A stretch of 64,000 nucleotides of DNA from Tissierellia bacterium (GTDB taxonomy: Bacteria; Bacillota; Clostridia; Tissierellales; Sedimentibacteraceae): NCBI GenBank assembly GCA_012843025.1, contig DURT01000083.1, forward strand, positions 1 through 64,000. Reading direction: 5' to 3'. The stretch's first letter is position 1, and each line of letters starts with the position of its first letter. Below are positions 1-64,000 of the stretch, piece after piece. The position numbers were made by a program, and so were the translations under genes. The notes under the pieces were generated by a model that searched no databases, was not told where the DNA came from, and worked only from the letters and a program-made list of their open reading frames with translations.

Positions 1-22
1 GGGGTAGTTGATTCAAAGGCAT

Positions 23-70
23 AAAAAACCCGTGAAGGATTACAGGATTTCTCCTGCATACACCTCACGG
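23..70 (-). terminator. Terminator downstream of glmS
   Basis: On the minus strand CCGTGA (70-65) pairs with TCACGG (35-30), an inner hairpin CAGGA/TCCTG lies between them, and a run of six T follows (28-23). This is a rho-independent terminator layout for the glmS transcript, about 95 nt after its stop. Confidence 0.6.
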
Positions 71-130
71 AGTTTCACCAAACTTTATTATCTTTCACCA
101 ATGTTTATTATTAGTCACCAGAGTTTATTA
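71..130. repeat. Three 20-bp tandem repeats after glmS
   Basis: Three direct copies at an exact 20-bp period (71-90, 91-110, 111-130) share the core TCACCA followed by GTTTATTA or CTTTATTA. They lie between the glmS stop and its terminator. The function is unknown. They have no CRISPR-type spacers and are too few for a classical iteron array. Confidence 0.75.
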
Positions 131-164
131 TGATTGAACACCTTAAGTGATTTTTATAAATAAT

Positions 165-1955
165 CTATTCCACCGTAACTGATTTAGCTAAGTTTCTCGG
201 TTTGTCTATGTCGCATCCCTTGAGCAAGGCAGCGTAGTAGGCAAGGTACTGAGCAGGGATTATGGCTACCAAAGGTGATAGCAGTTCATTGACATTGTCT
301 ATTACTATGGCATCTGTGTCCTGGCTGACTTTTTTCATGGATATTATCATTGTTGCAGCTCCTCTTGCCTCAACTTCTCTAATGTTACTTCTGGTGTTTA
401 AATTTATTTTTTCCTGTGTAATAATTCCTATTACAGGAGTATTCTTTTCAATTAAAGCAATGGTGCCGTGCTTTAGCTCACCTGCTGGAAAGCCTTCTGT
501 TTGAATGTATGATATTTCTTTAAGCTTAAGGGAGGCTTCCAGACATACATGGTAATCCATGCTCCTACCAATATAAAAGCAATTTCTGCTGTTTACTAGG
601 TACTTTTCTGCAAGAGACTTATATTTTTCCTTATCACTGCACAAAGATTCCATAACATTGGCTATTATGCTTAATTCTTTACAAACATCTATATTTACCC
701 TGTTGTCAATTGATGAAGCCAATATTGCCAAAACTGCAATTTGTGCCGTATAGGCCTTTGTGGAGGCTACTGCAATTTCAGGACCTGCGTGTAAAAGCAA
801 TGTATGATCTACTTCCCTGTATAGGGTAGAGCCTTTAACATTGGTCAATGTCAAAGTTTTATAACCCATATCCTTAATTTTGCTAAGTACTGATATACAA
901 TCAGCTGTTTCACCACTCTGGGATATAAACATAAACATTGGCTTTTCTGATAACAAAGGCATGTTGTAAATAAATTCGCTTGCAATAACTACCTCTGTTG
1001 GTTTTTTAGATATTTTTTCAAAAAACTGTTTACCTATTAAACCTGCATGGTAGCTTGTTCCGCATGCAATAATATATACCTTGTTGCAGCTTCTAACATC
1101 CTGTAAGATATCTGGTGAAATTTTAATATTTCCATTTTCATCAGTATATTCTGAAATAATTTTTCTTATTACAAATGGCTGCTCTTCAATTTCCTTCAAC
1201 ATATAGTGTGGATATGTTCCCTTTTCAGTATCTATTGTATCTATATCAGCCTTGTATGGTTTTCTTGTAACTTTCTCTCCAGAAATTGTAAATATTTCAA
1301 TTGAATCTTTAGTTACCTTCAAAAATTCCTTGTCTTTTATTTCATAAAATAGATTCGTATAATCTATCATTGCCATGGCATCGCTGCTTAGCATGTTGAA
1401 TCCGTCGCCCTTTCCAGCTAATAGAGGGGTTTTGTTTTTAGCTCCATACAAAGTATCCATATCTTCTTTGTCGATTATTGCAAGAGCATAGGAACCCTTT
1501 AATTCACTCATTGTATGCCTTATGGCAAGGTCAACAGGCTCGCCTTCATTTACAAATTTCTCTATAAGTTGAACGATTATTTCTGTATCAGTATCACTAT
1601 TAAGCTTTACTCCTTGAAGATATTTATTTTTTAATTCTTCTTCATTTTCAATTATTCCATTATGAACTAGGGTAAATCTACCTGTGCTGCTTTGGTGGGG
1701 ATGGGAATTAGTCTTGTTTGGCTCACCGTGAGTAGCCCACCTTGTATGGCCTATTCCCAAGTACCCTGTAATACTCCTGTCGATACTTTCTCTTAAACTA
1801 TATATCCTTCCTTTTTCTTTGCATATATAAATATTGTTATTATAAGCTACAGCAATCCCTGCTGAGTCGTAGCCCCTGTATTCAAGCTTTTCCAAGCCCC
1901 TTAATATTATTTCTTTCACATCTTTAAATCCTATATAACCAACTATTCCGCACAT
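165..1955 (-). CDS. glmS: Glutamine-fructose-6-phosphate aminotransferase (isomerizing)
   Basis: Makes glucosamine-6-phosphate from fructose-6-phosphate and glutamine, the first step toward UDP-GlcNAc and peptidoglycan. The mature enzyme begins with the catalytic Cys of the class II amidotransferase domain, seen here as M-CGIVGYIG. Two SIS sugar-isomerase domains follow (about residues 280-420 and 450-590), ending in the family tail PRNLAKSVTVE. A Met four codons upstream (1967) lies inside the GGAG ribosome binding site, and the Cys must follow Met directly, so 1955 is the start. About 596 aa, normal for the family. It is monocistronic and controlled by the glmS ribozyme about 230 nt upstream. 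Confidence 0.97.
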   Translation of the reverse strand: MCGIVGYIGFKDVKEIILRGLEKLEYRGYDSAGIAVAYNNNIYICKEKGRIYSLRESIDRSITGYLGIGHTRWATHGEPNKTNSHPHQSSTGRFTLVHNGIIENEEELKNKYLQGVKLNSDTDTEIIVQLIEKFVNEGEPVDLAIRHTMSELKGSYALAIIDKEDMDTLYGAKNKTPLLAGKGDGFNMLSSDAMAMIDYTNLFYEIKDKEFLKVTKDSIEIFTISGEKVTRKPYKADIDTIDTEKGTYPHYMLKEIEEQPFVIRKIISEYTDENGNIKISPDILQDVRSCNKVYIIACGTSYHAGLIGKQFFEKISKKPTEVVIASEFIYNMPLLSEKPMFMFISQSGETADCISVLSKIKDMGYKTLTLTNVKGSTLYREVDHTLLLHAGPEIAVASTKAYTAQIAVLAILASSIDNRVNIDVCKELSIIANVMESLCSDKEKYKSLAEKYLVNSRNCFYIGRSMDYHVCLEASLKLKEISYIQTEGFPAGELKHGTIALIEKNTPVIGIITQEKINLNTRSNIREVEARGAATMIISMKKVSQDTDAIVIDNVNELLSPLVAIIPAQYLAYYAALLKGCDIDKPRNLAKSVTVE

Positions 1956-2185
1956 ATTATTCTCCATTCTAGTATTAGTAATTTTGTTATTGAATGATTA
2001 AAGTAACTTTTGACATTTAACAAAAAATTTTGAGCATCTTAATAGAGAATCATTTTTATGATTCTTAATCTTATTAGGCAATTTAAGCACAAAAATAAGA
2101 ATATTATTTGCTAATATTAGTTTGTTGTTAATTATGGGGAATTATAAGACAGAATATTATTTTAATAAAGATATGAAAGCTATGA
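1956..2185 (-). other. Long AT-rich spacer between ribozyme and glmS
   Basis: About 230 nt without a credible ORF separate the ribozyme from the glmS start. It holds one perfect hairpin (AGAATCAT/ATGATTCT, 46-bp-scale position 2046-2065, loop of four) with no T-run, so it is not a terminator. No second promoter was recognised. Confidence 0.5.
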
Positions 2186-2308
2186 GTTTTTTTTGTCCCC
2201 TCAGTCGCCTGAGAGATTTGTAAAACCCTGTCGATGTAGCCTCACCGCAGAGCATCCGCCGAATTTTCGATAACTCTGTCCTCGTCAACTTTTTCAAGTT
2301 CTGGCGCT
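2186..2308 (-). ncRNA. glmS ribozyme: glmS ribozyme (glucosamine-6-phosphate riboswitch)
   Basis: Read on the minus strand, the segment begins A/GCGCCAGAACTT, continues AGTTGACGAGGAC, TTATCGAA, TTCGGCGGATGC and ends with the P3/P4 region including GGCGACTGAGGGGAC. These are the conserved blocks of the glmS ribozyme core, in order. Self-cleavage is expected between A2308 and G2307. With GlcN6P as cofactor the mRNA is cleaved and destabilised, giving feedback control of glmS. Confidence 0.95.
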
Positions 2309-2416
2309 ATAATAATTATCTTATCCCCAGTCTATATCTTACTAACCCTTCTTTACTATCCCTCCTTTCAGATTATTATTATGAGTTTACAATTAAATTG
2401 TTACTTTAACCGTTTA

Positions 2417-2425
2417 ATTTTACCA
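2417..2425 (-). promoter_or_regulatory. Possible extended -10 promoter for glmS
   Basis: On the minus strand TGG-TAAAAT (2425-2417) forms an extended -10 about 110 nt upstream of the ribozyme cleavage site. No well-spaced -35 was found, so this is tentative. An orphan Shine-Dalgarno-like AAAGGAGG (2368-2361) lies in the leader with no ORF after it. Confidence 0.35.
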
Positions 2426-2463
2426 TACTATAAGAAAATTGTATGTAAATTTATTGAAAATAC

Positions 2464-2492
2464 TTTACAAAACTTTTTATTTCCCTTATAAT
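2464..2492 (+). promoter_or_regulatory. Sigma-A promoter of tRNA-Leu
   Basis: TTTACA (2464-2469), a 17-bp spacer and TATAAT (2487-2492) lie just ahead of the tRNA. Confidence 0.8.
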
Positions 2493-2503
2493 AGTAAGGC
2501 AGC

Positions 2504-2589
2504 GCGGTTGTGGCGGAACGGCAGACGCACTAGCTTGAGGGGCTAGCGAATGTATATTCGTGGGGGTTCAAGTCCCCCCAACCGCACCA
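2504..2589 (+). tRNA. tRNA-Leu (anticodon GAG)
   Basis: Acceptor GCGGTTG pairs with CAACCGC, the T arm is GGGGG-TTCAAGT-CCCCC, and a long class II variable arm (CGAAT/ATTCG) is present. The anticodon stem CTAGC/GCTAG closes a seven-base loop TTGAGGG, giving anticodon GAG, which reads CUC/CUU leucine. CCA is encoded (2587-2589). It is a single tRNA with its own promoter and terminator, divergent from glmS. Confidence 0.95.
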
Positions 2590-2601
2590 AAAATATTATA
2601 A

Positions 2602-2627
2602 AAAAGAGAGAGTTTCTCTCTTTTTTT
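2602..2627 (+). terminator. Terminator after tRNA-Leu
   Basis: AAAGAGAGA and TCTCTCTTT pair around a short loop and run into seven T. It could also work on the minus strand. Confidence 0.8.
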
Positions 2628-2654
2628 ATGTGTACAGATAACTGAAAATCATCA

Positions 2655-3395
2655 CTACAGCCTTGTAATATATTCGCCGAATACATATCCGTCGATTCCA
2701 TTATAGAGTATTCTGTACCACTCTCCCACCTGTTCAGTTATTATTACTATTGCTCCATTGGGAGCCATTCCGATAATTTCTCCCGTCAAAGCAGGACCGT
2801 TTCTTATATTTAGATAGCCGCCAGCTGTTGTAACTCTTCCTGTTTCTCCTGTTCCTGGCTCTTGTTGAGCACCGCTGAAATACTGGTTCACAGACTCTGC
2901 TATGGTCCTTGCTATAGTATCAATATTACTTGTAATCCAGTTGGCATCTTCCACATTATCGTGGTAGGCAACTTCCAATAATACTGAAGGCGCATTAGTT
3001 CTTGATACTTCACCTAAGGTCGTTATAGGAACAGCCCTAACTAAATCGGGAAGGGGGTATATTTGTCTGAAATTTTCAACTAATATATTGGCCATTCTTT
3101 CGCCGTTAATACTTCCTGGATAATAAAAAGCTATAACTCCTCTGTTTCTGCCTTCCTGCCCCGGACCTGATGCATTTGAATGTATTGCCAAATGAAAATC
3201 AACATTTCTTGCATTGGAGTCTCTGATGGAAGAACCTGCTGTCATATCTGGAGTATTTCTGTAATAGCTTATACCAAACTGTTGAAGATAAGGAATCATT
3301 GCATCCACAATTTGATTCATCCAATATTCTTCATTGCCTTCCGTAACGAAAAGATTGTATTTCTGTGTAGATGGACTTAAGTATATAGTAGGCAT
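2655..3395 (-). CDS. N-acetylmuramoyl-L-alanine amidase-like protein with SH3b domain
   Basis: Amidase_3-type cell-wall hydrolase, expected to cut the MurNAc-L-Ala bond. The N-terminal 170 residues hold a NEEYWMN segment with the likely metal-ligand Glu and the downstream HLAIHSNAS motif. The C-terminal 60 residues form a bacterial SH3 domain (YLNIRNGP, WYRI, GYVFGEYI). The usual first zinc motif GHGG is replaced by LSPSTQ, as in a clostridial subgroup. No signal peptide is visible. The start at 3395 has GGAGG six bases upstream; the Met at 3413 precedes that site. Confidence 0.82.
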   Translation of the reverse strand: MPTIYLSPSTQKYNLFVTEGNEEYWMNQIVDAMIPYLQQFGISYYRNTPDMTAGSSIRDSNARNVDFHLAIHSNASGPGQEGRNRGVIAFYYPGSINGERMANILVENFRQIYPLPDLVRAVPITTLGEVSRTNAPSVLLEVAYHDNVEDANWITSNIDTIARTIAESVNQYFSGAQQEPGTGETGRVTTAGGYLNIRNGPALTGEIIGMAPNGAIVIITEQVGEWYRILYNGIDGYVFGEYITRL

Positions 3396-3494
3396 TATAA
3401 TCCTCCATTTCATTATTTATAGTGTATTTTATGCATTTTATTAGTAACTGTGCAATGCTATGTTATGAACACATATAATGTATGGGGGGATTAT

Positions 3495-3593
3495 ATGATT
3501 TACCAGATAGGGAGGTTTCTTAAAAAGTATATATTTATAATTATATTTGTATTTTGTATATTGATAATTGTATATTCTCTTCTGTTTGCTTAG
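3495..3593 (+). CDS. Small 32-residue membrane peptide (hypothetical)
   Basis: An ATG preceded by GGGGGG (3485-3490) opens a 32-codon frame. A basic N-terminus (MIYQIGRFLKKY) leads into about 20 hydrophobic residues (IFIIIFVFCILIIVYSLLFA), consistent with one transmembrane helix. TATAAT at 3474-3479 lies close upstream, but no good -35 is present. I do not recognise a family. It stands alone on the plus strand between two minus-strand genes. Confidence 0.45.
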   Translation: MIYQIGRFLKKYIFIIIFVFCILIIVYSLLFA

Positions 3594-3631
3594 TAATACT
3601 CGGGGTAACCCTGTGGAAGATAAGGTGGGTC

Positions 3632-3664
3632 AAAAAGGGCAAGCCGTGGATAATCCACGGCTTG
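3632..3664 (-). terminator. Terminator after the spoIVFA-spoIVFB-GNAT operon
   Basis: A ten-base perfect stem AAGCCGTGGA/TCCACGGCTT (3641-3664) is followed on the minus strand by a short T-run (3636-3632). Confidence 0.65.
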
Positions 3665-3739
3665 AGGCAAAAAATTTAAGAGGCATTTATAAATTTAATT
3701 TACAAATGTAATATCATTATACTACTTTTTCAGAATATT

Positions 3740-4285
3740 TCAATTATTTTTTACTTCATTCAACATTATTTCTTTATACTCATCTCTTAACATGGACATT
3801 AAATGTAAATCATAGTATTTATTGTCTTTTTTAGCTGCATTTCTCATTATACCTTCATATTTGAATCCTAAGTCTAAGTAGAGTTTACCTGCAGGATTTC
3901 CCTCATAATGGTCCAAGGTAACTCTTTCCATGTTTAAAGTATTAAAGCAATAGTCCAGCAGCAATAACATTGCTTCTTTCCCGTACCCTTTTCCAAGGTA
4001 TTCTTTTTCACCTATGTAAATACGTGTTAAATCTAAGGAATCTGATTCTCTGGAAATTTTCGAAAGATAAACCCTTCCTATGGGTTTTTTATTTTTAAAT
4101 ATAATCGTAAACTGCTCATTTGTTTTATCTAATTCTCTTAATATAAATTCTCTTACAACTTCTTCATAGGTACGCTCTTTATTAATAGTCAGAAATTCTT
4201 TAATATAGTCCTGTTGCTCCCATTTCGTAAAAAGAACACAATCATCGAAAGTACTTTTTCTTATAATAATATTTTCAGATACCAT
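3740..4285 (-). CDS. GNAT-family N-acetyltransferase
   Basis: Acetyl-CoA-dependent acetyltransferase of the RimJ/RimL-like branch, about 181 aa. The acetyl-CoA pyrophosphate loop is visible as LGKGYGKEAM near residue 98, followed by the strand-helix NMERVTLDHYEGNPAGKLYLDLGF typical of motif B, given here in outline. The substrate cannot be read from the sequence. The start overlaps the end of spoIVFB by 25 nt, so it is co-transcribed with the spoIVF pair and may be sporulation-associated by context only. Confidence 0.85.
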   Translation of the reverse strand: MVSENIIIRKSTFDDCVLFTKWEQQDYIKEFLTINKERTYEEVVREFILRELDKTNEQFTIIFKNKKPIGRVYLSKISRESDSLDLTRIYIGEKEYLGKGYGKEAMLLLLDYCFNTLNMERVTLDHYEGNPAGKLYLDLGFKYEGIMRNAAKKDNKYYDLHLMSMLRDEYKEIMLNEVKNN

Positions 4286-4815
4286 TTTTTCCTCGATTGT
4301 TTATTTTTTATTTTATTATATCTCATAATAATGGATTTTTCAAGAAAATATCTATTTTCTTCCACTATACCCTTAAGCCCCATAACAACCAGCAAAAAAT
4401 ATAAATAATTCTTATAGATGTGAATAATGGTTATAAAGGAAATAACAAAAAATGTATTTGTCATAATTATGTAACGGCTTACCGTATCCTTAGGCAAGAA
4501 AATTTCCATCAAGGTTTTGCATATATTTCCTCCGTCTAAGGGTACTATAGGTACTAAGTTTATATATGCCAAAAAAAGATTAATATTTGCAAAGTAGAAA
4601 TATTCGGTATTTTTTATACCTGCATATAATAGTAAGTTACAGGCGGGTCCTGAAAAAAACAGCAGTATTTTTTTAAAATATGATATATTTTCTAAATTTG
4701 CATCAAAATTAAATCCAAATAAGGAAATCTTTACCCTAGAGAATTTAATATTCAACAATATTGCAAAAAACAAATGAGCAATTTCATGTGCAGCAAGGGC
4801 AATTAGGAGTGACAT
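4261..4815 (-). CDS. spoIVFB: Site-2 protease SpoIVFB-like (M50), short form
   Basis: Intramembrane metalloprotease expected to release mature sigma-K from pro-sigma-K in the mother cell. The zinc motif HEIAH is at residues 10-14 and the second ligand motif NLVPIVPLDGG at about 86-96; the remainder is hydrophobic helices. The C-terminal CBS domain of the Bacillus protein is missing. The first transmembrane helix also seems absent: upstream the frame stays open for only 14 codons without ATG/GTG/TTG. No clear ribosome binding site precedes the start. It follows spoIVFA by 11 nt, the standard pairing. Family assignment is firm; activity of so short a form is inferred. Confidence 0.8.
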   Translation of the reverse strand: MSLLIALAAHEIAHLFFAILLNIKFSRVKISLFGFNFDANLENISYFKKILLFFSGPACNLLLYAGIKNTEYFYFANINLFLAYINLVPIVPLDGGNICKTLMEIFLPKDTVSRYIIMTNTFFVISFITIIHIYKNYLYFLLVVMGLKGIVEENRYFLEKSIIMRYNKIKNKQSRKKWYLKILL

Positions 4816-4826
4816 TAACCGGAAGG

Positions 4827-5453
4827 TTAATTTTTCAAGTCCAGAAACTCCAAAGGATTAATTGAAGCTCCATCTTCCCAAACTTCTATATGGAGAATCA
4901 TATTTTCTTCGTCAAGAGCTCCTATTATATCTCCTTGTGATATTGTATCCCCCTCTTTCACAAAAGGTTCCTTTATTTTGCCATAGATAAAGGTTTTATC
5001 ATGATTTTGAACTACTATGTAGCCAGAAAGGTTTTCATTGTTACCTATGGAAATAACCTTTCCTTCTGTTATGGATTTCACCGATTGAGTCTCTGATTTA
5101 ATATCGATGCCATGATTATAAAAGGATTCTTCTCCTGTTTTATTAATTCCGTATTTTCGGTACACAGTTCCAACAACAGGTACCGACTGTGTTTTTTTCG
5201 AGATAAAAGGTAGCTTGTTTCTTGCGGATGCAGCAACCTCAGTAATGGTATCCCTTATTTCTAAAATCTTTATACTTGCATTCATTTTTTCATCGGCAGC
5301 ATTAATGATTTTTCGTGAAAGATCAGAATTCATGTTTTTCGTTGCAATTACTGCACTTACTAAGAGTATGCTAAAAATTACCTGCAAAGCTAATTTTCTA
5401 TTAAATTGTTCTCTCCTTCTAATATTAATTCTTTTTCTAAATATTTTATTCAT
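4827..5453 (-). CDS. spoIVFA: Stage IV sporulation protein FA (LytM/M23 domain)
   Basis: Membrane-anchored partner that holds SpoIVFB inactive until a forespore signal arrives. A basic N-terminus is followed by one transmembrane helix (about 23-39), a linker, and a C-terminal M23/LytM-like domain (about 115-205: YNHGIDIKS, VISIGNN, VQNHDKTFIYGKI, EGDTISQGDIIG). The catalytic HxH of active LytM enzymes is not complete, as expected for this regulatory protein. 208 aa. It precedes spoIVFB directly, so the identity rests on both sequence and context. Confidence 0.88.
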   Translation of the reverse strand: MNKIFRKRINIRRREQFNRKLALQVIFSILLVSAVIATKNMNSDLSRKIINAADEKMNASIKILEIRDTITEVAASARNKLPFISKKTQSVPVVGTVYRKYGINKTGEESFYNHGIDIKSETQSVKSITEGKVISIGNNENLSGYIVVQNHDKTFIYGKIKEPFVKEGDTISQGDIIGALDEENMILHIEVWEDGASINPLEFLDLKN

Positions 5454-5510
5454 TTCACCACCCCTTCCCTACATTTTATTAATGTGTTACAAGCTTTATT
5501 ACTAAATAAT

Positions 5511-5540
5511 GAAAAAGACACTCCTCTTAAAGGGAATGTC
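5511..5540 (-). terminator. Terminator of the mre operon
   Basis: GACATTCC (5540-5533) pairs with GGAGTGTC (5524-5517), followed on the minus strand by CTTTTTC. It lies downstream of the MinD-like gene and ahead of spoIVFA. Confidence 0.7.
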
Positions 5541-5597
5541 TTGAAAGGAAAGGGATACCTATATAGGAATGTCTTTCATTGTAAGGGGGCACCTCTT

Positions 5598-6260
5598 TCA
5601 GATGAATGTCCCCAATTTTAGAAAGTCTTCGTTAAAGATCTGTTGGTAATCGGGTTTTGAATAGTTTATATTTTCCTCAATTGTTGCAGTAACACTTGTT
5701 CCAGTAAGTTTTTCTATATCTTTTAATTTAAGCATGCTGCCTTTTTTGGCCATTTTAGTATTGTATTTGTTTATAATAACAGTAAATTTATCTGCTTTTG
5801 CAGCTAGTACTTTGTCCGTGTTTATTTCCTTTACACAGGAAAAGTCATTGTTATTAACAGTTACTACATTTTGGATTTCCGAAAAATCTATATAGCTGTT
5901 GCTTAATTCATCCCCATCTATTATAACTACATCATAACTTTCTGCATATTTTAATAATTTTACAAAATAATCTCTGTTTAATTTCTCTATCTTTCCCTGG
6001 ACTCTTGGCGAGGGTAAGAGATGTAAATTTTCGTTAATTTCCATAACAGCCAATTCTAAAGGACAGGTATCAGTAAAAACATCCACAATATCATAAATTA
6101 TGTCTTCATTTACTTTAAGGTATTCCGACATTTTAGTTTTCCCTGAAGAAATATCCATAAGTAAGACATTTTTTCCCTGCTGTGAAAGATTGATTCCAGC
6201 CTTTATGCTTATAAGTGTTTTTCCTATATTGTTTTTATGCGAGCCTACCAGTATATTCAT
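5598..6260 (-). CDS. MinD/ParA-like P-loop ATPase
   Basis: Deviant Walker A ATPase of the MinD/ParA superfamily: K-NNIGKT at residues 9-15 keeps the signature lysine, the switch Asp appears in VLLMDIS, and Walker B is DVVIIDG near residue 113. It is shorter (220 aa) than typical MinD (about 265) and lacks an obvious C-terminal amphipathic membrane helix. It sits directly after PBP2, where many clostridia carry minC-minD-minE, but no minC or minE is present. A division-site or envelope-positioning role is inferred from position. The last four codons come from an intergenic-like GGGGACA sequence. Confidence 0.72.
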   Translation of the reverse strand: MNILVGSHKNNIGKTLISIKAGINLSQQGKNVLLMDISSGKTKMSEYLKVNEDIIYDIVDVFTDTCPLELAVMEINENLHLLPSPRVQGKIEKLNRDYFVKLLKYAESYDVVIIDGDELSNSYIDFSEIQNVVTVNNNDFSCVKEINTDKVLAAKADKFTVIINKYNTKMAKKGSMLKLKDIEKLTGTSVTATIEENINYSKPDYQQIFNEDFLKLGTFI

Positions 6261-6269
6261 ATTTTCCCC

Positions 6270-9200
6270 CTACTCTATTATTCCGCTGATTTTCAGATAT
6301 TCCCCTATTACTTCTCTAACTATGGGAATGGGATACCGTCCCGAACCTCCCTCAAACAGAACACAGGCAACGGCAATTTGCGGGTCGTCATAAGGAGCAA
6401 AGGCAACATACCATGCAAAGTCATCATAGGGTTCTCCTGTTTCTGGGTTTCTTCCTTCGTTTTGTGCTGTACCTGTCTTGCTACCTACTTCCACTGGAAA
6501 ATCTTTATAGGGCTTTGCACTGTCATCATATGATACTAACCGCATACCATGCTTTATTACCTCTAAATACCCATCATCTGAAAGGTCAATTTTTTTTGAA
6601 TTTCTTAAAGGTACATAGTCGGTTTTTTTACCATCATAAGTTGTTATTTCTTTTATTACACTTACATTATTCTTATAGCCTCCATTAGCAATAGAAGCTA
6701 TATAGTTAGCCATCTGTAGTACCGTATATGAATTGTTTCCCTGACCTATACTAATGTTTAAATTGTCTCCCACATTCCATACTGCCTGATTTATATAGGA
6801 ATATTTAATAATATCAACTAAGGGAATATTGTTATCGTTAGTCTTCTCAGGATTTAAGTTTAAAGATAAAAGCCTTTCATATACTTCTCCTCTTGTCATA
6901 GGTTCTTCTCTGTCAATCCAGCTTACTATTTCCTCAACTATTTCATTTTTCATAGATGAGTCTACTATAACACCATCATTGAGATACCTTTCTACATTGG
7001 ATTCTAAAAATAATCGCAAATATACACGGATATTTGATTTTTTCCCTTCTATGCTGGGTACCCCTCCTGATGCTTCCTGAGGTATGTCAATTTCAATTCC
7101 CGTTTTTTCATCTAAACCAAATTTTTTTGCCATGCCAATAATATCTTCTGCATCAACCTTAACTGTATGCTTTTGATTTGTAGCTAAGTTTTCACCAAGA
7201 ACAGTAGTATAATAATAAAAGTTACAAGAATTCATAATTGCCTGATACATGGTTTGGGAACCGTGTGCGCCACCAAACATATTATATATCCAACAACTGA
7301 AATTTCTATCCCCCACCTTCATGGTACCGGCGCAATAAACAGTAGTGTTGGGATTTACACCCTTTTCAAGGGCAGCTAAGGAAGTAATCATTTTAAAGGT
7401 AGAACCTGGCTGTATAGCCGAGAGCATGGCAATATTGTATAAAGGTCTTGGTGCCAAAGGATTTTTGGATTCGTTTAAGAGACTGTTCCAGTCTTCTGCG
7501 GTTATTCCCGTAGAAAATAAATTCAAATCGTAGGAGGGATGATTAGCAAGAGCCAATACTTCTCCTGTTTTCACGTCAAGGGCTACCAAGGCACCAGAGC
7601 GAGCATTTTCATATTTGTCCCTAAATTCAAAATTTCCCCATTCACTTTCGAAGACACCTCCCTCACGGATTGCCTTTAAACCTTTTTCTAGGGATTCTTC
7701 CGCTTTTTGCTGTAAGGCCAAGTCAATGGTTAAATAAATATTATTCCCTGGTATGGGAGCTTCACTAGAGACAGAGCGTATTGTCTTTCCCATATTATTA
7801 ACTTCTACGGTTTTTCTGCCTTTTTCCCCTCTTAAATAATCTTCAAATTTTTCCTCTATCCCTGTCTTTCCTATTATATCATCTGTACTGTATCCCTTCT
7901 CTAGGACATATTCCTGTACTTCATAGTCCTGAGCAATCTTACCTAAATAACCGATAATATGGGAAGCTGATTCCCGGGCTGGATATATTCTCAAAGGCTC
8001 GATTTCAATATTTATTCCCTTAAGCTCATGGGACCTTTCCGATATCATGGCAACAGTCTTTTCTGAAATATCATAGCAAATATCAACAGGATGGTATGAC
8101 AGATAGGTTACTTTATTGTACCTTTCTCTTAAAACCATCATGTTACGCATATCATAGTCATTGATCTCTGGGGGTATTTCTAGGGACTCTCTCAGCATTT
8201 TAAAGACTTCTTCCGCTGAATATTCTTTACCTTCCTCTGCAGATTTAACATTATTCTTTATCCAATTCTTTTTATCCCGTATAGATGTATATTCCCAATC
8301 AGCAATTGATATCATGGGATTTTCATATTTTAACAGTTCGATTTGTGCAAAATATTTTACATCGTCATGGGTAATTAAATCGTAGAGTACTTGGTAGTTT
8401 TTAAAGGCTAATTCTTTGATGAAATCATAGGCTGAAATTCCTTCGTCCATATGCTGCTGTTTAATATACTTGTCTCTTATTTGCAGATCAGAATATTCAA
8501 AGGTTCCCTGATCTCCCTTCTCCTTAAACTCCACTGGTAAATCGGGGTAGATTTCCTTTAGTTTTTCTATAAGAATTTTTCCCGGTATAAGTTTACCCTC
8601 ACTAGTTGTATATATTGATTGGAGTAAATTATCTATGGAATTTTTCATCGTTAAAATAACAAAGTCATCTTTTGCGGAAGTGTCCATTGTTATTTCTTCA
8701 TTTTTTAAATTTAAATTTCTTTTTATATTGGCATATATTTCATCTTGAACAAATGAAAAATTTTTCAGCCTAATATTTTCTCCATACCCTTTTTCCTTTA
8801 TGAATTCATAAGATAATCTTCTTATTTTGGAATTTGAAAATAAGGAAGCTAAGTATTTATTACGATTTACAAGTAATTGCCCTACTGCTTCCGTTGCATC
8901 CAAGTTTTCATTTAAATTGTTTTCTTCCAGCCACTTTTCTACAGAAGTCTTTTCTTTCTCCATTAAATCATCTGTAATTTCTATTTCAGTTTCTTCTTCC
9001 TCACTCTCTATTATTTCCATTTCATATTGGAAGTTTCCATCCACTAATCTTATGGGCACTTCATCTTTCAACAAGGAGTTTAGTACTCTTTGTTTGGCAG
9101 AAAACATCTCACCATATATTTTTGTACTGAAATTTAGCCACTCATAAATATTTTCCTTTATTATTTCTATGACTTTTTCTTCCGCTGTAGTATATATTAT

Positions 9201-9614
9201 ATTTTCTTTTTCTTCCCATTCATTCCCTTCTCCTGCTATCTCTACAGGTTCATTAATGTATTCAAAAGTATCAAGTTCAATAGGGAAATCATCTATGGGC
9301 TTTTCCATATTTTCATCTAATATTTTAGATAATTTATAAGATATTTCTATAAAATCATCAGCATCAATTTCATCTGTATACATTTGTACAGTAAAGCTGG
9401 ATTCATTATCCGCAAGGATAACTCCATTCCTGTCGAATATTTTTCCTCTGGGAGCTTTTACGGGTATATCCTTAATTCGCTTTATATCGGCAATCCTTCT
9501 GTATTCTTCGCCTTCCACAATGGTAAGAACCGCCATTCTAAAGCCTAAAACAACCAACATAAATACTATAATTAAATACAAAATATTAAAACGATTCTTC
9601 AAAAATTTAAGCAT
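6270..9614 (-). CDS. mrdA: Penicillin-binding protein 2, unusually large
   Basis: Class B transpeptidase of the elongation machinery, cross-linking peptidoglycan with MreBCD. A single N-terminal transmembrane helix (about 10-32) precedes the dimerisation motif APRGKIFDRNG. The transpeptidase motifs are STFK (near residue 737), SCN (about 794) and KTGTA (about 1045). At 1114 aa it is much longer than the usual 600-700: roughly 300 extra, Glu/Lys-rich residues lie between the dimerisation motif and the catalytic domain, with a further helical insertion inside the transpeptidase domain. It follows mreD by nine bases. Confidence 0.93.
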   Translation of the reverse strand: MLKFLKNRFNILYLIIVFMLVVLGFRMAVLTIVEGEEYRRIADIKRIKDIPVKAPRGKIFDRNGVILADNESSFTVQMYTDEIDADDFIEISYKLSKILDENMEKPIDDFPIELDTFEYINEPVEIAGEGNEWEEKENIIYTTAEEKVIEIIKENIYEWLNFSTKIYGEMFSAKQRVLNSLLKDEVPIRLVDGNFQYEMEIIESEEEETEIEITDDLMEKEKTSVEKWLEENNLNENLDATEAVGQLLVNRNKYLASLFSNSKIRRLSYEFIKEKGYGENIRLKNFSFVQDEIYANIKRNLNLKNEEITMDTSAKDDFVILTMKNSIDNLLQSIYTTSEGKLIPGKILIEKLKEIYPDLPVEFKEKGDQGTFEYSDLQIRDKYIKQQHMDEGISAYDFIKELAFKNYQVLYDLITHDDVKYFAQIELLKYENPMISIADWEYTSIRDKKNWIKNNVKSAEEGKEYSAEEVFKMLRESLEIPPEINDYDMRNMMVLRERYNKVTYLSYHPVDICYDISEKTVAMISERSHELKGINIEIEPLRIYPARESASHIIGYLGKIAQDYEVQEYVLEKGYSTDDIIGKTGIEEKFEDYLRGEKGRKTVEVNNMGKTIRSVSSEAPIPGNNIYLTIDLALQQKAEESLEKGLKAIREGGVFESEWGNFEFRDKYENARSGALVALDVKTGEVLALANHPSYDLNLFSTGITAEDWNSLLNESKNPLAPRPLYNIAMLSAIQPGSTFKMITSLAALEKGVNPNTTVYCAGTMKVGDRNFSCWIYNMFGGAHGSQTMYQAIMNSCNFYYYTTVLGENLATNQKHTVKVDAEDIIGMAKKFGLDEKTGIEIDIPQEASGGVPSIEGKKSNIRVYLRLFLESNVERYLNDGVIVDSSMKNEIVEEIVSWIDREEPMTRGEVYERLLSLNLNPEKTNDNNIPLVDIIKYSYINQAVWNVGDNLNISIGQGNNSYTVLQMANYIASIANGGYKNNVSVIKEITTYDGKKTDYVPLRNSKKIDLSDDGYLEVIKHGMRLVSYDDSAKPYKDFPVEVGSKTGTAQNEGRNPETGEPYDDFAWYVAFAPYDDPQIAVACVLFEGGSGRYPIPIVREVIGEYLKISGIIE

Positions 9615-9623
9615 TTAACACCT

Positions 9624-10118
9624 CTATGCCTTTACATTTAGCTTGTTGAATAGGAAAATAATGAATTTCAGTACAAATATTACCAGAACCGTATTTATTA
9701 TTATTTCCATTAATATAACAGATAAATTATTTACCGCTAATTCAACCCTGTGTTTTAAAAAAAACAGGATTAAGTACAACAAAAAATGCATTACCCCTGT
9801 TGATGCTCCTGTTACTACAGCGTACACAGCATAGTTTTCCCTTATCATATCAACACTGAAAGTACCTACTACAGCTCCTATCAAAAAATAAATAAGGGTA
9901 TGTATTCCAAAAACATCGTAGAGCATTCCATCATACAAGGCACCAGTAATGAATCCAAGTATTCCTCCCGTCATTCCATCAGACATCATGGCAAATATGA
10001 CCAATAATACTAGGGAGAGATTTGGAACTACACTAGTGAAACCAAATAATCCAAACAAGGATGTTTGAAAAATAAAGTTAATAATTATTATGGTAATCAT
10101 AAGTATGATTCTTTTCAT
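9624..10118 (-). CDS. mreD: Rod shape-determining protein MreD
   Basis: Integral membrane protein of the elongasome linking MreC to PBP2. It is 164 aa, almost entirely hydrophobic, with about five predicted helices and the family features FGLFGFTSVVPNLSLVLLV in the first half and GALYDGMLYDVFGIH in the middle. It sits between mreC and mrdA with ten-base spacers, the classical order. Confidence 0.92.
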   Translation of the reverse strand: MKRIILMITIIIINFIFQTSLFGLFGFTSVVPNLSLVLLVIFAMMSDGMTGGILGFITGALYDGMLYDVFGIHTLIYFLIGAVVGTFSVDMIRENYAVYAVVTGASTGVMHFLLYLILFFLKHRVELAVNNLSVILMEIIINTVLVIFVLKFIIFLFNKLNVKA

Positions 10119-10127
10119 ATTATCTTT

Positions 10128-10967
10128 TCAACGCTCCTGTTTTAATACATACACCCTGTTTATTTTTGTAAATTCAACAGCAGGCTCAACTATGATTTTC
10201 AAAGTAGATGCATCTGTTGTCTCCACTATATCCTTTACATTACCTATATAAATATCTGGAGTGTAAATTTCCCCTATCCCTGATGTTACTAGGTTATCTC
10301 CTATTTCGGCTGAAACTTTGCTGTTAAAGAAATATCCTGTTACATTACCATCGATACTTCCCTGCAATATTCCGCTTTCATCGTTGTTTATGTCTCTAAA
10401 ACTTACTTTACAACTTTCATCAAGCAGTGTTATTATCTTAGACCATGATGATGATGTTTCAGCGACAAGTCCTAATAGTCCTATCTGTACCATACCATCT
10501 TCAGTCTCCACAGCCTGTATAACTATGTCATTTTTCTTAATACCGTCTTTTTCACCTTTGTCTATGGTAAATCTGCTGAACCAATTTGAATCATCAAGAG
10601 CAATTACTTGTCCAATTACATAATCATAAGAAAGGTTCTTTTTCATTTCGTATTCTGTTTCCAAGGCATTGGATTTATTAATAATGTTTTCCAAGACTCT
10701 TACCTGCTCCTGAAGTTGATATACAGTTTCTGTAAGCATAATATTTTCTTCCCGCATCTTCACAATTTCCTGAACGGACAAAAAGGAGCTAGTAAGAGTA
10801 AGACCTGTTTTATAGGTTACTTTTTGCATACCAGATAACAGATTACCGAAAAAACCTAAATTAACGCCATCCATTCTTCCAATAGATGACAGTCCTATCA
10901 TAGTAATCAATATAAAAATTGTAATTACAAATAAGAACTTCTTAATATGCTTTCTAATAAAATTCAT
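10128..10967 (-). CDS. mreC: Rod shape-determining protein MreC
   Basis: Bitopic scaffold of the elongasome. A transmembrane helix at about 12-31 is followed by a coiled coil (about 65-105, REENIMLTETVYQLQEQVRVL) and the beta-barrel MreC core with WFSRFTIDKGEKDGI and LVTSGIGEIYTPDI. 279 aa, normal size. Transcribed after mreB with a nine-base gap. Confidence 0.94.
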   Translation of the reverse strand: MNFIRKHIKKFLFVITIFILITMIGLSSIGRMDGVNLGFFGNLLSGMQKVTYKTGLTLTSSFLSVQEIVKMREENIMLTETVYQLQEQVRVLENIINKSNALETEYEMKKNLSYDYVIGQVIALDDSNWFSRFTIDKGEKDGIKKNDIVIQAVETEDGMVQIGLLGLVAETSSSWSKIITLLDESCKVSFRDINNDESGILQGSIDGNVTGYFFNSKVSAEIGDNLVTSGIGEIYTPDIYIGNVKDIVETTDASTLKIIVEPAVEFTKINRVYVLKQER

Positions 10968-10976
10968 TTTGCACCA

Positions 10977-12029
10977 TTACATATTCTCACATATTTTTCC
11001 TGCTCCTAAAGCAACACTATGAAGAGGATTGTCAGCAATGAAAACATTAATTCCTGTCTCTTGTTTAATATATATATCCAACCCTTTTAATAGAGCACCG
11101 CCACCTGTTAAATAAATTCCATTTGAATATATGTCGGATGATAGTTCGGGCGGTGTCCTTTCAAGGACCCTTTTAATAGCATTAACTATAGAATTAATTG
11201 TTTCTATAATTGATTCCCTTATTTCATCATTAGTAATAGTTATTTTTAAAGGAAGTCCCGAAACAATATCCCTTCCCCTTATTTCCATTTCTGTGGGAGC
11301 TAAAACTGTTATTTCTTCTGTTTCATCCTCTACTTCTATATACTTACTATCTTTTTCTTCATAGTATTCTTCACTAGCATTTCCAAGGGCTATCTTGATT
11401 TTTTCCGCAGTGACCAAGCCTATGTCCATTTTATACTTGTTTTTTATATAATCCCTTATATTTATATCTATATCATCTCCCGCGGTTCTCAGAGAATCAC
11501 TTTCAACTATTCCTCCTAAGGAAATTACAGCTATTTCCGTAGTTCCTCCTCCAATATCAACAATCATATTCCCTATAGGTTGGTCTACAGGAAGACCTGC
11601 TCCAATAGCTGCTGCCATAGGTTCTTCCACTAACTTTACCTTTCTTGCACCAGCATCATAGGCTACTTCCTCTACTGCCCTTCTTTCTATGGAAGTCACC
11701 CCTACAGGTACACTGATAACTATATTGGATTTTATAAACCTCTTTTTGTTTAAAGTTTTAGCAATAAAATATTGAACCATTGCCCTAGTCAGTTGAAAAT
11801 CTGCGATTACACCGTTTTGCAATGGTCTTATTGCCATTATATTTTTAGGAGTTCTTTCAAGCATTGCCTTAGCATCATTTCCTACGGCACATACTTCCTT
11901 AGATACTGTATTAATGGCTACTACCGAAGGCTCGTTTGTTACAATTCCTTTGTTACTAACATATACCAAGGTGTTTGATGTTCCTAAATCAATGCCAATT
12001 TTCTGTGTAAATAAATCAAATAATCCCAT
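10977..12029 (-). CDS. mreB: Rod shape-determining protein MreB
   Basis: Actin-like filament protein that orients lateral wall synthesis. Phosphate-binding loops are visible as IGIDLGTSNTLVYV near the N-terminus and IVDIGGGTTEIAVI in the middle, with the adenosine motif YLTGGGALLKGL near the C-terminus. 350 aa, normal. The start has GGAAAC upstream. The preceding 70-nt gap after radC contains a dispersed repeat (12049-12106). Confidence 0.97.
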   Translation of the reverse strand: MGLFDLFTQKIGIDLGTSNTLVYVSNKGIVTNEPSVVAINTVSKEVCAVGNDAKAMLERTPKNIMAIRPLQNGVIADFQLTRAMVQYFIAKTLNKKRFIKSNIVISVPVGVTSIERRAVEEVAYDAGARKVKLVEEPMAAAIGAGLPVDQPIGNMIVDIGGGTTEIAVISLGGIVESDSLRTAGDDIDINIRDYIKNKYKMDIGLVTAEKIKIALGNASEEYYEEKDSKYIEVEDETEEITVLAPTEMEIRGRDIVSGLPLKITITNDEIRESIIETINSIVNAIKRVLERTPPELSSDIYSNGIYLTGGGALLKGLDIYIKQETGINVFIADNPLHSVALGAGKICENM

Positions 12030-12048
12030 ATGTGTTTCCTTTCAATAT

Positions 12049-12106
12049 AGTAAGAACCCCACCCAACAATCAATGTTGCTGGGTTCCGGGAACCTTGTTG
12101 TTTCAC
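12049..12106. repeat. Dispersed intergenic repeat, copy 1
   Basis: AGTAAGAACCCC...CCGGGAACC...TTGTTTCAC strongly resembles 26977-27040. It contains an inverted repeat (GAACCC with GGGTTC). It lies between radC and mreB and overlaps the radC stop; the ribosome binding site of mreB follows directly. Confidence 0.7.
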
Positions 12107-12792
12107 AATAATCCTTCTTCCTTGAAACTGAAGAAAACTCCGTCTCCAATAATAATATGGTCCAAAACCTTGATTCCCAAAATTTTACCACATTCATCCA
12201 ATCTGTTGGTTAAAACTATATCTTCATGACTGGGTTCACATTCTCCGCTGGGGTGGTTGTGAACTAATATTATTGATGATGCCAAATTTGCCACCGCCTG
12301 GTGAAATACTTCCCTAGGATGGACTATGGAGCTGTTTAAACTGCCTACAGATATTTCAGAAATCTTTTTTATATTATTTTTAGTATCTAAAAGAATAATT
12401 TTGAAATGTTCTTTCTGATAATATCTCATTTCTTCCATCATAATTGCTGCTGCATCACCGGGAGATGAAATTTTTACTTTTTCAATTTTTAAAGTGCTCA
12501 TTCTCTTACTTAGTTCTGCAACTGCCATTAACTTTGCTGCTTTCACATCGTTGATACCCTTGTAGGACTTAAACTTTTCCAAGGTACCTTCAGCTATGTT
12601 GCGAAGACCTTTCTCATCTTCCTTTAAAATCCTTTGGGACAACATAATAACATTTTCTTCCTTAGTTCCTGTTCGTAAAATTATTGCAATAAGTTCCGAG
12701 TTAGACAATGTACTAGCGCCATATTTCAATAGTTTTTCCTGAGGTCTGTCTTCCTTAGGTATTGACTTAATGGTGTAATTAGTATTGTCCAT
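12103..12792 (-). CDS. radC: RadC family JAMM/MPN protein
   Basis: Named DNA-repair protein, although its biochemical role is unsettled. An N-terminal helix-hairpin-helix region (GINDVKAAKLMAVAEL) is followed by a JAMM metallopeptidase-like fold with the zinc motif VHNHPSGECEPSHED near the C-terminus. 229 aa. ATG at 12792 has GGAGG five bases upstream; a GTG four codons earlier overlaps that site and is rejected. The maf-radC-mreB order is standard in Firmicutes. Confidence 0.92.
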   Translation of the reverse strand: MDNTNYTIKSIPKEDRPQEKLLKYGASTLSNSELIAIILRTGTKEENVIMLSQRILKEDEKGLRNIAEGTLEKFKSYKGINDVKAAKLMAVAELSKRMSTLKIEKVKISSPGDAAAIMMEEMRYYQKEHFKIILLDTKNNIKKISEISVGSLNSSIVHPREVFHQAVANLASSIILVHNHPSGECEPSHEDIVLTNRLDECGKILGIKVLDHIIIGDGVFFSFKEEGLL

Positions 12793-12818
12793 TTTATCCT
12801 CCACTATGCATTTATTGT

Positions 12819-13394
12819 TCAGAGCAAGCTTTCAGAAAAATGTTTTGTCAATAAATTATTAAGTTTTGTCAAGGGTAATCCCTTTACATTGTTATAGCAG
12901 CCATTTATTTCTTTAACCAACAATTCCCCGTATCCTTGAATTCCGTAAGCTCCGGCTTTGTCCAGGTATTCGTTGGTTTTCAAATACTTCCTGATAAAAT
13001 CAGGGGATAGTTCATTGAAGGTTACTTCAGTTTTTTCATAATCTACAATCTTTTTTGATGTCTCTGTATCAATAATGCATACTCCTGTATAGACCTGGTG
13101 AGTCTTGCCTGAAAGCAAGTTAAGCATGGAAAATGCCTCTTCTTCATTTACTGGTTTACCCATTATTTCATTTAAATAAACAATGGTATCGGCTGCGATT
13201 ATCAGCCCCTTTTCCCTGCAATTTATATAAGCATCCAACGCCTTCTCAAAGGCAAACTTCATAACCGTAGTCTGAGGATAATCTTCATTATTTACTTTCT
13301 CTTCCGCAGAAGGTGAATAAACTGCTAGGTCTTTAACATATCTTTGAAGCATTTCAATTCTTCTTGGAGATTTTGACGCCAATACTATCTTCAT
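12819..13394 (-). CDS. maf: Maf-like nucleoside triphosphate pyrophosphatase
   Basis: Housekeeping pyrophosphatase acting on dTTP/UTP or modified nucleotides. The N-terminal motif LASKSPRRIEML is diagnostic; AADTIVYLN and SGKTHQVYTGV provide further family residues. 191 aa. The start at 13394 is chosen because GAGG lies seven bases upstream, whereas the ATG at 13400 abuts it. Adjacent to radC-mreB. Confidence 0.95.
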   Translation of the reverse strand: MKIVLASKSPRRIEMLQRYVKDLAVYSPSAEEKVNNEDYPQTTVMKFAFEKALDAYINCREKGLIIAADTIVYLNEIMGKPVNEEEAFSMLNLLSGKTHQVYTGVCIIDTETSKKIVDYEKTEVTFNELSPDFIRKYLKTNEYLDKAGAYGIQGYGELLVKEINGCYNNVKGLPLTKLNNLLTKHFSESLL

Positions 13395-13403
13395 ATTCAT
13401 TCC

Positions 13404-13646
13404 TCAAAGTTTTCTGTAAATTATTATTCCTGCAATCAGTCCAATTATTCCTGCCACTGTCAAGTTAGCACTAAATCCAAAAGTAATGTTGAAAATATTT
13501 AAGTCTAAGGTGGCAGGACCAAGACTAATGCCTTCACCATAATTTAATATGGGAAGAACATCTGAAAATGCTTTTCCTAAGATAGTTCCAATTATAACGG
13601 AAGTTAGTATAGTTAAAATTAAAAAGATTGAATGTCCTTTTCTCAT
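13404..13646 (-). CDS. DUF4321 small membrane protein
   Basis: 80 aa with an N-terminal helix (about 7-30) and a second at the C-terminus (about 62-77), separated by a short extracytoplasmic segment. This matches DUF4321, a clostridial family commonly found just upstream of maf/mreB. Function unknown. Confidence 0.8.
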   Translation of the reverse strand: MRKGHSIFLILTILTSVIIGTILGKAFSDVLPILNYGEGISLGPATLDLNIFNITFGFSANLTVAGIIGLIAGIIIYRKL

Positions 13647-13656
13647 TTTAAACCTC

Positions 13657-14169
13657 TCAATTGAGTTTTAACAAAGTTTTTTCCAAATTATCCGTTATAA
13701 GGATTGAAGTATATCCAACGAAACATCCCGTAAAAATACTTATTAGGGACAGTATGGGTAAATAATAGTACAATTTCAAAGTTTCAAACAATATGGCAGC
13801 TACAGTTACCTGAGTGGCATTATGAGCCATTGCTCCAATTACACTTATTCCAATTAAGCTTAACTTACTGCTTAGATACTTGCAGCCTAAGTACATAACC
13901 AATGTACTTACAATACCGCTAGAAACGCTGTAAATAAATGTAATGGGATTTGTTGCTATCATCATGAAAAGAACACTCCTTAATATTACAATTAAAAGAG
14001 CATCCCTTAACCCAAATACTACAACTGCAGATAATATTACTATGTTGGATAAACCTAATTTTGCTCCCGGAGCAATGTAAGGTAATGGTATCATACTTTC
14101 AATAATACTTAAAATCAGTGCTGCCGCCGTAAGAAGCGATAAAAATATATATCTCTTTGTCTTGTTCAT
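13657..14169 (-). CDS. Gx transporter family protein (Hpre_diP_synt_I)
   Basis: 170-aa integral membrane protein with about five helices, matching the family once called heptaprenyl diphosphate synthase component I. Conserved segments are LPYIAPGAKLGLSNIVIL and GAMAHNATQV. It resembles S components of ECF-type transporters, so a transport role is plausible; the substrate is unknown. It follows the NusG-II protein gene by 14 nt, a common pairing. Confidence 0.82.
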   Translation of the reverse strand: MNKTKRYIFLSLLTAAALILSIIESMIPLPYIAPGAKLGLSNIVILSAVVVFGLRDALLIVILRSVLFMMIATNPITFIYSVSSGIVSTLVMYLGCKYLSSKLSLIGISVIGAMAHNATQVTVAAILFETLKLYYYLPILSLISIFTGCFVGYTSILITDNLEKTLLKLN

Positions 14170-14183
14170 ATCAATCTCTCTCT

Positions 14184-14573
14184 TTAATTTATAAAGTCAA
14201 CTTCATCATCTTCACTATAATCAACAATTTTTATTAACATTCTGTTAGGAAGACAGACGATTATTTCGCCATCCCTGGAAATTTTCCCTTGATATATACA
14301 TACTTTATCAGGACAGCTTGCATCATGTATCCATATTTGTCCATCTTCAATGTGGAGGGTGTTATAGCCTCCTGTTTCCGTTTTAACTGTATACTCATCT
14401 TTTACATCATCCGTCAAAACATATTCCTTAACCAACTGGTTATCGGAATATATATAGGCAACCTTATCATTAAGTTTAACGGCACTTCTTCCACTGTACC
14501 AAATAAAGAAAACATTGATAATAACTATAGCTATAATAAGTCCTATATCATACTTGTTAATTTTCTTTTTCAT
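14184..14573 (-). CDS. NusG domain II-containing protein
   Basis: 129 aa with one N-terminal signal-anchor helix (about 7-26) and an extracytoplasmic beta domain with the family pattern TVKTETGGYNTLHIEDGQIW and DASCPDKVCIYQGKI, kept here as outline. The two cysteines in CPDKVC are conserved. It is the first gene of the operon running through Gx, DUF4321, maf, radC and mreBCD. Function unknown. Confidence 0.85.
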   Translation of the reverse strand: MKKKINKYDIGLIIAIVIINVFFIWYSGRSAVKLNDKVAYIYSDNQLVKEYVLTDDVKDEYTVKTETGGYNTLHIEDGQIWIHDASCPDKVCIYQGKISRDGEIIVCLPNRMLIKIVDYSEDDEVDFIN

Positions 14574-14603
14574 AAGCAGTCCTTTTCGTTTTATAGATTA
14601 TTA

Positions 14604-14632
14604 ATTTTATCACCATTTAATTATTATTTCAA
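14604..14632 (-). promoter_or_regulatory. Promoter of the NusG-II to mre operon
   Basis: Minus strand TTGAAA (14632-14627), 17-bp spacer, TAAAAT (14609-14604) with an upstream TG (extended -10). It is 30 nt from the first start codon. Confidence 0.7.
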
Positions 14633-14734
14633 GGATGTATATTCATGAAAACCCATTTTTAATAATATATTAAGAATCAATTATTGTGTTAAGAAAATAT
14701 CTATAGAATTCTATGTAAGGCTAATAGAGAACAT

Positions 14735-14765
14735 AAAAAGGTCATCCTGAATCTATCAGAATGAC
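14735..14765 (-). terminator. Terminator of nrdR
   Basis: GTCATTCTGA (14765-14756) pairs with TCAGGATGAC (14750-14741) and is followed by CTTTTTAT on the minus strand. Confidence 0.8.
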
Positions 14766-14778
14766 AGGGAGGAATCCC

Positions 14779-15243
14779 TCATTTACCTTTTCTTTCATTC
14801 AAGATTTTTGTCAATTCCTCCATAAAAGAATCTATATCTTTAAACTTTCTGTAAACAGAAGCAAAACGAACATATGCCACATCATCTACATTTTGAAGTT
14901 CATTCATTACAATTTCCCCTATAACTTCTGTGGATACTTCCTTTTGAAATGTATTATACAATTGCTTTTCCACTTTATCTGCAATTTCTTCTATTTGTTC
15001 AAGGCTTACTGAACGTTTATCACAGGCACGAATAAGACCATTGATAATTTTATCCCTGTTATAGCCCTGTCGTGTACCGTCCCTTTTAATTACTACTATT
15101 TGTGTTTCTTCGATTTTTTCATAGGTTGTAAACCGATGTCCGCATTCCATACATTCCCTTCGACGTCTTATTTTTGTTCCATCATCCGTCGGCCTTGTAT
15201 CAACAACCTTACTTTCAATATAATTGCACTTAGGACATCTCAT
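14779..15243 (-). CDS. nrdR: Transcriptional repressor NrdR
   Basis: Represses ribonucleotide reductase genes according to the ATP/dATP balance. The zinc ribbon is complete (MRCPKC and RRECMECGHRF: Cys3, Cys6, Cys31, Cys34) and is followed by an ATP-cone domain (about 49-139, VVIKRDGTRQGYNRDKI). 154 aa, standard. AAGGAG precedes the start. No nrd genes are nearby. Confidence 0.97.
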   Translation of the reverse strand: MRCPKCNYIESKVVDTRPTDDGTKIRRRRECMECGHRFTTYEKIEETQIVVIKRDGTRQGYNRDKIINGLIRACDKRSVSLEQIEEIADKVEKQLYNTFQKEVSTEVIGEIVMNELQNVDDVAYVRFASVYRKFKDIDSFMEELTKILNERKGK

Positions 15244-15282
15244 AGTTTTCTCCTTGTTTGTTTATTTGGGGAATGCCTTGAA

Positions 15283-15663
15283 CTATATCTTGTTCATAAA
15301 CTTCTCTTCGTTAATAACAAATCTTTCGTGGAAACCTTCCCCAATTTTCTTATCCTCATCATAGGCTTCCACTTTAAAAACAAGTCTTTTTCTGTCTATT
15401 TCTATAAGCTCTGCCTCTGCCCATACCCTTTTTCCTACTTTTGTGGCACCTATATGTTTTATATTAACCAATATTCCCACTGTAGAATGTCCTTCTGGCA
15501 AGTAATCCTTTACCGCATTCATAGCAGCTGCTTCCATAAGTCCTATCATCATAGGTGTTGCAAATACTTCAGCAGCACCACTGCCAAATACTTTTGCCGT
15601 ATCATTCATACTAACAACTTTTTCCTCTTTACACTTTAATCCAAGGGATAAATTAAGTTCCAT
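15283..15663 (-). CDS. Hotdog-fold thioesterase (FlK-like)
   Basis: 126-aa single hotdog domain of the fluoroacetyl-CoA thioesterase-like family: the segment FATPMMIGLMEAAAMNAV supplies the central helix and GILVNIKHIGATKVGKRV the following strands. The substrate is likely an acyl-CoA but is not predictable. AGGAGG lies upstream of the start. Its promoter overlaps a 21-bp perfect palindrome, so local repressor control is likely. Confidence 0.82.
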   Translation of the reverse strand: MELNLSLGLKCKEEKVVSMNDTAKVFGSGAAEVFATPMMIGLMEAAAMNAVKDYLPEGHSTVGILVNIKHIGATKVGKRVWAEAELIEIDRKRLVFKVEAYDEDKKIGEGFHERFVINEEKFMNKI

Positions 15664-15683
15664 AACTTCCTCCTAAATACATT

Positions 15684-15704
15684 CTTATTGTATTATACAA
15701 TAAG
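15684..15704. promoter_or_regulatory. 21-bp palindromic operator over the thioesterase promoter
   Basis: CTTATTGTAT (15684-15693) and ATACAATAAG (15695-15704) form a perfect inverted repeat around one base. Its centre contains TATAAT on the minus strand (15697-15692), the likely -10 of the thioesterase gene. No regulator gene lies next to it. Confidence 0.6.
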
Positions 15705-15710
15705 TATGTT

Positions 15711-15748
15711 AAAAATAAAAGAGGTTTTGATATTTCTAAACCTCTTTT
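15711..15748 (-). terminator. Terminator of the MacB-type ABC operon
   Basis: AAAAGAGGTTT (15748-15738) pairs with AAACCTCTTTT (15727-15717), then ATTTTT on the minus strand. It may also act on the plus strand. Confidence 0.8.
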
Positions 15749-15804
15749 ACTCATATTGATCTACCAACCATTTCTCTCCTTTCCGTCGAAAAATGGAAGT
15801 CATC

Positions 15805-17139
15805 TTACTGTCTTTTTAAAGCTTCAACAGGTGGAAGGTTGGATGCGTTTATGGCTGGATATACGCCGAACAATAAGCCTGAAGTCAGTGCTACAAATAC
15901 TGCTACCTGTATGGAGTCAAGACTGACAACGGCAGAAAGTCCATACCTTGCCACAACACTTATAGCCCATGCTCCCAAGATAATTCCCACTAGACATCCT
16001 ATAATGCTGACATAAACAGCCTCTAATAGAAACTGTATTAACAAGTCTTCTTTTTTAGCTCCTAAAGCTCTTCTTACCCCTATTTCTCCCGTTCTTTCCG
16101 TTACTGCAACAAGCATAATATTCATAATTCCTATACCTCCCACTAGGAGAGATACGGCAGCAATTCCACCTAAAAGAACAGTCATTATCCTATTAGCTTG
16201 GTCTGCTTCCTTAACTAAGTTGTTTAAGCTGGTAATAGTAAGAGGCTCTTGCCCTTTTTCAAAGACATTCTCATTATCCTGCGGAACATCGGGATCTTCA
16301 GGAAGAGGCATTGGCTCTTCTACAACTACTTCTTCCTCGCCATATTCTCCTTCCCCATTACCCAAGTCTGGTCTTATATTGCTTCCTAAGCCTACCTTTC
16401 TTTTATATATTCTTCCTAGCTGAACCATGGCTAATTCCGCATCTTCTGCGCTGTTAGACTTTGCCCATACTTCGAATATATCCTTAGTATTTGCTATTTT
16501 CATGGCAGAAGTATAGGGGATTACAATTTTGTCGTCTATCCCATCTCCCTTACCTTCACCTTTTTGACTTAAAACCCCTACAATTCTATAATTTATACCG
16601 TCAATTTTTATAGTATGGCCTACTGGACTTCTGCCGTTTAACAGTGAATTAGCTACATTGAAACCTAGTACTGCCACGGGAGACCTTTGCTTAACGTGAA
16701 GAGATGTAAAAAAGTTCCCTGAAGCTACTGGATGGTCCTTAATTTCAGGATAGTTTTCATTTACTCCTACAAGGTTTGTCTTACTTTCGTCTCTTCTCCA
16801 CCTTATAGGCGTATCTTCCGTGTAAATAACTGGGGTTGCATATTCAATCCCCGTTACTCTATCCGGCAATATTTCTACTTCTTCTATATCAAATTTTACA
16901 TTTTCATCATTAGATTTCAGAACGATTACATTCTCTCCCAAGCTTTCAAATTGTTCAACTATGGATCTTCTGGCTCCTTCTCCTATACCCATTAAACTTA
17001 TAACTGCCGCAACTCCTATAGAAATGCCAAGGACTGTTAAGAAGGTTCTGAGCAAATTTGAAGTAATGCCATCTATAGCCATCATGGCAGAAAATTTCAA
17101 CCTTACAAAAAGGTTTGAAATATTTCCTCTGTCTTGCAT
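15805..17139 (-). CDS. MacB-type ABC transporter permease
   Basis: Permease of a MacB/FtsX family exporter. An N-terminal helix (about 28-50, with LRTFLTVLGISIGVAAVI) precedes a large extracytoplasmic MacB_PCD domain, and three C-terminal helices carry the FtsX core (GGIGIMNIMLVAVTERTGEIGVRRALG region). An acidic Glu/Pro-rich insert lies near residues 275-300. AAGGAG is eight bases before the ATG at 17139; two earlier NTG codons lie within or right behind it. Operon with the ATPase and adaptor. The substrate may be a peptide or antibiotic; not determinable. Confidence 0.9.
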   Translation of the reverse strand: MQDRGNISNLFVRLKFSAMMAIDGITSNLLRTFLTVLGISIGVAAVISLMGIGEGARRSIVEQFESLGENVIVLKSNDENVKFDIEEVEILPDRVTGIEYATPVIYTEDTPIRWRRDESKTNLVGVNENYPEIKDHPVASGNFFTSLHVKQRSPVAVLGFNVANSLLNGRSPVGHTIKIDGINYRIVGVLSQKGEGKGDGIDDKIVIPYTSAMKIANTKDIFEVWAKSNSAEDAELAMVQLGRIYKRKVGLGSNIRPDLGNGEGEYGEEEVVVEEPMPLPEDPDVPQDNENVFEKGQEPLTITSLNNLVKEADQANRIMTVLLGGIAAVSLLVGGIGIMNIMLVAVTERTGEIGVRRALGAKKEDLLIQFLLEAVYVSIIGCLVGIILGAWAISVVARYGLSAVVSLDSIQVAVFVALTSGLLFGVYPAINASNLPPVEALKRQ

Positions 17140-17151
17140 CTTCATCACTCC

Positions 17152-18882
17152 TTAATTTGTACTTGGTAAGAATGAATCATTTCCGGGTACGGACTGGCTG
17201 GGCATTAAATCACTGGTACTGCCTGTAACCACAAGCTGACCTTCTTCCAAGCCACTAAGAACTTCCACATACATATCATTCATTAAACCTACTTCTATTT
17301 CAACAACTTCTACCTCATTTTCTCCTACAAGAACTTCAACTTTCTGTCTGCCATTTTCTTCAAATACAGCTTCTATTGGAACTAACAAAGTGTCTAAGGA
17401 TTCTCCTGAGTCTACGAAACAGTTAGTATTCATTCCAGGTCTTAATCCTTCTCTACCTTCCACTCTTATCTGTACATTGTAAACAGTCTTGCCGTCTCTG
17501 TAATCTGTATATTGGTCAAGTCTAACAACTTTTCCGTCAAAAGTTTCTCCGGGAAGAGCGTCCACCGTTATTATAACGGGAGCATCCTGTCTTATGTATA
17601 GAACATCCAAGTCAGAAACGTTGGTATATATATACATTTCATCCGTGTTATACATATCCATAAGCATTAAATCCCATTGGTCACTATGTTCTGTAGCAGT
17701 TATCTGGTCTCCCTCCCTGTAATTCACATAAGATATCATTCCATCGGAAGGAGCTGTAACTATTAACTTAGAAGTTAATTCATTAACCTTGTCTATTTTT
17801 TTATTTATATTCTCAATTTCATTATACAGTGAATCTATGGCATCAATTTTAGACTGAATGCTTTCTGCAACATCACTACCTGCAATTCTTATAAGGGTTT
17901 GACCTTCTTCAACAAATTCATTTTCTGTTACTAATACTTCAGTTACAATTACTGATTTGTCGAAATTACCTGTATAGTGTACCTTCTTTTCATTTAAGAA
18001 AGAAGAAACCGTTGCATTAAAATTAAAGGCTTGAACAGGGATACCGTCATTTTGCTTATATATTATAGCAATCATCCCCGGTTGTATTAGTCCAGGATTT
18101 ATTGCCTCTATCATACCGTTATGTACATAGTAAAGGTTATCTGAATTAGGTACAGCATTTTTATTTATAGATGTTATAGTTCCTTTAACAAAGCCACTAA
18201 AGGCAGGAACTCTCTTTTCCCTTCCTTCATCATCTTTAGTAACTTTCATAATTTGCATCAATACTTCTTCGCCGGCAGTAATATTTTCAAACTCATATTG
18301 ATTTACTTTGAAGGGTATTTTTACAACACTATCATCTACAATAGTAGCTATTAAGCTGCTTTCCAATATATCACCTTCTGTTACGGATATATTGCTTACC
18401 CTGCCTCTTATAGGAGCACTAATAACTATACCATCGCTGGGATTTACTTCAGAAACACTGGTAATATCCCTGTTTATTGTTCTCCCTAATTCAGCAATCT
18501 TTGCGTTTATTTCATCCTGTTTCTTTCTTATGCTGTCGGTTAACTCTGTCAATATATCTTCTAAGTTGGTAGCTGACAAACGTACTAATTCATCACCTTT
18601 TTTTATCATTTGATTAGGTTCCACATATACTTCTTCCACCGTATATGTTACAGACTCACTAATACCTTCAGGTCTGGGTGCTGTAATTGAACCTCCCCAG
18701 TTTCCGCTTAATTGGCCTGATATATTTACTCCCTGCTTAATATCACCTCTTATAACAGCCTTAGTCGAATATCTGGGTCCTGAAACCTGAGCGTCAGTAG
18801 GAACCAATTGTTTGGCAGTTAAATATCCTCCATAAAATACTAATCCTAATACTACTATGCCTGTAATAATTTTTTTATACAT
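17152..18882 (-). CDS. HlyD/MacA-type periplasmic adaptor subunit
   Basis: Membrane-fusion-type adaptor of the ABC exporter, comparable to YknX. A signal-anchor helix (about 5-22) leads into two lipoyl/barrel-sandwich modules, at about 60-190 (VEPNQMIKKGDELVRL, VTEGDILESSLIATI) and about 300-400 (VEEGQTLIRIAG, YVNYREGDQI). A beta-barrel and membrane-proximal domain follow (GKVVRLDQYTDYRDGKTVYN region, GLRPGMNTNCFV). 576 aa is long for the family because the lipoyl part is doubled. It overlaps the ATPase stop by eight bases. Confidence 0.88.
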   Translation of the reverse strand: MYKKIITGIVVLGLVFYGGYLTAKQLVPTDAQVSGPRYSTKAVIRGDIKQGVNISGQLSGNWGGSITAPRPEGISESVTYTVEEVYVEPNQMIKKGDELVRLSATNLEDILTELTDSIRKKQDEINAKIAELGRTINRDITSVSEVNPSDGIVISAPIRGRVSNISVTEGDILESSLIATIVDDSVVKIPFKVNQYEFENITAGEEVLMQIMKVTKDDEGREKRVPAFSGFVKGTITSINKNAVPNSDNLYYVHNGMIEAINPGLIQPGMIAIIYKQNDGIPVQAFNFNATVSSFLNEKKVHYTGNFDKSVIVTEVLVTENEFVEEGQTLIRIAGSDVAESIQSKIDAIDSLYNEIENINKKIDKVNELTSKLIVTAPSDGMISYVNYREGDQITATEHSDQWDLMLMDMYNTDEMYIYTNVSDLDVLYIRQDAPVIITVDALPGETFDGKVVRLDQYTDYRDGKTVYNVQIRVEGREGLRPGMNTNCFVDSGESLDTLLVPIEAVFEENGRQKVEVLVGENEVEVVEIEVGLMNDMYVEVLSGLEEGQLVVTGSTSDLMPSQSVPGNDSFLPSTN

Positions 18883-19573
18883 TTTTCTCCTCCACCTTGC
18901 TATCGGAAACTATTTGACCATCCACCAATCTTATGATTCTTTTGCCGTATTCTGCAATTTCCTCTTCATGCGTAACCTGGACGATGGTCATGGATTTTTT
19001 TTCATTTAATTCAATAAATAATTCCATAATCATTTCCCCGGATTTTGAGTCTAATGCCCCCGTAGGTTCATCGGCTAAGATTATCGAGGGATTTCCTACT
19101 ATTGCCCGAGCTATGGCCACTCTTTGCTGCTGTCCTCCTGACAGCTGGGCAGGTAAATGATTCATTCTATCCTTTAAGCCAACCTGCTCCAAGGCTGCTT
19201 CCGCCAGCTCCCTTCTTTGTTTTGAATTCATACCCCTATATATAAGAGGTATTTCTACATTCTTTAGGGCATTCATCCTGGGCAGTAAATGAAAGCTCTG
19301 AAATACAAATCCAATGAATAAATTTCTTACTTGGGACATTTTTGAATCATTTAATTTATCTACCTTAGTTCCTGCCAATTCATATGTACCGCCTGAAGCA
19401 TGATCTAAGCATCCTATTATATTTAACAGTGTTGACTTGCCAGATCCCGAGGGTCCCATTATTGACACAAATTCCTTTTCTTTAATTTCAAAGGAAATGT
19501 TCTTTAATGCTTCAACCTGTAATTGTCCCGATTTGTAAAGCTTGGAGATATTCTCCATCCTTATAATATTCAT
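18875..19573 (-). CDS. ABC transporter ATP-binding protein (MacB/LolD type)
   Basis: ATPase that powers the exporter encoded downstream. Walker [10 protein letters not shown], signature [14 protein letters not shown], Walker [13 protein letters not shown] and the H-loop VTHEEE are all present. 232 aa. First gene of the three-gene operon; GAGAGAGG precedes the start. Confidence 0.95.
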
Positions 19574-19684
19574 TATTCACCTCTCTCTACATAAGTCAAT
19601 ATATTAGACGTAGATTATTAAGAAAAAGTTCAGTAAATATTAATAATTTTTTTGCATATCTTCGATTGCAATATACTACAAAAT

Positions 19685-19704
19685 AGAACGACAAAAGTCG
19701 TTCT
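19685..19704 (-). terminator. Weak hairpin after the pseudokinase-like gene
   Basis: AGAACGAC/GTCGTTCT is a perfect eight-base stem with a four-base loop. On the minus strand only ATTTTG follows, so termination is probably weak. The 180-nt gap holds nothing else I can assign. Confidence 0.4.
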
Positions 19705-19753
19705 TAGTCTATTGTGTACAATTAGGTTTCCGGATTCCCAAGGACAATCATTC

Positions 19754-21205
19754 TTACTTTATTACATCTATTAACAGAGAATCGATCCATACCTTGTTTT
19801 CACCTTCGTATTCCAAGTAAATATATAAAAGTTCTGCATCGGTTACATTTATAGGAACTGTAAAAGGAGACCAAATATCATCATATACATTTACTATAGT
19901 ATGAAAATTTGATTTTATTACTCCATCCTTGTAGGCTTCAAAAACGACTTGTGCTTCCACATCCTTTTGAGATTTTATTTTAGCTGAAACGCCAATTTGC
20001 TGCATAAGCATATAGTTATATCTTTCGTCTGTAAAGTCAACAGCAGCAAACAATGCCTTAATTTTCTCACTTCCCGTATTTGATACCAGCAGGGAGTTAC
20101 TTCCTTCCAAAAAAATATTTTTATCAACTTCAGCCAAATTGCCACTATATCCAGTTTTTTCTAACAGTTCATTGTTAAAATGTACCAGAGTTGAATCTAT
20201 AGCAGGTTCTTCCGGAACTTCATCAGTTTCACCTGAAGGCTTTTGGTCTAATTGATCTGATTTACCTGTCTGGTCTGGTTTATCTGATTGGTCTGACTGC
20301 TCCCACTCCACAGGATTAACTGCTTCTTTATCCTCTCTTAATTTTTTTGTTATTGTATTTCCTATAAGAAGTACAGCAACGACTATCAACAATGAAACTA
20401 CTGCTCTTTTTATATCCTTACTAATAACATTTTTTTTCTTTACCGGTTCCGGCTCACTACCTTCTAAGTAAATATCTAAAACATTCTCCTGGGGTACTTC
20501 TTCCTCTATTAGTTCTTCTACTTGATCATCTGTCTTTTTCTGAGGCTCATTTGTTTTAATTTCTCCAAAAATCATTGTATATATGGATGAAGTTTTTAGT
20601 TCTTTTAATGCCTCTTCTGGAAAAATATATTCCCTGGTTAAACACCTTACTATTATTTTTAAAATATCTGGAGGTATTGAATCGGAAATATTGTAATCTA
20701 TAATTTCTGTTCCGGAAAAAATAATATGTATTAAATTACCTAACCTCTTAAAAGTTTCATTGTCTGCTATGTCGTATTCCTGCTCAAATATTAGGTTACA
20801 ATCTACTACTATATCATTATTCTCATTAATATATAATCTGTCTAAATCTAAAATTTTTTGCTGTACCACATCAGTCATCTTAAAAATATTCGTTGCTAGA
20901 TTTATTGATTTTTCAGTTAAATTGAACTGTTGTTTTAAAGTAAGGTTATCTGTTACATATTCTCTGAATTTTTTGCAGCTGTCTAAAGGCTTCGTAAAAA
21001 TATAAATTCGGTCTTCTGTATTGTAACATTCTAAAATATTAGAATTAATTTTTTTTAAATCTTCAGTATTTATTAAATTTATTACTTTTTCACTAGTTAT
21101 TATATTAGTATAAAAAATCTCACCCGTATCATTGTCCTTGCATTCTAAAATTCTTTGGAATACATTTTCATGAATACTACGGATAATCTTGTAATTATTA
21201 TTCAT
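19754..21205 (-). CDS. Pseudokinase-like membrane protein with C-terminal beta domain
   Basis: Not a named family to me. Residues 1-215 follow the layout of a Ser/Thr kinase fold (N-lobe YKIIRSIHENVFQRILE, catalytic-loop-like LDRLYINENNDIVVD, C-lobe FKRLGNLIHIIFSG) but lack the glycine loop, the HRD/DFG residues and a clear VAIK lysine, so it is likely inactive. One transmembrane helix lies at about 267-285, then a Ser/Asp/Gln/Lys-rich linker (about 300-337), then an extracytoplasmic beta-rich domain (338-483) resembling carbohydrate-binding jelly rolls. It stands alone with its own GGAGG site. A surface sensor role is inference. Confidence 0.6.
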   Translation of the reverse strand: MNNNYKIIRSIHENVFQRILECKDNDTGEIFYTNIITSEKVINLINTEDLKKINSNILECYNTEDRIYIFTKPLDSCKKFREYVTDNLTLKQQFNLTEKSINLATNIFKMTDVVQQKILDLDRLYINENNDIVVDCNLIFEQEYDIADNETFKRLGNLIHIIFSGTEIIDYNISDSIPPDILKIIVRCLTREYIFPEEALKELKTSSIYTMIFGEIKTNEPQKKTDDQVEELIEEEVPQENVLDIYLEGSEPEPVKKKNVISKDIKRAVVSLLIVVAVLLIGNTITKKLREDKEAVNPVEWEQSDQSDKPDQTGKSDQLDQKPSGETDEVPEEPAIDSTLVHFNNELLEKTGYSGNLAEVDKNIFLEGSNSLLVSNTGSEKIKALFAAVDFTDERYNYMLMQQIGVSAKIKSQKDVEAQVVFEAYKDGVIKSNFHTIVNVYDDIWSPFTVPINVTDAELLYIYLEYEGENKVWIDSLLIDVIK

Positions 21206-21296
21206 AGCAGACCTCCGAATATTATTAACTATATCTTAACAACTATTTCGACAAAAATAAAGAGTTTTTTGATATTAAAAAAGAAAAAGGCGAGAA

Positions 21297-21575
21297 TTAC
21301 TCTTCCTCATCCTTTTTAACTTCATATTCAACATTTTCGATTATATCTTCTTCTTTGTAATTATTGGCATAATATTTTTTAGTTTTTTCGTAAACTTTCG
21401 TCAGTAGAAATCCCAACATTATTAAATCATCTATAATACTAAATCCGAAAACCGGGACAGGAATTAAATCAACAGGACTCAATATATATAAAAGGGGTAT
21501 AATTACCCACCACTTTTCTCTTAATGGAATATTTTTATCCAATAGAAATTTTATTAAGAATAATAATCTGTTCAT
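21297..21575 (-). CDS. DUF1232 (YkvA-like) membrane protein
   Basis: 92 aa. The DUF1232 core WVIIPLLYILSPVDLIPVPV followed by FSIIDDLIMLGFLL is clear, with two hydrophobic segments and an acidic C-terminal tail. Function unknown. It lies eight bases after the universal-stress-like gene and is probably co-transcribed with it. Confidence 0.85.
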   Translation of the reverse strand: MNRLLFLIKFLLDKNIPLREKWWVIIPLLYILSPVDLIPVPVFGFSIIDDLIMLGFLLTKVYEKTKKYYANNYKEEDIIENVEYEVKKDEEE

Positions 21576-21583
21576 AATGTGAC

Positions 21584-21946
21584 CTAAAGAATAAATTCAA
21601 CATTGGGAAGTTTTTTTTGTAGTTTGGAAACAAAATTATTTGATGGATTGTTGGAGCTTCCTAATACTATGTGAGTACAATGAATTTCTTCAGCAAAATC
21701 AACTATAGATTTTATTACATCCTTTGATCGCTTAACTACTAAATTTGCACCAACTTCCTTTGTGATTTCGAATAAATACTCTAAGGCATCGCCGTCGCTT
21801 AAACCATACAAAAGTTTATCATTTTCGTTTACAACGTGTATCACATTGAGACTACTGCCTTCTTCCTTTGATAACTCCGCTCCTTTTCGTATAAGTTTAG
21901 CACAAGTTTTTTGTCGCGTAACACATACCAATATGTTTTTGGGCAT
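21584..21946 (-). CDS. Universal stress protein-like (Usp domain)
   Basis: 120 aa with the Usp alpha/beta fold: an N-terminal ILVCVTRQKTCAKLIRKGAEL resembling the Usp module of KdpD, and a C-terminal HIVLGSSNNPSNNF matching the nucleotide-loop region, although the typical G-x2-G-x9-G-S/T is degenerate. Role unknown; possibly nucleotide-binding. AAGGAG precedes the start and a good promoter lies about 75 nt upstream. Confidence 0.72.
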   Translation of the reverse strand: MPKNILVCVTRQKTCAKLIRKGAELSKEEGSSLNVIHVVNENDKLLYGLSDGDALEYLFEITKEVGANLVVKRSKDVIKSIVDFAEEIHCTHIVLGSSNNPSNNFVSKLQKKLPNVEFIL

Positions 21947-22022
21947 ACTAATTCTCCTTAAATGGCGGGAATACGCGGGAATTAAACCTACTTGATTTCT
22001 TCTATTTATCCCCGTCTTAAGT

Positions 22023-22051
22023 ATGATACCATATTACACCCATTTGTTCAA
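22023..22051 (-). promoter_or_regulatory. Promoter of the Usp-DUF1232 operon
   Basis: Minus strand TTGAAC (22051-22046), 17-bp spacer, TATCAT (22028-22023) with TGG in front (extended -10). The leader contains two TTCCCGC copies. Confidence 0.7.
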
Positions 22052-22082
22052 GTCATTTTAAGATTGATTGAGCGCTACCTTA

Positions 22083-22766
22083 TTAATTCTTGCTTCTGAA
22101 ATAGTAGCCAACTCCCCACTTAGTAAGTATGTATTCATAAGTTTTGTTTTTATCTTCTATTTTTTCTCTTAACCTTCTAATATGTACATCCACTGTTCTT
22201 AGATCTCCGAAGTATTCGTAACCCCAAATAATTTCCAAGAGCTCCTCCCTTGAAAACACTTTTCCTGGATTAGTGATAAGCAGCAATAACAAATCAAATT
22301 CCTTTGCCGTAAGGTTAATTTCCTGATTACGAAGACTTACTTTTCTGCCTAGTGCATTTATGACAAAATCATCAACTACCAAGACCTGTTCATTATTTTT
22401 TTGCATACCCCTTGTCCTTCTTAAAATTGCTTTTATGCGGGCTTTAAGCTCTAAAATATTAAAAGGCTTGGTCACATAGTCATCAGCACCGTATTCCAAC
22501 CCTAAAATCTTATTCATATCTTCATCATTAGCAGTTAAAATTATAAGAGGAACATTTGACACCTCTCTTATTCTTTGACAAACTTCAAGGCCGTCTCCAT
22601 TTGGCAAAACTAAGTCAAGTATTACAATGTCATAGTCGTTTAAAGTGATTTTTTCTATAGCTTCATCACTATCAGCAGTAGAATCAACCTCATAATTATC
22701 TTGCTCAAAGCTATATTTAAGACTTTTTATCAAGGATTGCTCATCATCTACTATCAAAACTTTCAT
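22083..22766 (-). CDS. OmpR/PhoB-family response regulator (orphan)
   Basis: 227 aa. The receiver domain (1-120) has the acidic pair DDE at 7-9, phosphoacceptor Asp in DIVILDLVLP near residue 52, and KPF near 102. A winged-helix DNA-binding domain (about 130-225) ends with TVDVHIRRLREKIE and GVGYYFR. No histidine kinase gene lies on either side, unusual for this family. Targets unknown. Own promoter at 22815-22843. Confidence 0.93.
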   Translation of the reverse strand: MKVLIVDDEQSLIKSLKYSFEQDNYEVDSTADSDEAIEKITLNDYDIVILDLVLPNGDGLEVCQRIREVSNVPLIILTANDEDMNKILGLEYGADDYVTKPFNILELKARIKAILRRTRGMQKNNEQVLVVDDFVINALGRKVSLRNQEINLTAKEFDLLLLLITNPGKVFSREELLEIIWGYEYFGDLRTVDVHIRRLREKIEDKNKTYEYILTKWGVGYYFRSKN

Positions 22767-22814
22767 TTGTTACGCTCCTTAAATTATCTTGTTACGAAAA
22801 TTAAACTTTTACTA

Positions 22815-22843
22815 ATCTTACATAAAGTTACTGCCTTTGTCAA
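22815..22843 (-). promoter_or_regulatory. Promoter of the response regulator gene
   Basis: Minus strand TTGACA (22843-22838), 17-bp spacer, TAAGAT (22820-22815), about 50 nt before the start codon. Confidence 0.75.
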
Positions 22844-22874
22844 CACTAATATTTAAAAATAATATTTTATGCCC

Positions 22875-23459
22875 CTATCTTTGACTGCAATATATTAATT
22901 CTTTAATATTTTCGAATGTTTTCTCACCTATTCCCTTTACGTTTTTTATTTCTTCTATGGAACTGAATTTCTTATTATTTCTATATTCAATAATTCTGTT
23001 GGCATATACCTTTCCTATACCCGGAAGAGTCATTAGTTTATCAGCGGAAGCTGTATTTATATCAATTAAATCAGTTTCATATTCAACTGTACCTACATCT
23101 GCGGTTTCCTCCCCTACTTCATAGATGTATATTTTTTCTCCATCAACTAATTTTCTGGCCTTATTAAGATTCTTCGTAATTGCATTTTCTTTAAGTCCTC
23201 CTGCCATAATAATAGCATCATTTACCCTGCTACCTTCAGGCAATTTGTAAACACCTGGTTTAATAACAGCACCGTCCACATCCACATGGACAACGATTTC
23301 TTCTTTCTCATTATCTTCATTTTTCTCCTGAATATACTCTGAGTCTGTAAATACTACTTCCTTTTCTTTGCCGGATAATTTAATACCTAGAACAGTCATA
23401 ATAATTATTGCGATGATTAAAACAACGGCAAGTCCTTTTTCATAGATGCTGTTGTTCAT
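22875..23459 (-). CDS. comEA: ComEA-like SLBB/helix-hairpin-helix protein
   Basis: Membrane-anchored DNA-binding protein. N-terminal helix at about 9-26, an acidic linker, an SLBB domain (VHVDVDGAVIKPGVYKLPEG, about 63-115) and a C-terminal double helix-hairpin-helix (DINTASADKLMTLPGIGKVYA region and FSSIEEIKNVKGIGEKTFENI region). In competent bacteria ComEA binds incoming DNA; no comEB or comEC is adjacent, so transformation is not implied. AGGAGG is just upstream of the ATG at 23459. Confidence 0.85.
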   Translation of the reverse strand: MNNSIYEKGLAVVLIIAIIIMTVLGIKLSGKEKEVVFTDSEYIQEKNEDNEKEEIVVHVDVDGAVIKPGVYKLPEGSRVNDAIIMAGGLKENAITKNLNKARKLVDGEKIYIYEVGEETADVGTVEYETDLIDINTASADKLMTLPGIGKVYANRIIEYRNNKKFSSIEEIKNVKGIGEKTFENIKELIYCSQR

Positions 23460-23569
23460 AAATCCTCCTGGTAACAATTATTTGACTTGTAACGGGTAAA
23501 TTCTACCCCAAACAGTTTCTCCTTTTCTTTTATTATACATTATTTAACCAAAAAAAACAAAATTTTTAA

Positions 23570-23597
23570 TTACAAATCTCTCTTTTTCTGCTATACT
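23570..23597 (+). promoter_or_regulatory. Promoter of the D,D-carboxypeptidase gene
   Basis: TTACAA (23570-23575), 16-bp spacer, TATACT (23592-23597). Confidence 0.55.
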
Positions 23598-23622
23598 ATT
23601 ACTTACAATAATTTGAGGCATC

Positions 23623-23657
23623 CCTTGAATACTCTCTGTAATAGGTAAGATTCAAGG
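23623..23657 (+). promoter_or_regulatory. Inverted repeat in the carboxypeptidase leader
   Basis: CCTTGAAT (23623-23630) and ATTCAAGG (23650-23657) form a perfect eight-base stem with a 19-nt loop, about 65 nt before the start. A second small hairpin AGGAC/GTCCT follows. No T-run; could be an operator or an mRNA structure. Confidence 0.4.
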
Positions 23658-23722
23658 TATGTCTTTTATAGCGACAATAGGACTAGCCCAGTGTCCTCAT
23701 ATTGACAAACAAGGAGTTACCA

Positions 23723-25015
23723 ATGATTAAAAGATTATTCGCCTTTGTATTTATCATCTTATGTTTTTTAATTAATAATAACTTAGTTTATGGAAGCCCC
23801 CAAATTTTAAGCGAATCTGCTGTACTCATAGATGCAGAGACAGGTACTATATTAGCTCAGAAAAATGCCAATAAGAAAATGTATCCTGCAAGTTTAACCA
23901 AAATAATGACAGCAATTTTAGCCATAGAAATGGGGGAATTAACGGACATAGTTACAGTTGATGAGGATACTCCCTATGAAATAGAAGGAAGTCACATAGC
24001 TTTGGAGCCGGGAGAAATATTGACACTGAAAGACTTGTTGTATGCCTTGATGCTTCCCTCTGCCAACGATGCAGCATCAGTAATAGCCAAGCACTATGGT
24101 AAAAGCTTAGAAGACTTTGTTAAGATTATGAACGATAAAGCAAAAGAAATAGGAGCATACAATACTAACTTCGTTAATCCCCATGGACTTCATGATGATA
24201 ATCATTATACAACTGCCGCTGACATGGCATTAATAACTAAGTATGCCATGGAAAACGAAGTGTTCAGAAATATTGTTGAAACAATTCGGTATGAAATAAA
24301 GCCTACTAACAAAAAGGATGAAGCAAGGAATTTTGCCACATTAAACAGGTTATTGCATGATACTGGATATAACCAAATATATGTGGATGGACTATACATA
24401 AGCCCTTACTATGAATATGCCACAGGGGCAAAGACAGGATATACTCCACAGGCAGGCAATTGCCTGTCAGCAACTGCCCAAAAAGACGGAACTAAGCTCA
24501 TTGCTGTAACCATGAAGGGAGTTTCCCTTGAAATGTATCAGGATGTTCATAATCTGTTTAATTATGGATTTAGAGAATATGAAAGTATTACCCTGGTAAA
24601 CAAGAATACTTTTATTGACAATATTAAAATAAATAATGGTGATTCTAAGGAAATATCCGCCATAACAGAAAAAGATCTTACTGTATTAGTTAAGAAAAGT
24701 TCTAAGGAAAATATAAAATCCAACTTAGTAATAGATACTATAGTCTTACCTATAGAAAAAAATGATGTGGTGGGAAAAATAGAATATACATTGGACGATG
24801 AAATTATTGGAACAGTTAATTTAATTTCTCCCATATCAGTTAACAGTATAGAGGTAGAAAATCAAGGAAATATTTTTATTTCCATAGTGAAATTCCTAGG
24901 TTACCTCCTGCTTTTTTCAGTAGTTGCTATTTTACTTTTAAAAATTTATAATGATATAAGAATAAAAATAAACAAAAAAAGAAGGAAAAGAAAGTATAAA
25001 AATTATAACTATTAA
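23723..25015 (+). CDS. D-alanyl-D-alanine carboxypeptidase (DacF/DacA type)
   Basis: Trims the terminal D-Ala of peptidoglycan stem peptides. A signal peptide (1-24) is followed by the S11 peptidase motifs SLTK (57-60), SAN (113-115) and KTG (about 237), then the C-terminal PBP5-like domain and, unusually for an amphipathic anchor, a true transmembrane helix near the end followed by a very basic tail. 430 aa. AAGGAG is six bases before ATG 23723; the TTG at 23702 is rejected. One of few plus-strand genes in this half; a sporulation role (DacF/DacB) is possible but unproven. Confidence 0.92.
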   Translation: MIKRLFAFVFIILCFLINNNLVYGSPQILSESAVLIDAETGTILAQKNANKKMYPASLTKIMTAILAIEMGELTDIVTVDEDTPYEIEGSHIALEPGEILTLKDLLYALMLPSANDAASVIAKHYGKSLEDFVKIMNDKAKEIGAYNTNFVNPHGLHDDNHYTTAADMALITKYAMENEVFRNIVETIRYEIKPTNKKDEARNFATLNRLLHDTGYNQIYVDGLYISPYYEYATGAKTGYTPQAGNCLSATAQKDGTKLIAVTMKGVSLEMYQDVHNLFNYGFREYESITLVNKNTFIDNIKINNGDSKEISAITEKDLTVLVKKSSKENIKSNLVIDTIVLPIEKNDVVGKIEYTLDDEIIGTVNLISPISVNSIEVENQGNIFISIVKFLGYLLLFSVVAILLLKIYNDIRIKINKKRRKRKYKNYNY

Positions 25016-25042
25016 AAAAATTCAGGGATTCCTGAATTTTTT
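25014..25042. terminator. Bidirectional terminator between carboxypeptidase and ridA
   Basis: AAAAAATTCAGG and CCTGAATTTTTT pair around GATT, giving T-runs in both directions for the two convergent genes. Confidence 0.85.
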
Positions 25043-25045
25043 GCT

Positions 25046-25420
25046 TTATATTACTGCTATTGCGTCTATTTCTACATTGGCATCTTTTGGTAGCCTCGCT
25101 ACTTCTACACATACTCTGGCAGGTTTATGGTTACCGAAAATTTCTCCGTACACCTCATTTATTTGTCCAAATTGATCCATGTCCTTAATATACAAGGTAC
25201 ACTTTACAACATTGTTCATAGTTGCTCCTGCCGCTTCCAAAATGGCTTTAACATTCATTAAGGAAATTTTGGTTTCTTCTTTAATATCTCCCCTATATAG
25301 CTCTCCTGTAGAAGGATTTATAGGCAGCTGTCCTGAAACATATATGGTATTTCCTGTTTTAATTCCTTGAGAGTAAGGGCCTACTGCCCCAGGAGCATTG
25401 TTTGTCTGTATAATTTCCAT
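25046..25420 (-). CDS. ridA: RidA family enamine/imine deaminase
   Basis: Hydrolyses reactive 2-aminoacrylate-type intermediates. 124 aa with the family motifs NAPGAVGPYSQG, YVSGQLP, NVKAILEAAGA and the C-terminal RVCVEVARLPKDANVEIDA region with the catalytic Arg. AGGAGG precedes the start. Last gene of the PTS-nadD-yqeK-rsfS unit. Confidence 0.95.
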   Translation of the reverse strand: MEIIQTNNAPGAVGPYSQGIKTGNTIYVSGQLPINPSTGELYRGDIKEETKISLMNVKAILEAAGATMNNVVKCTLYIKDMDQFGQINEVYGEIFGNHKPARVCVEVARLPKDANVEIDAIAVI

Positions 25421-25429
25421 AGCAACCTC

Positions 25430-25792
25430 CTATTTCCAATTTTTTATTCCATATTGTTCAACATCTAAGGAGTTATTGTCATACCATAAAGATTCAAGGT
25501 CATAGATTTCTCTTTCATCCTTGTGGAAAATATGAACAATAATGTCATCAGTTTCTAATAGAATCCACCTTCCCGTCTCAAAACCTTCCTTGTAATAAAA
25601 ATCTATTCCTGCTTCCTCTCCCTTTTTCAATACTTCTTCGGCAATGGCAACGGTTTGCTTTTCATTGTTTCCACTGCATATTATAAAGTAATCTGTAATT
25701 GAACTTAATTTTGAAACATCTAAAACCACAAAGTTGTAAGCTTTTTTATTGTCACAGGCTTTAAGAATTGTTTCTATTGTTTTTTGAATCAT
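25430..25792 (-). CDS. rsfS: Ribosome silencing factor RsfS
   Basis: Binds L14 and blocks subunit joining during starvation. 120 aa with the conserved DYFIICSGNNEKQTVAIAEEV-type segment, GRWILLETDDIIVHIF and the C-terminal YDLESLW. Starts four bases inside the end of yqeK (ATGA overlap). The nadD-yqeK-rsfS order is conserved in Firmicutes. Confidence 0.96.
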   Translation of the reverse strand: MIQKTIETILKACDNKKAYNFVVLDVSKLSSITDYFIICSGNNEKQTVAIAEEVLKKGEEAGIDFYYKEGFETGRWILLETDDIIVHIFHKDEREIYDLESLWYDNNSLDVEQYGIKNWK

Positions 25793-26289
25793 CTTTCCTC
25801 CTTTAAATAGTTTAAAGCTTTAACAGATTCCATGTCCAGCTCCATATTTCTTTTTTCTACGTAATCTATAGTATTTTCCAAAGACATAATTAGGGCTTTA
25901 TTAAGATCTAAATAAGCAATTTTTCTCAGTTCTTCCACGCCTTCGTAATTTCTGCCAGGTTCTATTTTATCTGCAATATATATTATTTTCTCTAAAAGAG
26001 TCATATTTACTCTTCCAGTAGTATGATATAGTATTGCATCGATAATTTCTTTATCCTTTATTCCATATTTTATAATTGCAAGATCAGCACTTTTTTTGGC
26101 ATGGGTAAGATTATCACCGCACCTGCTTTTTCCACAATCATGTAGTAAGCCTGCTACTTTAGCTTTCAATATATCATAATTGTAAACTTTGGCAAGTTTT
26201 TCTGCTTCTTCCATAGTTCCTATACTGTGATTGTATAACTTAGGTCCTACTTCATTTTTAAGCTCTTTTTTTAATTCTTCAATGTTCAT
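25789..26289 (-). CDS. yqeK: HD-domain hydrolase YqeK (Ap4A hydrolase)
   Basis: Symmetrical diadenosine tetraphosphatase. The HD motif appears as LLHDCGKS, with upstream HSIGTMEEAEKLAKVYN and downstream AILYHTTGRVNM and YIADKIEPGR supplying further ligands. 166 aa. GGGAG precedes the start. Directly downstream of nadD. Confidence 0.95.
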   Translation of the reverse strand: MNIEELKKELKNEVGPKLYNHSIGTMEEAEKLAKVYNYDILKAKVAGLLHDCGKSRCGDNLTHAKKSADLAIIKYGIKDKEIIDAILYHTTGRVNMTLLEKIIYIADKIEPGRNYEGVEELRKIAYLDLNKALIMSLENTIDYVEKRNMELDMESVKALNYLKEER

Positions 26290-26331
26290 CTGCTTCTCCC
26301 GTTAACGGGGATTCCTTCCAACCTAAGAGAC

Positions 26332-26961
26332 TTACCCTAAAGTTAAAGTGTCCCCCTTCATATATATCTTATTTTTTATTATATATTGTTCCACAGATTC
26401 CGGCAACAGATATTTGGCGGAAATACCTTTTTTAAATCTTTTTCGAATCTCTGTGGAAGATATTTGAAGCATGGGTATCTGAACTATTTCAATTGTACCA
26501 CCATACTTCAGTTGTATGTCCTTAATTTTATCCTGTACTTCTTTAAGGCCTATTCCAGGTCTTGAAACAGCTATTAACTTGCATAATTTCAAAATTTCCG
26601 AAGGTTGATGCCAATTGGCAAGGTCTATTATCGCATCGGCACCAGTTATAAAGTAAAGTTCTGCACCTTTATATATCTCCCTGAACTTCCTTAAGGTATT
26701 CAGAGTATAACTTTTCTCCCTACTACTTATTTCAATGTCTGAAACACTGAATTTGTCATTGGAAAGTACCGCCATAGAAACCATAACATAACGATCTAGG
26801 GAATCTGCTATAAGCCCGTTTTTATGTGGAGGATTTCCTGTGGGTACAAAAATTATCTCGTTCAGTTGGTAAGTATTTAATACTTCATTGGCTGCCACCA
26901 AGTGTCCTAAATGAATTGGATCAAAGGCGCCTCCCATTATTCCTATTTTTCTTTTCTCCAT
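26332..26961 (-). CDS. nadD: Nicotinate-mononucleotide adenylyltransferase
   Basis: Adenylates NaMN in NAD synthesis. Nucleotidyltransferase motifs GGAFDPIHLGHL near the N-terminus and ISSTEIRKRF near the C-terminus are intact. ATG at 26961 has GAGGAG upstream; the first 13 codons of the longer frame read through repeat sequence and are rejected. 209 aa; the last few residues (KGDTLTLG) extend past the usual end and run into GGGGACA-type intergenic sequence. Confidence 0.96.
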   Translation of the reverse strand: MEKRKIGIMGGAFDPIHLGHLVAANEVLNTYQLNEIIFVPTGNPPHKNGLIADSLDRYVMVSMAVLSNDKFSVSDIEISSREKSYTLNTLRKFREIYKGAELYFITGADAIIDLANWHQPSEILKLCKLIAVSRPGIGLKEVQDKIKDIQLKYGGTIEIVQIPMLQISSTEIRKRFKKGISAKYLLPESVEQYIIKNKIYMKGDTLTLG

Positions 26962-26976
26962 TTTTCTCCTCTGTTT

Positions 26977-27040
26977 AGTAAGAACCCTACCCCAACGCAA
27001 TCAGAGATTGCTGTTAGGTCCCGGGAACCTTTTTGTTTGC
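26977..27040. repeat. Dispersed intergenic repeat, copy 2
   Basis: AGTAAGAACCCT...CCGGGAACC...TTGTTTGCA aligns with 12049-12106 with a few gaps. As at copy 1 it sits just ahead of a ribosome binding site (nadD). It also encodes the last codons (FPGPNSNL) of the upstream PTS IID gene. Confidence 0.7.
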
Positions 27041-28035
27041 ACTATAAAAGTCAAAAGAATAACCAATATAATAATTATTTTCGTTAGGATATTTTCCACA
27101 ACTGCAGGATACAATAGATTGCCCATGGTGGAACCTAGTATGGCAGAAAACATAAAGGGAAAGTATTTTTTGATTTTGCTGTTTTTTACAGCTTTAATCC
27201 TTTCCATCAAACTGTCTCTTCCATAATAATAACCTTTCATAAACCCCTTATAAGAAATAAGAATTATGTTTAATGCCAATAAAGCTACCGGCAAAAGAGA
27301 CAAATAATAGCTTCCATCTAAACAAAGCATTAGGGACATGGAAATGTATAGAGGCGTCAAAACTACCTGAGTGAAAGAATCTCCTAAACCTGCCGCAATT
27401 CCCATCATGGACTTTTTTATATAGGAAATATTACCTTCTTCAAAGCTTTCATTCTTTAATTTTCTTTCTTCTTCTAAGGAAATTATATAACCGTGTATGG
27501 GAGTTCCCATATTAGGTTCTGTATTAAAAAATTCAGTGTGACTATGGATTGCTTTTCTTACAGTATCCCTGTCCGAATACAGCCTCTTGAAAATATTTTT
27601 CATGCTATGGGCAAAGGCCATACCCATAAGTCTTTCGTAACTGTAACAGGAATGAGAAAAATTTTTCCATATAAACCAGGAATATACCAAATCTCTTTTT
27701 CTTATAATTCTGTTCTTTTGATTATTATATCCTGCAAAAATTTTATAATCTGAAATAAAAGAAAGAATAATTAATAAAACAATAAAGAGTTGGTAAGCCC
27801 TTAATGAAAAGAGGATAGTAACAATAAAAAAGGACGCAAAAATAATAAAATTTTTCTTATTCCTAAGTTTAAAAAGAATATTGAAGGCTGAGAAAACAAC
27901 TAAGGTCATTCCCACATAATAAAGTATGTTTGTAACCTTGTCAGAATAAATTAATAGATTGCAGAATAAAAACATTAAAAAGAAGGCAGTTACTATAACA
28001 GCAAAGCTCATTAAATAGAGAAGCAGCTGGGGCAA
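27001..28035 (-). CDS. PTS mannose-family IID component fused to the C-terminal part of IIC
   Basis: The frame opens at a TTG with no ribosome binding site. The first 105 or so residues are hydrophobic helices that correspond to the missing C-terminal half of IIC, followed by IID proper, which starts near RIIRKRDLVYSW and continues with SYERLMGMAFAHSM and EFFNTEPNMGTPIHGYI. The IIC reading frame ends at 28011 inside the overlap. One extra T in the T4 run at 28034-28037 would join both into one IIC-IID protein. There is no separate start for IID. So either a frameshifted IIC-IID fusion, a programmed shift, or a sequence error. Confidence 0.75.
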   Translation of the reverse strand: MPQLLLYLMSFAVIVTAFFLMFLFCNLLIYSDKVTNILYYVGMTLVVFSAFNILFKLRNKKNFIIFASFFIVTILFSLRAYQLFIVLLIILSFISDYKIFAGYNNQKNRIIRKRDLVYSWFIWKNFSHSCYSYERLMGMAFAHSMKNIFKRLYSDRDTVRKAIHSHTEFFNTEPNMGTPIHGYIISLEEERKLKNESFEEGNISYIKKSMMGIAAGLGDSFTQVVLTPLYISMSLMLCLDGSYYLSLLPVALLALNIILISYKGFMKGYYYGRDSLMERIKAVKNSKIKKYFPFMFSAILGSTMGNLLYPAVVENILTKIIIILVILLTFIVQTKRFPGPNSNL

Positions 28036-28475
28036 AAGACCATTGTAAATGCATATGTCAGAAAACTTATTTTCCCTGTATTTTTTTCGTAAATACGAAC
28101 AAATATGTTGTTAATTTTTAATCGGTATTTCCATATTAGTATACCTAAAAATCCGAAGGGAAAGGCAATTGCAGCAGCTTCTATAGGATCTAGAGAAAAC
28201 AATATAGCTGCCGTTGCAGCAATTATGGCAGTTAGACACTGGTCTCCTTTAAAAGAACCTCCAGTTGAAACAAAATCAATATAAATAATATTGATTAATG
28301 CACCTGCCTGCATACCTGTTTGTACATCTTTAAGAATCAAGCCTGTAACCATTCCTGCTATTATGGGTCTATATACCGTGTAATATCCTATACCTAAGGA
28401 AAGGGATGTACTGCTTGCCCAAAAGTAGAACAAGCTAAGGAGAAAAAAGTTTCCATAGGTCATTTCAATTGCCAT
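28011..28475 (-). CDS. PTS mannose-family IIC component, truncated by frameshift
   Basis: Membrane channel subunit of a mannose/fructose/sorbose-type phosphotransferase. Only 154 residues are in frame against about 260 for the family; the N-terminal half is normal (YRPIIAGMVTGLILKDVQTGM, GALINIIYIDFVSTGGS). It ends in ...FCPSCFSI right after the T4 run at 28034-28037; the continuation lies one base back in the next frame. Starts ten bases before the end of IIB. Confidence 0.78.
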   Translation of the reverse strand: MAIEMTYGNFFLLSLFYFWASSTSLSLGIGYYTVYRPIIAGMVTGLILKDVQTGMQAGALINIIYIDFVSTGGSFKGDQCLTAIIAATAAILFSLDPIEAAAIAFPFGFLGILIWKYRLKINNIFVRIYEKNTGKISFLTYAFTMVFCPSCFSI

Positions 28476-28932
28476 TTATTACTACCGCCTTATCTTTTGG
28501 AAGCATTTTAACTTCAACAATGACGTTTTTTCTGGCAATATCTTCTAAAATGTTAATTTCCTCATCACTTAAATGAATGGAGTTATGAAATCTTTTCCTA
28601 CCTTGGGCTGCACCTAATCCTCCTAGATTTATAGTATCTATTTCCACCTTTTCAACCAAATTTTTCACCGTTTCAATATTTTTGCACAATATAAGTATCC
28701 TGGAACCTTCATCTTCCCCCATTAAATAGGAGACAGTGTCATTTACTGTTAAAACCTGAACAGCAATGTTTTCAGGTGCCGATGCCTCTATTAGCTGACA
28801 CATGAATTCATCCCTTGCGTATTCATCATCAGTAATTATAACTTCATTAACTTTCAAAAAAGGTATCCAGGACACAACCACCTGTCCGTGAAGAAGTCTG
28901 TCATCAATTCTCAGTAAAACAACCTTTTTCAT
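28465..28932 (-). CDS. PTS mannose-family IIB component
   Basis: Phosphocarrier domain that takes phosphate from IIA and passes it to the sugar. The active-site histidine is in LRIDDRLLHGQVVVSW near residue 14. 155 aa, normal. GAGG lies six bases before ATG 28932; the TTG at 28944 is part of that site. The sugar is unknown. Confidence 0.93.
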   Translation of the reverse strand: MKKVVLLRIDDRLLHGQVVVSWIPFLKVNEVIITDDEYARDEFMCQLIEASAPENIAVQVLTVNDTVSYLMGEDEGSRILILCKNIETVKNLVEKVEIDTINLGGLGAAQGRKRFHNSIHLSDEEINILEDIARKNVIVEVKMLPKDKAVVINGN

Positions 28933-28940
28933 CTTATACC

Positions 28941-29339
28941 TCAATCTGTAGAGAATTTCTCATTAACAAATACTATGCTTTTTTTACCGTTTTTTATTAT
29001 TTTGTCTGCTACTTCTTGTAAGCTGTAGGTATCACGGCTAACAGCAATATCTATGAACAAAGGAAAATTAATACCTGTTATATGGAAAAAGTTCCTGTTT
29101 TTCAATGCCCTTTGAACAGCATTGTAAGGGCTTCCTCCATACATATCCGTAAAAACAATTAGCTCATCCTGGGATAGCTCTTCTATTGCTTCTTCTACCT
29201 TGTTTAACAAAGTATCGAAGCTATCGCCTTGCTTAAATGATATACTCCATGCATTTTCAATTTTTCCTATAATTAATTCTGAACTTTTTAATAATTCTTT
29301 ACCAAAATCTCCATGTGTAACAAGTAAAATATTAATCAT
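28941..29339 (-). CDS. PTS mannose-family IIA component
   Basis: First phosphocarrier of the system. Active-site His in LLVTHGDFGKELL near residue 9, followed by FTDMYGGSPYN near 65-75. 132 aa. GGGAG is eight bases ahead of ATG 29339. The IIA-IIB-IIC-IID order is standard, but the cluster carries no sugar enzyme and is joined to nadD-yqeK-rsfS, so a regulatory rather than catabolic role is conceivable. Confidence 0.93.
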   Translation of the reverse strand: MINILLVTHGDFGKELLKSSELIIGKIENAWSISFKQGDSFDTLLNKVEEAIEELSQDELIVFTDMYGGSPYNAVQRALKNRNFFHITGINFPLFIDIAVSRDTYSLQEVADKIIKNGKKSIVFVNEKFSTD

Positions 29340-29365
29340 AGTATCATCTCCCATTGTACATTATA

Positions 29366-30238
29366 TCATAGTCTTTTATTAATTTCACCACTTACATTTA
29401 GATTTTGCATCTTAAAACCATCCTTAGTTAAATATGTCAAACTTTCAAATCCCAATTTATTTAACAGCATATACATTTCATTTAATCCACAATCAAGCCC
29501 CTCAACTGAGTGGGCATCTGTATTTATTATTACGGGAATATTTATTTCCCTTATTAGTTCTAATATAAAAGTTGAAGGATATTGTTCTTTCGTAAACCCC
29601 CTGGCAATTCCCCCTGTATTAATTTCTATAGCGGAAGATGTATTCTTTATTATACCTAAACAATTTTCTACTGCCTCAATATACCAGGGTTCATTTTCAT
29701 TAAATAGTATATTATTTTTGTTATTCTTTTTAAACAAATCAAAATGACCAATAATAGGAGGTTGAAATTTATAAGCCATTTCAGAAATTGTTTCATAGTA
29801 CGTTTCCACGGCCTTTCTAATATTTCCCTGAAAGCTTTCCTCTATTCCTTTAATCAATTCCTCCATGGTATAATCGACAGTCCACATTGAACCGTTTTTT
29901 AACTTTCCCAAGTAATGAACCGACCCTATATAATAATCAAGTCTATTTATAAGGGACCTGCTAATATCTGAAAAACCTATTCCAGGAATATAGTCCATCT
30001 CCATTCCTAAAAATACATTAATTTTATCCTTATATTTATATTTAAGAGCAGTCACTTCTTCTATATATTCTTCTATTTTGTCCTTCTTTATATTCCAATC
30101 TGTTTCTTCATCTACAGGACCGTGGGAGGATATACCGATGGAATGAAAATTTTTTTCTAGGGCAGCCAAGACCATTTCTTCCGGGCTGTTTTTTCCGTCA
30201 CAATAGATAGTGTGAGTGTGTAAATTTGTAATATGCAT
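29366..30238 (-). CDS. PHP-domain phosphatase (HisJ-like histidinol-phosphatase family)
   Basis: 290 aa metal-dependent phosphoesterase with LHTHTIYCDGKNSPEE at the N-terminus, GISSHGP, GMEMDYIPG, YYIGSVHYLG, GHFDLF and INTDAHS toward the C-terminus, the full PHP ligand set. Histidinol-phosphatase is the nearest function, but no his genes are near. First gene of the PTS/nadD operon; AAAGGAGG precedes the start. Confidence 0.88.
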   Translation of the reverse strand: MHITNLHTHTIYCDGKNSPEEMVLAALEKNFHSIGISSHGPVDEETDWNIKKDKIEEYIEEVTALKYKYKDKINVFLGMEMDYIPGIGFSDISRSLINRLDYYIGSVHYLGKLKNGSMWTVDYTMEELIKGIEESFQGNIRKAVETYYETISEMAYKFQPPIIGHFDLFKKNNKNNILFNENEPWYIEAVENCLGIIKNTSSAIEINTGGIARGFTKEQYPSTFILELIREINIPVIINTDAHSVEGLDCGLNEMYMLLNKLGFESLTYLTKDGFKMQNLNVSGEINKRL

Positions 30239-30368
30239 TTTTACCTCCTTTTTCTTATGAATATTTTAAATCAAGTAAACAAAATAGTAAAGAATTCTTT
30301 ATTTTTAATTCACTTAAATTAATTTTAAACGTATATTGATTATAAAATAATAAATAATGGAGGATAGT

Positions 30369-30830
30369 ATGTATTCAAATTATAGAAATAATATGCCCCA
30401 CTACGATTCAATGCCTTATAATTACGGCTCCAGAGGCATGAATAGTTATCCTAGGAGAACTCATATGACAAACACTATGCCTACACCTTTTATGCCAGAG
30501 GATATGTTTGATATGAGGCCCTTCATTCCCGAAAGCGAAATGCCTTTTACCATTGACGGCGACATGCCTGCACTTCCCAGGACTTTCAATGGGCAGCCGG
30601 GTATGCCACAGATGCCAGGTATGCCGGGTATGCCACAGATGCCTGCCATGCCAGATGACGGTAATTTGTATCCAATGCCCGGAATGTTTTACGATATGCC
30701 CCAAATGAACTGTGAGCAATTAAGAGAAATGATGAGAAGAATGAATTGTCCCATGAGTGATATGGAAATGAATGATAGGACCACCCCAAGGCCACCGTCC
30801 AGTAATATGCCATCTAATCAGGAACAGTAA
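30369..30830 (+). CDS. Methionine/proline-rich protein, possible spore-coat component
   Basis: 153 aa containing about 28 Met and many Pro, with a tandem PGMPQMPGMPGMPQMPAMP tract in the middle, Tyr/Asn/Arg-rich N-terminus, and only two Cys. No signal peptide or transmembrane helix. I do not recognise a family; composition resembles low-complexity spore-coat or exosporium proteins, and it lies just upstream of sigK, but that role is inference. GGAGG is five bases before ATG 30369. Its own terminator follows. Confidence 0.75.
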   Translation: MYSNYRNNMPHYDSMPYNYGSRGMNSYPRRTHMTNTMPTPFMPEDMFDMRPFIPESEMPFTIDGDMPALPRTFNGQPGMPQMPGMPGMPQMPAMPDDGNLYPMPGMFYDMPQMNCEQLREMMRRMNCPMSDMEMNDRTTPRPPSSNMPSNQEQ

Positions 30831-30844
30831 TCTAGGTCTGATAC

Positions 30845-30888
30845 TATTTGTCATTCCGGACTAGTCCGAATGACAAATAGCTGTTTTT
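30845..30888 (+). terminator. Terminator after the Met-rich gene
   Basis: TATTTGTCATT pairs with AATGACAAATA, extended by CGGAC/GTCCG, then GCTGTTTTT. Confidence 0.85.
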
Positions 30889-30955
30889 GTCTAACTATGT
30901 CTAATTTTCTTTATTTCCTGAAAAATAAAAATTTTACCCTTATTTTTTATGTGTA

Positions 30956-30963
30956 CATACAGT
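30956..30963 (+). promoter_or_regulatory. Sigma-E type -10 element of sigK
   Basis: CATACAGT matches the sigma-E -10 consensus CATACANT, 46 nt before the sigK start. The -35 is weak. In Bacillus sigK is sigma-E dependent, which fits. Confidence 0.5.
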
Positions 30964-31008
30964 TTTTAGAATTTTGTGCATATAATATACAACTTTGGGG
31001 GTGTTTTT

Positions 31009-31710
31009 TTGTTTGAGAATTTGTTACAAATACTATTACCATTATCTATTTTCATCTTTGGTTACATAACAAACGGCAGCTCATTTCCACAACCCTTAAG
31101 CAAGGAAGAAGAAGCTATACTTATCCACAGGTCTAAGGAAGGGGATATTGAAGCTAGAAATATTCTTATAGAAAGAAATCTCCGTTTGGTGGCACATGTT
31201 ATAAAAAAGTACAAATCAGTAGGGATAGATCAGGAAGACTTAATTTCAATCGGAACTATTGGTTTAATTAAAGCAGTATCCACTTTTGATAACAACAAGG
31301 GAATACGCCTTGCCACCTATGCTGCTAAATGTATCGACAATGAAGTGCTAATGACCATAAGAAGCGATAAAAAACTGAAGAAAGAAGTATCCCTTCACGG
31401 ACCTTTAGGCACGGACAAAGAAGGCAATAATATTTATCTTATTGATATTATTAAGTACGAAGGTGAAGAAATCATCAATCGGTTGGATAAGGAAGAAAAA
31501 ATTAAAGCATTGGATGAAATATTAGATAAAACTCTTCAAAAAAGGGAAAAACTAATTATTGAAATGAGGTACGGTATAAGGAATAAGGAACATAAAACTC
31601 AGAGAGAAATTGCTAAAATCTTAGGCATATCCAGATCCTATGTATCAAGAATAGAAAAAAAAGCCCTTAAAAAACTCTATGACGCCTTAGTTTCAAATGT
31701 AGGTAATTAA
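31009..31710 (+). CDS. sigK: RNA polymerase sporulation sigma factor, pro-sigma-K
   Basis: Late mother-cell sigma factor. A TTG start at 31009 with GGGGGTG five bases upstream gives a hydrophobic pro-sequence FENLLQILLPLSIFIFGYIT followed by the conserved NGSSFPQPLS junction. Region 2 (RNLRLVAHVIKKY, ISIGTIGLIKAVSTFD, LATYAAKCIDNE) and region 4 (TQREIAKILGISRSYVSRIE) are complete. About 233 aa. The gene is continuous, with no skin-type element. The pro-sequence implies SpoIVFB processing, and spoIVFA-spoIVFB lie in the same window. Confidence 0.94.
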   Translation: MFENLLQILLPLSIFIFGYITNGSSFPQPLSKEEEAILIHRSKEGDIEARNILIERNLRLVAHVIKKYKSVGIDQEDLISIGTIGLIKAVSTFDNNKGIRLATYAAKCIDNEVLMTIRSDKKLKKEVSLHGPLGTDKEGNNIYLIDIIKYEGEEIINRLDKEEKIKALDEILDKTLQKREKLIIEMRYGIRNKEHKTQREIAKILGISRSYVSRIEKKALKKLYDALVSNVGN

Positions 31711-31713
31711 ATA

Positions 31714-31744
31714 GGACGAGGATTGTCATTGACAATCCCCGTCC
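31714..31744. terminator. Terminator-like hairpin between sigK and trhP
   Basis: GGACG-GGATTGTC pairs with GACAATCC-CGTCC with one mismatch. No T-run follows on either strand, so termination efficiency is uncertain. The genes are convergent. Confidence 0.45.
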
Positions 31745-31753
31745 CCCGGCAGA

Positions 31754-32974
31754 TTATTCTGCTTTTTTTCTTAATATATAATAAGGTTCCACCATTTCTT
31801 CAATAGGCATTTTTATTATTTGCTGGGGATGAGGTGCAGCATCTATTTTATTTCCCTCTTCATCCTGCATATTTTTTGCCTCTATTTCAAAATGCCTACC
31901 CTTGGGGCCAAAGCATTCTAATATATCTCCTTCTGAAAATTTGTTTCTTTGTTCTATTACAGCAATCCTAGTAGCCTCATCGTAAGACCTTATAATTCCT
32001 ACAACATCATAAGTTCTTATATAGCTGCTGTGATTGTATATCTGGCCATATTTGTATGGATTGCCAAAGAAAAAACCGTAGGAAAATTCCCTGTGAGAGG
32101 ATTTTTCTAATTCTTCTTTCCAGTACTGGGTATTTCTTTGACTTTCAGGATATTTAAGCTCATCTAAGGCATTCCTGTAGGAACGAACTGTAGTGGCAGT
32201 ATAGTACTCACTTTTGTTTCTTCCTTCGATTTTTAGAGCTTTTATTCCTATATCCTTGAACCTCTGCAAATGCTCAATCATACATAGATCTTTGGAATTC
32301 ATTATAAAGGTTCCTTCATGGTTTTCTTCTATGGGATAATACTCTCCCGGCCTTTTTTCCTCAACTAAGTGGTATTTCCACCTACAAGCCTGAGCACAAT
32401 CCCCCTTGTTTGAAAAACGTCCTGTCATAAAACTTGATAAAAGACATCTTCCTGAATAGGAAATACACATGGCTCCATGAACGAAAGTTTCAAATTCCAA
32501 ATCATTTGGAGAATTCTTTACTATGGTTTCTATTTCTTCAAAGGTTAATTCCCTTGCTAAAACAATTCTGTTAACCCCTTGCTTATACCAAAAATTTGCC
32601 GTATGGTAGTTGGTTGTATTAGCCTGGGTGCTTAAATGAATTCGCATATCCGGAATTGTTTGCTTTATTATTTCTATTACCCCTGGGTCTGCTACAATTA
32701 ATGCATCAGCACCAATTTTTTGTAAATATTTTAAATATTCTTCAATATCTTTTAAATCATCGTTGTGAGGCACAATATTTACGGTTATGTTTGCTTTTCT
32801 TCCATGTTTGTGGCAATACTCCACACCCTCTTGCAATTCCTTATTTGTGAAATTCTTGCCTCCTGCTCTCATTCCCATGGATTTCCCAGCAAAATAAATT
32901 TCATCGGCTCCGTATTGTACAGCCATAATTAATTTATCCTTATTACCTGCAGGTGCTAGTAATTTTGGTAACAT
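31754..32974 (-). CDS. trhP: U32 family protein TrhP (tRNA 5-hydroxyuridine synthesis)
   Basis: Prephenate-dependent hydroxylation of U34 in tRNA. 406 aa with LLAPAGNKDKLIMAVQYGAD at the start, the U32 cysteine-rich block (GAMCISYSGRCLLSS, then GDCAQACRWKY) and a C-terminal YrrO-like domain. It follows trmR, which methylates the product to 5-methoxyuridine, matching the Bacillus yrrM-yrrN-yrrO layout. AAAGGAG precedes ATG 32974. Only one U32 gene is here, of the longer YrrO type. Confidence 0.88.
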   Translation of the reverse strand: MLPKLLAPAGNKDKLIMAVQYGADEIYFAGKSMGMRAGGKNFTNKELQEGVEYCHKHGRKANITVNIVPHNDDLKDIEEYLKYLQKIGADALIVADPGVIEIIKQTIPDMRIHLSTQANTTNYHTANFWYKQGVNRIVLARELTFEEIETIVKNSPNDLEFETFVHGAMCISYSGRCLLSSFMTGRFSNKGDCAQACRWKYHLVEEKRPGEYYPIEENHEGTFIMNSKDLCMIEHLQRFKDIGIKALKIEGRNKSEYYTATTVRSYRNALDELKYPESQRNTQYWKEELEKSSHREFSYGFFFGNPYKYGQIYNHSSYIRTYDVVGIIRSYDEATRIAVIEQRNKFSEGDILECFGPKGRHFEIEAKNMQDEEGNKIDAAPHPQQIIKMPIEEMVEPYYILRKKAE

Positions 32975-33016
32975 AATTTCTCCTTTCATAGGAACATTCT
33001 ATTATCCAATGTCCCC

Positions 33017-33661
33017 TTACTTTAATAATGTAACTGCCAATCCGTCTCCCAAAGGTAGTACGGATGTAATAAATCTGTTATCAGTAGATATATATTTAAG
33101 ATAATTTCTTAGATTTCTCACCAAGGTTTTCTTTCTTCTTACCACTAATTCATCGGAAGCAATCATTCCCTGGTACAAAACATTATCAGAAAGAATCATT
33201 CCTCCTGGCTTCATCATTTTTACGCATTTATCAAAAAAAACTCTGTAATAGCTTTTGGCTGCATCTATAAACGCTAAGTCGAAGGTTCCTTCCACAGTGT
33301 CCAAAGTGTCAACTGCATCCCCCAACAATACTTGTATGTTTTTCTCAAGTCCAAAATATTTTATGTTTTTCAGTGCTTCCTTGTAGAACTTTTCGCTTCT
33401 TTCTAAAGTAACAACCCTGCCTTCCTTCATGGACAAGGACATAAATATGGAGGAATATCCCACATTGGTACCTATTTCTATTATACTTTTTGCATTAAGC
33501 TGATTTATTATAAGTTTAATAAATTGTCCCACTTCTTTATGAATTATGGGTAGATTTCTTTCTTCGCAGTATTCTCTAAACTCTTTTAATTTTTCATTAT
33601 CTTCTTTAATCAGACTGTTTATATATAAGTCTATATAGTCTTTGTTTATATTGTTATTCAT
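33017..33661 (-). CDS. trmR: O-methyltransferase TrmR (YrrM-like)
   Basis: SAM-dependent methyltransferase converting 5-hydroxyuridine-34 to 5-methoxyuridine in tRNA. 214 aa with the motif I region IIEIGTNVGYSSIFMS, acidic LERSEKFYKEALKNI, and DLAFIDAAKSYY, MMKPGGMILSDNVLYQG (metal-binding residues). Lies between mltG and trhP as in Bacillus, which supports the specific assignment over a generic catechol-type O-methyltransferase. Confidence 0.87.
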   Translation of the reverse strand: MNNNINKDYIDLYINSLIKEDNEKLKEFREYCEERNLPIIHKEVGQFIKLIINQLNAKSIIEIGTNVGYSSIFMSLSMKEGRVVTLERSEKFYKEALKNIKYFGLEKNIQVLLGDAVDTLDTVEGTFDLAFIDAAKSYYRVFFDKCVKMMKPGGMILSDNVLYQGMIASDELVVRRKKTLVRNLRNYLKYISTDNRFITSVLPLGDGLAVTLLK

Positions 33662-33709
33662 GATACCTCTCGTCCTAGTTAGTATATTATGGGTCGGAAA
33701 AATGGGGGA

Positions 33710-34726
33710 TCACCTCAAATACTCCTCTGCTGCTTCTATATGTTCGTCATAGGTGTTTGAAAAATAGTGGGAGCCATCACCTTTTGCTACAAAGAACAAG
33801 TAATCCACATCTGCCGGCTCCAAGACAGATAAAATAGATACTTTTCCTGGTGAATTAATAGGTGTGGGAGGCAGCCCCTCCACAATATAGGTATTATAAG
33901 GTGAATCAATTTCAATGTCCTCATAGGTTAATCTTTCTTTCCATTCTCCATGTGCATAGTTAACAGTGGCACAGGATTGAAGTTTCATGTTTATTTCTAA
34001 GCGGTTTAAAAACACCTTTGCCACCTTGTCTCTTTCTTCATCCAATAATGCTTCTTTTTCAACTATGCTTGCCAAGTTTATTACTTCTTCAAAAGACAAG
34101 TCAGTATTATCCAACTTAGGTTTTATTTCATTTATATAGAATTCATCAAACTGTCTTAAAAGAACCCTAATAATATCTTCTTCCGAAGAATTTACATAAA
34201 TATTGTAAGTATCTGGCATAAGATAACCCTGTAAATTCGAAATAGAAACATCCTTTAAAAACTCAAAGTCATTTTTAAAAATTTCAGGATTATCCATTAG
34301 TTCAATAAATTTTTCATAGTTTAAACCTGTCTGTTGAGAAAGAGACAATGCCGCTTCCTCGTTAGTAAGACCTTCTATTACCGTTATATTAAAAGTGTTT
34401 CCGGAAGTACCTCCCTTTATTAATGCATTTAATATTTCATCTGCATCCATATTCTTTGAAAGAACATAGGTACCCGCCTTTAACAAAGAATCAGAATTTG
34501 TTTTTCCTGCATAATATTTAAAAGCACGAGTATTTAATATTAAATCATTTTCATATAAAATTTCCGCAATATCACTTGTTGTGCTGCCTGCGGGAATTTC
34601 AACAACAATTTTAGAATCATCATTTATGTCAACGGCTTTTAGATTTTCTTCAATGTAATTATTTAAATACAAATAGCTTGCCACTGCAACTAATACAACC
34701 GCTAATAATGCAATTATTTTTTTCAT
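33710..34726 (-). CDS. mltG: Endolytic murein transglycosylase MltG
   Basis: Cuts nascent glycan strands in the membrane-proximal layer. N-terminal helix (about 3-20), a LysM-like subdomain (VEIPAGSTTSDIAEILYEN) and the YceG catalytic core with ASIVEKEA and the C-terminal VEGLPPTPINSPGKVSI and LFFVAKGDGSHYFSNTYDEH regions. 338 aa. GGAGG is four bases before ATG 34726; the longer frame is rejected. First gene of the mltG-trmR-trhP operon. Confidence 0.94.
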   Translation of the reverse strand: MKKIIALLAVVLVAVASYLYLNNYIEENLKAVDINDDSKIVVEIPAGSTTSDIAEILYENDLILNTRAFKYYAGKTNSDSLLKAGTYVLSKNMDADEILNALIKGGTSGNTFNITVIEGLTNEEAALSLSQQTGLNYEKFIELMDNPEIFKNDFEFLKDVSISNLQGYLMPDTYNIYVNSSEEDIIRVLLRQFDEFYINEIKPKLDNTDLSFEEVINLASIVEKEALLDEERDKVAKVFLNRLEINMKLQSCATVNYAHGEWKERLTYEDIEIDSPYNTYIVEGLPPTPINSPGKVSILSVLEPADVDYLFFVAKGDGSHYFSNTYDEHIEAAEEYLR

Positions 34727-34854
34727 AATACCTCCATAATGATATGCCGCATACATTAGATTATACAACCTTTCTACCTTAATTACAATATTTTAAATTG
34801 TAAAGTATATTTTTTGAGAATTAGGTTAATATAATATTGCTTATTACTTCAGTA

Positions 34855-35112
34855 ATGAGAGGGTTGATTCTATTGGACAGATATGAATCGAATGGCACTC
34901 CCGATTTAAAAGTTGAGAATTTAGATTTGTTGAGAATGAGAAGGGATGGACAATACAGTTTAACCAATGATATCAAGGGTAAACTTAATCCCAATCTTGA
35001 TTTATCCGTAAAGAAGGAAAATCAAAGAATTGAAATAAAAAGTATTGTAAATAATAAACCATCCCAATTTAGGCCTATCCTAGGCGTTAACTTTCACAAT
35101 ATAAAGAAGTAA
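34855..35112 (+). CDS. Hypothetical protein (about 80-85 aa)
   Basis: Not recognised. Soluble, basic, with a repeated theme of L-x-N/D-x-L segments (DLKVENLDLLRMRRDGQYSL, LNPNLDLSVKKE) and the ending FRPILGVNFHN. The start is uncertain: ATG 34855, or TTG 34873 with AGAGGG nine bases upstream. It is divergent from mltG and followed by a strong terminator, so it is likely expressed. TATAAT at about 34829 may be its -10. Confidence 0.55.
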   Translation: MRGLILLDRYESNGTPDLKVENLDLLRMRRDGQYSLTNDIKGKLNPNLDLSVKKENQRIEIKSIVNNKPSQFRPILGVNFHNIKK

Positions 35113-35120
35113 TAAGCGTT

Positions 35121-35152
35121 GCAACCGGTGATATTTCACCGGTTGCGTTTTT
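35121..35152 (+). terminator. Terminator after the hypothetical gene
   Basis: Perfect 11-base stem GCAACCGGTGA/TCACCGGTTGC with a four-base loop, followed by GTTTTT. Confidence 0.92.
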
Positions 35153-35166
35153 ATAGAGATCTCTAT
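35153..35166. promoter_or_regulatory. Palindrome upstream of the peroxiredoxin gene
   Basis: ATAGAGATCTCTAT is a 14-bp perfect palindrome about 60 nt before the start codon and directly after the preceding terminator. Possible operator; it does not match a PerR box. Confidence 0.35.
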
Positions 35167-35224
35167 TTAGAACATAATTATCCCCACCTTCATATAATAA
35201 GAAAAATACATACAGGAGGTTAAA

Positions 35225-35929
35225 ATGATAAATAGGGAAATAATTGATGAAACGCCTAGGCAATGCTTGACTATCGGAAGAATTGCTCCTGACTTTACTG
35301 CCATAACTACTGAAGGTGTAGTAACCTTATCTCAATATAGAGGGCAATGGGTTTTACTCTTTAGTCATCCGGGAGATTTTACTCCAGTCTGTACTTCTGA
35401 ATTTATTGCATTTGCACAGCTTTATCCTGAATTTGAAAAACGTAATGTTCAGCTGTTAGGTGTTAGTATAGATTCTAATCCGTCACACTTAGGCTGGCTT
35501 TACAGTATAATGGAAATGACTGGGTTAAGAATGCCCTTTCCCCTTATTTCCGACAGGGATGCAAAGGTAGCTGAACTTTACGGAATGGTTAATCCTGACA
35601 GAATATATGAACAAAGTGTAAGAGATGTCTTCATCATAGATCCTAATCAAAGAATAAGGGCAATTTTGGCATACCCTGCCACCAACGGGAGAAATATGTA
35701 TGAACTGTTAAGACTAATCGATGCACTACAAGTAACAACTACATATGGTGTAAGCACTCCTGCAAACTGGATGCCGGGAGACCCGGTTATTGTACCTGAA
35801 GCAAGGACTTTCGACGAACTACTACAAAGAGTTACCGACCCTGAAAGTGTCGGGTTGAACTGTCTTGCTTGGTACTATTGCTTTACGGACTTATCCCAAG
35901 TAACTCCACTCAATCCTGAATCAGAATAA
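35225..35929 (+). CDS. Peroxiredoxin, Prx6/ApTPx-like
   Basis: Reduces hydrogen and organic peroxides. The peroxidatic Cys56 is in SHPGDFTPVCTSEF; two C-terminal cysteines at 213 and 219 (NCLAWYYCF) match the spacing of the archaeal ApTPx type, where they resolve the sulfenate. 234 aa, including the long Prx6 C-terminal arm. AGGAGG precedes the start. Single gene between terminators on both sides. Confidence 0.93.
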   Translation: MINREIIDETPRQCLTIGRIAPDFTAITTEGVVTLSQYRGQWVLLFSHPGDFTPVCTSEFIAFAQLYPEFEKRNVQLLGVSIDSNPSHLGWLYSIMEMTGLRMPFPLISDRDAKVAELYGMVNPDRIYEQSVRDVFIIDPNQRIRAILAYPATNGRNMYELLRLIDALQVTTTYGVSTPANWMPGDPVIVPEARTFDELLQRVTDPESVGLNCLAWYYCFTDLSQVTPLNPESE

Positions 35930-35931
35930 AA

Positions 35932-35967
35932 AATACCCTTTGGAAACTAAAGTTTCTAAAGGGTATT
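35932..35967. terminator. Bidirectional terminator between prx and rnjA
   Basis: AATACCCTTT-GAAACT pairs with AGTTTC-AAAGGGTATT. A-rich and T-rich flanks serve both convergent genes. Confidence 0.85.
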
Positions 35968-35972
35968 ATAGC

Positions 35973-37643
35973 TTAAGGATCTACCTCCACAATTATTGGA
36001 AGTATCATGGGGCTTCTCTTAATTCTATCGTATATAAAGCTGCTTAAAGCATCTTTTATTACTGTTTTTATGTTGTTCCAATCTTTAGCTTTAGCATCGT
36101 CACATTTGCTTAAAGCTTCATTTATAATTCTTTTTGATTCATCTATTAAATCTACATTTTCCCTAACATAGATGAATCCTCTAGAGACTATCTCCGGTCC
36201 CGCAAGAACTCTTCCAGTATTTTTATCTGTAGACAATACAACTATTATCAATCCATTTTCAGATAAAAGTCTTCTGTCTCGTAAAACAATATTTCCAACA
36301 TCTCCCACACCTAAACCGTCAACTAGTATATTACCTGATGTTACAGTAGTATTCTTAACAATGGACTTAGATGTAAGTTCAAATACATCACCGTTTTTTC
36401 CAATTACCGCATTTCCTTCAGGCATTCCTAATTCACAGGCTAACTTAGCATGTTGCATTAAATGTCTGAATTCTCCATGAACAGGAATAAAAAATTTTGG
36501 TTTCAAAAGCGTTAGCATTAACTTTAATTCATCTCTTCGAGCGTGGCCGGACACGTGAACCTGGGTCAATGCATCATATAGGACCCTGGCTCCCTTCTCA
36601 TAAAGCATGTTAATTACTCTTGAAACTGTCTTTTCATTTCCAGGTATGGGGTTAGCTGAAATTATTACTAAATCCCCTTCTTTTATTTGAACTTTCTTAT
36701 GAGCATTATTAGCCATTCTTGTAAGAGCTGACATAGGCTCCCCTTGGCTGCCAGTTGTGAGAATGACTATTTCTTTATCTTTTAATCCCTTTAAATCATT
36801 AATATTTATAATGGAACCTTCTGGAGCATTTAAATATCCCAACTCCTGGGACACTTTCACTGCATTTACCATACTTCTGCCTGAAATTGCAACTTTTCTG
36901 TTGTTAGCAACGGCAGCATCTATAACTTGTTGCAATCTGTGAACATTGGACGCAAAAGAAGCAACAATTATTCTTGATTCACAATTGGTAAACAGCTCCA
37001 TGAATTTTTGGCCTATTGTTTTTTCAGATTCTGTAAATCCTGGTCTCTCAATATTGGTGCTATCAGACATAGCAAGAAGAACTCCCTTCCTGCCAAGCTC
37101 CGCAAATTTCCCTAAATCTATAACTTCGTCATTAATAGGAGTGTAGTCTATTTTAAAGTCTCCTGTGTGAACAATAGTTCCAATGGGGGTGTCTATAGCA
37201 AATCCCACTGAATCAGGAATGCTGTGATTAACCCTTATGGGGGTTACTTTAAAACATCCTAATTTTAATGTTTCTCCTGCTTTTATTACATTTAAGGAAG
37301 CATCTTCAATTTTATGCTCTAACAACTTGTTTTCCACAAGACCTAGAGTAAGTTTCGTTCCGTAAATAGGAACATTTATTTTTTGTAACAAATATGGAAT
37401 TGAACCTATATGGTCTTCGTGACCGTGGGTTAAAATTATTCCCTTTATTTTTTCCTTGTTTTTAATTAAATATGTTATGTCAGGTATTACAATGTCAATT
37501 CCTAACATTTCATCTTCAGGGAAGGCCATTCCCATGTCGATTACTATTATATTGTTACCGTACTCAATAACTGTAGTGTTTTTTCCTATTTCCCCTAGTC
37601 CTCCCAAGGGGATAACTTTTAATTTATGTTTCTTTTCTGCCAT
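35973..37643 (-). CDS. rnjA: Ribonuclease J
   Basis: 5'-3' exo- and endoribonuclease for mRNA decay and rRNA processing. Metallo-beta-lactamase motifs LTHGHEDHIGSIPYLL and VHTGDFK, the beta-CASP insert (ASNVHRLQQVIDAA, ITTGSQGEPMSAL as ILTTGSQGEPM) and PVHGEFRHL are clear. 556 aa. ATG 37643 has AAGGAG seven bases upstream; the 23-residue longer frame is rejected. It overlaps the end of the fur-like gene by 20 nt. Confidence 0.95.
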   Translation of the reverse strand: MAEKKHKLKVIPLGGLGEIGKNTTVIEYGNNIIVIDMGMAFPEDEMLGIDIVIPDITYLIKNKEKIKGIILTHGHEDHIGSIPYLLQKINVPIYGTKLTLGLVENKLLEHKIEDASLNVIKAGETLKLGCFKVTPIRVNHSIPDSVGFAIDTPIGTIVHTGDFKIDYTPINDEVIDLGKFAELGRKGVLLAMSDSTNIERPGFTESEKTIGQKFMELFTNCESRIIVASFASNVHRLQQVIDAAVANNRKVAISGRSMVNAVKVSQELGYLNAPEGSIININDLKGLKDKEIVILTTGSQGEPMSALTRMANNAHKKVQIKEGDLVIISANPIPGNEKTVSRVINMLYEKGARVLYDALTQVHVSGHARRDELKLMLTLLKPKFFIPVHGEFRHLMQHAKLACELGMPEGNAVIGKNGDVFELTSKSIVKNTTVTSGNILVDGLGVGDVGNIVLRDRRLLSENGLIIVVLSTDKNTGRVLAGPEIVSRGFIYVRENVDLIDESKRIINEALSKCDDAKAKDWNNIKTVIKDALSSFIYDRIKRSPMILPIIVEVDP

Positions 37644-38085
37644 TCTTATTCTCCTTCTCTCTGCATTGACTGCAGATTCCGGTGAATTTGACAACATGAT
37701 TTTGTATCTCAAAATTGTATTGTTTTTCTATAATTTCTTCCAATGAATTCATAAGATCTTCTTTAACTTCTATGATTTTACCGCATTGTTTACATAACAA
37801 GTGATGATGTTGATGAACTTCGTTATCATGAGGTAACAAAATTTCATATCTCAAATATCCATCATCAAAATCATGCTTATAAACAAGTCCTATTTCTTCA
37901 AAAAGTAGAAGTGTTCGATAAACCGTAGCTATTCCAATCTTAGGGTTTTTTACTTTAATAAGATTGTAAATTTCCTCTGTAGACAAGTGCATATCCTTGT
38001 TTTCCAAAAGCACTTCATAGAGAAGTTTTCTTTGTACCGTTTTCTTATATCCGTTTTTATCCAGTAATTCTCCTAAACGATTCAT
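37624..38085 (-). CDS. Fur family metalloregulator
   Basis: DNA-binding metal sensor (Fur, PerR or Zur type). Winged helix in the N-terminal half (YKKTVQRKLLYEVLLE, GIATVYRTLLLFEEIGL), then VHQHHHLLCKQCGKIIEV and the C-terminal CSQC pair forming the structural zinc site. 153 aa. Which metal it senses cannot be decided. It lies ahead of rnjA, as in other clostridia. GGGGGG precedes the start. Confidence 0.92.
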   Translation of the reverse strand: MNRLGELLDKNGYKKTVQRKLLYEVLLENKDMHLSTEEIYNLIKVKNPKIGIATVYRTLLLFEEIGLVYKHDFDDGYLRYEILLPHDNEVHQHHHLLCKQCGKIIEVKEDLMNSLEEIIEKQYNFEIQNHVVKFTGICSQCREKENKNGRKET

Positions 38086-38109
38086 GACACATCCCCCCCA
38101 AGATTATAG

Positions 38110-38355
38110 CTAAATTAAATCATCAGCAATACCTTCATACATTTCCTGAACTTCTTTGATCTCTTCTTCATCTTCTACTTTTATCAGCACAATACTTCCA
38201 TCTTCCGCTTCTTCCACATAGTAAATCATACCTTCATCGGAGTTGATTTTATGAAGGACAGCATACAAAGTATCATCCATATGAAAAGTCGCTTCCACAA
38301 CTAATTTTTCTAATTCTCCTTCATCATTAATTAATTCAATAATATTGTCTTCCAT
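38110..38355 (-). CDS. DUF1292 domain protein
   Basis: 81-aa acidic protein of the DUF1292 family (DEGELEKLVVEATFHMDDTLYAVL region, IYYVEEAEDGSIVLIKVEDEEE region). Function unknown. It regularly accompanies ruvX and ireB in Firmicutes, as here. AAAGGAG upstream. Confidence 0.9.
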   Translation of the reverse strand: MEDNIIELINDEGELEKLVVEATFHMDDTLYAVLHKINSDEGMIYYVEEAEDGSIVLIKVEDEEEIKEVQEMYEGIADDLI

Positions 38356-38369
38356 AGATACTCCTTTGC

Positions 38370-38783
38370 TTATTTTACACGCTGCATATAGCTTGAAAGA
38401 ATCTGAACTGCGGCTAACTTATCTATCACTTCTTTTCTTTTTTTCCTTCTTACATCGGCTTCTATCAACATTCTTTCCGACATGGTTGTGGTAAATCTTT
38501 CATCTTCCAATTCTACAGGTAAATCGATATGTTTTTTCATCTTTTCTAAAAACTCTAGTACTTTTTCCCCTTGAACTCCAATGGTACCGTCTAACATTTT
38601 TGGAATTCCTACTATTATTTTCGTTACCTGGTACTGGTCAATCAGTTTTTTAAGTTCCGCCATATCCTTTTTAATACTCGTTCTTTTTATTGTGGTCACT
38701 CCCTGAGCAGTAATCATCAGTAAATCACTGACTGCAACTCCGATTGTTTTATCTCCCACATCCAAACCCATCAATCTGTCCAT
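38370..38783 (-). CDS. ruvX: RuvX/YqgF putative Holliday junction resolvase
   Basis: RNase H-fold nuclease also implicated in 16S rRNA 5' processing. [27 protein letters not shown], and [11 protein letters not shown] hold the catalytic Asp/Glu residues. 137 aa from ATG 38783, which has GAGG five bases upstream; the 33 preceding codons overlap the end of the aldo/keto reductase gene and are rejected. Confidence 0.95.
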
Positions 38784-38790
38784 AAAAACC

Positions 38791-39738
38791 TCATACAATT
38801 TTGATATAAAAATCCTTGCATTCACCGGCGCAATAGCTGCACAAAACACACTTTTCCATATCGACAACACATTTGCCATCAATTATTTCAAGGGCATTTT
38901 GTCTGCACTTCCTTGCGCATTTTCCGCATCCAATGCAATAATCTTCAACGACTAACCTACGTTTTTGTTTTTTAATTTTATTTATAATGTTAATATTTAA
39001 CTCATTATTTTCTAAATAACTTATATTTGCATCTATCTCTTCAATGGTACTCATACCTACTGCTATAGAATCTACAAAACTTAAACTGTTTATACAATCA
39101 AAAGCTTTTTTAGTTTCACCTATAAGGTGGCCGCCTCCGTAAATTTTCATCGCCATTATGAATTTGGCATGTTCTTTTGCCTCTTTAAGGGCGGCACACA
39201 TATCTTCAAAAGTACCATCCTGTATTCCTATTCCTTTATAGTTAATAATAGGGAAAATAAATTCTATTTCCTTAAACTTTATAGAATCTCTGACTGCTTC
39301 TACCCTGTGGGTAGATATTCCAAAATGTTTTATTATTCCTTCTTCCTTGTACTCCATGAAACGTTTCACAGCTTCATAATGGCCTAAAAAATTGTTCCCG
39401 TTATCCTGTTCGTGGAGCATAAATACGTCTATATAATCTGTATTCATTTCTTTTAAAGCTTTGTTGACACTATATTCTGCAGTTTTTTTATCGTAAGCAT
39501 AGCTTTTAGAAGCTATACATATTTTATCCCTGTCTTTATCTTTTATGAATTCCTTTAATATTTTATAATTATCATAAAGTTCAGCTGTATCGAAAAAATT
39601 TATTCCTTGTTCATAAGCATAATTTAATAAAAACACTTTATTTTCAATAGTATCAAAATTTTGTAAATTACTTAATGCCAATGTGCCATAACATAGCTTT
39701 GATACTTTTTTATTTTCAAAAAAATTAATATATTTCAT
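38791..39738 (-). CDS. Aldo/keto reductase with C-terminal 2x[4Fe-4S] domain
   Basis: About 315 aa. AKR TIM barrel ([26 protein letters not shown] with the catalytic Asp/Tyr, [19 protein letters not shown]) followed by two ferredoxin motifs [11 protein letters not shown] and [11 protein letters not shown]. Such fusions are common in anaerobes; the substrate is unknown and the clusters suggest ferredoxin coupling. No clear ribosome binding site precedes ATG 39738. An unexpected passenger between ireB and ruvX. Confidence 0.9.
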
Positions 39739-39811
39739 ATTCAATAAATATTGGGGACAATCCTCTATTTACTAGAAAGGTTCCTAATGAGGTGTCCCCG
39801 TTCCTCTTACT

Positions 39812-40072
39812 TTATAGGTCTATTACGTTTAAGTAAACATTTAATATTTCTTCTAATATTTCGTCTCTTTCTATTTTTCTGATTAAACTTCTAGCATTAT
39901 TGTGATTAGTAATATAAGTAGGATCCCCAGACAATATGTATCCAATGAGCTGATTGTTAGGATTATATCCTTTTTCTTTCAATGACTGATAAACCTGTGA
40001 AAGTATCTCCCGGGCTTCATTTAAGGAATCCAATTTATAATCAAATTTCGCCGTACTATTAGTATTATCCAT
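39812..40072 (-). CDS. ireB: IreB family regulatory phosphoprotein
   Basis: Small protein (86 aa) phosphorylated by the Ser/Thr kinase IreK in Enterococcus, where it affects cephalosporin resistance. The segment [20 protein letters not shown] followed by [18 protein letters not shown] is diagnostic. The N-terminus has Thr/Ser (NTNSTAKF) as possible phosphosites. GGGGTGG precedes ATG 40072. The alaS-ireB-ruvX order is conserved. Confidence 0.95.
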
Positions 40073-40167
40073 AATACCACCCCTTAGCATCCATTATATT
40101 GTACTACAATTACACTATAAAATCAAATGTTAATTCATATATTTACCATTCTTAGAATAGATTGCTT

Positions 40168-42801
40168 TTATAGTGATACTAACATTTTTCTCACTGCATC
40201 TAATGCTTCATCTATTTTTCCGGGGTTCTTTCCACCTGCCTGGGCAAAGTCGGGTCTTCCCCCTCCGCCGCCTCCTGTAATTTTTGCAGCTTCTTTAACT
40301 ATATTTCCTGCTAAAATTCCTTTTTGAACCAAGTCCTTGGTAACAGCTGATACCAAAAGAACTTTTCCTCCTGTATCTGATGCCAGCAAAATGACACAAC
40401 TTTGGTTTTTGTCCTTTATTCTATCAGCTATTTCTCTTAAACTTCCTGCATCCTTGTCTTTAAATTTCAAGGCAAAGTATTTAATACCCTTAATTTCTTC
40501 AAATTCATTTAATATAGTATCCATATTAAATTTCAACAGCTCGTTGCTTAACTTCTGGATTTCTTTTTCCTTTTCCTTTACTTCTTTCTTAAGTGAATTT
40601 ACCTTGCTTACTATTTCATCCTTAGATGCTTTCATGGATAAAGAAAGTTCTTCGGTTATATGGTCTAATTCAAATAAATATTCCAAGGCTGCCTTTCCGG
40701 TTATTGCCTCAATTCTTCTTATTCCTGAAGCAATACTACCTTCGGAAATAATTTTAAACAATCCAATTTTAGCAGTATAGTCAACGTGAGTTCCACCACA
40801 CAATTCCTTGCTGAAATCTCCCACACTTACAACTCGTACCTTTTCATCGTACTTTTCATCGAATAAAGCTACTGCCCCTGAATTTTTAGCCTCTTCCAAA
40901 GTCATTATATCCGTATTTACGGTATAATCGGATAGAATTATTTCATTTACTCTTTTTTCAATTTTCTTTAGGGTTTTATGGTCAACGGCTTCAAAATGGG
41001 TATAGTCAAATCTAAGTCTGTCATCTGATACATAGGAACCTGCCTGATTGATATGTTCCCCTAAAATTTCCTTTAAAGCTTTATGAAGTATATGTGTAAC
41101 TGTATGATTTTTCGCAGTGTTTTTTCTCTGTTCTGAATTTACTGTGGCCTTAACTTTGTTACCCAAGGAAATACTTCCCTTTACAATACTTACCTCATGA
41201 AGGTATATATTGTTAAGTTTCTTTGTGTTGGTAACTTTTGCTAAAAATTCTTCTGAAATAAGCTCTCCAGTATCTCCCCTTTGACCTCCTCCTTCTGCGT
41301 AAAAGGGTGTCTTATCAAGAACTAATATTCCTTTTTGTCCTTCTTCTATGGCGTTAACTTGTTCCGAATCTAAAACAATTGCAACAACTTCACCCTCATC
41401 GGTTAAAGTATCGTAACCTGTAAAAATAGTATCTCCTGCTTCAATATTAAAGTCCAAATCCCTCCAACCAGAATCTCCCGTCTTTTCCCTTGCACTTCTT
41501 GCCATTTCTCTATGCTCTTCCATAGTTTCTATAAATTCATCCTTATTAATGCCAAATCCATTTTCAGCTAATATTTCTTCCGTAAGCTCTGATGGAAAGC
41601 CATAAGTATCATAAAGTCTGAAGGCTGTTTTGCCATCCAATACTTTTTTACCAGAATTTTTTAAGGATTCAATTTCTTTCATTAAGAGTTCAAGGCCTTG
41701 GTCTATAGTAATTTTAAACTTTTCTTCTTCTAACTCCACAACTTTTAATATGTAGTTTTCCTTTTCCCCTAATTCCGGGTATGCTTCTTTCCAATTATCA
41801 ATTACAACCTTAACAGTCTTAGTTAAGAATTCATTATGTATTCCAAGAGATTTTCCTTTTCGTATTGCTCTTCTTATTAGTCGTCTTAAAACATAACCTC
41901 TTCCCTCGTTGGATGGTATTACTCCATCACCTATCATAAAAGCAGCTGCTCTGGAATGGTCGCAAATTATTTTCATGGCAACATCATGTTTATTGTCGGA
42001 GCCATAGGGTATGGATGAGATTTCTGATACTTTCTTTACAATTGAAACTAATGGCTCCACATCAAATACGGTAGGTTTATCCTGAAGTACCGCAGCCACT
42101 CGTTCAAGTCCCATTCCCGTATCTATATTGGGATTTGGAAGAGGATGGTATATTCCTTCTTCGTCTTTGTCAAATTGGGTAAAAACAAGGTTCCATATTT
42201 CTATGTATCTGTTACAGTCACATCCTGGCTTACAATCAGGTGAGCCGCAACCCCTCTTATCTCCAGTATCATAGTATATTTCCGAACAAGGTCCGCTTGG
42301 TCCTACCTCTAATTCCCAGAAATTATCTTCCTTCCCCAATCTAACTATTTTTTCCTTAGGAAGACCTACTATTTTATGCCAAATTTCTTCAGCTTCATCA
42401 TCTTCTAAATAAACGGTAACCCAGAGTCTATCCTTGTCAATTTTTAAAACATCCGTTAAAAATTCCCAAGCCCATGTAATGGCTTCTTCCTTGAAATAAT
42501 CTCCAAAGGAGAAATTTCCGAGCATTTCAAAAAAGGTTAAATGTCTTGCCGTTAAACCTACATTATCAATATCTCCAGTTCTTACACATTTTTGACAAGT
42601 TGCCATTCTCTTTGAAGGGGGAACTTCCGCTCCTGTAAAATATTTTTTCAAAGGAGCCATACCTGCACCAATAAGTAATAAGCTCTTGTCATTTTTAGGA
42701 ATTAATGAATAGCTTTGCTCCGTTAAATGTTCCTTACTTTTAAAAAAATTCAGATATTCTTTTCGTATGTTATTTATTGAAAATCTATTTAATGTATCCA
42801 T
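40168..42801 (-). CDS. alaS: Alanyl-tRNA synthetase
   Basis: Charges tRNA-Ala. 877 aa with the class II catalytic core (RPTCQKCVRTGD-like KMATCQKCVRTGDIDNVG region, FEMLGNFSFGDYF, GMGLERVAAVLQ), the editing domain (NHTVTHILHKAL and CGGTHV) and the C-Ala domain ending in GGGGGGRPDFAQAGG. GGAGG lies five bases before the start. Transcribed from a near-consensus promoter; no T-box leader is present. Confidence 0.98.
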   Translation of the reverse strand: MDTLNRFSINNIRKEYLNFFKSKEHLTEQSYSLIPKNDKSLLLIGAGMAPLKKYFTGAEVPPSKRMATCQKCVRTGDIDNVGLTARHLTFFEMLGNFSFGDYFKEEAITWAWEFLTDVLKIDKDRLWVTVYLEDDEAEEIWHKIVGLPKEKIVRLGKEDNFWELEVGPSGPCSEIYYDTGDKRGCGSPDCKPGCDCNRYIEIWNLVFTQFDKDEEGIYHPLPNPNIDTGMGLERVAAVLQDKPTVFDVEPLVSIVKKVSEISSIPYGSDNKHDVAMKIICDHSRAAAFMIGDGVIPSNEGRGYVLRRLIRRAIRKGKSLGIHNEFLTKTVKVVIDNWKEAYPELGEKENYILKVVELEEEKFKITIDQGLELLMKEIESLKNSGKKVLDGKTAFRLYDTYGFPSELTEEILAENGFGINKDEFIETMEEHREMARSAREKTGDSGWRDLDFNIEAGDTIFTGYDTLTDEGEVVAIVLDSEQVNAIEEGQKGILVLDKTPFYAEGGGQRGDTGELISEEFLAKVTNTKKLNNIYLHEVSIVKGSISLGNKVKATVNSEQRKNTAKNHTVTHILHKALKEILGEHINQAGSYVSDDRLRFDYTHFEAVDHKTLKKIEKRVNEIILSDYTVNTDIMTLEEAKNSGAVALFDEKYDEKVRVVSVGDFSKELCGGTHVDYTAKIGLFKIISEGSIASGIRRIEAITGKAALEYLFELDHITEELSLSMKASKDEIVSKVNSLKKEVKEKEKEIQKLSNELLKFNMDTILNEFEEIKGIKYFALKFKDKDAGSLREIADRIKDKNQSCVILLASDTGGKVLLVSAVTKDLVQKGILAGNIVKEAAKITGGGGGGRPDFAQAGGKNPGKIDEALDAVRKMLVSL

Positions 42802-42830
42802 TGTTCCTCCAGTATACTATTGTTTATGTG

Positions 42831-42860
42831 ATTATAATGTATTCTTTCTCAAATTGTCAA
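42831..42860 (-). promoter_or_regulatory. Promoter of the alaS operon
   Basis: Minus strand TTGACA (42860-42855), 18-bp spacer, TATAAT (42836-42831), about 30 nt before the start codon. Confidence 0.85.
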
Positions 42861-42886
42861 CAGCAATTCACTGCACCACAGAATAT

Positions 42887-42912
42887 ATAAAATTGAGCAG
42901 GATGTCCTGCTC
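42887..42912 (-). terminator. Terminator of the isc operon
   Basis: GAGCAGGA (42912-42905) pairs with TCCTGCTC (42902-42895), followed by AATTTTATAT on the minus strand. Confidence 0.7.
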
Positions 42913-42933
42913 GAATTGATTATTATGAAATTG

Positions 42934-42966
42934 GGTTAGGTCATTAATAAAGGTTAGGTCATTAAT
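42934..42966. repeat. 18-bp direct repeat spanning the iscU stop codon
   Basis: GGTTAGGTCATTAAT occurs at 42934-42948 and again at 42952-42966. The second copy includes the iscU stop. It looks like a local slippage duplication of the gene end. Confidence 0.75.
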
Positions 42967-43387
42967 GACAATGGACTTCGTCGTCTTCTGGTTTATAGTT
43001 TTCCAATCCTTTTATAACCTTATTAGTTTTTTGAGCGTAATCGTAAAGGGCTGACTTTACAGCTTGTTCAGCAAGTACAGAGCAGTGAACCTTCACAGGA
43101 GGAAGTCCTCCCAAAGCTTCTATAACAGCCTTATTAGTCATTGTTACTGCTTCATGTATACTTTTACCCTTTATAAGTTCCGTTGCCATACTTGATGATG
43201 CAATTGCGGAACCGCAACCAAAGGTTTCAAACTTTACATCCTCTATAATATCATCTTTTATTTTTAAGTAAATTTTCATTATATCTCCGCATTTGGGGTT
43301 GCCAACCTGACCTACTCCATCTGCATTCTCTATACTTCCTACGTTCCTTGGATTTCTGAAGTGATCCATCACTGCTTCTGTATACAT
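42962..43387 (-). CDS. iscU: Fe-S cluster assembly scaffold IscU/NifU
   Basis: Scaffold on which the cysteine desulfurase builds [2Fe-2S] clusters. 141 aa with the three ligand cysteines in VGNPKCGD, FGCGSAIASSSM, and VHCSVLAEQAV. A His/Glu-rich tail (DDEVHCH) adds a Cys. Downstream of iscS by 12 nt. AGGAGG precedes the start. Confidence 0.95.
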   Translation of the reverse strand: MYTEAVMDHFRNPRNVGSIENADGVGQVGNPKCGDIMKIYLKIKDDIIEDVKFETFGCGSAIASSSMATELIKGKSIHEAVTMTNKAVIEALGGLPPVKVHCSVLAEQAVKSALYDYAQKTNKVIKGLENYKPEDDEVHCH

Positions 43388-43399
43388 TTTTTCCTCCTA

Positions 43400-44587
43400 T
43401 TAGCTATTCTTTAAGTCTTCGTCATTTTTAATTGGTGACATTGATCTTAATTTTTCAATAATTTTTTTCATAGTTTCAATTGTATAATCTATATCTTCTT
43501 CTGTTATTTCCTCATTTAGTGTAAATCGAATGGAACCGTGAGCCGTACCGTGGTCAAGTCCAGTAGCCAATAGAACGTGGGAAGGATCCAAAGACCCTGA
43601 AGTACAAGCGGAGCCACTAGAAGCAGAAATTCCTTCCATGTCCAATAATAGTAGTATGGATTCTCCTTCGACATATTTATAAGAAAAATTAACATTATTA
43701 GCTAATCTCTTAGTTGGATGTCCATTTAAAATTACATGGGGAATATTCTTCTGAATTCCTTCTATTAATCTGTCCCTTAAAGCCGTTACTCTTTCTAAGT
43801 AAGAATCAAAATCACGTTTTACAATTTCTACAGCTTTTCCGAAACCTACAATATTCTGAACTCCTTCTGTTCCAGCTCTTCTTCCTCTTTCTTGACCTCC
43901 GCCGTGAACGAAGTTATCAATACGGGTACCTTTTCTTATATAAAGTGCGCCTATTCCCTTTGGTCCACCGATTTTATGAGCAGACATTGACAATAAGTCA
44001 ATATTTTGTTTCTGTACATCTATTTTTACACTTCCCAATGCCTGAACTCCGTCTACATGGAACAATATTTTATTCTCTTTAGCTATTTTCCCTATTTCTT
44101 CTATAGGTTGAATAGTACCTATTTCATTATTTGCAAACATTATGGAAATAAGCATTGTTTCTGGCTTAATTGCCTTTTTTAATTGTTCCAAATCAACTAG
44201 TCCGTATTTATCCACATCTAAATAAGTTGTTTCTACACCGAATTTCTCTAAATATTTACAGGTATTAAGTATGGCATGATGCTCTATTTTACTAGTTATT
44301 ATATGATTTTTACCCTTGTTTAGGTTAGCGAAAGCAACTCCCTTTAAAGCCCAATTATCTGCTTCTGTACCGCCGGCAGTAAAATATATTTCCTTTTCAT
44401 CGGCGTTTAAAAATTCGGCTATAGTCCTTCTTGCTTTTTCTACTGCTTCCTTTGATTTCCTTCCTAATTCGTATAATTGACTTGAAGGATTTCCATAAAA
44501 TTTGTCAAAATAATTATTCATTTCCTCGATTACTTCTTTTTTTACTCTCGTAGTTGCAGCATTGTCAAGATATACTTTCCTGCTCAT
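43400..44587 (-). CDS. iscS: Cysteine desulfurase IscS/NifS
   Basis: PLP enzyme supplying sulfur. 395 aa with YLDNAATTRVKKEV, FTAGGTEADNWALKG, the PLP lysine in SMSAHKIGGPKGIGALY, and the catalytic Cys in SSGSACTSGSLDPSHVL. Starts 23 nt inside the end of the Rrf2 gene. GGAGG precedes the ATG. Confidence 0.96.
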   Translation of the reverse strand: MSRKVYLDNAATTRVKKEVIEEMNNYFDKFYGNPSSQLYELGRKSKEAVEKARRTIAEFLNADEKEIYFTAGGTEADNWALKGVAFANLNKGKNHIITSKIEHHAILNTCKYLEKFGVETTYLDVDKYGLVDLEQLKKAIKPETMLISIMFANNEIGTIQPIEEIGKIAKENKILFHVDGVQALGSVKIDVQKQNIDLLSMSAHKIGGPKGIGALYIRKGTRIDNFVHGGGQERGRRAGTEGVQNIVGFGKAVEIVKRDFDSYLERVTALRDRLIEGIQKNIPHVILNGHPTKRLANNVNFSYKYVEGESILLLLDMEGISASSGSACTSGSLDPSHVLLATGLDHGTAHGSIRFTLNEEITEEDIDYTIETMKKIIEKLRSMSPIKNDEDLKNS

Positions 44588-45008
44588 TGTTTTCCTCCAA
44601 TAAATTGTATTTTTCCGTCTTCATATCAGCTAAAGTAATATTATCTATTACATGGTTAATACTGTTCTCGATTTTCTCGAATATTACCCTGGTTGCACAC
44701 ACTGCCTCTCTAGAACAAACTTCTTTACTTATACATTCCGAAGTGGTAATATCTCCTTCCAATGCTCTGAGTATCATTCCCACAGTAATTTCTTTCGGAT
44801 CTTTAGCAAGAAGATAGCCACCCTGAGGACCTCTTACAGTTTCTATATAGCCTTTTTTCCTTAATATAGCAAATAGTTGTTCTAAGTAACTTTCCGACAT
44901 ATCGTACTTACTTGATATTTTTTTCAGAGAAACAGGACCTAATCCATAGTTCATTGAAAGTTCAAATACTGCCTTTAGACCATATCTGCCCTTTGTCGAT
45001 AAAATCAT
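44565..45008 (-). CDS. iscR: Rrf2 family regulator, IscR-like
   Basis: [2Fe-2S]-sensing repressor of the isc operon. 147 aa with winged helix (STKGRYGLKAVFELSM, YLEQLFAILRKKGYIETVRGP region) and three cysteines spaced C-x5-C-x5-C (CISKEVCSREAVC), the IscR cluster ligands. AAGGAG precedes ATG 45008; the 27 earlier codons extend through the promoter and are rejected. Autoregulation is suggested by the inverted repeat over its promoter. Confidence 0.92.
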   Translation of the reverse strand: MILSTKGRYGLKAVFELSMNYGLGPVSLKKISSKYDMSESYLEQLFAILRKKGYIETVRGPQGGYLLAKDPKEITVGMILRALEGDITTSECISKEVCSREAVCATRVIFEKIENSINHVIDNITLADMKTEKYNLLEENNEQESIS

Positions 45009-45046
45009 CTCTGCTCTCCTTTCATGCAATCCCCAGTAAATAAGTA

Positions 45047-45086
45047 GGGTATAGTTTATTATAGAATACCCCAGTAAAATTGTCAA
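45047..45086 (-). promoter_or_regulatory. Promoter and probable IscR operator of the isc operon
   Basis: Minus strand TTGACA (45086-45081), 17-bp spacer and TATAAT (45063-45058) are fully consensus. GGGTAT (45071-45066) and ATACCC (45052-45047) form a six-base inverted repeat flanking the -10, a likely repressor site. Confidence 0.8.
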
Positions 45087-45089
45087 CAT

Positions 45090-45126
45090 TAAAAAAAGAA
45101 AAATAAGAAAAATAATTTTCTTATTT
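45090..45126 (-). terminator. Terminator after the DUF3343 gene
   Basis: AAATAAGAAAA pairs with TTTTCTTATTT and is followed on the minus strand by TTCTTTTTTT. It ends just before the isc promoter. Confidence 0.75.
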
Positions 45127-45137
45127 CTCTCTATAGA

Positions 45138-45398
45138 TTAAGGTAATAATTTATATACATAGGTACCGTTACGATAAGTACCGAAGTAGACATTACTTAC
45201 GGGAAATCTACCTTTACATTCTTTTAACACTATATCTAAGGTATCACGATTGAATACTTTTATACACAAGTCACATTCATTTTTAATACTAAAAGGAGTT
45301 TGAGTCAGTCTTATATTTTTAACTCCATATCCTTGAAGTTTGTTGAATGCGGCAATAGCATAATTTCCATGCTTAAAAGTAACAATATAAACTTCCAT
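45138..45398 (-). CDS. DUF3343 protein (putative Se/S carrier-like)
   Basis: 86 aa; YIVTFKHGNYAIAAFNKLQ at the start and the CDLC pair (ECDLCIKVF) near residue 47 fit DUF3343. Some members are proposed to carry selenium or sulfur; with isc genes next door a sulfur role is possible but inferred. AAAGGAGG lies seven bases before ATG 45398 and can be paired by an upstream complementary sequence. Confidence 0.82.
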   Translation of the reverse strand: MEVYIVTFKHGNYAIAAFNKLQGYGVKNIRLTQTPFSIKNECDLCIKVFNRDTLDIVLKECKGRFPVSNVYFGTYRNGTYVYKLLP

Positions 45399-45403
45399 AT
45401 GCC

Positions 45404-45456
45404 AGCCTCCTTTATATATTGTATTAATCAATTTTAATAAAGGTTACATGGAGGCT
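45404..45456 (-). promoter_or_regulatory. Ribosome-binding-site-sequestering hairpin of DUF3343
   Basis: In the leader, AGCCT (45456-45452) and CCTTTAT (45443-45437) are together complementary to ATAAAGG-AGGCT (45415-45404), which contains the Shine-Dalgarno of DUF3343. A 12-bp stem with an eight-base bulge results. Confidence 0.5.
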
Positions 45457-45474
45457 AGTTAATATAATATAAAG

Positions 45475-45972
45475 TTAGTTTAAATATTTATGCTCATCAT
45501 CATTTTCATATATATTCAATTCATCCTTTAAAAACTCCAAGTTGTATTCATAATCCTCTTCAGAAATTTGATTGTTGATAAGCAGTAAATCCAATTTGCT
45601 TTTTCTGTCTTCAAACAGGAATATTTCTTTACAGGGCCATACAATGTTTCGCTTTTTTTCTTCATTGGATTTTAATATGGAAATATTAATTTCATTTTCC
45701 GGCAAATCAATTATTGTGCCCATAAGATGGAACTTATTTATTTTTATATTATTTTTTTCAAATATATTTCTAACATTTTTAATAAACAAGTAATGCTCTC
45801 TTTTAATTTCATAAGCTACATGGTCATTTAATAGATCTTCTGCCAGATCGTAGTTATAAAATTCTACATGAACATCATACATGGAATTTTTATCTAAAGT
45901 GTCAAATTTAATTTTATTTTCAATTAATTCAGCTATGTTTGAATCAGTAATTTTATTATTAAATCTATACAT
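45475..45972 (-). CDS. Hypothetical protein downstream of rarA
   Basis: 165 aa, acidic, soluble, no transmembrane segment or recognisable motif. It has a central IKINKFHLMGTIIDLPENEI segment and a C-terminal helix pair (KSKLDLLLINNQISEEDYEYNLEFL in outline) resembling short SHOCT-like ends of membrane-associated proteins. The start overlaps the rarA stop by eight bases with GGGGG upstream, so it is translated with rarA. Function unknown. Confidence 0.7.
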   Translation of the reverse strand: MYRFNNKITDSNIAELIENKIKFDTLDKNSMYDVHVEFYNYDLAEDLLNDHVAYEIKREHYLFIKNVRNIFEKNNIKINKFHLMGTIIDLPENEINISILKSNEEKKRNIVWPCKEIFLFEDRKSKLDLLLINNQISEEDYEYNLEFLKDELNIYENDDEHKYLN

Positions 45973-47281
45973 TTTGTCCCCCTTCTTGTCGCAAGTACTC
46001 CAAAAATCTCTTTATTTTGCTCTCATATCCTGATTCCTTAGGCTCATAAAACCTAGTATTCATTTTAGGCATGTAAGTTTGTTTAACATAGAATTTATCA
46101 TAGTCATGGGGGTATTTATAATCTTTAACCCTGTTTAACTTGGATGCACCCTTATAATGCCCGTCTTTTAAATGAGAAGGCACTTCATGGGATTCACTTT
46201 CAATTGCCTTCATAGCTCTGTCTATAGCTAAGTAAGAAGCATTGCTCTTTGGAGCACAAGCTACATATATTGCTGCCTGGGCAAGTATTATTCGGCCTTC
46301 TGGGAAACCTACTATTTCTACTGCTTTAAAAGCATTTACAGCAACCTCCAAGGCCCTGGGATCTGCATTTCCTACATCTTCGGAAGCACAGATTATTATT
46401 CTTCTTGCTATAAATTTAGGATCTTCTCCTCCCTTAATCATTTTTGCAAGCCAGTACACCGCTGCATCAGGATCTGAACCTCTCATGCTCTTTATGAAGG
46501 CTGAAACTGTATCGTAGTGGTTGTCTCCGTCTTTATCATAATTAATTTTTTTCCTTTGAATACACTCAAGGGCAACCTCTAAGTCTATTTTAATAATCCC
46601 GCCTCTTTCTTCAGTTGTTTCAACAGCAATTTCCAAAGCGTTAAGGGCGCTTCTTATGTCTCCATTGGCATATTCTGCAATATGGTTTAAAGCATCTTCA
46701 TCTATTTCAACTTTTTTATTTCCATACCCTCTTTTATCAACAAGGGCCTTTTTTATAACTTTCTTAATATCATCCTTAGTAATATTTTTGAACTCGAATA
46801 CCATGGAACGGGAAATTAAAGCTGAATTAACTTCAAAGTAAGGATTTTCCGTAGTTGCCCCTATTAATATTATAGTACCATTTTCCACATAGGGAAGCAA
46901 GGCATCCTGCTGAGCTTTATTGAAACGGTGAATTTCATCAATAAAAAGTATAGTTCTTTTATTATAAATGGACAATTCATCTACTGCATAGTTTATTTTT
47001 TCCTTAATATCCTTTATGCCGCTAGTTACTGCATTAAGGGTAGTAAAGTTTTTGTCTGTAGTTTTAGCGATAATCTTTGCCAAAGTAGTTTTACCCGTTC
47101 CCGGAGGTCCATAAAAAATGGCAGAAGTGAGTTTATCCGCTTCTATAGCTCTTCTTAAAATTTTACCCTTACCTACAATATGTTCTTGTCCTACAAATTC
47201 ACCTAAGTTGACCGGCCTCATACGTTCTGCAAGAGGCCCTTCCTTTTTTCTCATCTCATATTGCATTTCGAAAATATTCAT
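45965..47281 (-). CDS. rarA: Replication-associated recombination protein RarA (MgsA)
   Basis: AAA+ ATPase acting at stalled forks. 438 aa with AERMRPVNLGEFVGQEH, Walker A YGPPGTGKTTLA, Walker B TILFIDEIHRFNKAQQDALL, sensor ATTENP and the C-terminal domain KSMRGSDPDAAVYWLA and FYEPKESGYE. Start overlaps the rseC stop (TAATG). Confidence 0.96.
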   Translation of the reverse strand: MNIFEMQYEMRKKEGPLAERMRPVNLGEFVGQEHIVGKGKILRRAIEADKLTSAIFYGPPGTGKTTLAKIIAKTTDKNFTTLNAVTSGIKDIKEKINYAVDELSIYNKRTILFIDEIHRFNKAQQDALLPYVENGTIILIGATTENPYFEVNSALISRSMVFEFKNITKDDIKKVIKKALVDKRGYGNKKVEIDEDALNHIAEYANGDIRSALNALEIAVETTEERGGIIKIDLEVALECIQRKKINYDKDGDNHYDTVSAFIKSMRGSDPDAAVYWLAKMIKGGEDPKFIARRIIICASEDVGNADPRALEVAVNAFKAVEIVGFPEGRIILAQAAIYVACAPKSNASYLAIDRAMKAIESESHEVPSHLKDGHYKGASKLNRVKDYKYPHDYDKFYVKQTYMPKMNTRFYEPKESGYESKIKRFLEYLRQEGGQNV

Positions 47282-47700
47282 TACAGTTTTTTTCCTATGG
47301 TAAATTTTAATGTATTTTTTTTCATTTCCTTTTTATCATAAGCCTTTAAAAGATAAAAGGATATTATTAAAGAAAACAAGGAGGCTATTGCTGAGATTAT
47401 ATCTTTATTAGGGCTGTTCAGGAGCATTTGAACTATAAATATTGTAATTATCATCATAATCAAAGGCAACCCATAAAGTACTGCAACATGTTTTAACATT
47501 ACCTCATTTTCTGTAGTAATTTCAACATAATCTCCTACTTGTAAATCACTTGTATCCGTAATATCTGTTTCCACAATTACACTGACTTCCTTACAGCTGG
47601 CAGAGCAACTTTTACAACTTTCTCCGCAGGCTGAAACTCGCTTAACTGAAATTGTGGCTTTGTTTCCTTCTATTTTTTCAATTTTTCCTATTTGGTCCAT
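47281..47700 (-). CDS. RseC/MucC-family positive regulator-like membrane protein
   Basis: 139 aa. N-terminal cytoplasmic domain with four cysteines (ACGESCKSCSASCKEV, residues about 25-36) as in SoxR-reducing-complex RseC, then two transmembrane helices (about 73-92 and 100-118). In clostridia such proteins often link to Rnf or redox control; none is adjacent. Translationally coupled to rarA. Confidence 0.88.
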   Translation of the reverse strand: MDQIGKIEKIEGNKATISVKRVSACGESCKSCSASCKEVSVIVETDITDTSDLQVGDYVEITTENEVMLKHVAVLYGLPLIMMIITIFIVQMLLNSPNKDIISAIASLFSLIISFYLLKAYDKKEMKKNTLKFTIGKKL

Positions 47701-47713
47701 TGTTACATCCTTT

Positions 47714-49495
47714 CTACTCTTTTTGAGGGATAGGCTGAATTCTTAATTCTTCTAACTGTTCTTTGGTAACAGAGCTGGGTGATTCAGTCATTAAGCAGGA
47801 AGCACTCTGAGTCTTAGGGAAGGCAATTACATCCTTAATACTGTCACTGCCTGTTAAAAGCATCATTAGACGGTCAAAGCCATAAGCAATTCCACCATGT
47901 GGAGGAACTCCATATTTAAATGCTTCTAATAAATAACCGAATTTTTCCTGAGCTTCCTCTTCTGTAAAACCTAAAGCTTTAAACATTCTGCTCTGTAATT
48001 TTCTGTTTGTAATACGTATACTTCCTCCCCCTATTTCATCACCGTTTATTACAATATCATATGCTTTTGCTCTTACTTCTTCAGGATTTGTCTCTAATTT
48101 TTCTATGTCTTCATCTACTGGTGATGTAAAGGGATGATGTTTTGCAATGTATCTTCCTTCCTCCTCACTGTATTCAAACAATGGGAAATCAGTTATCCAT
48201 ACTAATTCAAATTTATTTTTGTCTAATAAATTTCTTTCTTTTGCTATTTCTATTCTTAAAGCACTTAATGCCGTATTAACCACAGATTTTTTATCTGCAA
48301 CTATGAATACAATATCCTTATTTTTAATTTCCAGTTGAGATATTAATTCATTAATTTCTTCTTCCTTTAAGAACTTAGCAATAGGTGATTCAAAAGTATC
48401 ATTTTCGTATTTAAACCATGCCAATCCCTTTGCTCCGTGAGATTTGACGAATTTTTCAAGCTTAGAAATTCCCTTTCTTGAATAGTCTTCTGAAGCACCA
48501 TCAATTTTAATACACTTAACCAATCCTCCCTGGTCACAGACTGACTTAAATGCATTAAATTCGGAATTTTTAAATATTTCTGTTATATTTTTCAGCTCAT
48601 ATCCAAAACGAAGGTCTGGTTTATCACAGCCGTATATATCCATAGCTTCATTGTAAGACATTCGTCTTAAAGGCAGCTTAATATCTATATTTTTTATTTC
48701 CTTAAATACTTTTTGAATAAGTCTTTCGTTTATTTCCATTACATCCTCTGCATCAACAAAGGACATTTCAATATCAACCTGGGTAAATTCCGGCTGACGG
48801 TTGGCTCTTAAGTCCTCATCCCTGAAACATTTCACTATTTGATAGTATCTGTTCATTCCAGAAACCATTAAAAGCTGCTTATAGAGCTGAGGGGATTGAG
48901 GCAGGGCATAAAAATTACCAGGTGAAACTCTACTGGGTACTAGGTAATCCCTTGCTCCTTCTGGTGTAGGTTTGGCTAAAAATGGTGTTTCTATTTCGAT
49001 AAAACCTTCTTCATGCAAAAAGTCTCTTATAACTTTTGAAGTCTTGCTTCTCATTAATAAGTTCTTTTGCATAAAAGGCTTTCTTAAATCAAGATATCTG
49101 TATTTTAAACGCATTTGCTCTGAAACGTCATCATTATCTTTAATATAAATAGGAGGTGTTTCTGCAGTATCTAATATTTTAAGTTCCTTAGCATATACTT
49201 CTATATCTCCCGTAGCCATTTCAGGGTTTTTGGATTGTCTTTCATGAACAGTACCTTTTACTGCAATAACATATTCACTTCTTAATTTCTCTGCCTTTTC
49301 GAAGGCTTCCTGATCAACATCCGTATCGAAAACAATTTGAATTAATCCGGTAATATCTCTTAAATCAACAAAAATAAGCCCTCCCAAGCTTCTTCTTTTT
49401 TGTATCCAACCCATAAGTACGACTTCTTTACCTGTATCCTCTATGTTTAACTCCCCACACATATTAGTTCTTCTTAATTTTCCCATGCTTTCCAT
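47714..49495 (-). CDS. aspS: Aspartyl-tRNA synthetase (bacterial type)
   Basis: Charges tRNA-Asp (possibly also tRNA-Asn). About 593 aa with an OB-fold anticodon-binding domain (VVLMGWIQKRRSLGGLIFVDLRD in outline), class II motifs (RYLDLRKPFMQKNL, FRDEDLRANRQPEFTQ, GYGVPPHGG-like KYGVPPHGGIAYGFDRL) and the GAD insert typical of bacteria. GGAGG is five bases before ATG 49495. A second ATG three codons later is possible. Leader with attenuator-like hairpins. Confidence 0.97.
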   Translation of the reverse strand: MESMGKLRRTNMCGELNIEDTGKEVVLMGWIQKRRSLGGLIFVDLRDITGLIQIVFDTDVDQEAFEKAEKLRSEYVIAVKGTVHERQSKNPEMATGDIEVYAKELKILDTAETPPIYIKDNDDVSEQMRLKYRYLDLRKPFMQKNLLMRSKTSKVIRDFLHEEGFIEIETPFLAKPTPEGARDYLVPSRVSPGNFYALPQSPQLYKQLLMVSGMNRYYQIVKCFRDEDLRANRQPEFTQVDIEMSFVDAEDVMEINERLIQKVFKEIKNIDIKLPLRRMSYNEAMDIYGCDKPDLRFGYELKNITEIFKNSEFNAFKSVCDQGGLVKCIKIDGASEDYSRKGISKLEKFVKSHGAKGLAWFKYENDTFESPIAKFLKEEEINELISQLEIKNKDIVFIVADKKSVVNTALSALRIEIAKERNLLDKNKFELVWITDFPLFEYSEEEGRYIAKHHPFTSPVDEDIEKLETNPEEVRAKAYDIVINGDEIGGGSIRITNRKLQSRMFKALGFTEEEAQEKFGYLLEAFKYGVPPHGGIAYGFDRLMMLLTGSDSIKDVIAFPKTQSASCLMTESPSSVTKEQLEELRIQPIPQKE

Positions 49496-49539
49496 AATAT
49501 CCTCCATTAATTTTTTCACAGGCTTTTGTTTATTCCGTC

Positions 49540-49598
49540 GCAGACTCCATCTCCAATTAGTTTACTCCTCTCTATTTCGTAAATTGGAATTAGGCTGC
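49540..49598 (-). promoter_or_regulatory. Structured segment in the aspS 5' leader
   Basis: On the minus strand GCAG (49598-49595) pairs with CTGC (49543-49540) and TCCAATT (49588-49582) with AATTGGA (49558-49552), one nested fold between the attenuator and the start. The specific function is unknown. Confidence 0.35.
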
Positions 49599-49609
49599 AT
49601 CCATTCTAT

Positions 49610-49673
49610 AAAAAAAACTCATCCCAGAGGGACGAGTATAATACTCATTGTCACCTTTTCGGACTAATAGTCC
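49610..49673 (-). promoter_or_regulatory. Attenuator-like hairpins ahead of aspS
   Basis: A strong terminator ACTCGTCCC/GGGATGAGT with seven T (49637-49610) is preceded by GAGTA-TTA-TACTC (49646-49634), which shares ACTC with it, and by GGAC-TATTA-GTCC (49673-49661). The first two are mutually exclusive. It could also simply terminate the deacetylase gene. No T-box motif is present. Confidence 0.55.
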
Positions 49674-49684
49674 CTTACATTTAA

Positions 49685-49713
49685 AAAGTACCATACGGTT
49701 CTTTGTTTGTCAA
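49685..49713 (-). promoter_or_regulatory. Probable aspS promoter
   Basis: Minus strand TTGACA (49713-49708), 17-bp spacer, TACTTT (49690-49685) with TG one base in front. It abuts the stop codon of the deacetylase gene, so the attenuator lies downstream of it. Confidence 0.55.
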
Positions 49714-49715
49714 TA

Positions 49716-50522
49716 TTAAATATTTGCTGTCAGATCGTCTAAAGTCTTAAAGCAATAGCCTAAGTCCTTCCATTTTGAAATGAGTTCATCCAAAATTTGT
49801 TCATTAGTATCTGAAGTGCTATGAAGAAGCACTATAGCTCCCGGGTGTATTCGTGGAATTAACTTGCTGAAAGCATATTCTTTAGATGGCTGATCGTTTG
49901 TATACCAGTCTACGTATGCAAGACTCCAAAAAATCGTCTTGTATCCTAATTCCTTAGCCATTTTTAAATTCTCTTCGTTAAACTTCCCCTGTGGTGGTCT
50001 ATAGTATTTAGGCATTTCTTCTCCAGTTATTTCTTTGTACAATTCTTCCAAGGTACTCAGTTCTTTCTTAAACGATTCCAAATCGGAAATAGCTGACATA
50101 TCTGGATGATTGTAAGTATGATTTCCCACTATATGTCCTTCCTCCACCATCCTTCTGACCAGCTCCGGTTCCTTTTCCAAATAATTACCTACCAGGAAAA
50201 ATGCAGCCTTTACATCATGTTTTTTAAGTGTATCCAATATTCCGGCTGTGTTGCCATTTTCAAAACCTGCATCAAAAGTTAAGTATATGCATTTTTCTTT
50301 TGTGTCTCCCACATAGTAGGCATTGTATTTCTTTAGAAATTCTATACTTGCATTTCCTATGGGTACGGAGCCTTCTTCATTAAATTTAAGACCCCAATTA
50401 GAAATGCCTGCCGAAACAGATACGGATATTTTTGAAAAAGTACTATAAATCAATAAAACGGTTAATACTAAAATTACCAATATTATTACTATAAATATGT
50501 TTTTCTTAATACTTATTAACAT
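49716..50522 (-). CDS. pdaA: Polysaccharide deacetylase, PdaA-like
   Basis: Carbohydrate esterase 4 enzyme; PdaA de-N-acetylates muramic residues for spore-cortex delta-lactam. An N-terminal signal anchor (about 7-26) is followed by the NodB motifs TFDAGFENG (motif 1), GNHTYNHPDMS (motif 2, zinc His), YYRPPQGKFNEE (motif 3) and HPGAIVLLHS (motif 5). The GFENG form of motif 1 is typical of PdaA. 268 aa. AAAGGGGTG is six bases before ATG 50522. Confidence 0.88.
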   Translation of the reverse strand: MLISIKKNIFIVIILVILVLTVLLIYSTFSKISVSVSAGISNWGLKFNEEGSVPIGNASIEFLKKYNAYYVGDTKEKCIYLTFDAGFENGNTAGILDTLKKHDVKAAFFLVGNYLEKEPELVRRMVEEGHIVGNHTYNHPDMSAISDLESFKKELSTLEELYKEITGEEMPKYYRPPQGKFNEENLKMAKELGYKTIFWSLAYVDWYTNDQPSKEYAFSKLIPRIHPGAIVLLHSTSDTNEQILDELISKWKDLGYCFKTLDDLTANI

Positions 50523-50642
50523 CTTATTCACCCCTTTATTAATTTATATATACAAAGAATTCTAATATGTCTTTTTTTGAAAATCGTTTTTATACAAAAG
50601 TACTAGGCTAAATTCTGGCTCAAAATGCAACTTTCTGCCCAC

Positions 50643-50671
50643 TTGACAAAGCAATTTTTTGTGAATATAAT
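50643..50671 (+). promoter_or_regulatory. Consensus promoter of the F-ATPase operon
   Basis: TTGACA (50643-50648), 17-bp spacer, TATAAT (50666-50671), a perfect sigma-A promoter. Confidence 0.88.
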
Positions 50672-50893
50672 AGAGCGAAAGATTTACATATATTCTTAAA
50701 TGCTGAAACAAAATTTAAGATTACTATTATACTACTTCTTTTTTAGTTCAACTGAATACGATATTTCATGGGGGTTGCCTAATATGGCAAATTTTGTTAT
50801 TCTATAATATGTTAATTCTGGTAACACTATTGTTAACATGGCACACTATGAAATAAAAGAAAAAGAAGTATAGATGAAGGGAGGCTGCAAGTA
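50672..50893 (+). other. 220-nt leader of the ATPase operon, possible subunit I relic
   Basis: Between promoter and subunit a. One frame is open from about 50708 to 50854 without an ATG start at its head; its hydrophobic translation (CLIWQILLFYNMLILVTLLL) resembles a subunit-I-like membrane segment, where atpI would be expected. No complete gene is present. Tentative. Confidence 0.3.
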
Positions 50894-51697
50894 ATCAAAA
50901 ACAAAAAAACAAAAGTCATTGTCGTATACCTAGTCATTATAGTAGCTTTGTTTGTAGGTATATTGCTTACCAACACTCAAGCTGAGAAGCATGAAACAGT
51001 TAAAGAAATGATGCGGGATGCTGTGTTACATGATGTAAATAAAATAAGTCTTTTTGGATTTATAGACGTTAACCCAGGACTTATTTCAGCAATCGTTATT
51101 ACATCTATTTTATTAATCACAGCACTAATTATTAGAATATTTGTTATTCCAAAATTTAAGTTTATTCCAACCAGCAAATTCCAAATATTGTTAGAGGAAA
51201 TGGTTGGTTTGTTTGATAATTTTGCCAAACAAAATAGTCCGCATCGTAATAATTTTTTAGGAGCTTATATTTTTGGCGCTGGTATGTATATTTTTTTTGG
51301 AACCTTATTTGAACTATTAGGTCTCCAAGCTATTACCACAATGGGACACTCCATTACCCTACCAGCACCGTTGTCAGATATTAATGGAGCAATCGCTTTA
51401 GGTTGCCTGTCATATTCTGTCATTGTATTCGGTGGTATACGGGCAAATGGTCTCAAAGGGTTAGTTCATGCATTAAAAGAATTTTCCATGCCGCTATCAA
51501 TGAGCTTTCGTCTGTTTGGGGCAATGCTCAGTGGTGTGCTGGTAACCGAATTGGTTTATTACTATTATAGACTTAGCTTTGTTTTACCGATTATAGTAGC
51601 AGTGTTATTTACTCTACTACATGCTACAATACAAACGTATGTTTTGGTTATGCTGACCGCATCAACTTATGGTTCAGCTACTAAACCGGAAGAATAA
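50894..51697 (+). CDS. atpB: F-type ATPase subunit a, start codon ATC
   Basis: Proton/sodium channel half with the c ring. The natural N-terminus KNKKTKVIVVYLVIIVALF follows an ATC at 50894, nine bases after GGGAGG; no ATG, GTG or TTG exists between the upstream stop and a TTG at 50948 that lies inside the first helix and has no ribosome binding site. Conserved helix residues are intact: PLSMSFRLFGAMLSGVLV with the essential Arg, and ATIQTYVLVMLT. About 267 aa. Use of ATC as a rare start or loss of the start are both possible. Confidence 0.82.
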   Translation: MKNKKTKVIVVYLVIIVALFVGILLTNTQAEKHETVKEMMRDAVLHDVNKISLFGFIDVNPGLISAIVITSILLITALIIRIFVIPKFKFIPTSKFQILLEEMVGLFDNFAKQNSPHRNNFLGAYIFGAGMYIFFGTLFELLGLQAITTMGHSITLPAPLSDINGAIALGCLSYSVIVFGGIRANGLKGLVHALKEFSMPLSMSFRLFGAMLSGVLVTELVYYYYRLSFVLPIIVAVLFTLLHATIQTYVLVMLTASTYGSATKPEE

Positions 51698-51729
51698 AAT
51701 TTATAGGCATATGCCTGTGGTAGGAGGTT

Positions 51730-52146
51730 ATGAAAATTAAGAACATAATTTATAGGGTGGATACCCCTAATTCAACATCAACTAATAAAACAAGTAAAAA
51801 TAGTAAAACAGGTTATCTCAAAAAAATTTCAATCTGCCTTTTAGTACTACTTATGATTTCAGCTTCAACCTTTGCTTTTGCTGCTCCTGAAGAAGAAGTC
51901 GTTGCGGAGGAAGGAATGGATTCTATAAGTATTAAGGCAGTTTCCGCTGCTATAACTATTGGCCTTGGTGCTGTAGCTGCTGCAATCGCCATGGGTATGG
52001 CAATTTCGAAATCATCAGAAAGCATTGCCCGTCAACCTGAGGCGGAAGGAAGTATAAGAACTAACTTGCTCTTAGGTCTTGTATTTATTGAGACGGCTAT
52101 AATTTATGCTTTAGTTGTTGCCATAATGATTATATTCGTACTGTAG
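51730..52146 (+). CDS. atpE: F-type ATPase subunit c with N-terminal extension
   Basis: Rotor ring subunit. Residues 63-138 form the standard two-helix c subunit, with the loop ARQPEA and ion-binding Glu in LVFIETAIIYALV. Thr and Tyr next to the Glu recall Na+-type rings, but the Gln of helix 1 is replaced by Met, so the coupling ion is unclear. Residues 1-62 add a basic, Ser/Thr/Asn-rich stretch and a signal-peptide-like segment (LLVLLMISASTFAFA-APEEE). GGAGG precedes both ATG 51730 and an internal in-frame ATG 51916 that would give a normal 76-aa subunit. Confidence 0.92.
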   Translation: MKIKNIIYRVDTPNSTSTNKTSKNSKTGYLKKISICLLVLLMISASTFAFAAPEEEVVAEEGMDSISIKAVSAAITIGLGAVAAAIAMGMAISKSSESIARQPEAEGSIRTNLLLGLVFIETAIIYALVVAIMIIFVL

Positions 52147-52158
52147 GGGGTGACGTGT

Positions 52159-52638
52159 ATGAACATCCCATTAAACATTAGTTGGCAGCAGATACTTCTA
52201 CATTTATTTAACTTTTCAATTCTAACTTTAGGATTGTACATACTGCTGTATAATCCTGTTAAGAACTTTATGGAGCAAAGAAAAGAATATTATAACAAAT
52301 TAGACAAGGATGCAAACGACAAGCTCAATGAAGCTAAAGAATTAGAGATAACCTATGAAAAACGTATAGCTGATATTGAGAAATTGATTGAAGAAAGAAA
52401 GGCTAGCGCTGCGCAAGAAGCAAAGTTAGAGGCTAAGGCAATACTGAAAGATGCAGAAAAAAAGGCTGAAAAAATTCTTTTAGATGCACAGCAAGCCGCA
52501 CAGCAAGAACGTGCAAAAATTTTAGAAGACACTCAAGAGGAGATAACTCAAATGGCAATCTCCGCTGTGGAAAAATTACTTGCACAGTCATCATCTGGCG
52601 CCCTTAACCAGTTTTTAGATGCTGTAAAAAAGGAGTGA
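52159..52638 (+). CDS. atpF: F-type ATPase subunit b
   Basis: Stator stalk. N-terminal transmembrane helix (about 9-28, ILLHLFNFSILTLGLYILLY) and a long Glu/Lys/Ala-rich coiled coil (about 35-140) with LYNPVKNFMEQRKE at the membrane border. 159 aa. GGGGGTG lies upstream of ATG 52159. Intact. Confidence 0.93.
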   Translation: MNIPLNISWQQILLHLFNFSILTLGLYILLYNPVKNFMEQRKEYYNKLDKDANDKLNEAKELEITYEKRIADIEKLIEERKASAAQEAKLEAKAILKDAEKKAEKILLDAQQAAQQERAKILEDTQEEITQMAISAVEKLLAQSSSGALNQFLDAVKKE

Positions 52639-52645
52639 AGTTAAG

Positions 52646-54796
52646 ATAGATAACAAAAATATTAGGGTCGAGGCGTTTTTATATAGCGCCGAGGCCCCAA
52701 ATGATACTCAAAAACAACAATTGATAGAATTTCTGAAAAACAAATATAATAACCATGTTACTCTCACTTGGAAAGAGGACAAAAAATTAGTGGAAGGTTT
52801 TCGACTGGAAGTTGGAACGATAGATGCTACCGACCCTAATAGTAGATGGAGATTAGAAACCGTCTATGATTGGAGCTTAATGGCCAGATTACAGCAGCTG
52901 AAAGAAGAAATAACTCAAGTTTCAGCTAAAAGCGAAAATATTGTACCCCAAGTAAAAGAAAGAATAAAAAACTGGACCCCAAAGGTACTAGAACAAGAAG
53001 CAGAAATAGATTACGAAAACGTAAGGGTTGAGGCATTTTTATATAGCACTGAACCCCCAAGTGAAACTCAAAAACAACAGCTAATTGAGTTTTTGAAAGA
53101 TAAATATAATAACGATGTTACTCTTACTTGGAAAGAGGACAGAAAATTAGTGGAAGGTTTTCGACTGGAAGTTGGAACGATTGACCTTAATGATCCTACT
53201 AGCAGGTGGAAATTAGAATCCATCTATGATTGGAGCTTAATGGCCAGATTACAACAGCTGAAAGAAGAATTAAGCCAAATTTCAGTAGAAAGCGATAACG
53301 TTGTTCCCCTTATTAAAGAAACAATAAAAAACTGGACTCCAAAAGCTTTGGAAAAGTAAGTAGGAACAGTATTGACAGTGGGGGATGGTATTGCTACCAT
53401 AAGCGGTCTGCTTAATGCAACTTATCAGGAAATCTTAATCTTTTCCTCAGGTGTTCGTGGAATGGTTTTAGAGATGGAGCGTGATGTTACAGGCTGCATT
53501 TTGTTTGATGATGAGGAAAGTGTTGTTGAAGGTAGTACTGTTAGAAGAACTGGAAAGACAGCAGGAATTCCGGTTGGAGATAATTTCTTGGGACGTGTAA
53601 TCGATGCTTTAGGTAATCCCATTGATGGGAAAGGCCCAATTAATGCTGATGGATATCGTCCAATTGAATCACCCGCTCCAAGAATTGTTGACCGTCAACC
53701 AGTTAATAGACCCTTACAAACCGGTATATTAGCAATTGATGCTTTGTTTCCAATAGGGCATGGACAGCGTGAACTTATTATCGGTGACCGCCAAACAGGA
53801 AAAACCACAATTGCACTGGACACTATACTTAACCAGAAAGGCAAAAATGTAATTTGTATTTATGTGGCAATTGGTCAAAAGGCAAGCTCCGTTGCTCAAA
53901 CGGTAAATGTTCTTCGTCAACACGGTGCAATGGAATATTCAATTGTAGTTAATGCATCTGCAAGTGATCCGGCACCCCTCCAGTATATTGCACCTTATTC
54001 AGGTTGTGCCTTAGGTGAATACTTTATGAATAAAGGGCAATCTGTACTAATAATTTATGATGACTTGACTAAACATGCCACTGCCTACCGTTCTTTGAGC
54101 CTTTTACTTGAACGGTCTCCAGGACGTGAAGCTTATCCTGGTGATGTTTTTTATCTTCATTCTCGTTTATTGGAACGTTCAGCACAACTTTCCGATGAGA
54201 AAGGTGGAGGCAGTATGACTGCACTCCCTATTGTAGAAACACAAGCAGGTAACGTTTCAGCTTATATACCAACCAATATAATTTCCATTACAGACGGACA
54301 AATTTTCTTAGAAAGCGACTTGTTCTTTTCCGGTCAGCGTCCGGCAGTAAATATCGGTCTATCAGTTTCCCGTGTAGGAGGCGATGCTCAAACTAAAGCA
54401 ATGAAATCAGCCGTAGGAACACTTCGTCTGGATCTGGCACAGTACCAAGAGATGGAAGTCTTTATGCAATTTGCCAGCGACTTAGACGACATAACAAAAA
54501 AACAGTTAGACTATGGACATAGTCTAATGCAGTTACTGCGGCAGGATAAATATCGTCCATTGAAACAGTATGAGCAGATTATTCTATTAGTTGTAGGACT
54601 AAACCATGTAATGCAGGAAATTCCGTCTGAGGAAATAAAGGAGTTTAAGTTTAAGATGCTCCAGTATATTGAAGAGCAGGCACCCCATATAATTAAGGAA
54701 CTTGAGTCAAACAATTTCAACGATAAAATCAAAGAAGATATTGTAAAATTTGCTCGGGAATACTTAAAGCAATATGTATCTGGCGGTGATAAATAA
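52646..54796 (+). pseudogene. atpA: F-ATPase delta(C-terminal)-alpha fusion, duplicated N-terminus, in-frame TAA
   Basis: One reading frame, interrupted by TAA at 53357-53359, encodes two copies of a delta C-terminal-like domain (LIEFLKDKYNNDVTLTW, EGFRLEVG, DWSLMARLQQL) each followed by an alpha N-terminal helix (IKNWTPKALE), then a complete alpha subunit from [16 protein letters not shown]. Alpha motifs are intact: [48 protein letters not shown] in part. The stop falls where relatives have Glu (EVGTVL), so GAA to TAA is the likely change. The head of the frame has no ATG/GTG/TTG; ATA at 52646 after AAAGGAGTGA is the best start position. No free delta gene exists in the operon. Confidence 0.85.
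52658..53356 (+). repeat. Tandem duplication of the delta-alphaN module (360-bp period)
   Basis: Unit 1 begins at 52658 (NIRVEAFLYSAEAP) and unit 2 at 53018 (NVRVEAFLYSTEPP), exactly 360 bp (120 codons) apart. Long identical DNA stretches remain (for example TTAGTGGAAGGTTTTCGACT and GATTGGAGCTTAATGGCCAG), so the duplication is fairly recent. Confidence 0.9.
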
Positions 54797-55705
54797 ATGG
54801 TAAGTGCTAAGGAGATCAAGAACCGAATTAAAAGTATTCGTGATACTAGAAAAATCACTAATGCTATGTACATGATTGCTACTATTAAAATGCGAAGAGC
54901 AAAAAGAGACTTAGACAGCAATAGACCGTATTTTGACGCAATACAAAATGAAATGAAACGTATACTTCGAACGGTAGAGAAGGTGGAAAGCAAGTATTTC
55001 TATCCTGCCGATGGAAGTGAAGCTCCAGATGGAACTTATGGGATTTTAGTAATTACTGCAGATAAAGGATTGGCAGGTCCTTACAACAAAAATGTATTGA
55101 AAGAAACACAAATACTAATGTCAGAACATCCAGATTGCAAGCTCTTTGTTATTGGTGAATATGGACGGCGATTCTTTACACGCCAACAGGCACCTATTGT
55201 GAAGAATTTTTCATATACGGCACAGAATCCAACCATGAAGAAAGCAAGGGAAATTAGCACCATGCTCTTGGACCTGTACGATAAGGGTGAAATAGATAAA
55301 ATTTTTATTGTTTACAGTGACTTAGAGAATAGTTAGACTACAAAAGTAAATAGTGTCCGCCTTCTCCCCTTTCACAGAAAAGGATCTGTATCCTATACAA
55401 AGAAAGTGGAGGCAGAAGTATCTACACCTTTTGAATTATATCCTTCAGTTGAAGGTGTTATAGAAACTGCCGTAAGGGGCTGGCTAGCTGGTTTTATTTT
55501 CAGTGCACTAGTAAGCAGCTTTTGTAGTGAACAAAGTGCCCGTATGACAGCAATGAATTCAGCCAATAAAAATGCAGAAGAAATTTTAGAATCCCTTAAA
55601 ATTCAATATAATCAAGTGCGTCAAGCGGCTATTACACAGGAAATAACAGAAGTGACATCTGGTGTAAAAGCACAGAAAAGAAAACGTAAAAAGGAGGTGT
55701 CATAG
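54797..55705 (+). pseudogene. atpG: F-type ATPase subunit gamma with in-frame TAG
   Basis: Central shaft. The N-terminal coiled coil (KEIKNRIKSIRDTRKITNAM) and the C-terminal ARMTAMNSANKNAEEIL helix are both present in one frame of 302 codons, normal length. A TAG at 55334-55336 divides ...IFIVYSDLENS from TTKVNSVRLLPF. The C-terminal helix is needed inside the alpha-beta hexamer, so truncation at 179 aa would abolish function. Starts directly at the stop of the alpha gene. Confidence 0.88.
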
Positions 55706-55707
55706 CC

Positions 55708-57105
<1,398 letters not shown>

Positions 57106-57110
57106 CTGAC

Positions 57111-57527
57111 ATGAATACTTTTCACATGAACATATTAGCTGCAGATAAACCTTTTTACACAGGTCCCTGTGAGTCTTTGATAGTTCCCACCTCACAGGGC
57201 AAGTATGGTATCATGGCTAACCATGTCAACATTCTTATTGCAGTAGTTCCTGGAGCCTTATTTTATCGAATACCAGGAGAGGAAAGCAAGATTGTGGCAG
57301 TATCCCATGGTCTGGTTAAAGTAGAAAATAACGAGGTTTTGGTACTAGTTGACTCGGTGGAACTTCCAGAAGAAATTGATGTAAATCGAGCAAAGCGTGC
57401 AGCAGAAGAAGCAAAAGAAGCAATTGTGCAGAGTCAAAGCAAGCAAGAATACTATGCAGCTCAAGCACGTCTGTCAAGAGCTCTTAGCAGACTTCGAGTT
57501 AAAAGTAATTATGGCGAAAAAAGTTAG
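57111..57527 (+). CDS. atpC: F-type ATPase subunit epsilon
   Basis: Regulatory foot of the rotor. Beta-sandwich domain (1-85) with YTGPCESLIVPTSQGKYGIMANHVN and ALFYRI, VAVSHGLVKVENNEVLVLVD, then the two C-terminal helices (AKRAAEEAKEAIVQ, ARLSRALSRLRV). 138 aa, intact. Starts six bases after the beta stop. Strong terminator follows. Confidence 0.93.
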   Translation: MNTFHMNILAADKPFYTGPCESLIVPTSQGKYGIMANHVNILIAVVPGALFYRIPGEESKIVAVSHGLVKVENNEVLVLVDSVELPEEIDVNRAKRAAEEAKEAIVQSQSKQEYYAAQARLSRALSRLRVKSNYGEKS

Positions 57528-57561
57528 TAGTATTATCGGTAATAGATCAAGTAATCATAAC

Positions 57562-57598
57562 AAAAAAAGAAAATTTTGGTCAAAAATTTTCTTTTTTT
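57562..57598. terminator. Bidirectional terminator after the ATPase operon
   Basis: AAAAAAAGAAAATTTT pairs with AAAATTTTCTTTTTTT around a GGTC-centred loop. It serves the convergent atpC and thioredoxin-like genes. Confidence 0.85.
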
Positions 57599-57607
57599 AT
57601 TGTTCCC

Positions 57608-57868
57608 TTATTTTATTGCCTCTTGTAGCACTTTTTCTATTTTCTCGTAGTTAGGAACTCCTTCATGGATCTTAACACCATCCACATAAAAGGTTGGAAC
57701 GTAATAATAGTCATATTCTCCTGCAATCTCCGGATTTTTTGTTTCTTCTATATATTTAATTTCCACCTTAGAATACTTAGGTTTTTGAGATTTTAATTCA
57801 TCAAGAATTTTAAATGCCTTCTTGCAATGAGGACAATTTTTAAGATAGAAAGCTATTACTTTTTTCAT
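57608..57868 (-). CDS. Small thioredoxin/glutaredoxin-like protein (CPHC)
   Basis: 86 aa thioredoxin fold with the active site FYLKNCPHCKKAF (Cys11, Cys14) and the cis-Pro segment YYYVPTFYVDG. Likely a dithiol oxidoreductase; partner unknown. It starts 29 nt inside the end of hemZ, so the two are translationally linked. AGGAG precedes the ATG. Confidence 0.9.
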   Translation of the reverse strand: MKKVIAFYLKNCPHCKKAFKILDELKSQKPKYSKVEIKYIEETKNPEIAGEYDYYYVPTFYVDGVKIHEGVPNYEKIEKVLQEAIK

Positions 57869-59336
57869 TACTTACTCCTAATAAGTTCTTCTTTTTATTA
57901 ATTATTTCATCTATTCGCTTAGAGTATTCTTCCAAACTTTTAAAATTTCGAACAGTTTCATGTTTGCCAGGGCTTGTTATTATTTTACTTGAAGCTCCTA
58001 CACCGCAAGCTAAAATGGTTTCTAACTCTTCAATAATAATCATGTTGTAAATACATTCTCTATTAGGCAGTGTATATCCTACATTTTCGGAATTCCCCTT
58101 AATATTTTTTTGCCTGTACATATAGTAGGGTTGATATCCTTTTTCTTGGCAAACCTTCTGAACCTCATTATGCATCATGCTTATTAACTCGTAATCCTTA
58201 AGGAGTTTGTCACTCTCCCTTAACAACTGAGATCTCTTTTTATAAGCTAAGGAATGAACAGTGATATTTTCAGGCTTTAACTGGGCTATTTTTTCTATTG
58301 TGTTCCTAACATCAACCTCATTTTCACCTGGCAATCCTAAGATAATATCCATATTTATAGTTTTAAATCCAATTTTTTTTGCTAATTCATACTTTTCAAT
58401 AATTTCATGGCTAAGGTGTTTTCTGCCTATGACAGATAGGGTTTCATCCTTCATGGTTTGAGGATTGATGGATATTCTGTTTACAAAATTATTTTTCAGA
58501 CAAATAAGCTTTGCTTCACTTATTGTATCTGGTCGTCCTGCTTCAAAGGTTATTTCTTTTACTTTACTTAAATCATAGTGCTTTTTCAACGTATTAAATA
58601 TAGTATTTATTTGGGATTCATTTAATACAGAAGGAGTGCCGCCTCCGATATAAATTGTATGAAGGTTAAAATTTTTGCTTTTAGCAATCTCGATTGTTTT
58701 TTCAATTTCATAAAGCAAGGTTTCTATATATGAATTCCTTTTATTTTCATTGCAATCCACATAGGAAGTAAAAGAACAATAAATACACTTGGAAGGACAA
58801 AATGGAATTCCTATATATAAGTTATAGTTGTTTTTATTGTCTTCATTGATATACTTTTCTTCAACTTTCAGAATATCCCAAAGAAGTTTTATTTTTTCTT
58901 CTTTTACTTCATAGGTATTTCTTAAAATATAATTTATTTCTTCCCTGCTTTTCTTGTTTTCCTTTGCAATCAAAAGAATTTTTACTACTCTTACCCCAGT
59001 TAAAATGCCATAGTCGGGATAAACATTGTAGTATTTCTTAAGGACATTGTGTATTGTTTTAATTACCAATGTTTTTCTAAGTTTCTTCTTGCTGTATTTT
59101 TCCAATAGTATATCCTTTTCACTGAAAACTGCCTCATACAGCAATTCACTATCTTTGTAGAGGGATGCTTTAGCTTTAATACTTCCCTCTTCTTCCAAAG
59201 ACGACACAATAAACAGATTCTCCCCGGTAAAAGAATCCATATCCTTCATTTCAAGATCTATATTTAAATCAAAAACCCTTAAGGCATTCCTTACTTCATA
59301 CTGGAAATCATGACCTAGTAGATAAATAGTAATCAT
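57840..59336 (-). CDS. hemZ: HemZ-type radical SAM protein (coproporphyrinogen III oxidase-like)
   Basis: 498 aa. The N-terminal 165 residues form the HemZ-specific region; the radical SAM motif is IPFCPSKCIYCSFTSY (C-x3-C-x2-C), followed by YIGGGTPSVL, EAGRPDTI, NPQTMKDETL and NMDIILGLPGE. The annotated activity is oxygen-independent coproporphyrinogen oxidation, but HemZ proteins often occur without haem genes and the true function is unsettled; no haem gene is nearby. Confidence 0.9.
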   Translation of the reverse strand: MITIYLLGHDFQYEVRNALRVFDLNIDLEMKDMDSFTGENLFIVSSLEEEGSIKAKASLYKDSELLYEAVFSEKDILLEKYSKKKLRKTLVIKTIHNVLKKYYNVYPDYGILTGVRVVKILLIAKENKKSREEINYILRNTYEVKEEKIKLLWDILKVEEKYINEDNKNNYNLYIGIPFCPSKCIYCSFTSYVDCNENKRNSYIETLLYEIEKTIEIAKSKNFNLHTIYIGGGTPSVLNESQINTIFNTLKKHYDLSKVKEITFEAGRPDTISEAKLICLKNNFVNRISINPQTMKDETLSVIGRKHLSHEIIEKYELAKKIGFKTINMDIILGLPGENEVDVRNTIEKIAQLKPENITVHSLAYKKRSQLLRESDKLLKDYELISMMHNEVQKVCQEKGYQPYYMYRQKNIKGNSENVGYTLPNRECIYNMIIIEELETILACGVGASSKIITSPGKHETVRNFKSLEEYSKRIDEIINKKKNLLGVSNEKSNSFLS

Positions 59337-59337
59337 A

Positions 59338-59955
59338 TTATAAAAAGGGATTGAACTTTTTTTCGTTCTTTATAGTAGAAGGTGACATATGGCCGGGATA
59401 AATAATAGTTTCATCATCGTACTTAAAAATTTTATTCTTTATAGAAGATATTATTTCCTCGAAAGATCCTCCGGGAAAATCTGTTCTTCCGATTGAGCTG
59501 TTAAATAAAGTGTCGCCAGTCATCATTATATTTCCTACCTTAATACAGATGCCACCCTTCGTATGACCGGGGGTATGAATTATTTCGAAAGTTAATTCTC
59601 CCAAGTTTATTTTATCTCCGTCTTTTAATTTAACATCTGCTTTAATTGACATATCTTTTCCAAACATGGACTTTGTAAAATTCATTGCACTGTTACCTAA
59701 AGCTTCCGCATCTTCCTCATGGATATATACTTTAGTTCCGTATTTTTCTACAAAATCTTCCACCGCTCCAATATGGTCCCCGTGATAATGGGTAAGGATT
59801 ATTATTTGGGGAGTTAATCCCATTGATTTTATTTTTTTATCTATTCTGTTAAATTCGGCACCAGGATCAATTATTGCAGCTTCCTTGGTTTCTTCACTGC
59901 CTACAATATAGCAATTTGCTCCGTACATGCCTACTGTAACTGTTTCAAATATCAT
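59338..59955 (-). CDS. MBL-fold metallohydrolase (glyoxalase II-like)
   Basis: 205 aa with NCYIVGSEETKEAAIIDPGAE in outline, the metal motif LTHYHGDHIGAVEDF, HTPGHTKGGI, GDTLFNSSIGRTDF and IYPGHMS, i.e. all ligands of a hydroxyacylglutathione hydrolase-like two-metal site. Substrate not known. Adjoins hemZ (1-nt gap) and dtd, a common clostridial cluster. AGGAGG upstream. Confidence 0.93.
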   Translation of the reverse strand: MIFETVTVGMYGANCYIVGSEETKEAAIIDPGAEFNRIDKKIKSMGLTPQIIILTHYHGDHIGAVEDFVEKYGTKVYIHEEDAEALGNSAMNFTKSMFGKDMSIKADVKLKDGDKINLGELTFEIIHTPGHTKGGICIKVGNIMMTGDTLFNSSIGRTDFPGGSFEEIISSIKNKIFKYDDETIIYPGHMSPSTIKNEKKFNPFL

Positions 59956-59963
59956 ACTTCCTC

Positions 59964-60413
59964 CTAAAAAACTTTTTTGCTGTCAAGTAATATGGTAACG
60001 GGACCATCGTTTATTAGTTGAACTGCCATATCTGCACCAAATTCTCCCGTTTCCGTTACAATATTCTTTTCCTTCATACTTTTTATAAATTTTTCATACA
60101 TGGGTATTGCTTTCTCTGGAGGGGCTGCAGCTGTGAAACTGGGTCTTCTCCCCTTTCTGGCATCTGCTAACAAGGTAAATTGGGAAATTACTAAAATACT
60201 TCCTTTTATGTCCAATAAACTTTTATTCATCTTCCCCTCTTCATCTTCAAATATTCTTAAATTAGGGACTTTCTCAATCATATATTCCAAGTCTTTTTCT
60301 TCATCTGTATCTTCAATACCCAATAAAAGCAATATACCCTGTTCTATCTCACCAACTATTTTATTATCAATTTTTACATTTGCACTTTTAACACGTTGTA
60401 CTACTGCTCTCAT
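59964..60413 (-). CDS. dtd: D-aminoacyl-tRNA deacylase
   Basis: Removes D-amino acids (and Gly mischarged on tRNA-Ala) from tRNA. MRAVVQRVKSANVKID at the start, the SQFTLLADARKGRRPSF catalytic segment, and the C-terminal NDGPVTILLDS with the cross-subunit Gly-cisPro motif. 149 aa. GAGGTGAAT precedes ATG 60413; the GTG two codons earlier is inside the site. Located between relA/spoT and the MBL gene, as usual. Confidence 0.97.
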   Translation of the reverse strand: MRAVVQRVKSANVKIDNKIVGEIEQGILLLLGIEDTDEEKDLEYMIEKVPNLRIFEDEEGKMNKSLLDIKGSILVISQFTLLADARKGRRPSFTAAAPPEKAIPMYEKFIKSMKEKNIVTETGEFGADMAVQLINDGPVTILLDSKKVF

Positions 60414-60432
60414 ATTCACCTCACGGCTAAAA

Positions 60433-62610
60433 TCACTTTTTGGTTCTGTAAACCTCTAATACTCCCTCTAATTTTCTGATTTTTTTCATTAAATCTTCTA
60501 TTTGCTTTATATCATTTATTTCAAAACCAATATCTACAATTGCTATTTTTTCCTTATTTATTCTTAAATTTAGAGATACGGCATTCAGCTTGGCTTCCGC
60601 ATACAAGGAAGTTAAATCCTGTAAGAACCTAGGTCTGTCCAATACTTTTATTTGGAGTTCGCTTACAAATGTGGCATCCTTCTTAGTATCCCATTGAACT
60701 TCCAAAAATCTTTCATCATTATCTCGTAAATCGTGGATATTGGTACAATCTGCTCTATGAATTGACACGCCTCTGCCTCTGGTGATATATCCCACTATGG
60801 CATCTCCAGGTATGGGATTACAACACTTGGAAAAACGTACTTTCACATTGTCAATTCCTTTGATTATTACACCAGAGGTATGGCTTTCAACTCTTTTAGG
60901 AGGTTTGGAAGCCAAATTCTTTTCTAAGCTTTCTAAATTTTCAAGCTCTATTTTGTCTTTGTTTTTTTCCAAGTATAGAACCTTCAGCCTGTTTACTACC
61001 TGACTTTCAGTTATTCCGCCATTACCTACAGCTGCATAGAGATTGTCAATGGTATACATGTTGTATTTTTCAGCAACAATTTTAACCCATTCATCTTTTA
61101 AAAGTTCAGCCACTGGCAAGCTCTGTTTCTTTACTTCCCTTTCAACTAATTCCTTGCCTTTTTCCACGTTGAAAGCTTTATCTTTTTCTTTGAAAAACTT
61201 CCTTATTTTTGCCTTTGCCTGATTTGAAGCTGCAATATTCAGCCAATCCCTACTGGGACCGCTACTTGACTGGGAAGTTAAAATTTCCACCTGGTCTCCC
61301 GTTTTAAGCTTTGTATCGATAGGAACTATGCGACCGTTAATTTTTGCCCCCACACATCTGTTTCCTACAGCGCTGTGAACTCTGTAGGCAAAATCTATAG
61401 GGGTTGAACCTGCAGGTAAATTTACAACTTCACCCTTGGGGGTAAATACAAAGACTTCATCTGTATATAAATCAATTTTCAAAGCTTCCATAAATTCCTG
61501 AGGATCTTTGGTATCTTGCTGCCATTCAAGCATTTGTCTTAACCAGTTTAATTTTTCCTCATAATTGGTTTTTTCATCGATGCCTTCCTTGTATTTCCAA
61601 TGGGCAGCTATACCGTACTCAGCTGTTCTATGCATTTCCAATGTTCTTATTTGTATTTCGAAGGGCTCTCCATCAGGTCCTATAACAGTAGTATGGATAG
61701 ATTGATACATGTTGGGTTTTGGCATTGCAATATAATCCTTGAATCTGCCAGGTACCGGTTTCCAAAGGGTATGAACGATACCTAAGGCACCGTAACAGTT
61801 TTTTATGCTGTCAACGATTATTCTTACGGCAATTAAATCATATATTTGCTCGAAGGTCCTGTTTTTATAGTACATTTTTTTATAAATACTATATAAACTT
61901 TTCGGCCTGCCCTTTATTTCCGCCTCCATTCCTGACTCTTTAAGCCTTTCAGAAATAATTTCTATAATATGGGAAACATATTCTTTCCTTTTTTCGCTTT
62001 TTTCCTGTACTTTTTTCAGTAAATCCTCATATCCTTCCGGATCTATATATTTTAAACTTAAATCTTCCAGTTCCCACTTAATAGATGCCATACCTAATCG
62101 GTTAGCTATAGGAGCATAAATTTCTATAGTTTCCATTGCCTTCTGGTATTGCTTTTCTTTAGGCATGTATTGTAATGTCCTAATATTGTGAAGACGGTCT
62201 GCCAGTTTTATTATAACTACCCTTATATCCTTAGACATTGCCACTATCATTTTTCTTAAGCTTTCAGCCTGGCGTTCTTCCTTGTTCCTGTATTTTACCT
62301 TGCTTAACTTGGTAACACCGTCCACCATATTGGCAATTTCTTCGCCAAATTCCCTATTTATATCCTGGTATGTTATTCCTGTGTCTTCCACAACATCGTG
62401 AAGAAGACCTGCAGCAATAGTTTGAACATCAACATGTAAATCAGCCAAAATGAGCGCAACATTATAAGGGTGAACGAAGTATCTTTCACCGGAATATCTT
62501 TTCTGAGAATTAGAGTGTGCCTTCTCAGCATATATGTATGCTTTTTCTACAACGCTCAAGTCACTATTGGGATTATAAGATTTAATTAAATTTATAAGAT
62601 TTTCTAACAT
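60433..62610 (-). CDS. relA: Bifunctional (p)ppGpp synthetase/hydrolase RelA/SpoT
   Basis: Makes and degrades the alarmone. 725 aa: HD hydrolase domain (RYFVHPYN, LLHDVVEDT with His71-Asp72 and Glu75-Asp76 intact), synthetase domain (YDLIAVRIIV, VPGRFKDYIAMPKPNMYQSIH), TGS domain (VFVFTPKGEVVNLP, VHSAVGNRC), zinc-finger-type region (RFSKCCNPIPGD) and C-terminal ACT. Both activities should be functional. GGTGAGG upstream. The recJ-apt-relA-dtd order is classic for Firmicutes. Confidence 0.97.
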   Translation of the reverse strand: MLENLINLIKSYNPNSDLSVVEKAYIYAEKAHSNSQKRYSGERYFVHPYNVALILADLHVDVQTIAAGLLHDVVEDTGITYQDINREFGEEIANMVDGVTKLSKVKYRNKEERQAESLRKMIVAMSKDIRVVIIKLADRLHNIRTLQYMPKEKQYQKAMETIEIYAPIANRLGMASIKWELEDLSLKYIDPEGYEDLLKKVQEKSEKRKEYVSHIIEIISERLKESGMEAEIKGRPKSLYSIYKKMYYKNRTFEQIYDLIAVRIIVDSIKNCYGALGIVHTLWKPVPGRFKDYIAMPKPNMYQSIHTTVIGPDGEPFEIQIRTLEMHRTAEYGIAAHWKYKEGIDEKTNYEEKLNWLRQMLEWQQDTKDPQEFMEALKIDLYTDEVFVFTPKGEVVNLPAGSTPIDFAYRVHSAVGNRCVGAKINGRIVPIDTKLKTGDQVEILTSQSSSGPSRDWLNIAASNQAKAKIRKFFKEKDKAFNVEKGKELVEREVKKQSLPVAELLKDEWVKIVAEKYNMYTIDNLYAAVGNGGITESQVVNRLKVLYLEKNKDKIELENLESLEKNLASKPPKRVESHTSGVIIKGIDNVKVRFSKCCNPIPGDAIVGYITRGRGVSIHRADCTNIHDLRDNDERFLEVQWDTKKDATFVSELQIKVLDRPRFLQDLTSLYAEAKLNAVSLNLRINKEKIAIVDIGFEINDIKQIEDLMKKIRKLEGVLEVYRTKK

Positions 62611-62648
62611 TGCCTCACCTGCTGTAATAGAGAAATCATCTGTTGATA

Positions 62649-63164
62649 TTATTCATATATTACCAGTGATTCCACCCTATATCCTTTTAATTTTTCTCTT
62701 CCTTTCAAATCTCCAAGTTCTATTAAAAATCCAAGTCCTACAACTTCTGCCCCTAACTTTTCCACTAATTTACACGTGGCAAACATGGTTCCTCCTGTTG
62801 CCAGCAGGTCATCTACAATTATTACTTTCTGACCTTTTTTTATTGCATCCTTATGTATTTCTAAGGAATCTGTGCCATATTCCAATTCATAGTTATATTT
62901 AACCGTCTCTGCAGGCAACTTTCCAGGCTTTCTCACTGGAACAAATCCTGTTCTTAATAAATATGCAAGGGGAGTTGCAAAGATAAATCCTCTGGATTCA
63001 GGTCCCACAATTAAGTCTGCTTCCACATCTTTAAATCTCTCTGCCAATTGATTAATACACTCTCGTAAGGCTTCCCCATCCTTAAGCAGAGTAGTTATAT
63101 CTTTGAAACTTATTCCTTTACAAGGAAAATTTTCTATAACACGAATTTTTTCTTTTAAATCCAT
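62649..63164 (-). CDS. apt: Adenine phosphoribosyltransferase
   Basis: Salvages adenine to AMP. 171 aa with [50 protein letters not shown] and the PRPP loop [19 protein letters not shown] lies upstream. Between recJ and relA. Confidence 0.97.
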
Positions 63165-63178
63165 AGGTTCCTCCAGGG

Positions 63179-64000
63179 CTATTTTTTTATGTATAATATA
63201 TTTTCTTTCAAAGCGTATTGTATATTATCCGCCATCTTTAACATGCAAACTATTTCTTCTGCCGTTATTTTTGTATTATATAGCTTATTAAGTTTTTCTA
63301 CAAGTAGAAATATATCTGTCTTTATTATTTTTGATTTTGTTTTGTTTATTAAAAACATCAGGGTTTTAATTTTCTCTTGATCTACTTTGTAATTGAAGTT
63401 TTCTTGATCTTCAACTGTATGTAGTATTAGCTGAATATTTCTTTTTCCATTAAAAATATTTTCCCTTAATGATACTATGTAGGAACGGGGCATGGACAAT
63501 ACATTTTCCAAAAGGTCCATTTTTCCAAATCCTATCACAGGTATTTCACAGTTACCCTGAGACAGTTTAAAACTTAAATGGGTACCATCCTTTCCTACTT
63601 TCCGGATATTTCTTATGGAACAATCTCTTACTGCCAATATTGGTTTAGGATTGCCACAGCCAAAGGGCTCAAACTTATTTATTTCGTCATAAAGTCTTAA
63701 GTTTATATCTGATACTTTCAATATTGCATCTACTGAAACTATTTTGTAATCTTTGTCAATATGAGGGTTTAACCCCATGAAAGTATTTAATTCATCGGTA
63801 AATATACTTATATTTTCCTCTGCAATAGTAAGGCCAGCTGCTAATTTATGACCCCCGTATTTCTCCAAATAACGGTCAACAGACTTAAAGGATTCGAAAA
63901 TATCCGCATATTCAAGGCTTCTAGCAGAGCCTTTTCCCATACCATCCTTCACGGAAATAACTACACTGGGTTTTTCATACTTTTCCGTTAGCTTGGAAGC
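63179..64000 (-). CDS. recJ: Single-stranded-DNA exonuclease RecJ, C-terminal part (runs off the window)
   Basis: The frame is open to the window edge (274 codons) with no start; an internal GTG at 63952 is not the real start. The visible part holds the DHHA1 domain ([28 protein letters not shown] with the conserved GGH) and the OB-fold ([23 protein letters not shown]). The catalytic DHH domain lies beyond 64000. It precedes apt by 14 nt. Confidence 0.94.

Follow-up and report, generated by a model that had tools for sequence, protein, structure and literature searches.

The locus and its neighbours

The window analysed here is a stretch of 64,000 nucleotides from a contig of an anaerobic Tissierellia bacterium and encodes on its reverse strand a protein whose predicted parts are a cytoplasmic pseudokinase domain, a juxtamembrane segment, one membrane helix, a linker and an outer jelly-roll domain (Table 1). 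Homologues of this protein were found in 38 of the 61 genomes searched, comprising its own and 60 relatives, and the gene can therefore be regarded as real. The protein matched no family in a Pfam scan, and NCBIfam gave nothing useful apart from one chance-level match (E 0.13). Pfam scans of 34 full-length relatives returned weak matches only, with CBM_4_9 in three of them (best E 3.9e-4), while two of 26 N-terminal domains matched Pkinase at E 0.016 at best. Since neither Pfam nor NCBIfam has a model for its pseudokinase part, most proteins of this type probably carry the annotation 'hypothetical'.

Table 1. Features of the pseudokinase locus and further genes of the window.
Feature	Position	Strand	Size or residues	Basis
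Pseudokinase ORF	19754-21205	(-)	483 aa, ATG start	
Cytoplasmic pseudokinase domain (predicted)	20561-21205	(-)	residues 1-215	AlphaFold, structure comparison, motif table, hhalign
Charged, variable juxtamembrane segment	20405-20560	(-)	residues 216-267	alignment of 34 full-length relatives
Single transmembrane helix, N-inside (positive-inside rule)	20348-20404	(-)	residues 268-286	hydropathy and charge count
Polar outer linker	20198-20347	(-)	residues ~287-336	composition
Outer jelly-roll domain, CBM4/CBM22-like (predicted)	19757-20197	(-)	residues 337-483	AlphaFold, structure comparison, family profile spanning 337-483
Terminator-like hairpin 3' of the pseudokinase	19685-19704	(-)		8-pair stem, T-rich tail
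YkvA-like membrane protein (DUF1232), directly upstream	21297-21575	(-)	92 aa	Pfam PF06803, E 3.5e-5, over cut-off
Universal-stress-protein (USP) domain protein	21584-21946	(-)	120 aa	Pfam PF00582, E 4.1e-10, over cut-off
MacB/MacA-like ABC operon	15805-19573	(-)		by eye
OmpR-type response regulator	22083-22766	(-)		by eye
IreB-like ORF	39812-40090	(-)	92 aa	by eye
ATP synthase operon	52721-57105	(+)		by eye

Upstream of the pseudokinase gene, the USP and YkvA genes are spaced by 8 bp, and a further 91 bp separate the YkvA gene from the pseudokinase. Among the 38 genomes with a family profile match, 34 have a USP gene no more than 2.5 kb upstream in the same orientation, and 28 have a YkvA gene at most 500 bp away from the pseudokinase. 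Several of the misses are explained by a contig end (G006, G019) or by wider spacing (G015, G021, G025). The usual arrangement reads USP-[DsrE]-[YkvA]-pseudokinase, with a DsrE-like gene in between in some families and the pseudokinase in last position. An earlier sequence-only reading of the window had described the protein as lacking a partner gene, with no true kinase or phosphatase adjacent. The ORF neighbourhood agrees with this for kinases and phosphatases, but the reading overlooked the conserved USP and YkvA genes. In 14 genomes, of which two are truncated at contig ends, a USP gene occurs that lacks the pseudokinase, so USP does not need it; for ten of the remaining twelve the USP locus was inspected, and none of these loci contains a pseudokinase. 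The pseudokinase thus accompanies the USP gene often, though not in every case. Furthermore, no USP gene was seen beside those relatives with PKD (f36) or LysM (f28) outer parts whose flanks were available, so that the USP link is lineage-specific and may represent inherited gene order.

The hairpin downstream of the gene weakly suggests that the pseudokinase ends the transcript, the region having two terminator-like sites against a mean of 1.3 in shuffled sequence. Directly after the pseudokinase follows the MacB/MacA-like operon, which encodes an ATPase, a fusion-like protein and a permease; its MacB-like genes are conserved at this place in the family of the window and in f3, not in most others, and are probably a separate unit. 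The gene of the OmpR-type response regulator has no adjoining histidine kinase gene in the window; in other families belonging to the order, the regulator gene is followed by ORFs resembling a histidine kinase (cluster c13) and a lipoprotein (cluster c18).

Conservation and selection

End-to-end alignment was achieved for 34 sequences from across the order. Its invariant or near-invariant positions include N14, Q17, C22, N34, P178-P179-D180, Y193 and S206 in the inner domain as well as G368, W445, W473, D475 and K483 in the outer domain, with Q17 of the glycine loop being strictly invariant. Nei-Gojobori dN/dS values for six pairs range from 0.04 to 0.18 for the inner and from 0.06 to 0.18 for the outer domain, which indicates that the gene is under purifying selection and is not decaying. 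In five of the six pairs, the inner domain shows amino-acid-changing differences less often than the outer one. The protein is one member of an order-wide family, and more distantly related proteins occur in other parts of the class.

The inner half is predicted to adopt a kinase fold

AlphaFold2 modelling of residues 1–225 with ten aligned sequences yielded a mean pLDDT of 88.6 and a pTM of 0.83. Foldseek returned 1986 PDB chains for this model at E ≤ 0.001, the best 50 of which are all kinases, and a second structure aligner superimposed it on BRAF (Z 15.1, rmsd 3.6, 201 residues) and on the S. aureus PASTA kinase Stk1 (Z 14.9, rmsd 4.4, 202 residues), two scores to be read as tied, as are all rows less than one Z unit apart. 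One relative (L025), which contains X, was excluded from the structure alignments. Sequence profiles point in the same direction. A profile of 26 inner domains found S. aureus PknB as top match in the PDB (E 1.4e-10), all 60 matches listed being named as kinases, and hhalign against five Hanks-type chains gave a probability of 98.4 % over 206 columns. Searched against its own genome, the inner-domain profile has the resident PASTA kinase as second match (E 2.7e-6), and in most relatives the second match again falls in a kinase-sized frame. By the models and profiles, residues 1–215 almost certainly adopt the two-lobed Hanks-type fold of the protein kinase superfamily. The kinase-like cytoplasmic half proposed by the sequence-only reading has thus held up, and the outcome named there as fatal to the proposal, a structure prediction lacking a kinase fold, did not occur.

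Loss of the catalytic residues

A motif table was compiled from 32 members aligned with five kinase chains. Three short-tailed relatives (L111, L116 and L118) were aligned but kept outside the 32 as their β3 region aligns poorly, and another short-tailed protein (L117) as well as the two chains of L063 were inspected without being included as members. None of the 32 retains the β3 Lys, which is replaced by Asn in 28 and by Asp, Gly, Thr and His once each, none retains the HRD Asp, and a single member (L112) retains the DFG Asp. The HRD column depends on the alignment, yet no HRD-like motif is present nearby. In the protein of the window, the three columns are occupied by Asn34, Ile118 and Cys136, respectively, its glycine loop carries Gln17, and the activation segment is deleted, appearing in hhalign as a gap of about 24 columns relative to the kinases. 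None of the three residues that define an active Ser/Thr kinase is thus present in this protein, and the inner domain is very probably catalytically dead, in line with the earlier assignment of a kinase-like half devoid of catalytic residues. The Lys-to-Asn change is common to the order of the window and to members of families f28, f31, f36, f59, f80 and f91, and therefore looks like a family signature.

Membrane helix, linker and outer domain

A single strongly hydrophobic segment is present in each of the 34 full-length members. In 33 of them more Lys and Arg residues precede this segment than follow it, which makes it highly likely that the N-terminus lies inside and the C-terminal domain outside. 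The linker of the window's protein spans 51 residues, 80 % of which are D, E, N, Q, S, T, P, G or K. For residues 330–483 AlphaFold predicted an all-beta jelly roll (pLDDT 91.8, pTM 0.87), a β-sandwich of the CBM4/CBM22 type that most closely resembles CBM22 and CBM4 modules (against the CBM22 structure 4xup: Z 11.4, 132 residues, rmsd 3.0). The alignment of the C-terminal domains was made without one relative (L029), the sequence of which is broken in this part. Meprin domains and toxin receptor-binding domains score within one Z unit of the CBM modules, so the CBM-like fold is no proof of sugar binding; on balance, we slightly favour a wall or surface glycan as ligand of the modelled domain. 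The single helix, the polar linker and, at the level of the fold, the carbohydrate-binding-like outer domain of the sequence-only reading are all recovered in this analysis, and the sensor-like layout that it had deduced from them is strengthened by relatives in which PKD or LysM domains take the place of the outer domain.

Relatives with exchanged outer modules

A first search of the class matched 40 of 293 genomes, mostly via the linker or the transmembrane helix, with the f36, f28 and f52 rows (E < 1e-7) reflecting the kinase part. Later searches used the N-terminal domain profile at E ≤ 1e-11 and returned 21 of 391 genomes in the class and five of 398 in the phylum, the own genome being included in both counts. 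Both results also contain G093, whose locus L063 encodes a kinase pair and not a family member. These tandem membrane kinases (L063, 1036–2004 and 2044–3246), in which the HRD Asp is changed to Tyr in one and intact in the other, form a possible kinase/pseudokinase pair.

The outer parts of the retrieved relatives differ. In family f36, to which 11 of the class genomes belong, both scanned proteins (L052 and L055) have PKD over the Pfam cut-off, whereas LysM domains over the cut-offs occur twice each in the f28 proteins L061 and L062 and once each in L108 (f87) and L109 (f31). L110, L112 and L113 have a longer outer part. The jelly-roll profile, in a test set of 15 proteins, recognised L112 (E 5e-11) and L113 (E 1.4e-8), with L110 reaching just 0.014; the PKD-like part of L110 and L112 stays under the Pfam cut-offs, and L113 had no match in the Pfam scan. 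L111, L116, L117 and L118 have a short tail only, and the relative at L117 adjoins a gene for a membrane protein (L117, 1155–2297) with many MORN-like repeats recognised by eye. In an inner-domain tree of 49 rows, 35 pseudokinase and 14 kinase rows are split at 100/100 and the jelly-roll rows join the PKD-like-plus-jelly-roll rows at 96/87. Rows with LysM occupy two positions in this tree, L108 and L109 being long branches whose placement is unsure. LysM generally binds peptidoglycan, and its presence at the same place in relatives favours an envelope ligand. Retention of the inner domain while the outer part changes suggests that the inner domain carries the common output.

The resident PASTA kinase

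A genome search for a partner Ser/Thr kinase, which the sequence-only reading had put forward, yielded a single Hanks-type match, located on another contig and not linked to the pseudokinase gene. Its locus reads, by eye, rlmN, prpC (PP2C), prkC with PASTA repeats and rsgA. The IreB mentioned in the same reading corresponds to the IreB-like ORF beside alaS in the window. No FHA domain match was obtained in this 97 %-complete genome.

The general layout is shared with the PASTA kinases PrkC, IreK, PknB and StkP, which likewise have an N-terminal kinase fold inside, a transmembrane helix and an outer binding domain, and the resident copy is a detectable homologue. Unlike them, the protein of the window is predicted to be dead and carries a jelly roll instead of PASTA repeats, none of which were matched in its Pfam scan.

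Comparison with described pseudokinases

Bacterial pseudokinases are little studied; seven classified families and a few single cases are listed in the review PMC12599244. Among these, the C-terminal part of mycobacterial MviN (Rv3910, P9WJK3; ActPs3 family) is nearest in layout. It comprises a pseudokinase, a transmembrane helix and a carbohydrate-binding domain, is phosphorylated by PknB and read by FhaA, and shares with the window family the loss of all motifs and a deletion in the activation loop (PMC12599244). In contrast to MviN, the window family does not follow a MurJ flippase, its ORF beginning with the pseudokinase and having one transmembrane helix, and it belongs to Bacillota instead of Actinobacteria. 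The VALT-type β3 Thr described for ActPs3 (PMC12599244) occurs in one of the 32 members (L108), compared with Asn in 28. Despite the matching activation-loop deletion, we rejected ActPs3 as a home for the family on the β3 residue, the missing MurJ fusion and the missing FHA reader. MviN structures did not appear among the matches listed in the structure comparisons, which counts neither for nor against a relationship.

EssB/YukC of type VII secretion is a Firmicutes pseudokinase with a shortened activation loop and a single transmembrane helix, and has the Arg of LDMR at the β3 position where the window family has Asn (PMC12599244). As its C-terminal segment is described as helical (PMC3694306), the all-beta jelly roll led us to reject this home, too; no type VII secretion genes were recognised by eye among the neighbours of the pseudokinase. 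The membrane-associated DYD pseudokinases of Firmicutes and Actinobacteria, characterised by a β3 Arg and DYD for DFG, and the GLW pseudokinases, with GLW for HRD and Leu or Trp at β3 (both as outlined in PMC12599244), were rejected since their features are not found in the motif table. In the open-access literature, we found no description of the present family and nothing useful on YkvA/DUF1232. The family looks undescribed, while the membrane pseudokinase with an outer domain is already known as a kind.

Proposed function and alternatives

We consider a receptor-like membrane pseudokinase scaffold that reports the state of the envelope about as probable as all other readings together; its architecture is well supported, whereas the output is inferred. 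The outer domain would hold or sense an envelope glycan or wall component, and the cytoplasmic lobe, incapable of phosphate transfer, would act as a docking platform that alters its conformation, clustering or position along with the envelope. Likely clients would be the product of the neighbouring USP gene, together with YkvA at the membrane, and/or PrkC, the single PASTA kinase, either by hetero-association or with the pseudokinase as PrkC substrate. Gene linkage points to USP and YkvA, homology and analogy to PrkC; that the inner domain is a scaffold for these particular clients is rather doubtful.

An arrangement as in the MviN tail, in which phosphorylation of the pseudokinase or of its juxtamembrane tail by PrkC lets a phospho-reader throttle cell-wall synthesis, is unlikely, although the order of parts matches, the MviN pseudokinase lacks all three motifs and its family shows the activation-loop deletion as well (PMC12599244), and the genome has one PASTA kinase with an adjoining PP2C-like ORF. 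With no FHA domain match in the nearly complete genome, a readout through an FHA domain, as known for MviN, probably does not work here in the same manner, and the absent flippase fusion, the β3 Asn in place of VALT (PMC12599244) and the missing linkage to PrkC speak against this arrangement, too. We judge it similarly improbable that the protein is an anchor or adhesin whose outer domain fastens the membrane to the envelope or to a polysaccharide, with the kinase fold as a structural plug. The outer domains are indeed all of binding or adhesion type and catalytic residues are absent, but a mere plug would need neither the stronger constraint on the inner domain observed in five of six pairs nor its retention when the outer part changes.

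Another activity of the kinase fold, such as nucleotide binding or AMPylation at a site rebuilt around Asn34 and Gln17, is quite improbable. The prevalent β3 Asn suggests selection on this site, Q17 is invariant, and pseudokinases with new activities such as SelO and SidJ exist (PMC12599244); however, the equivalent of the metal-binding Asp is missing in 31 of 32 members, the activation segment is gone, and SidJ reuses its Lys and Asp (PMC12599244). Lost catalytic motifs and the patchy presence in 38 of 61 genomes might finally be taken as signs of a decaying remnant of a receptor kinase, but this explanation is nearly refuted by purifying selection (dN/dS 0.04–0.18 in the six pairs) and by a layout that is conserved in many families of the order.

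Returning to the scaffold reading, we tentatively extend it to a previously unnamed receptor-pseudokinase family in several Bacillota lineages, for which we see somewhat less than an even chance. Such a family would keep the dead kinase with its β3 Asn and one membrane helix while swapping the outer sensor between jelly roll, PKD-like plus jelly roll, PKD and LysM, and its members might act as co-receptors that are attached to the wall or to a glycan and guide either the cell's one PASTA kinase or USP-type effectors, a bacterial parallel of the animal receptor pseudokinases. A dead kinase that is retained while its outer binding module is swapped would show that kinase-fold co-receptors, besides kinases, watch the bacterial envelope.

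Further observations in the region

In all seven relatives scanned (L021, L022, L024, L030, L031, L033 and L036), selC, the gene of the selenocysteine tRNA, is found shortly before the USP gene, and selB- and selA-like ORFs were recognised by eye nearby in several of these. No tRNA-Sec is present in the window, the stretch concerned being 21946–23477, and a search of its genome for SelB gave nothing over the cut-off, so that the Sec machinery seems to have been lost from this spot in the lineage. An ATPase-like ORF with a GxPGxGKS motif is conserved close to the USP gene or the pseudokinase gene in several families of the order (L036, L038, L041, L042, L082, L083 and L085–L088). Elsewhere in the window, the ATP synthase operon looks fragmented, with gamma-like (179 aa) and beta-like (296 aa) ORFs that each fall below the usual length and a stretch that is repeated within the delta-like ORF, possibly as a result of assembly errors.
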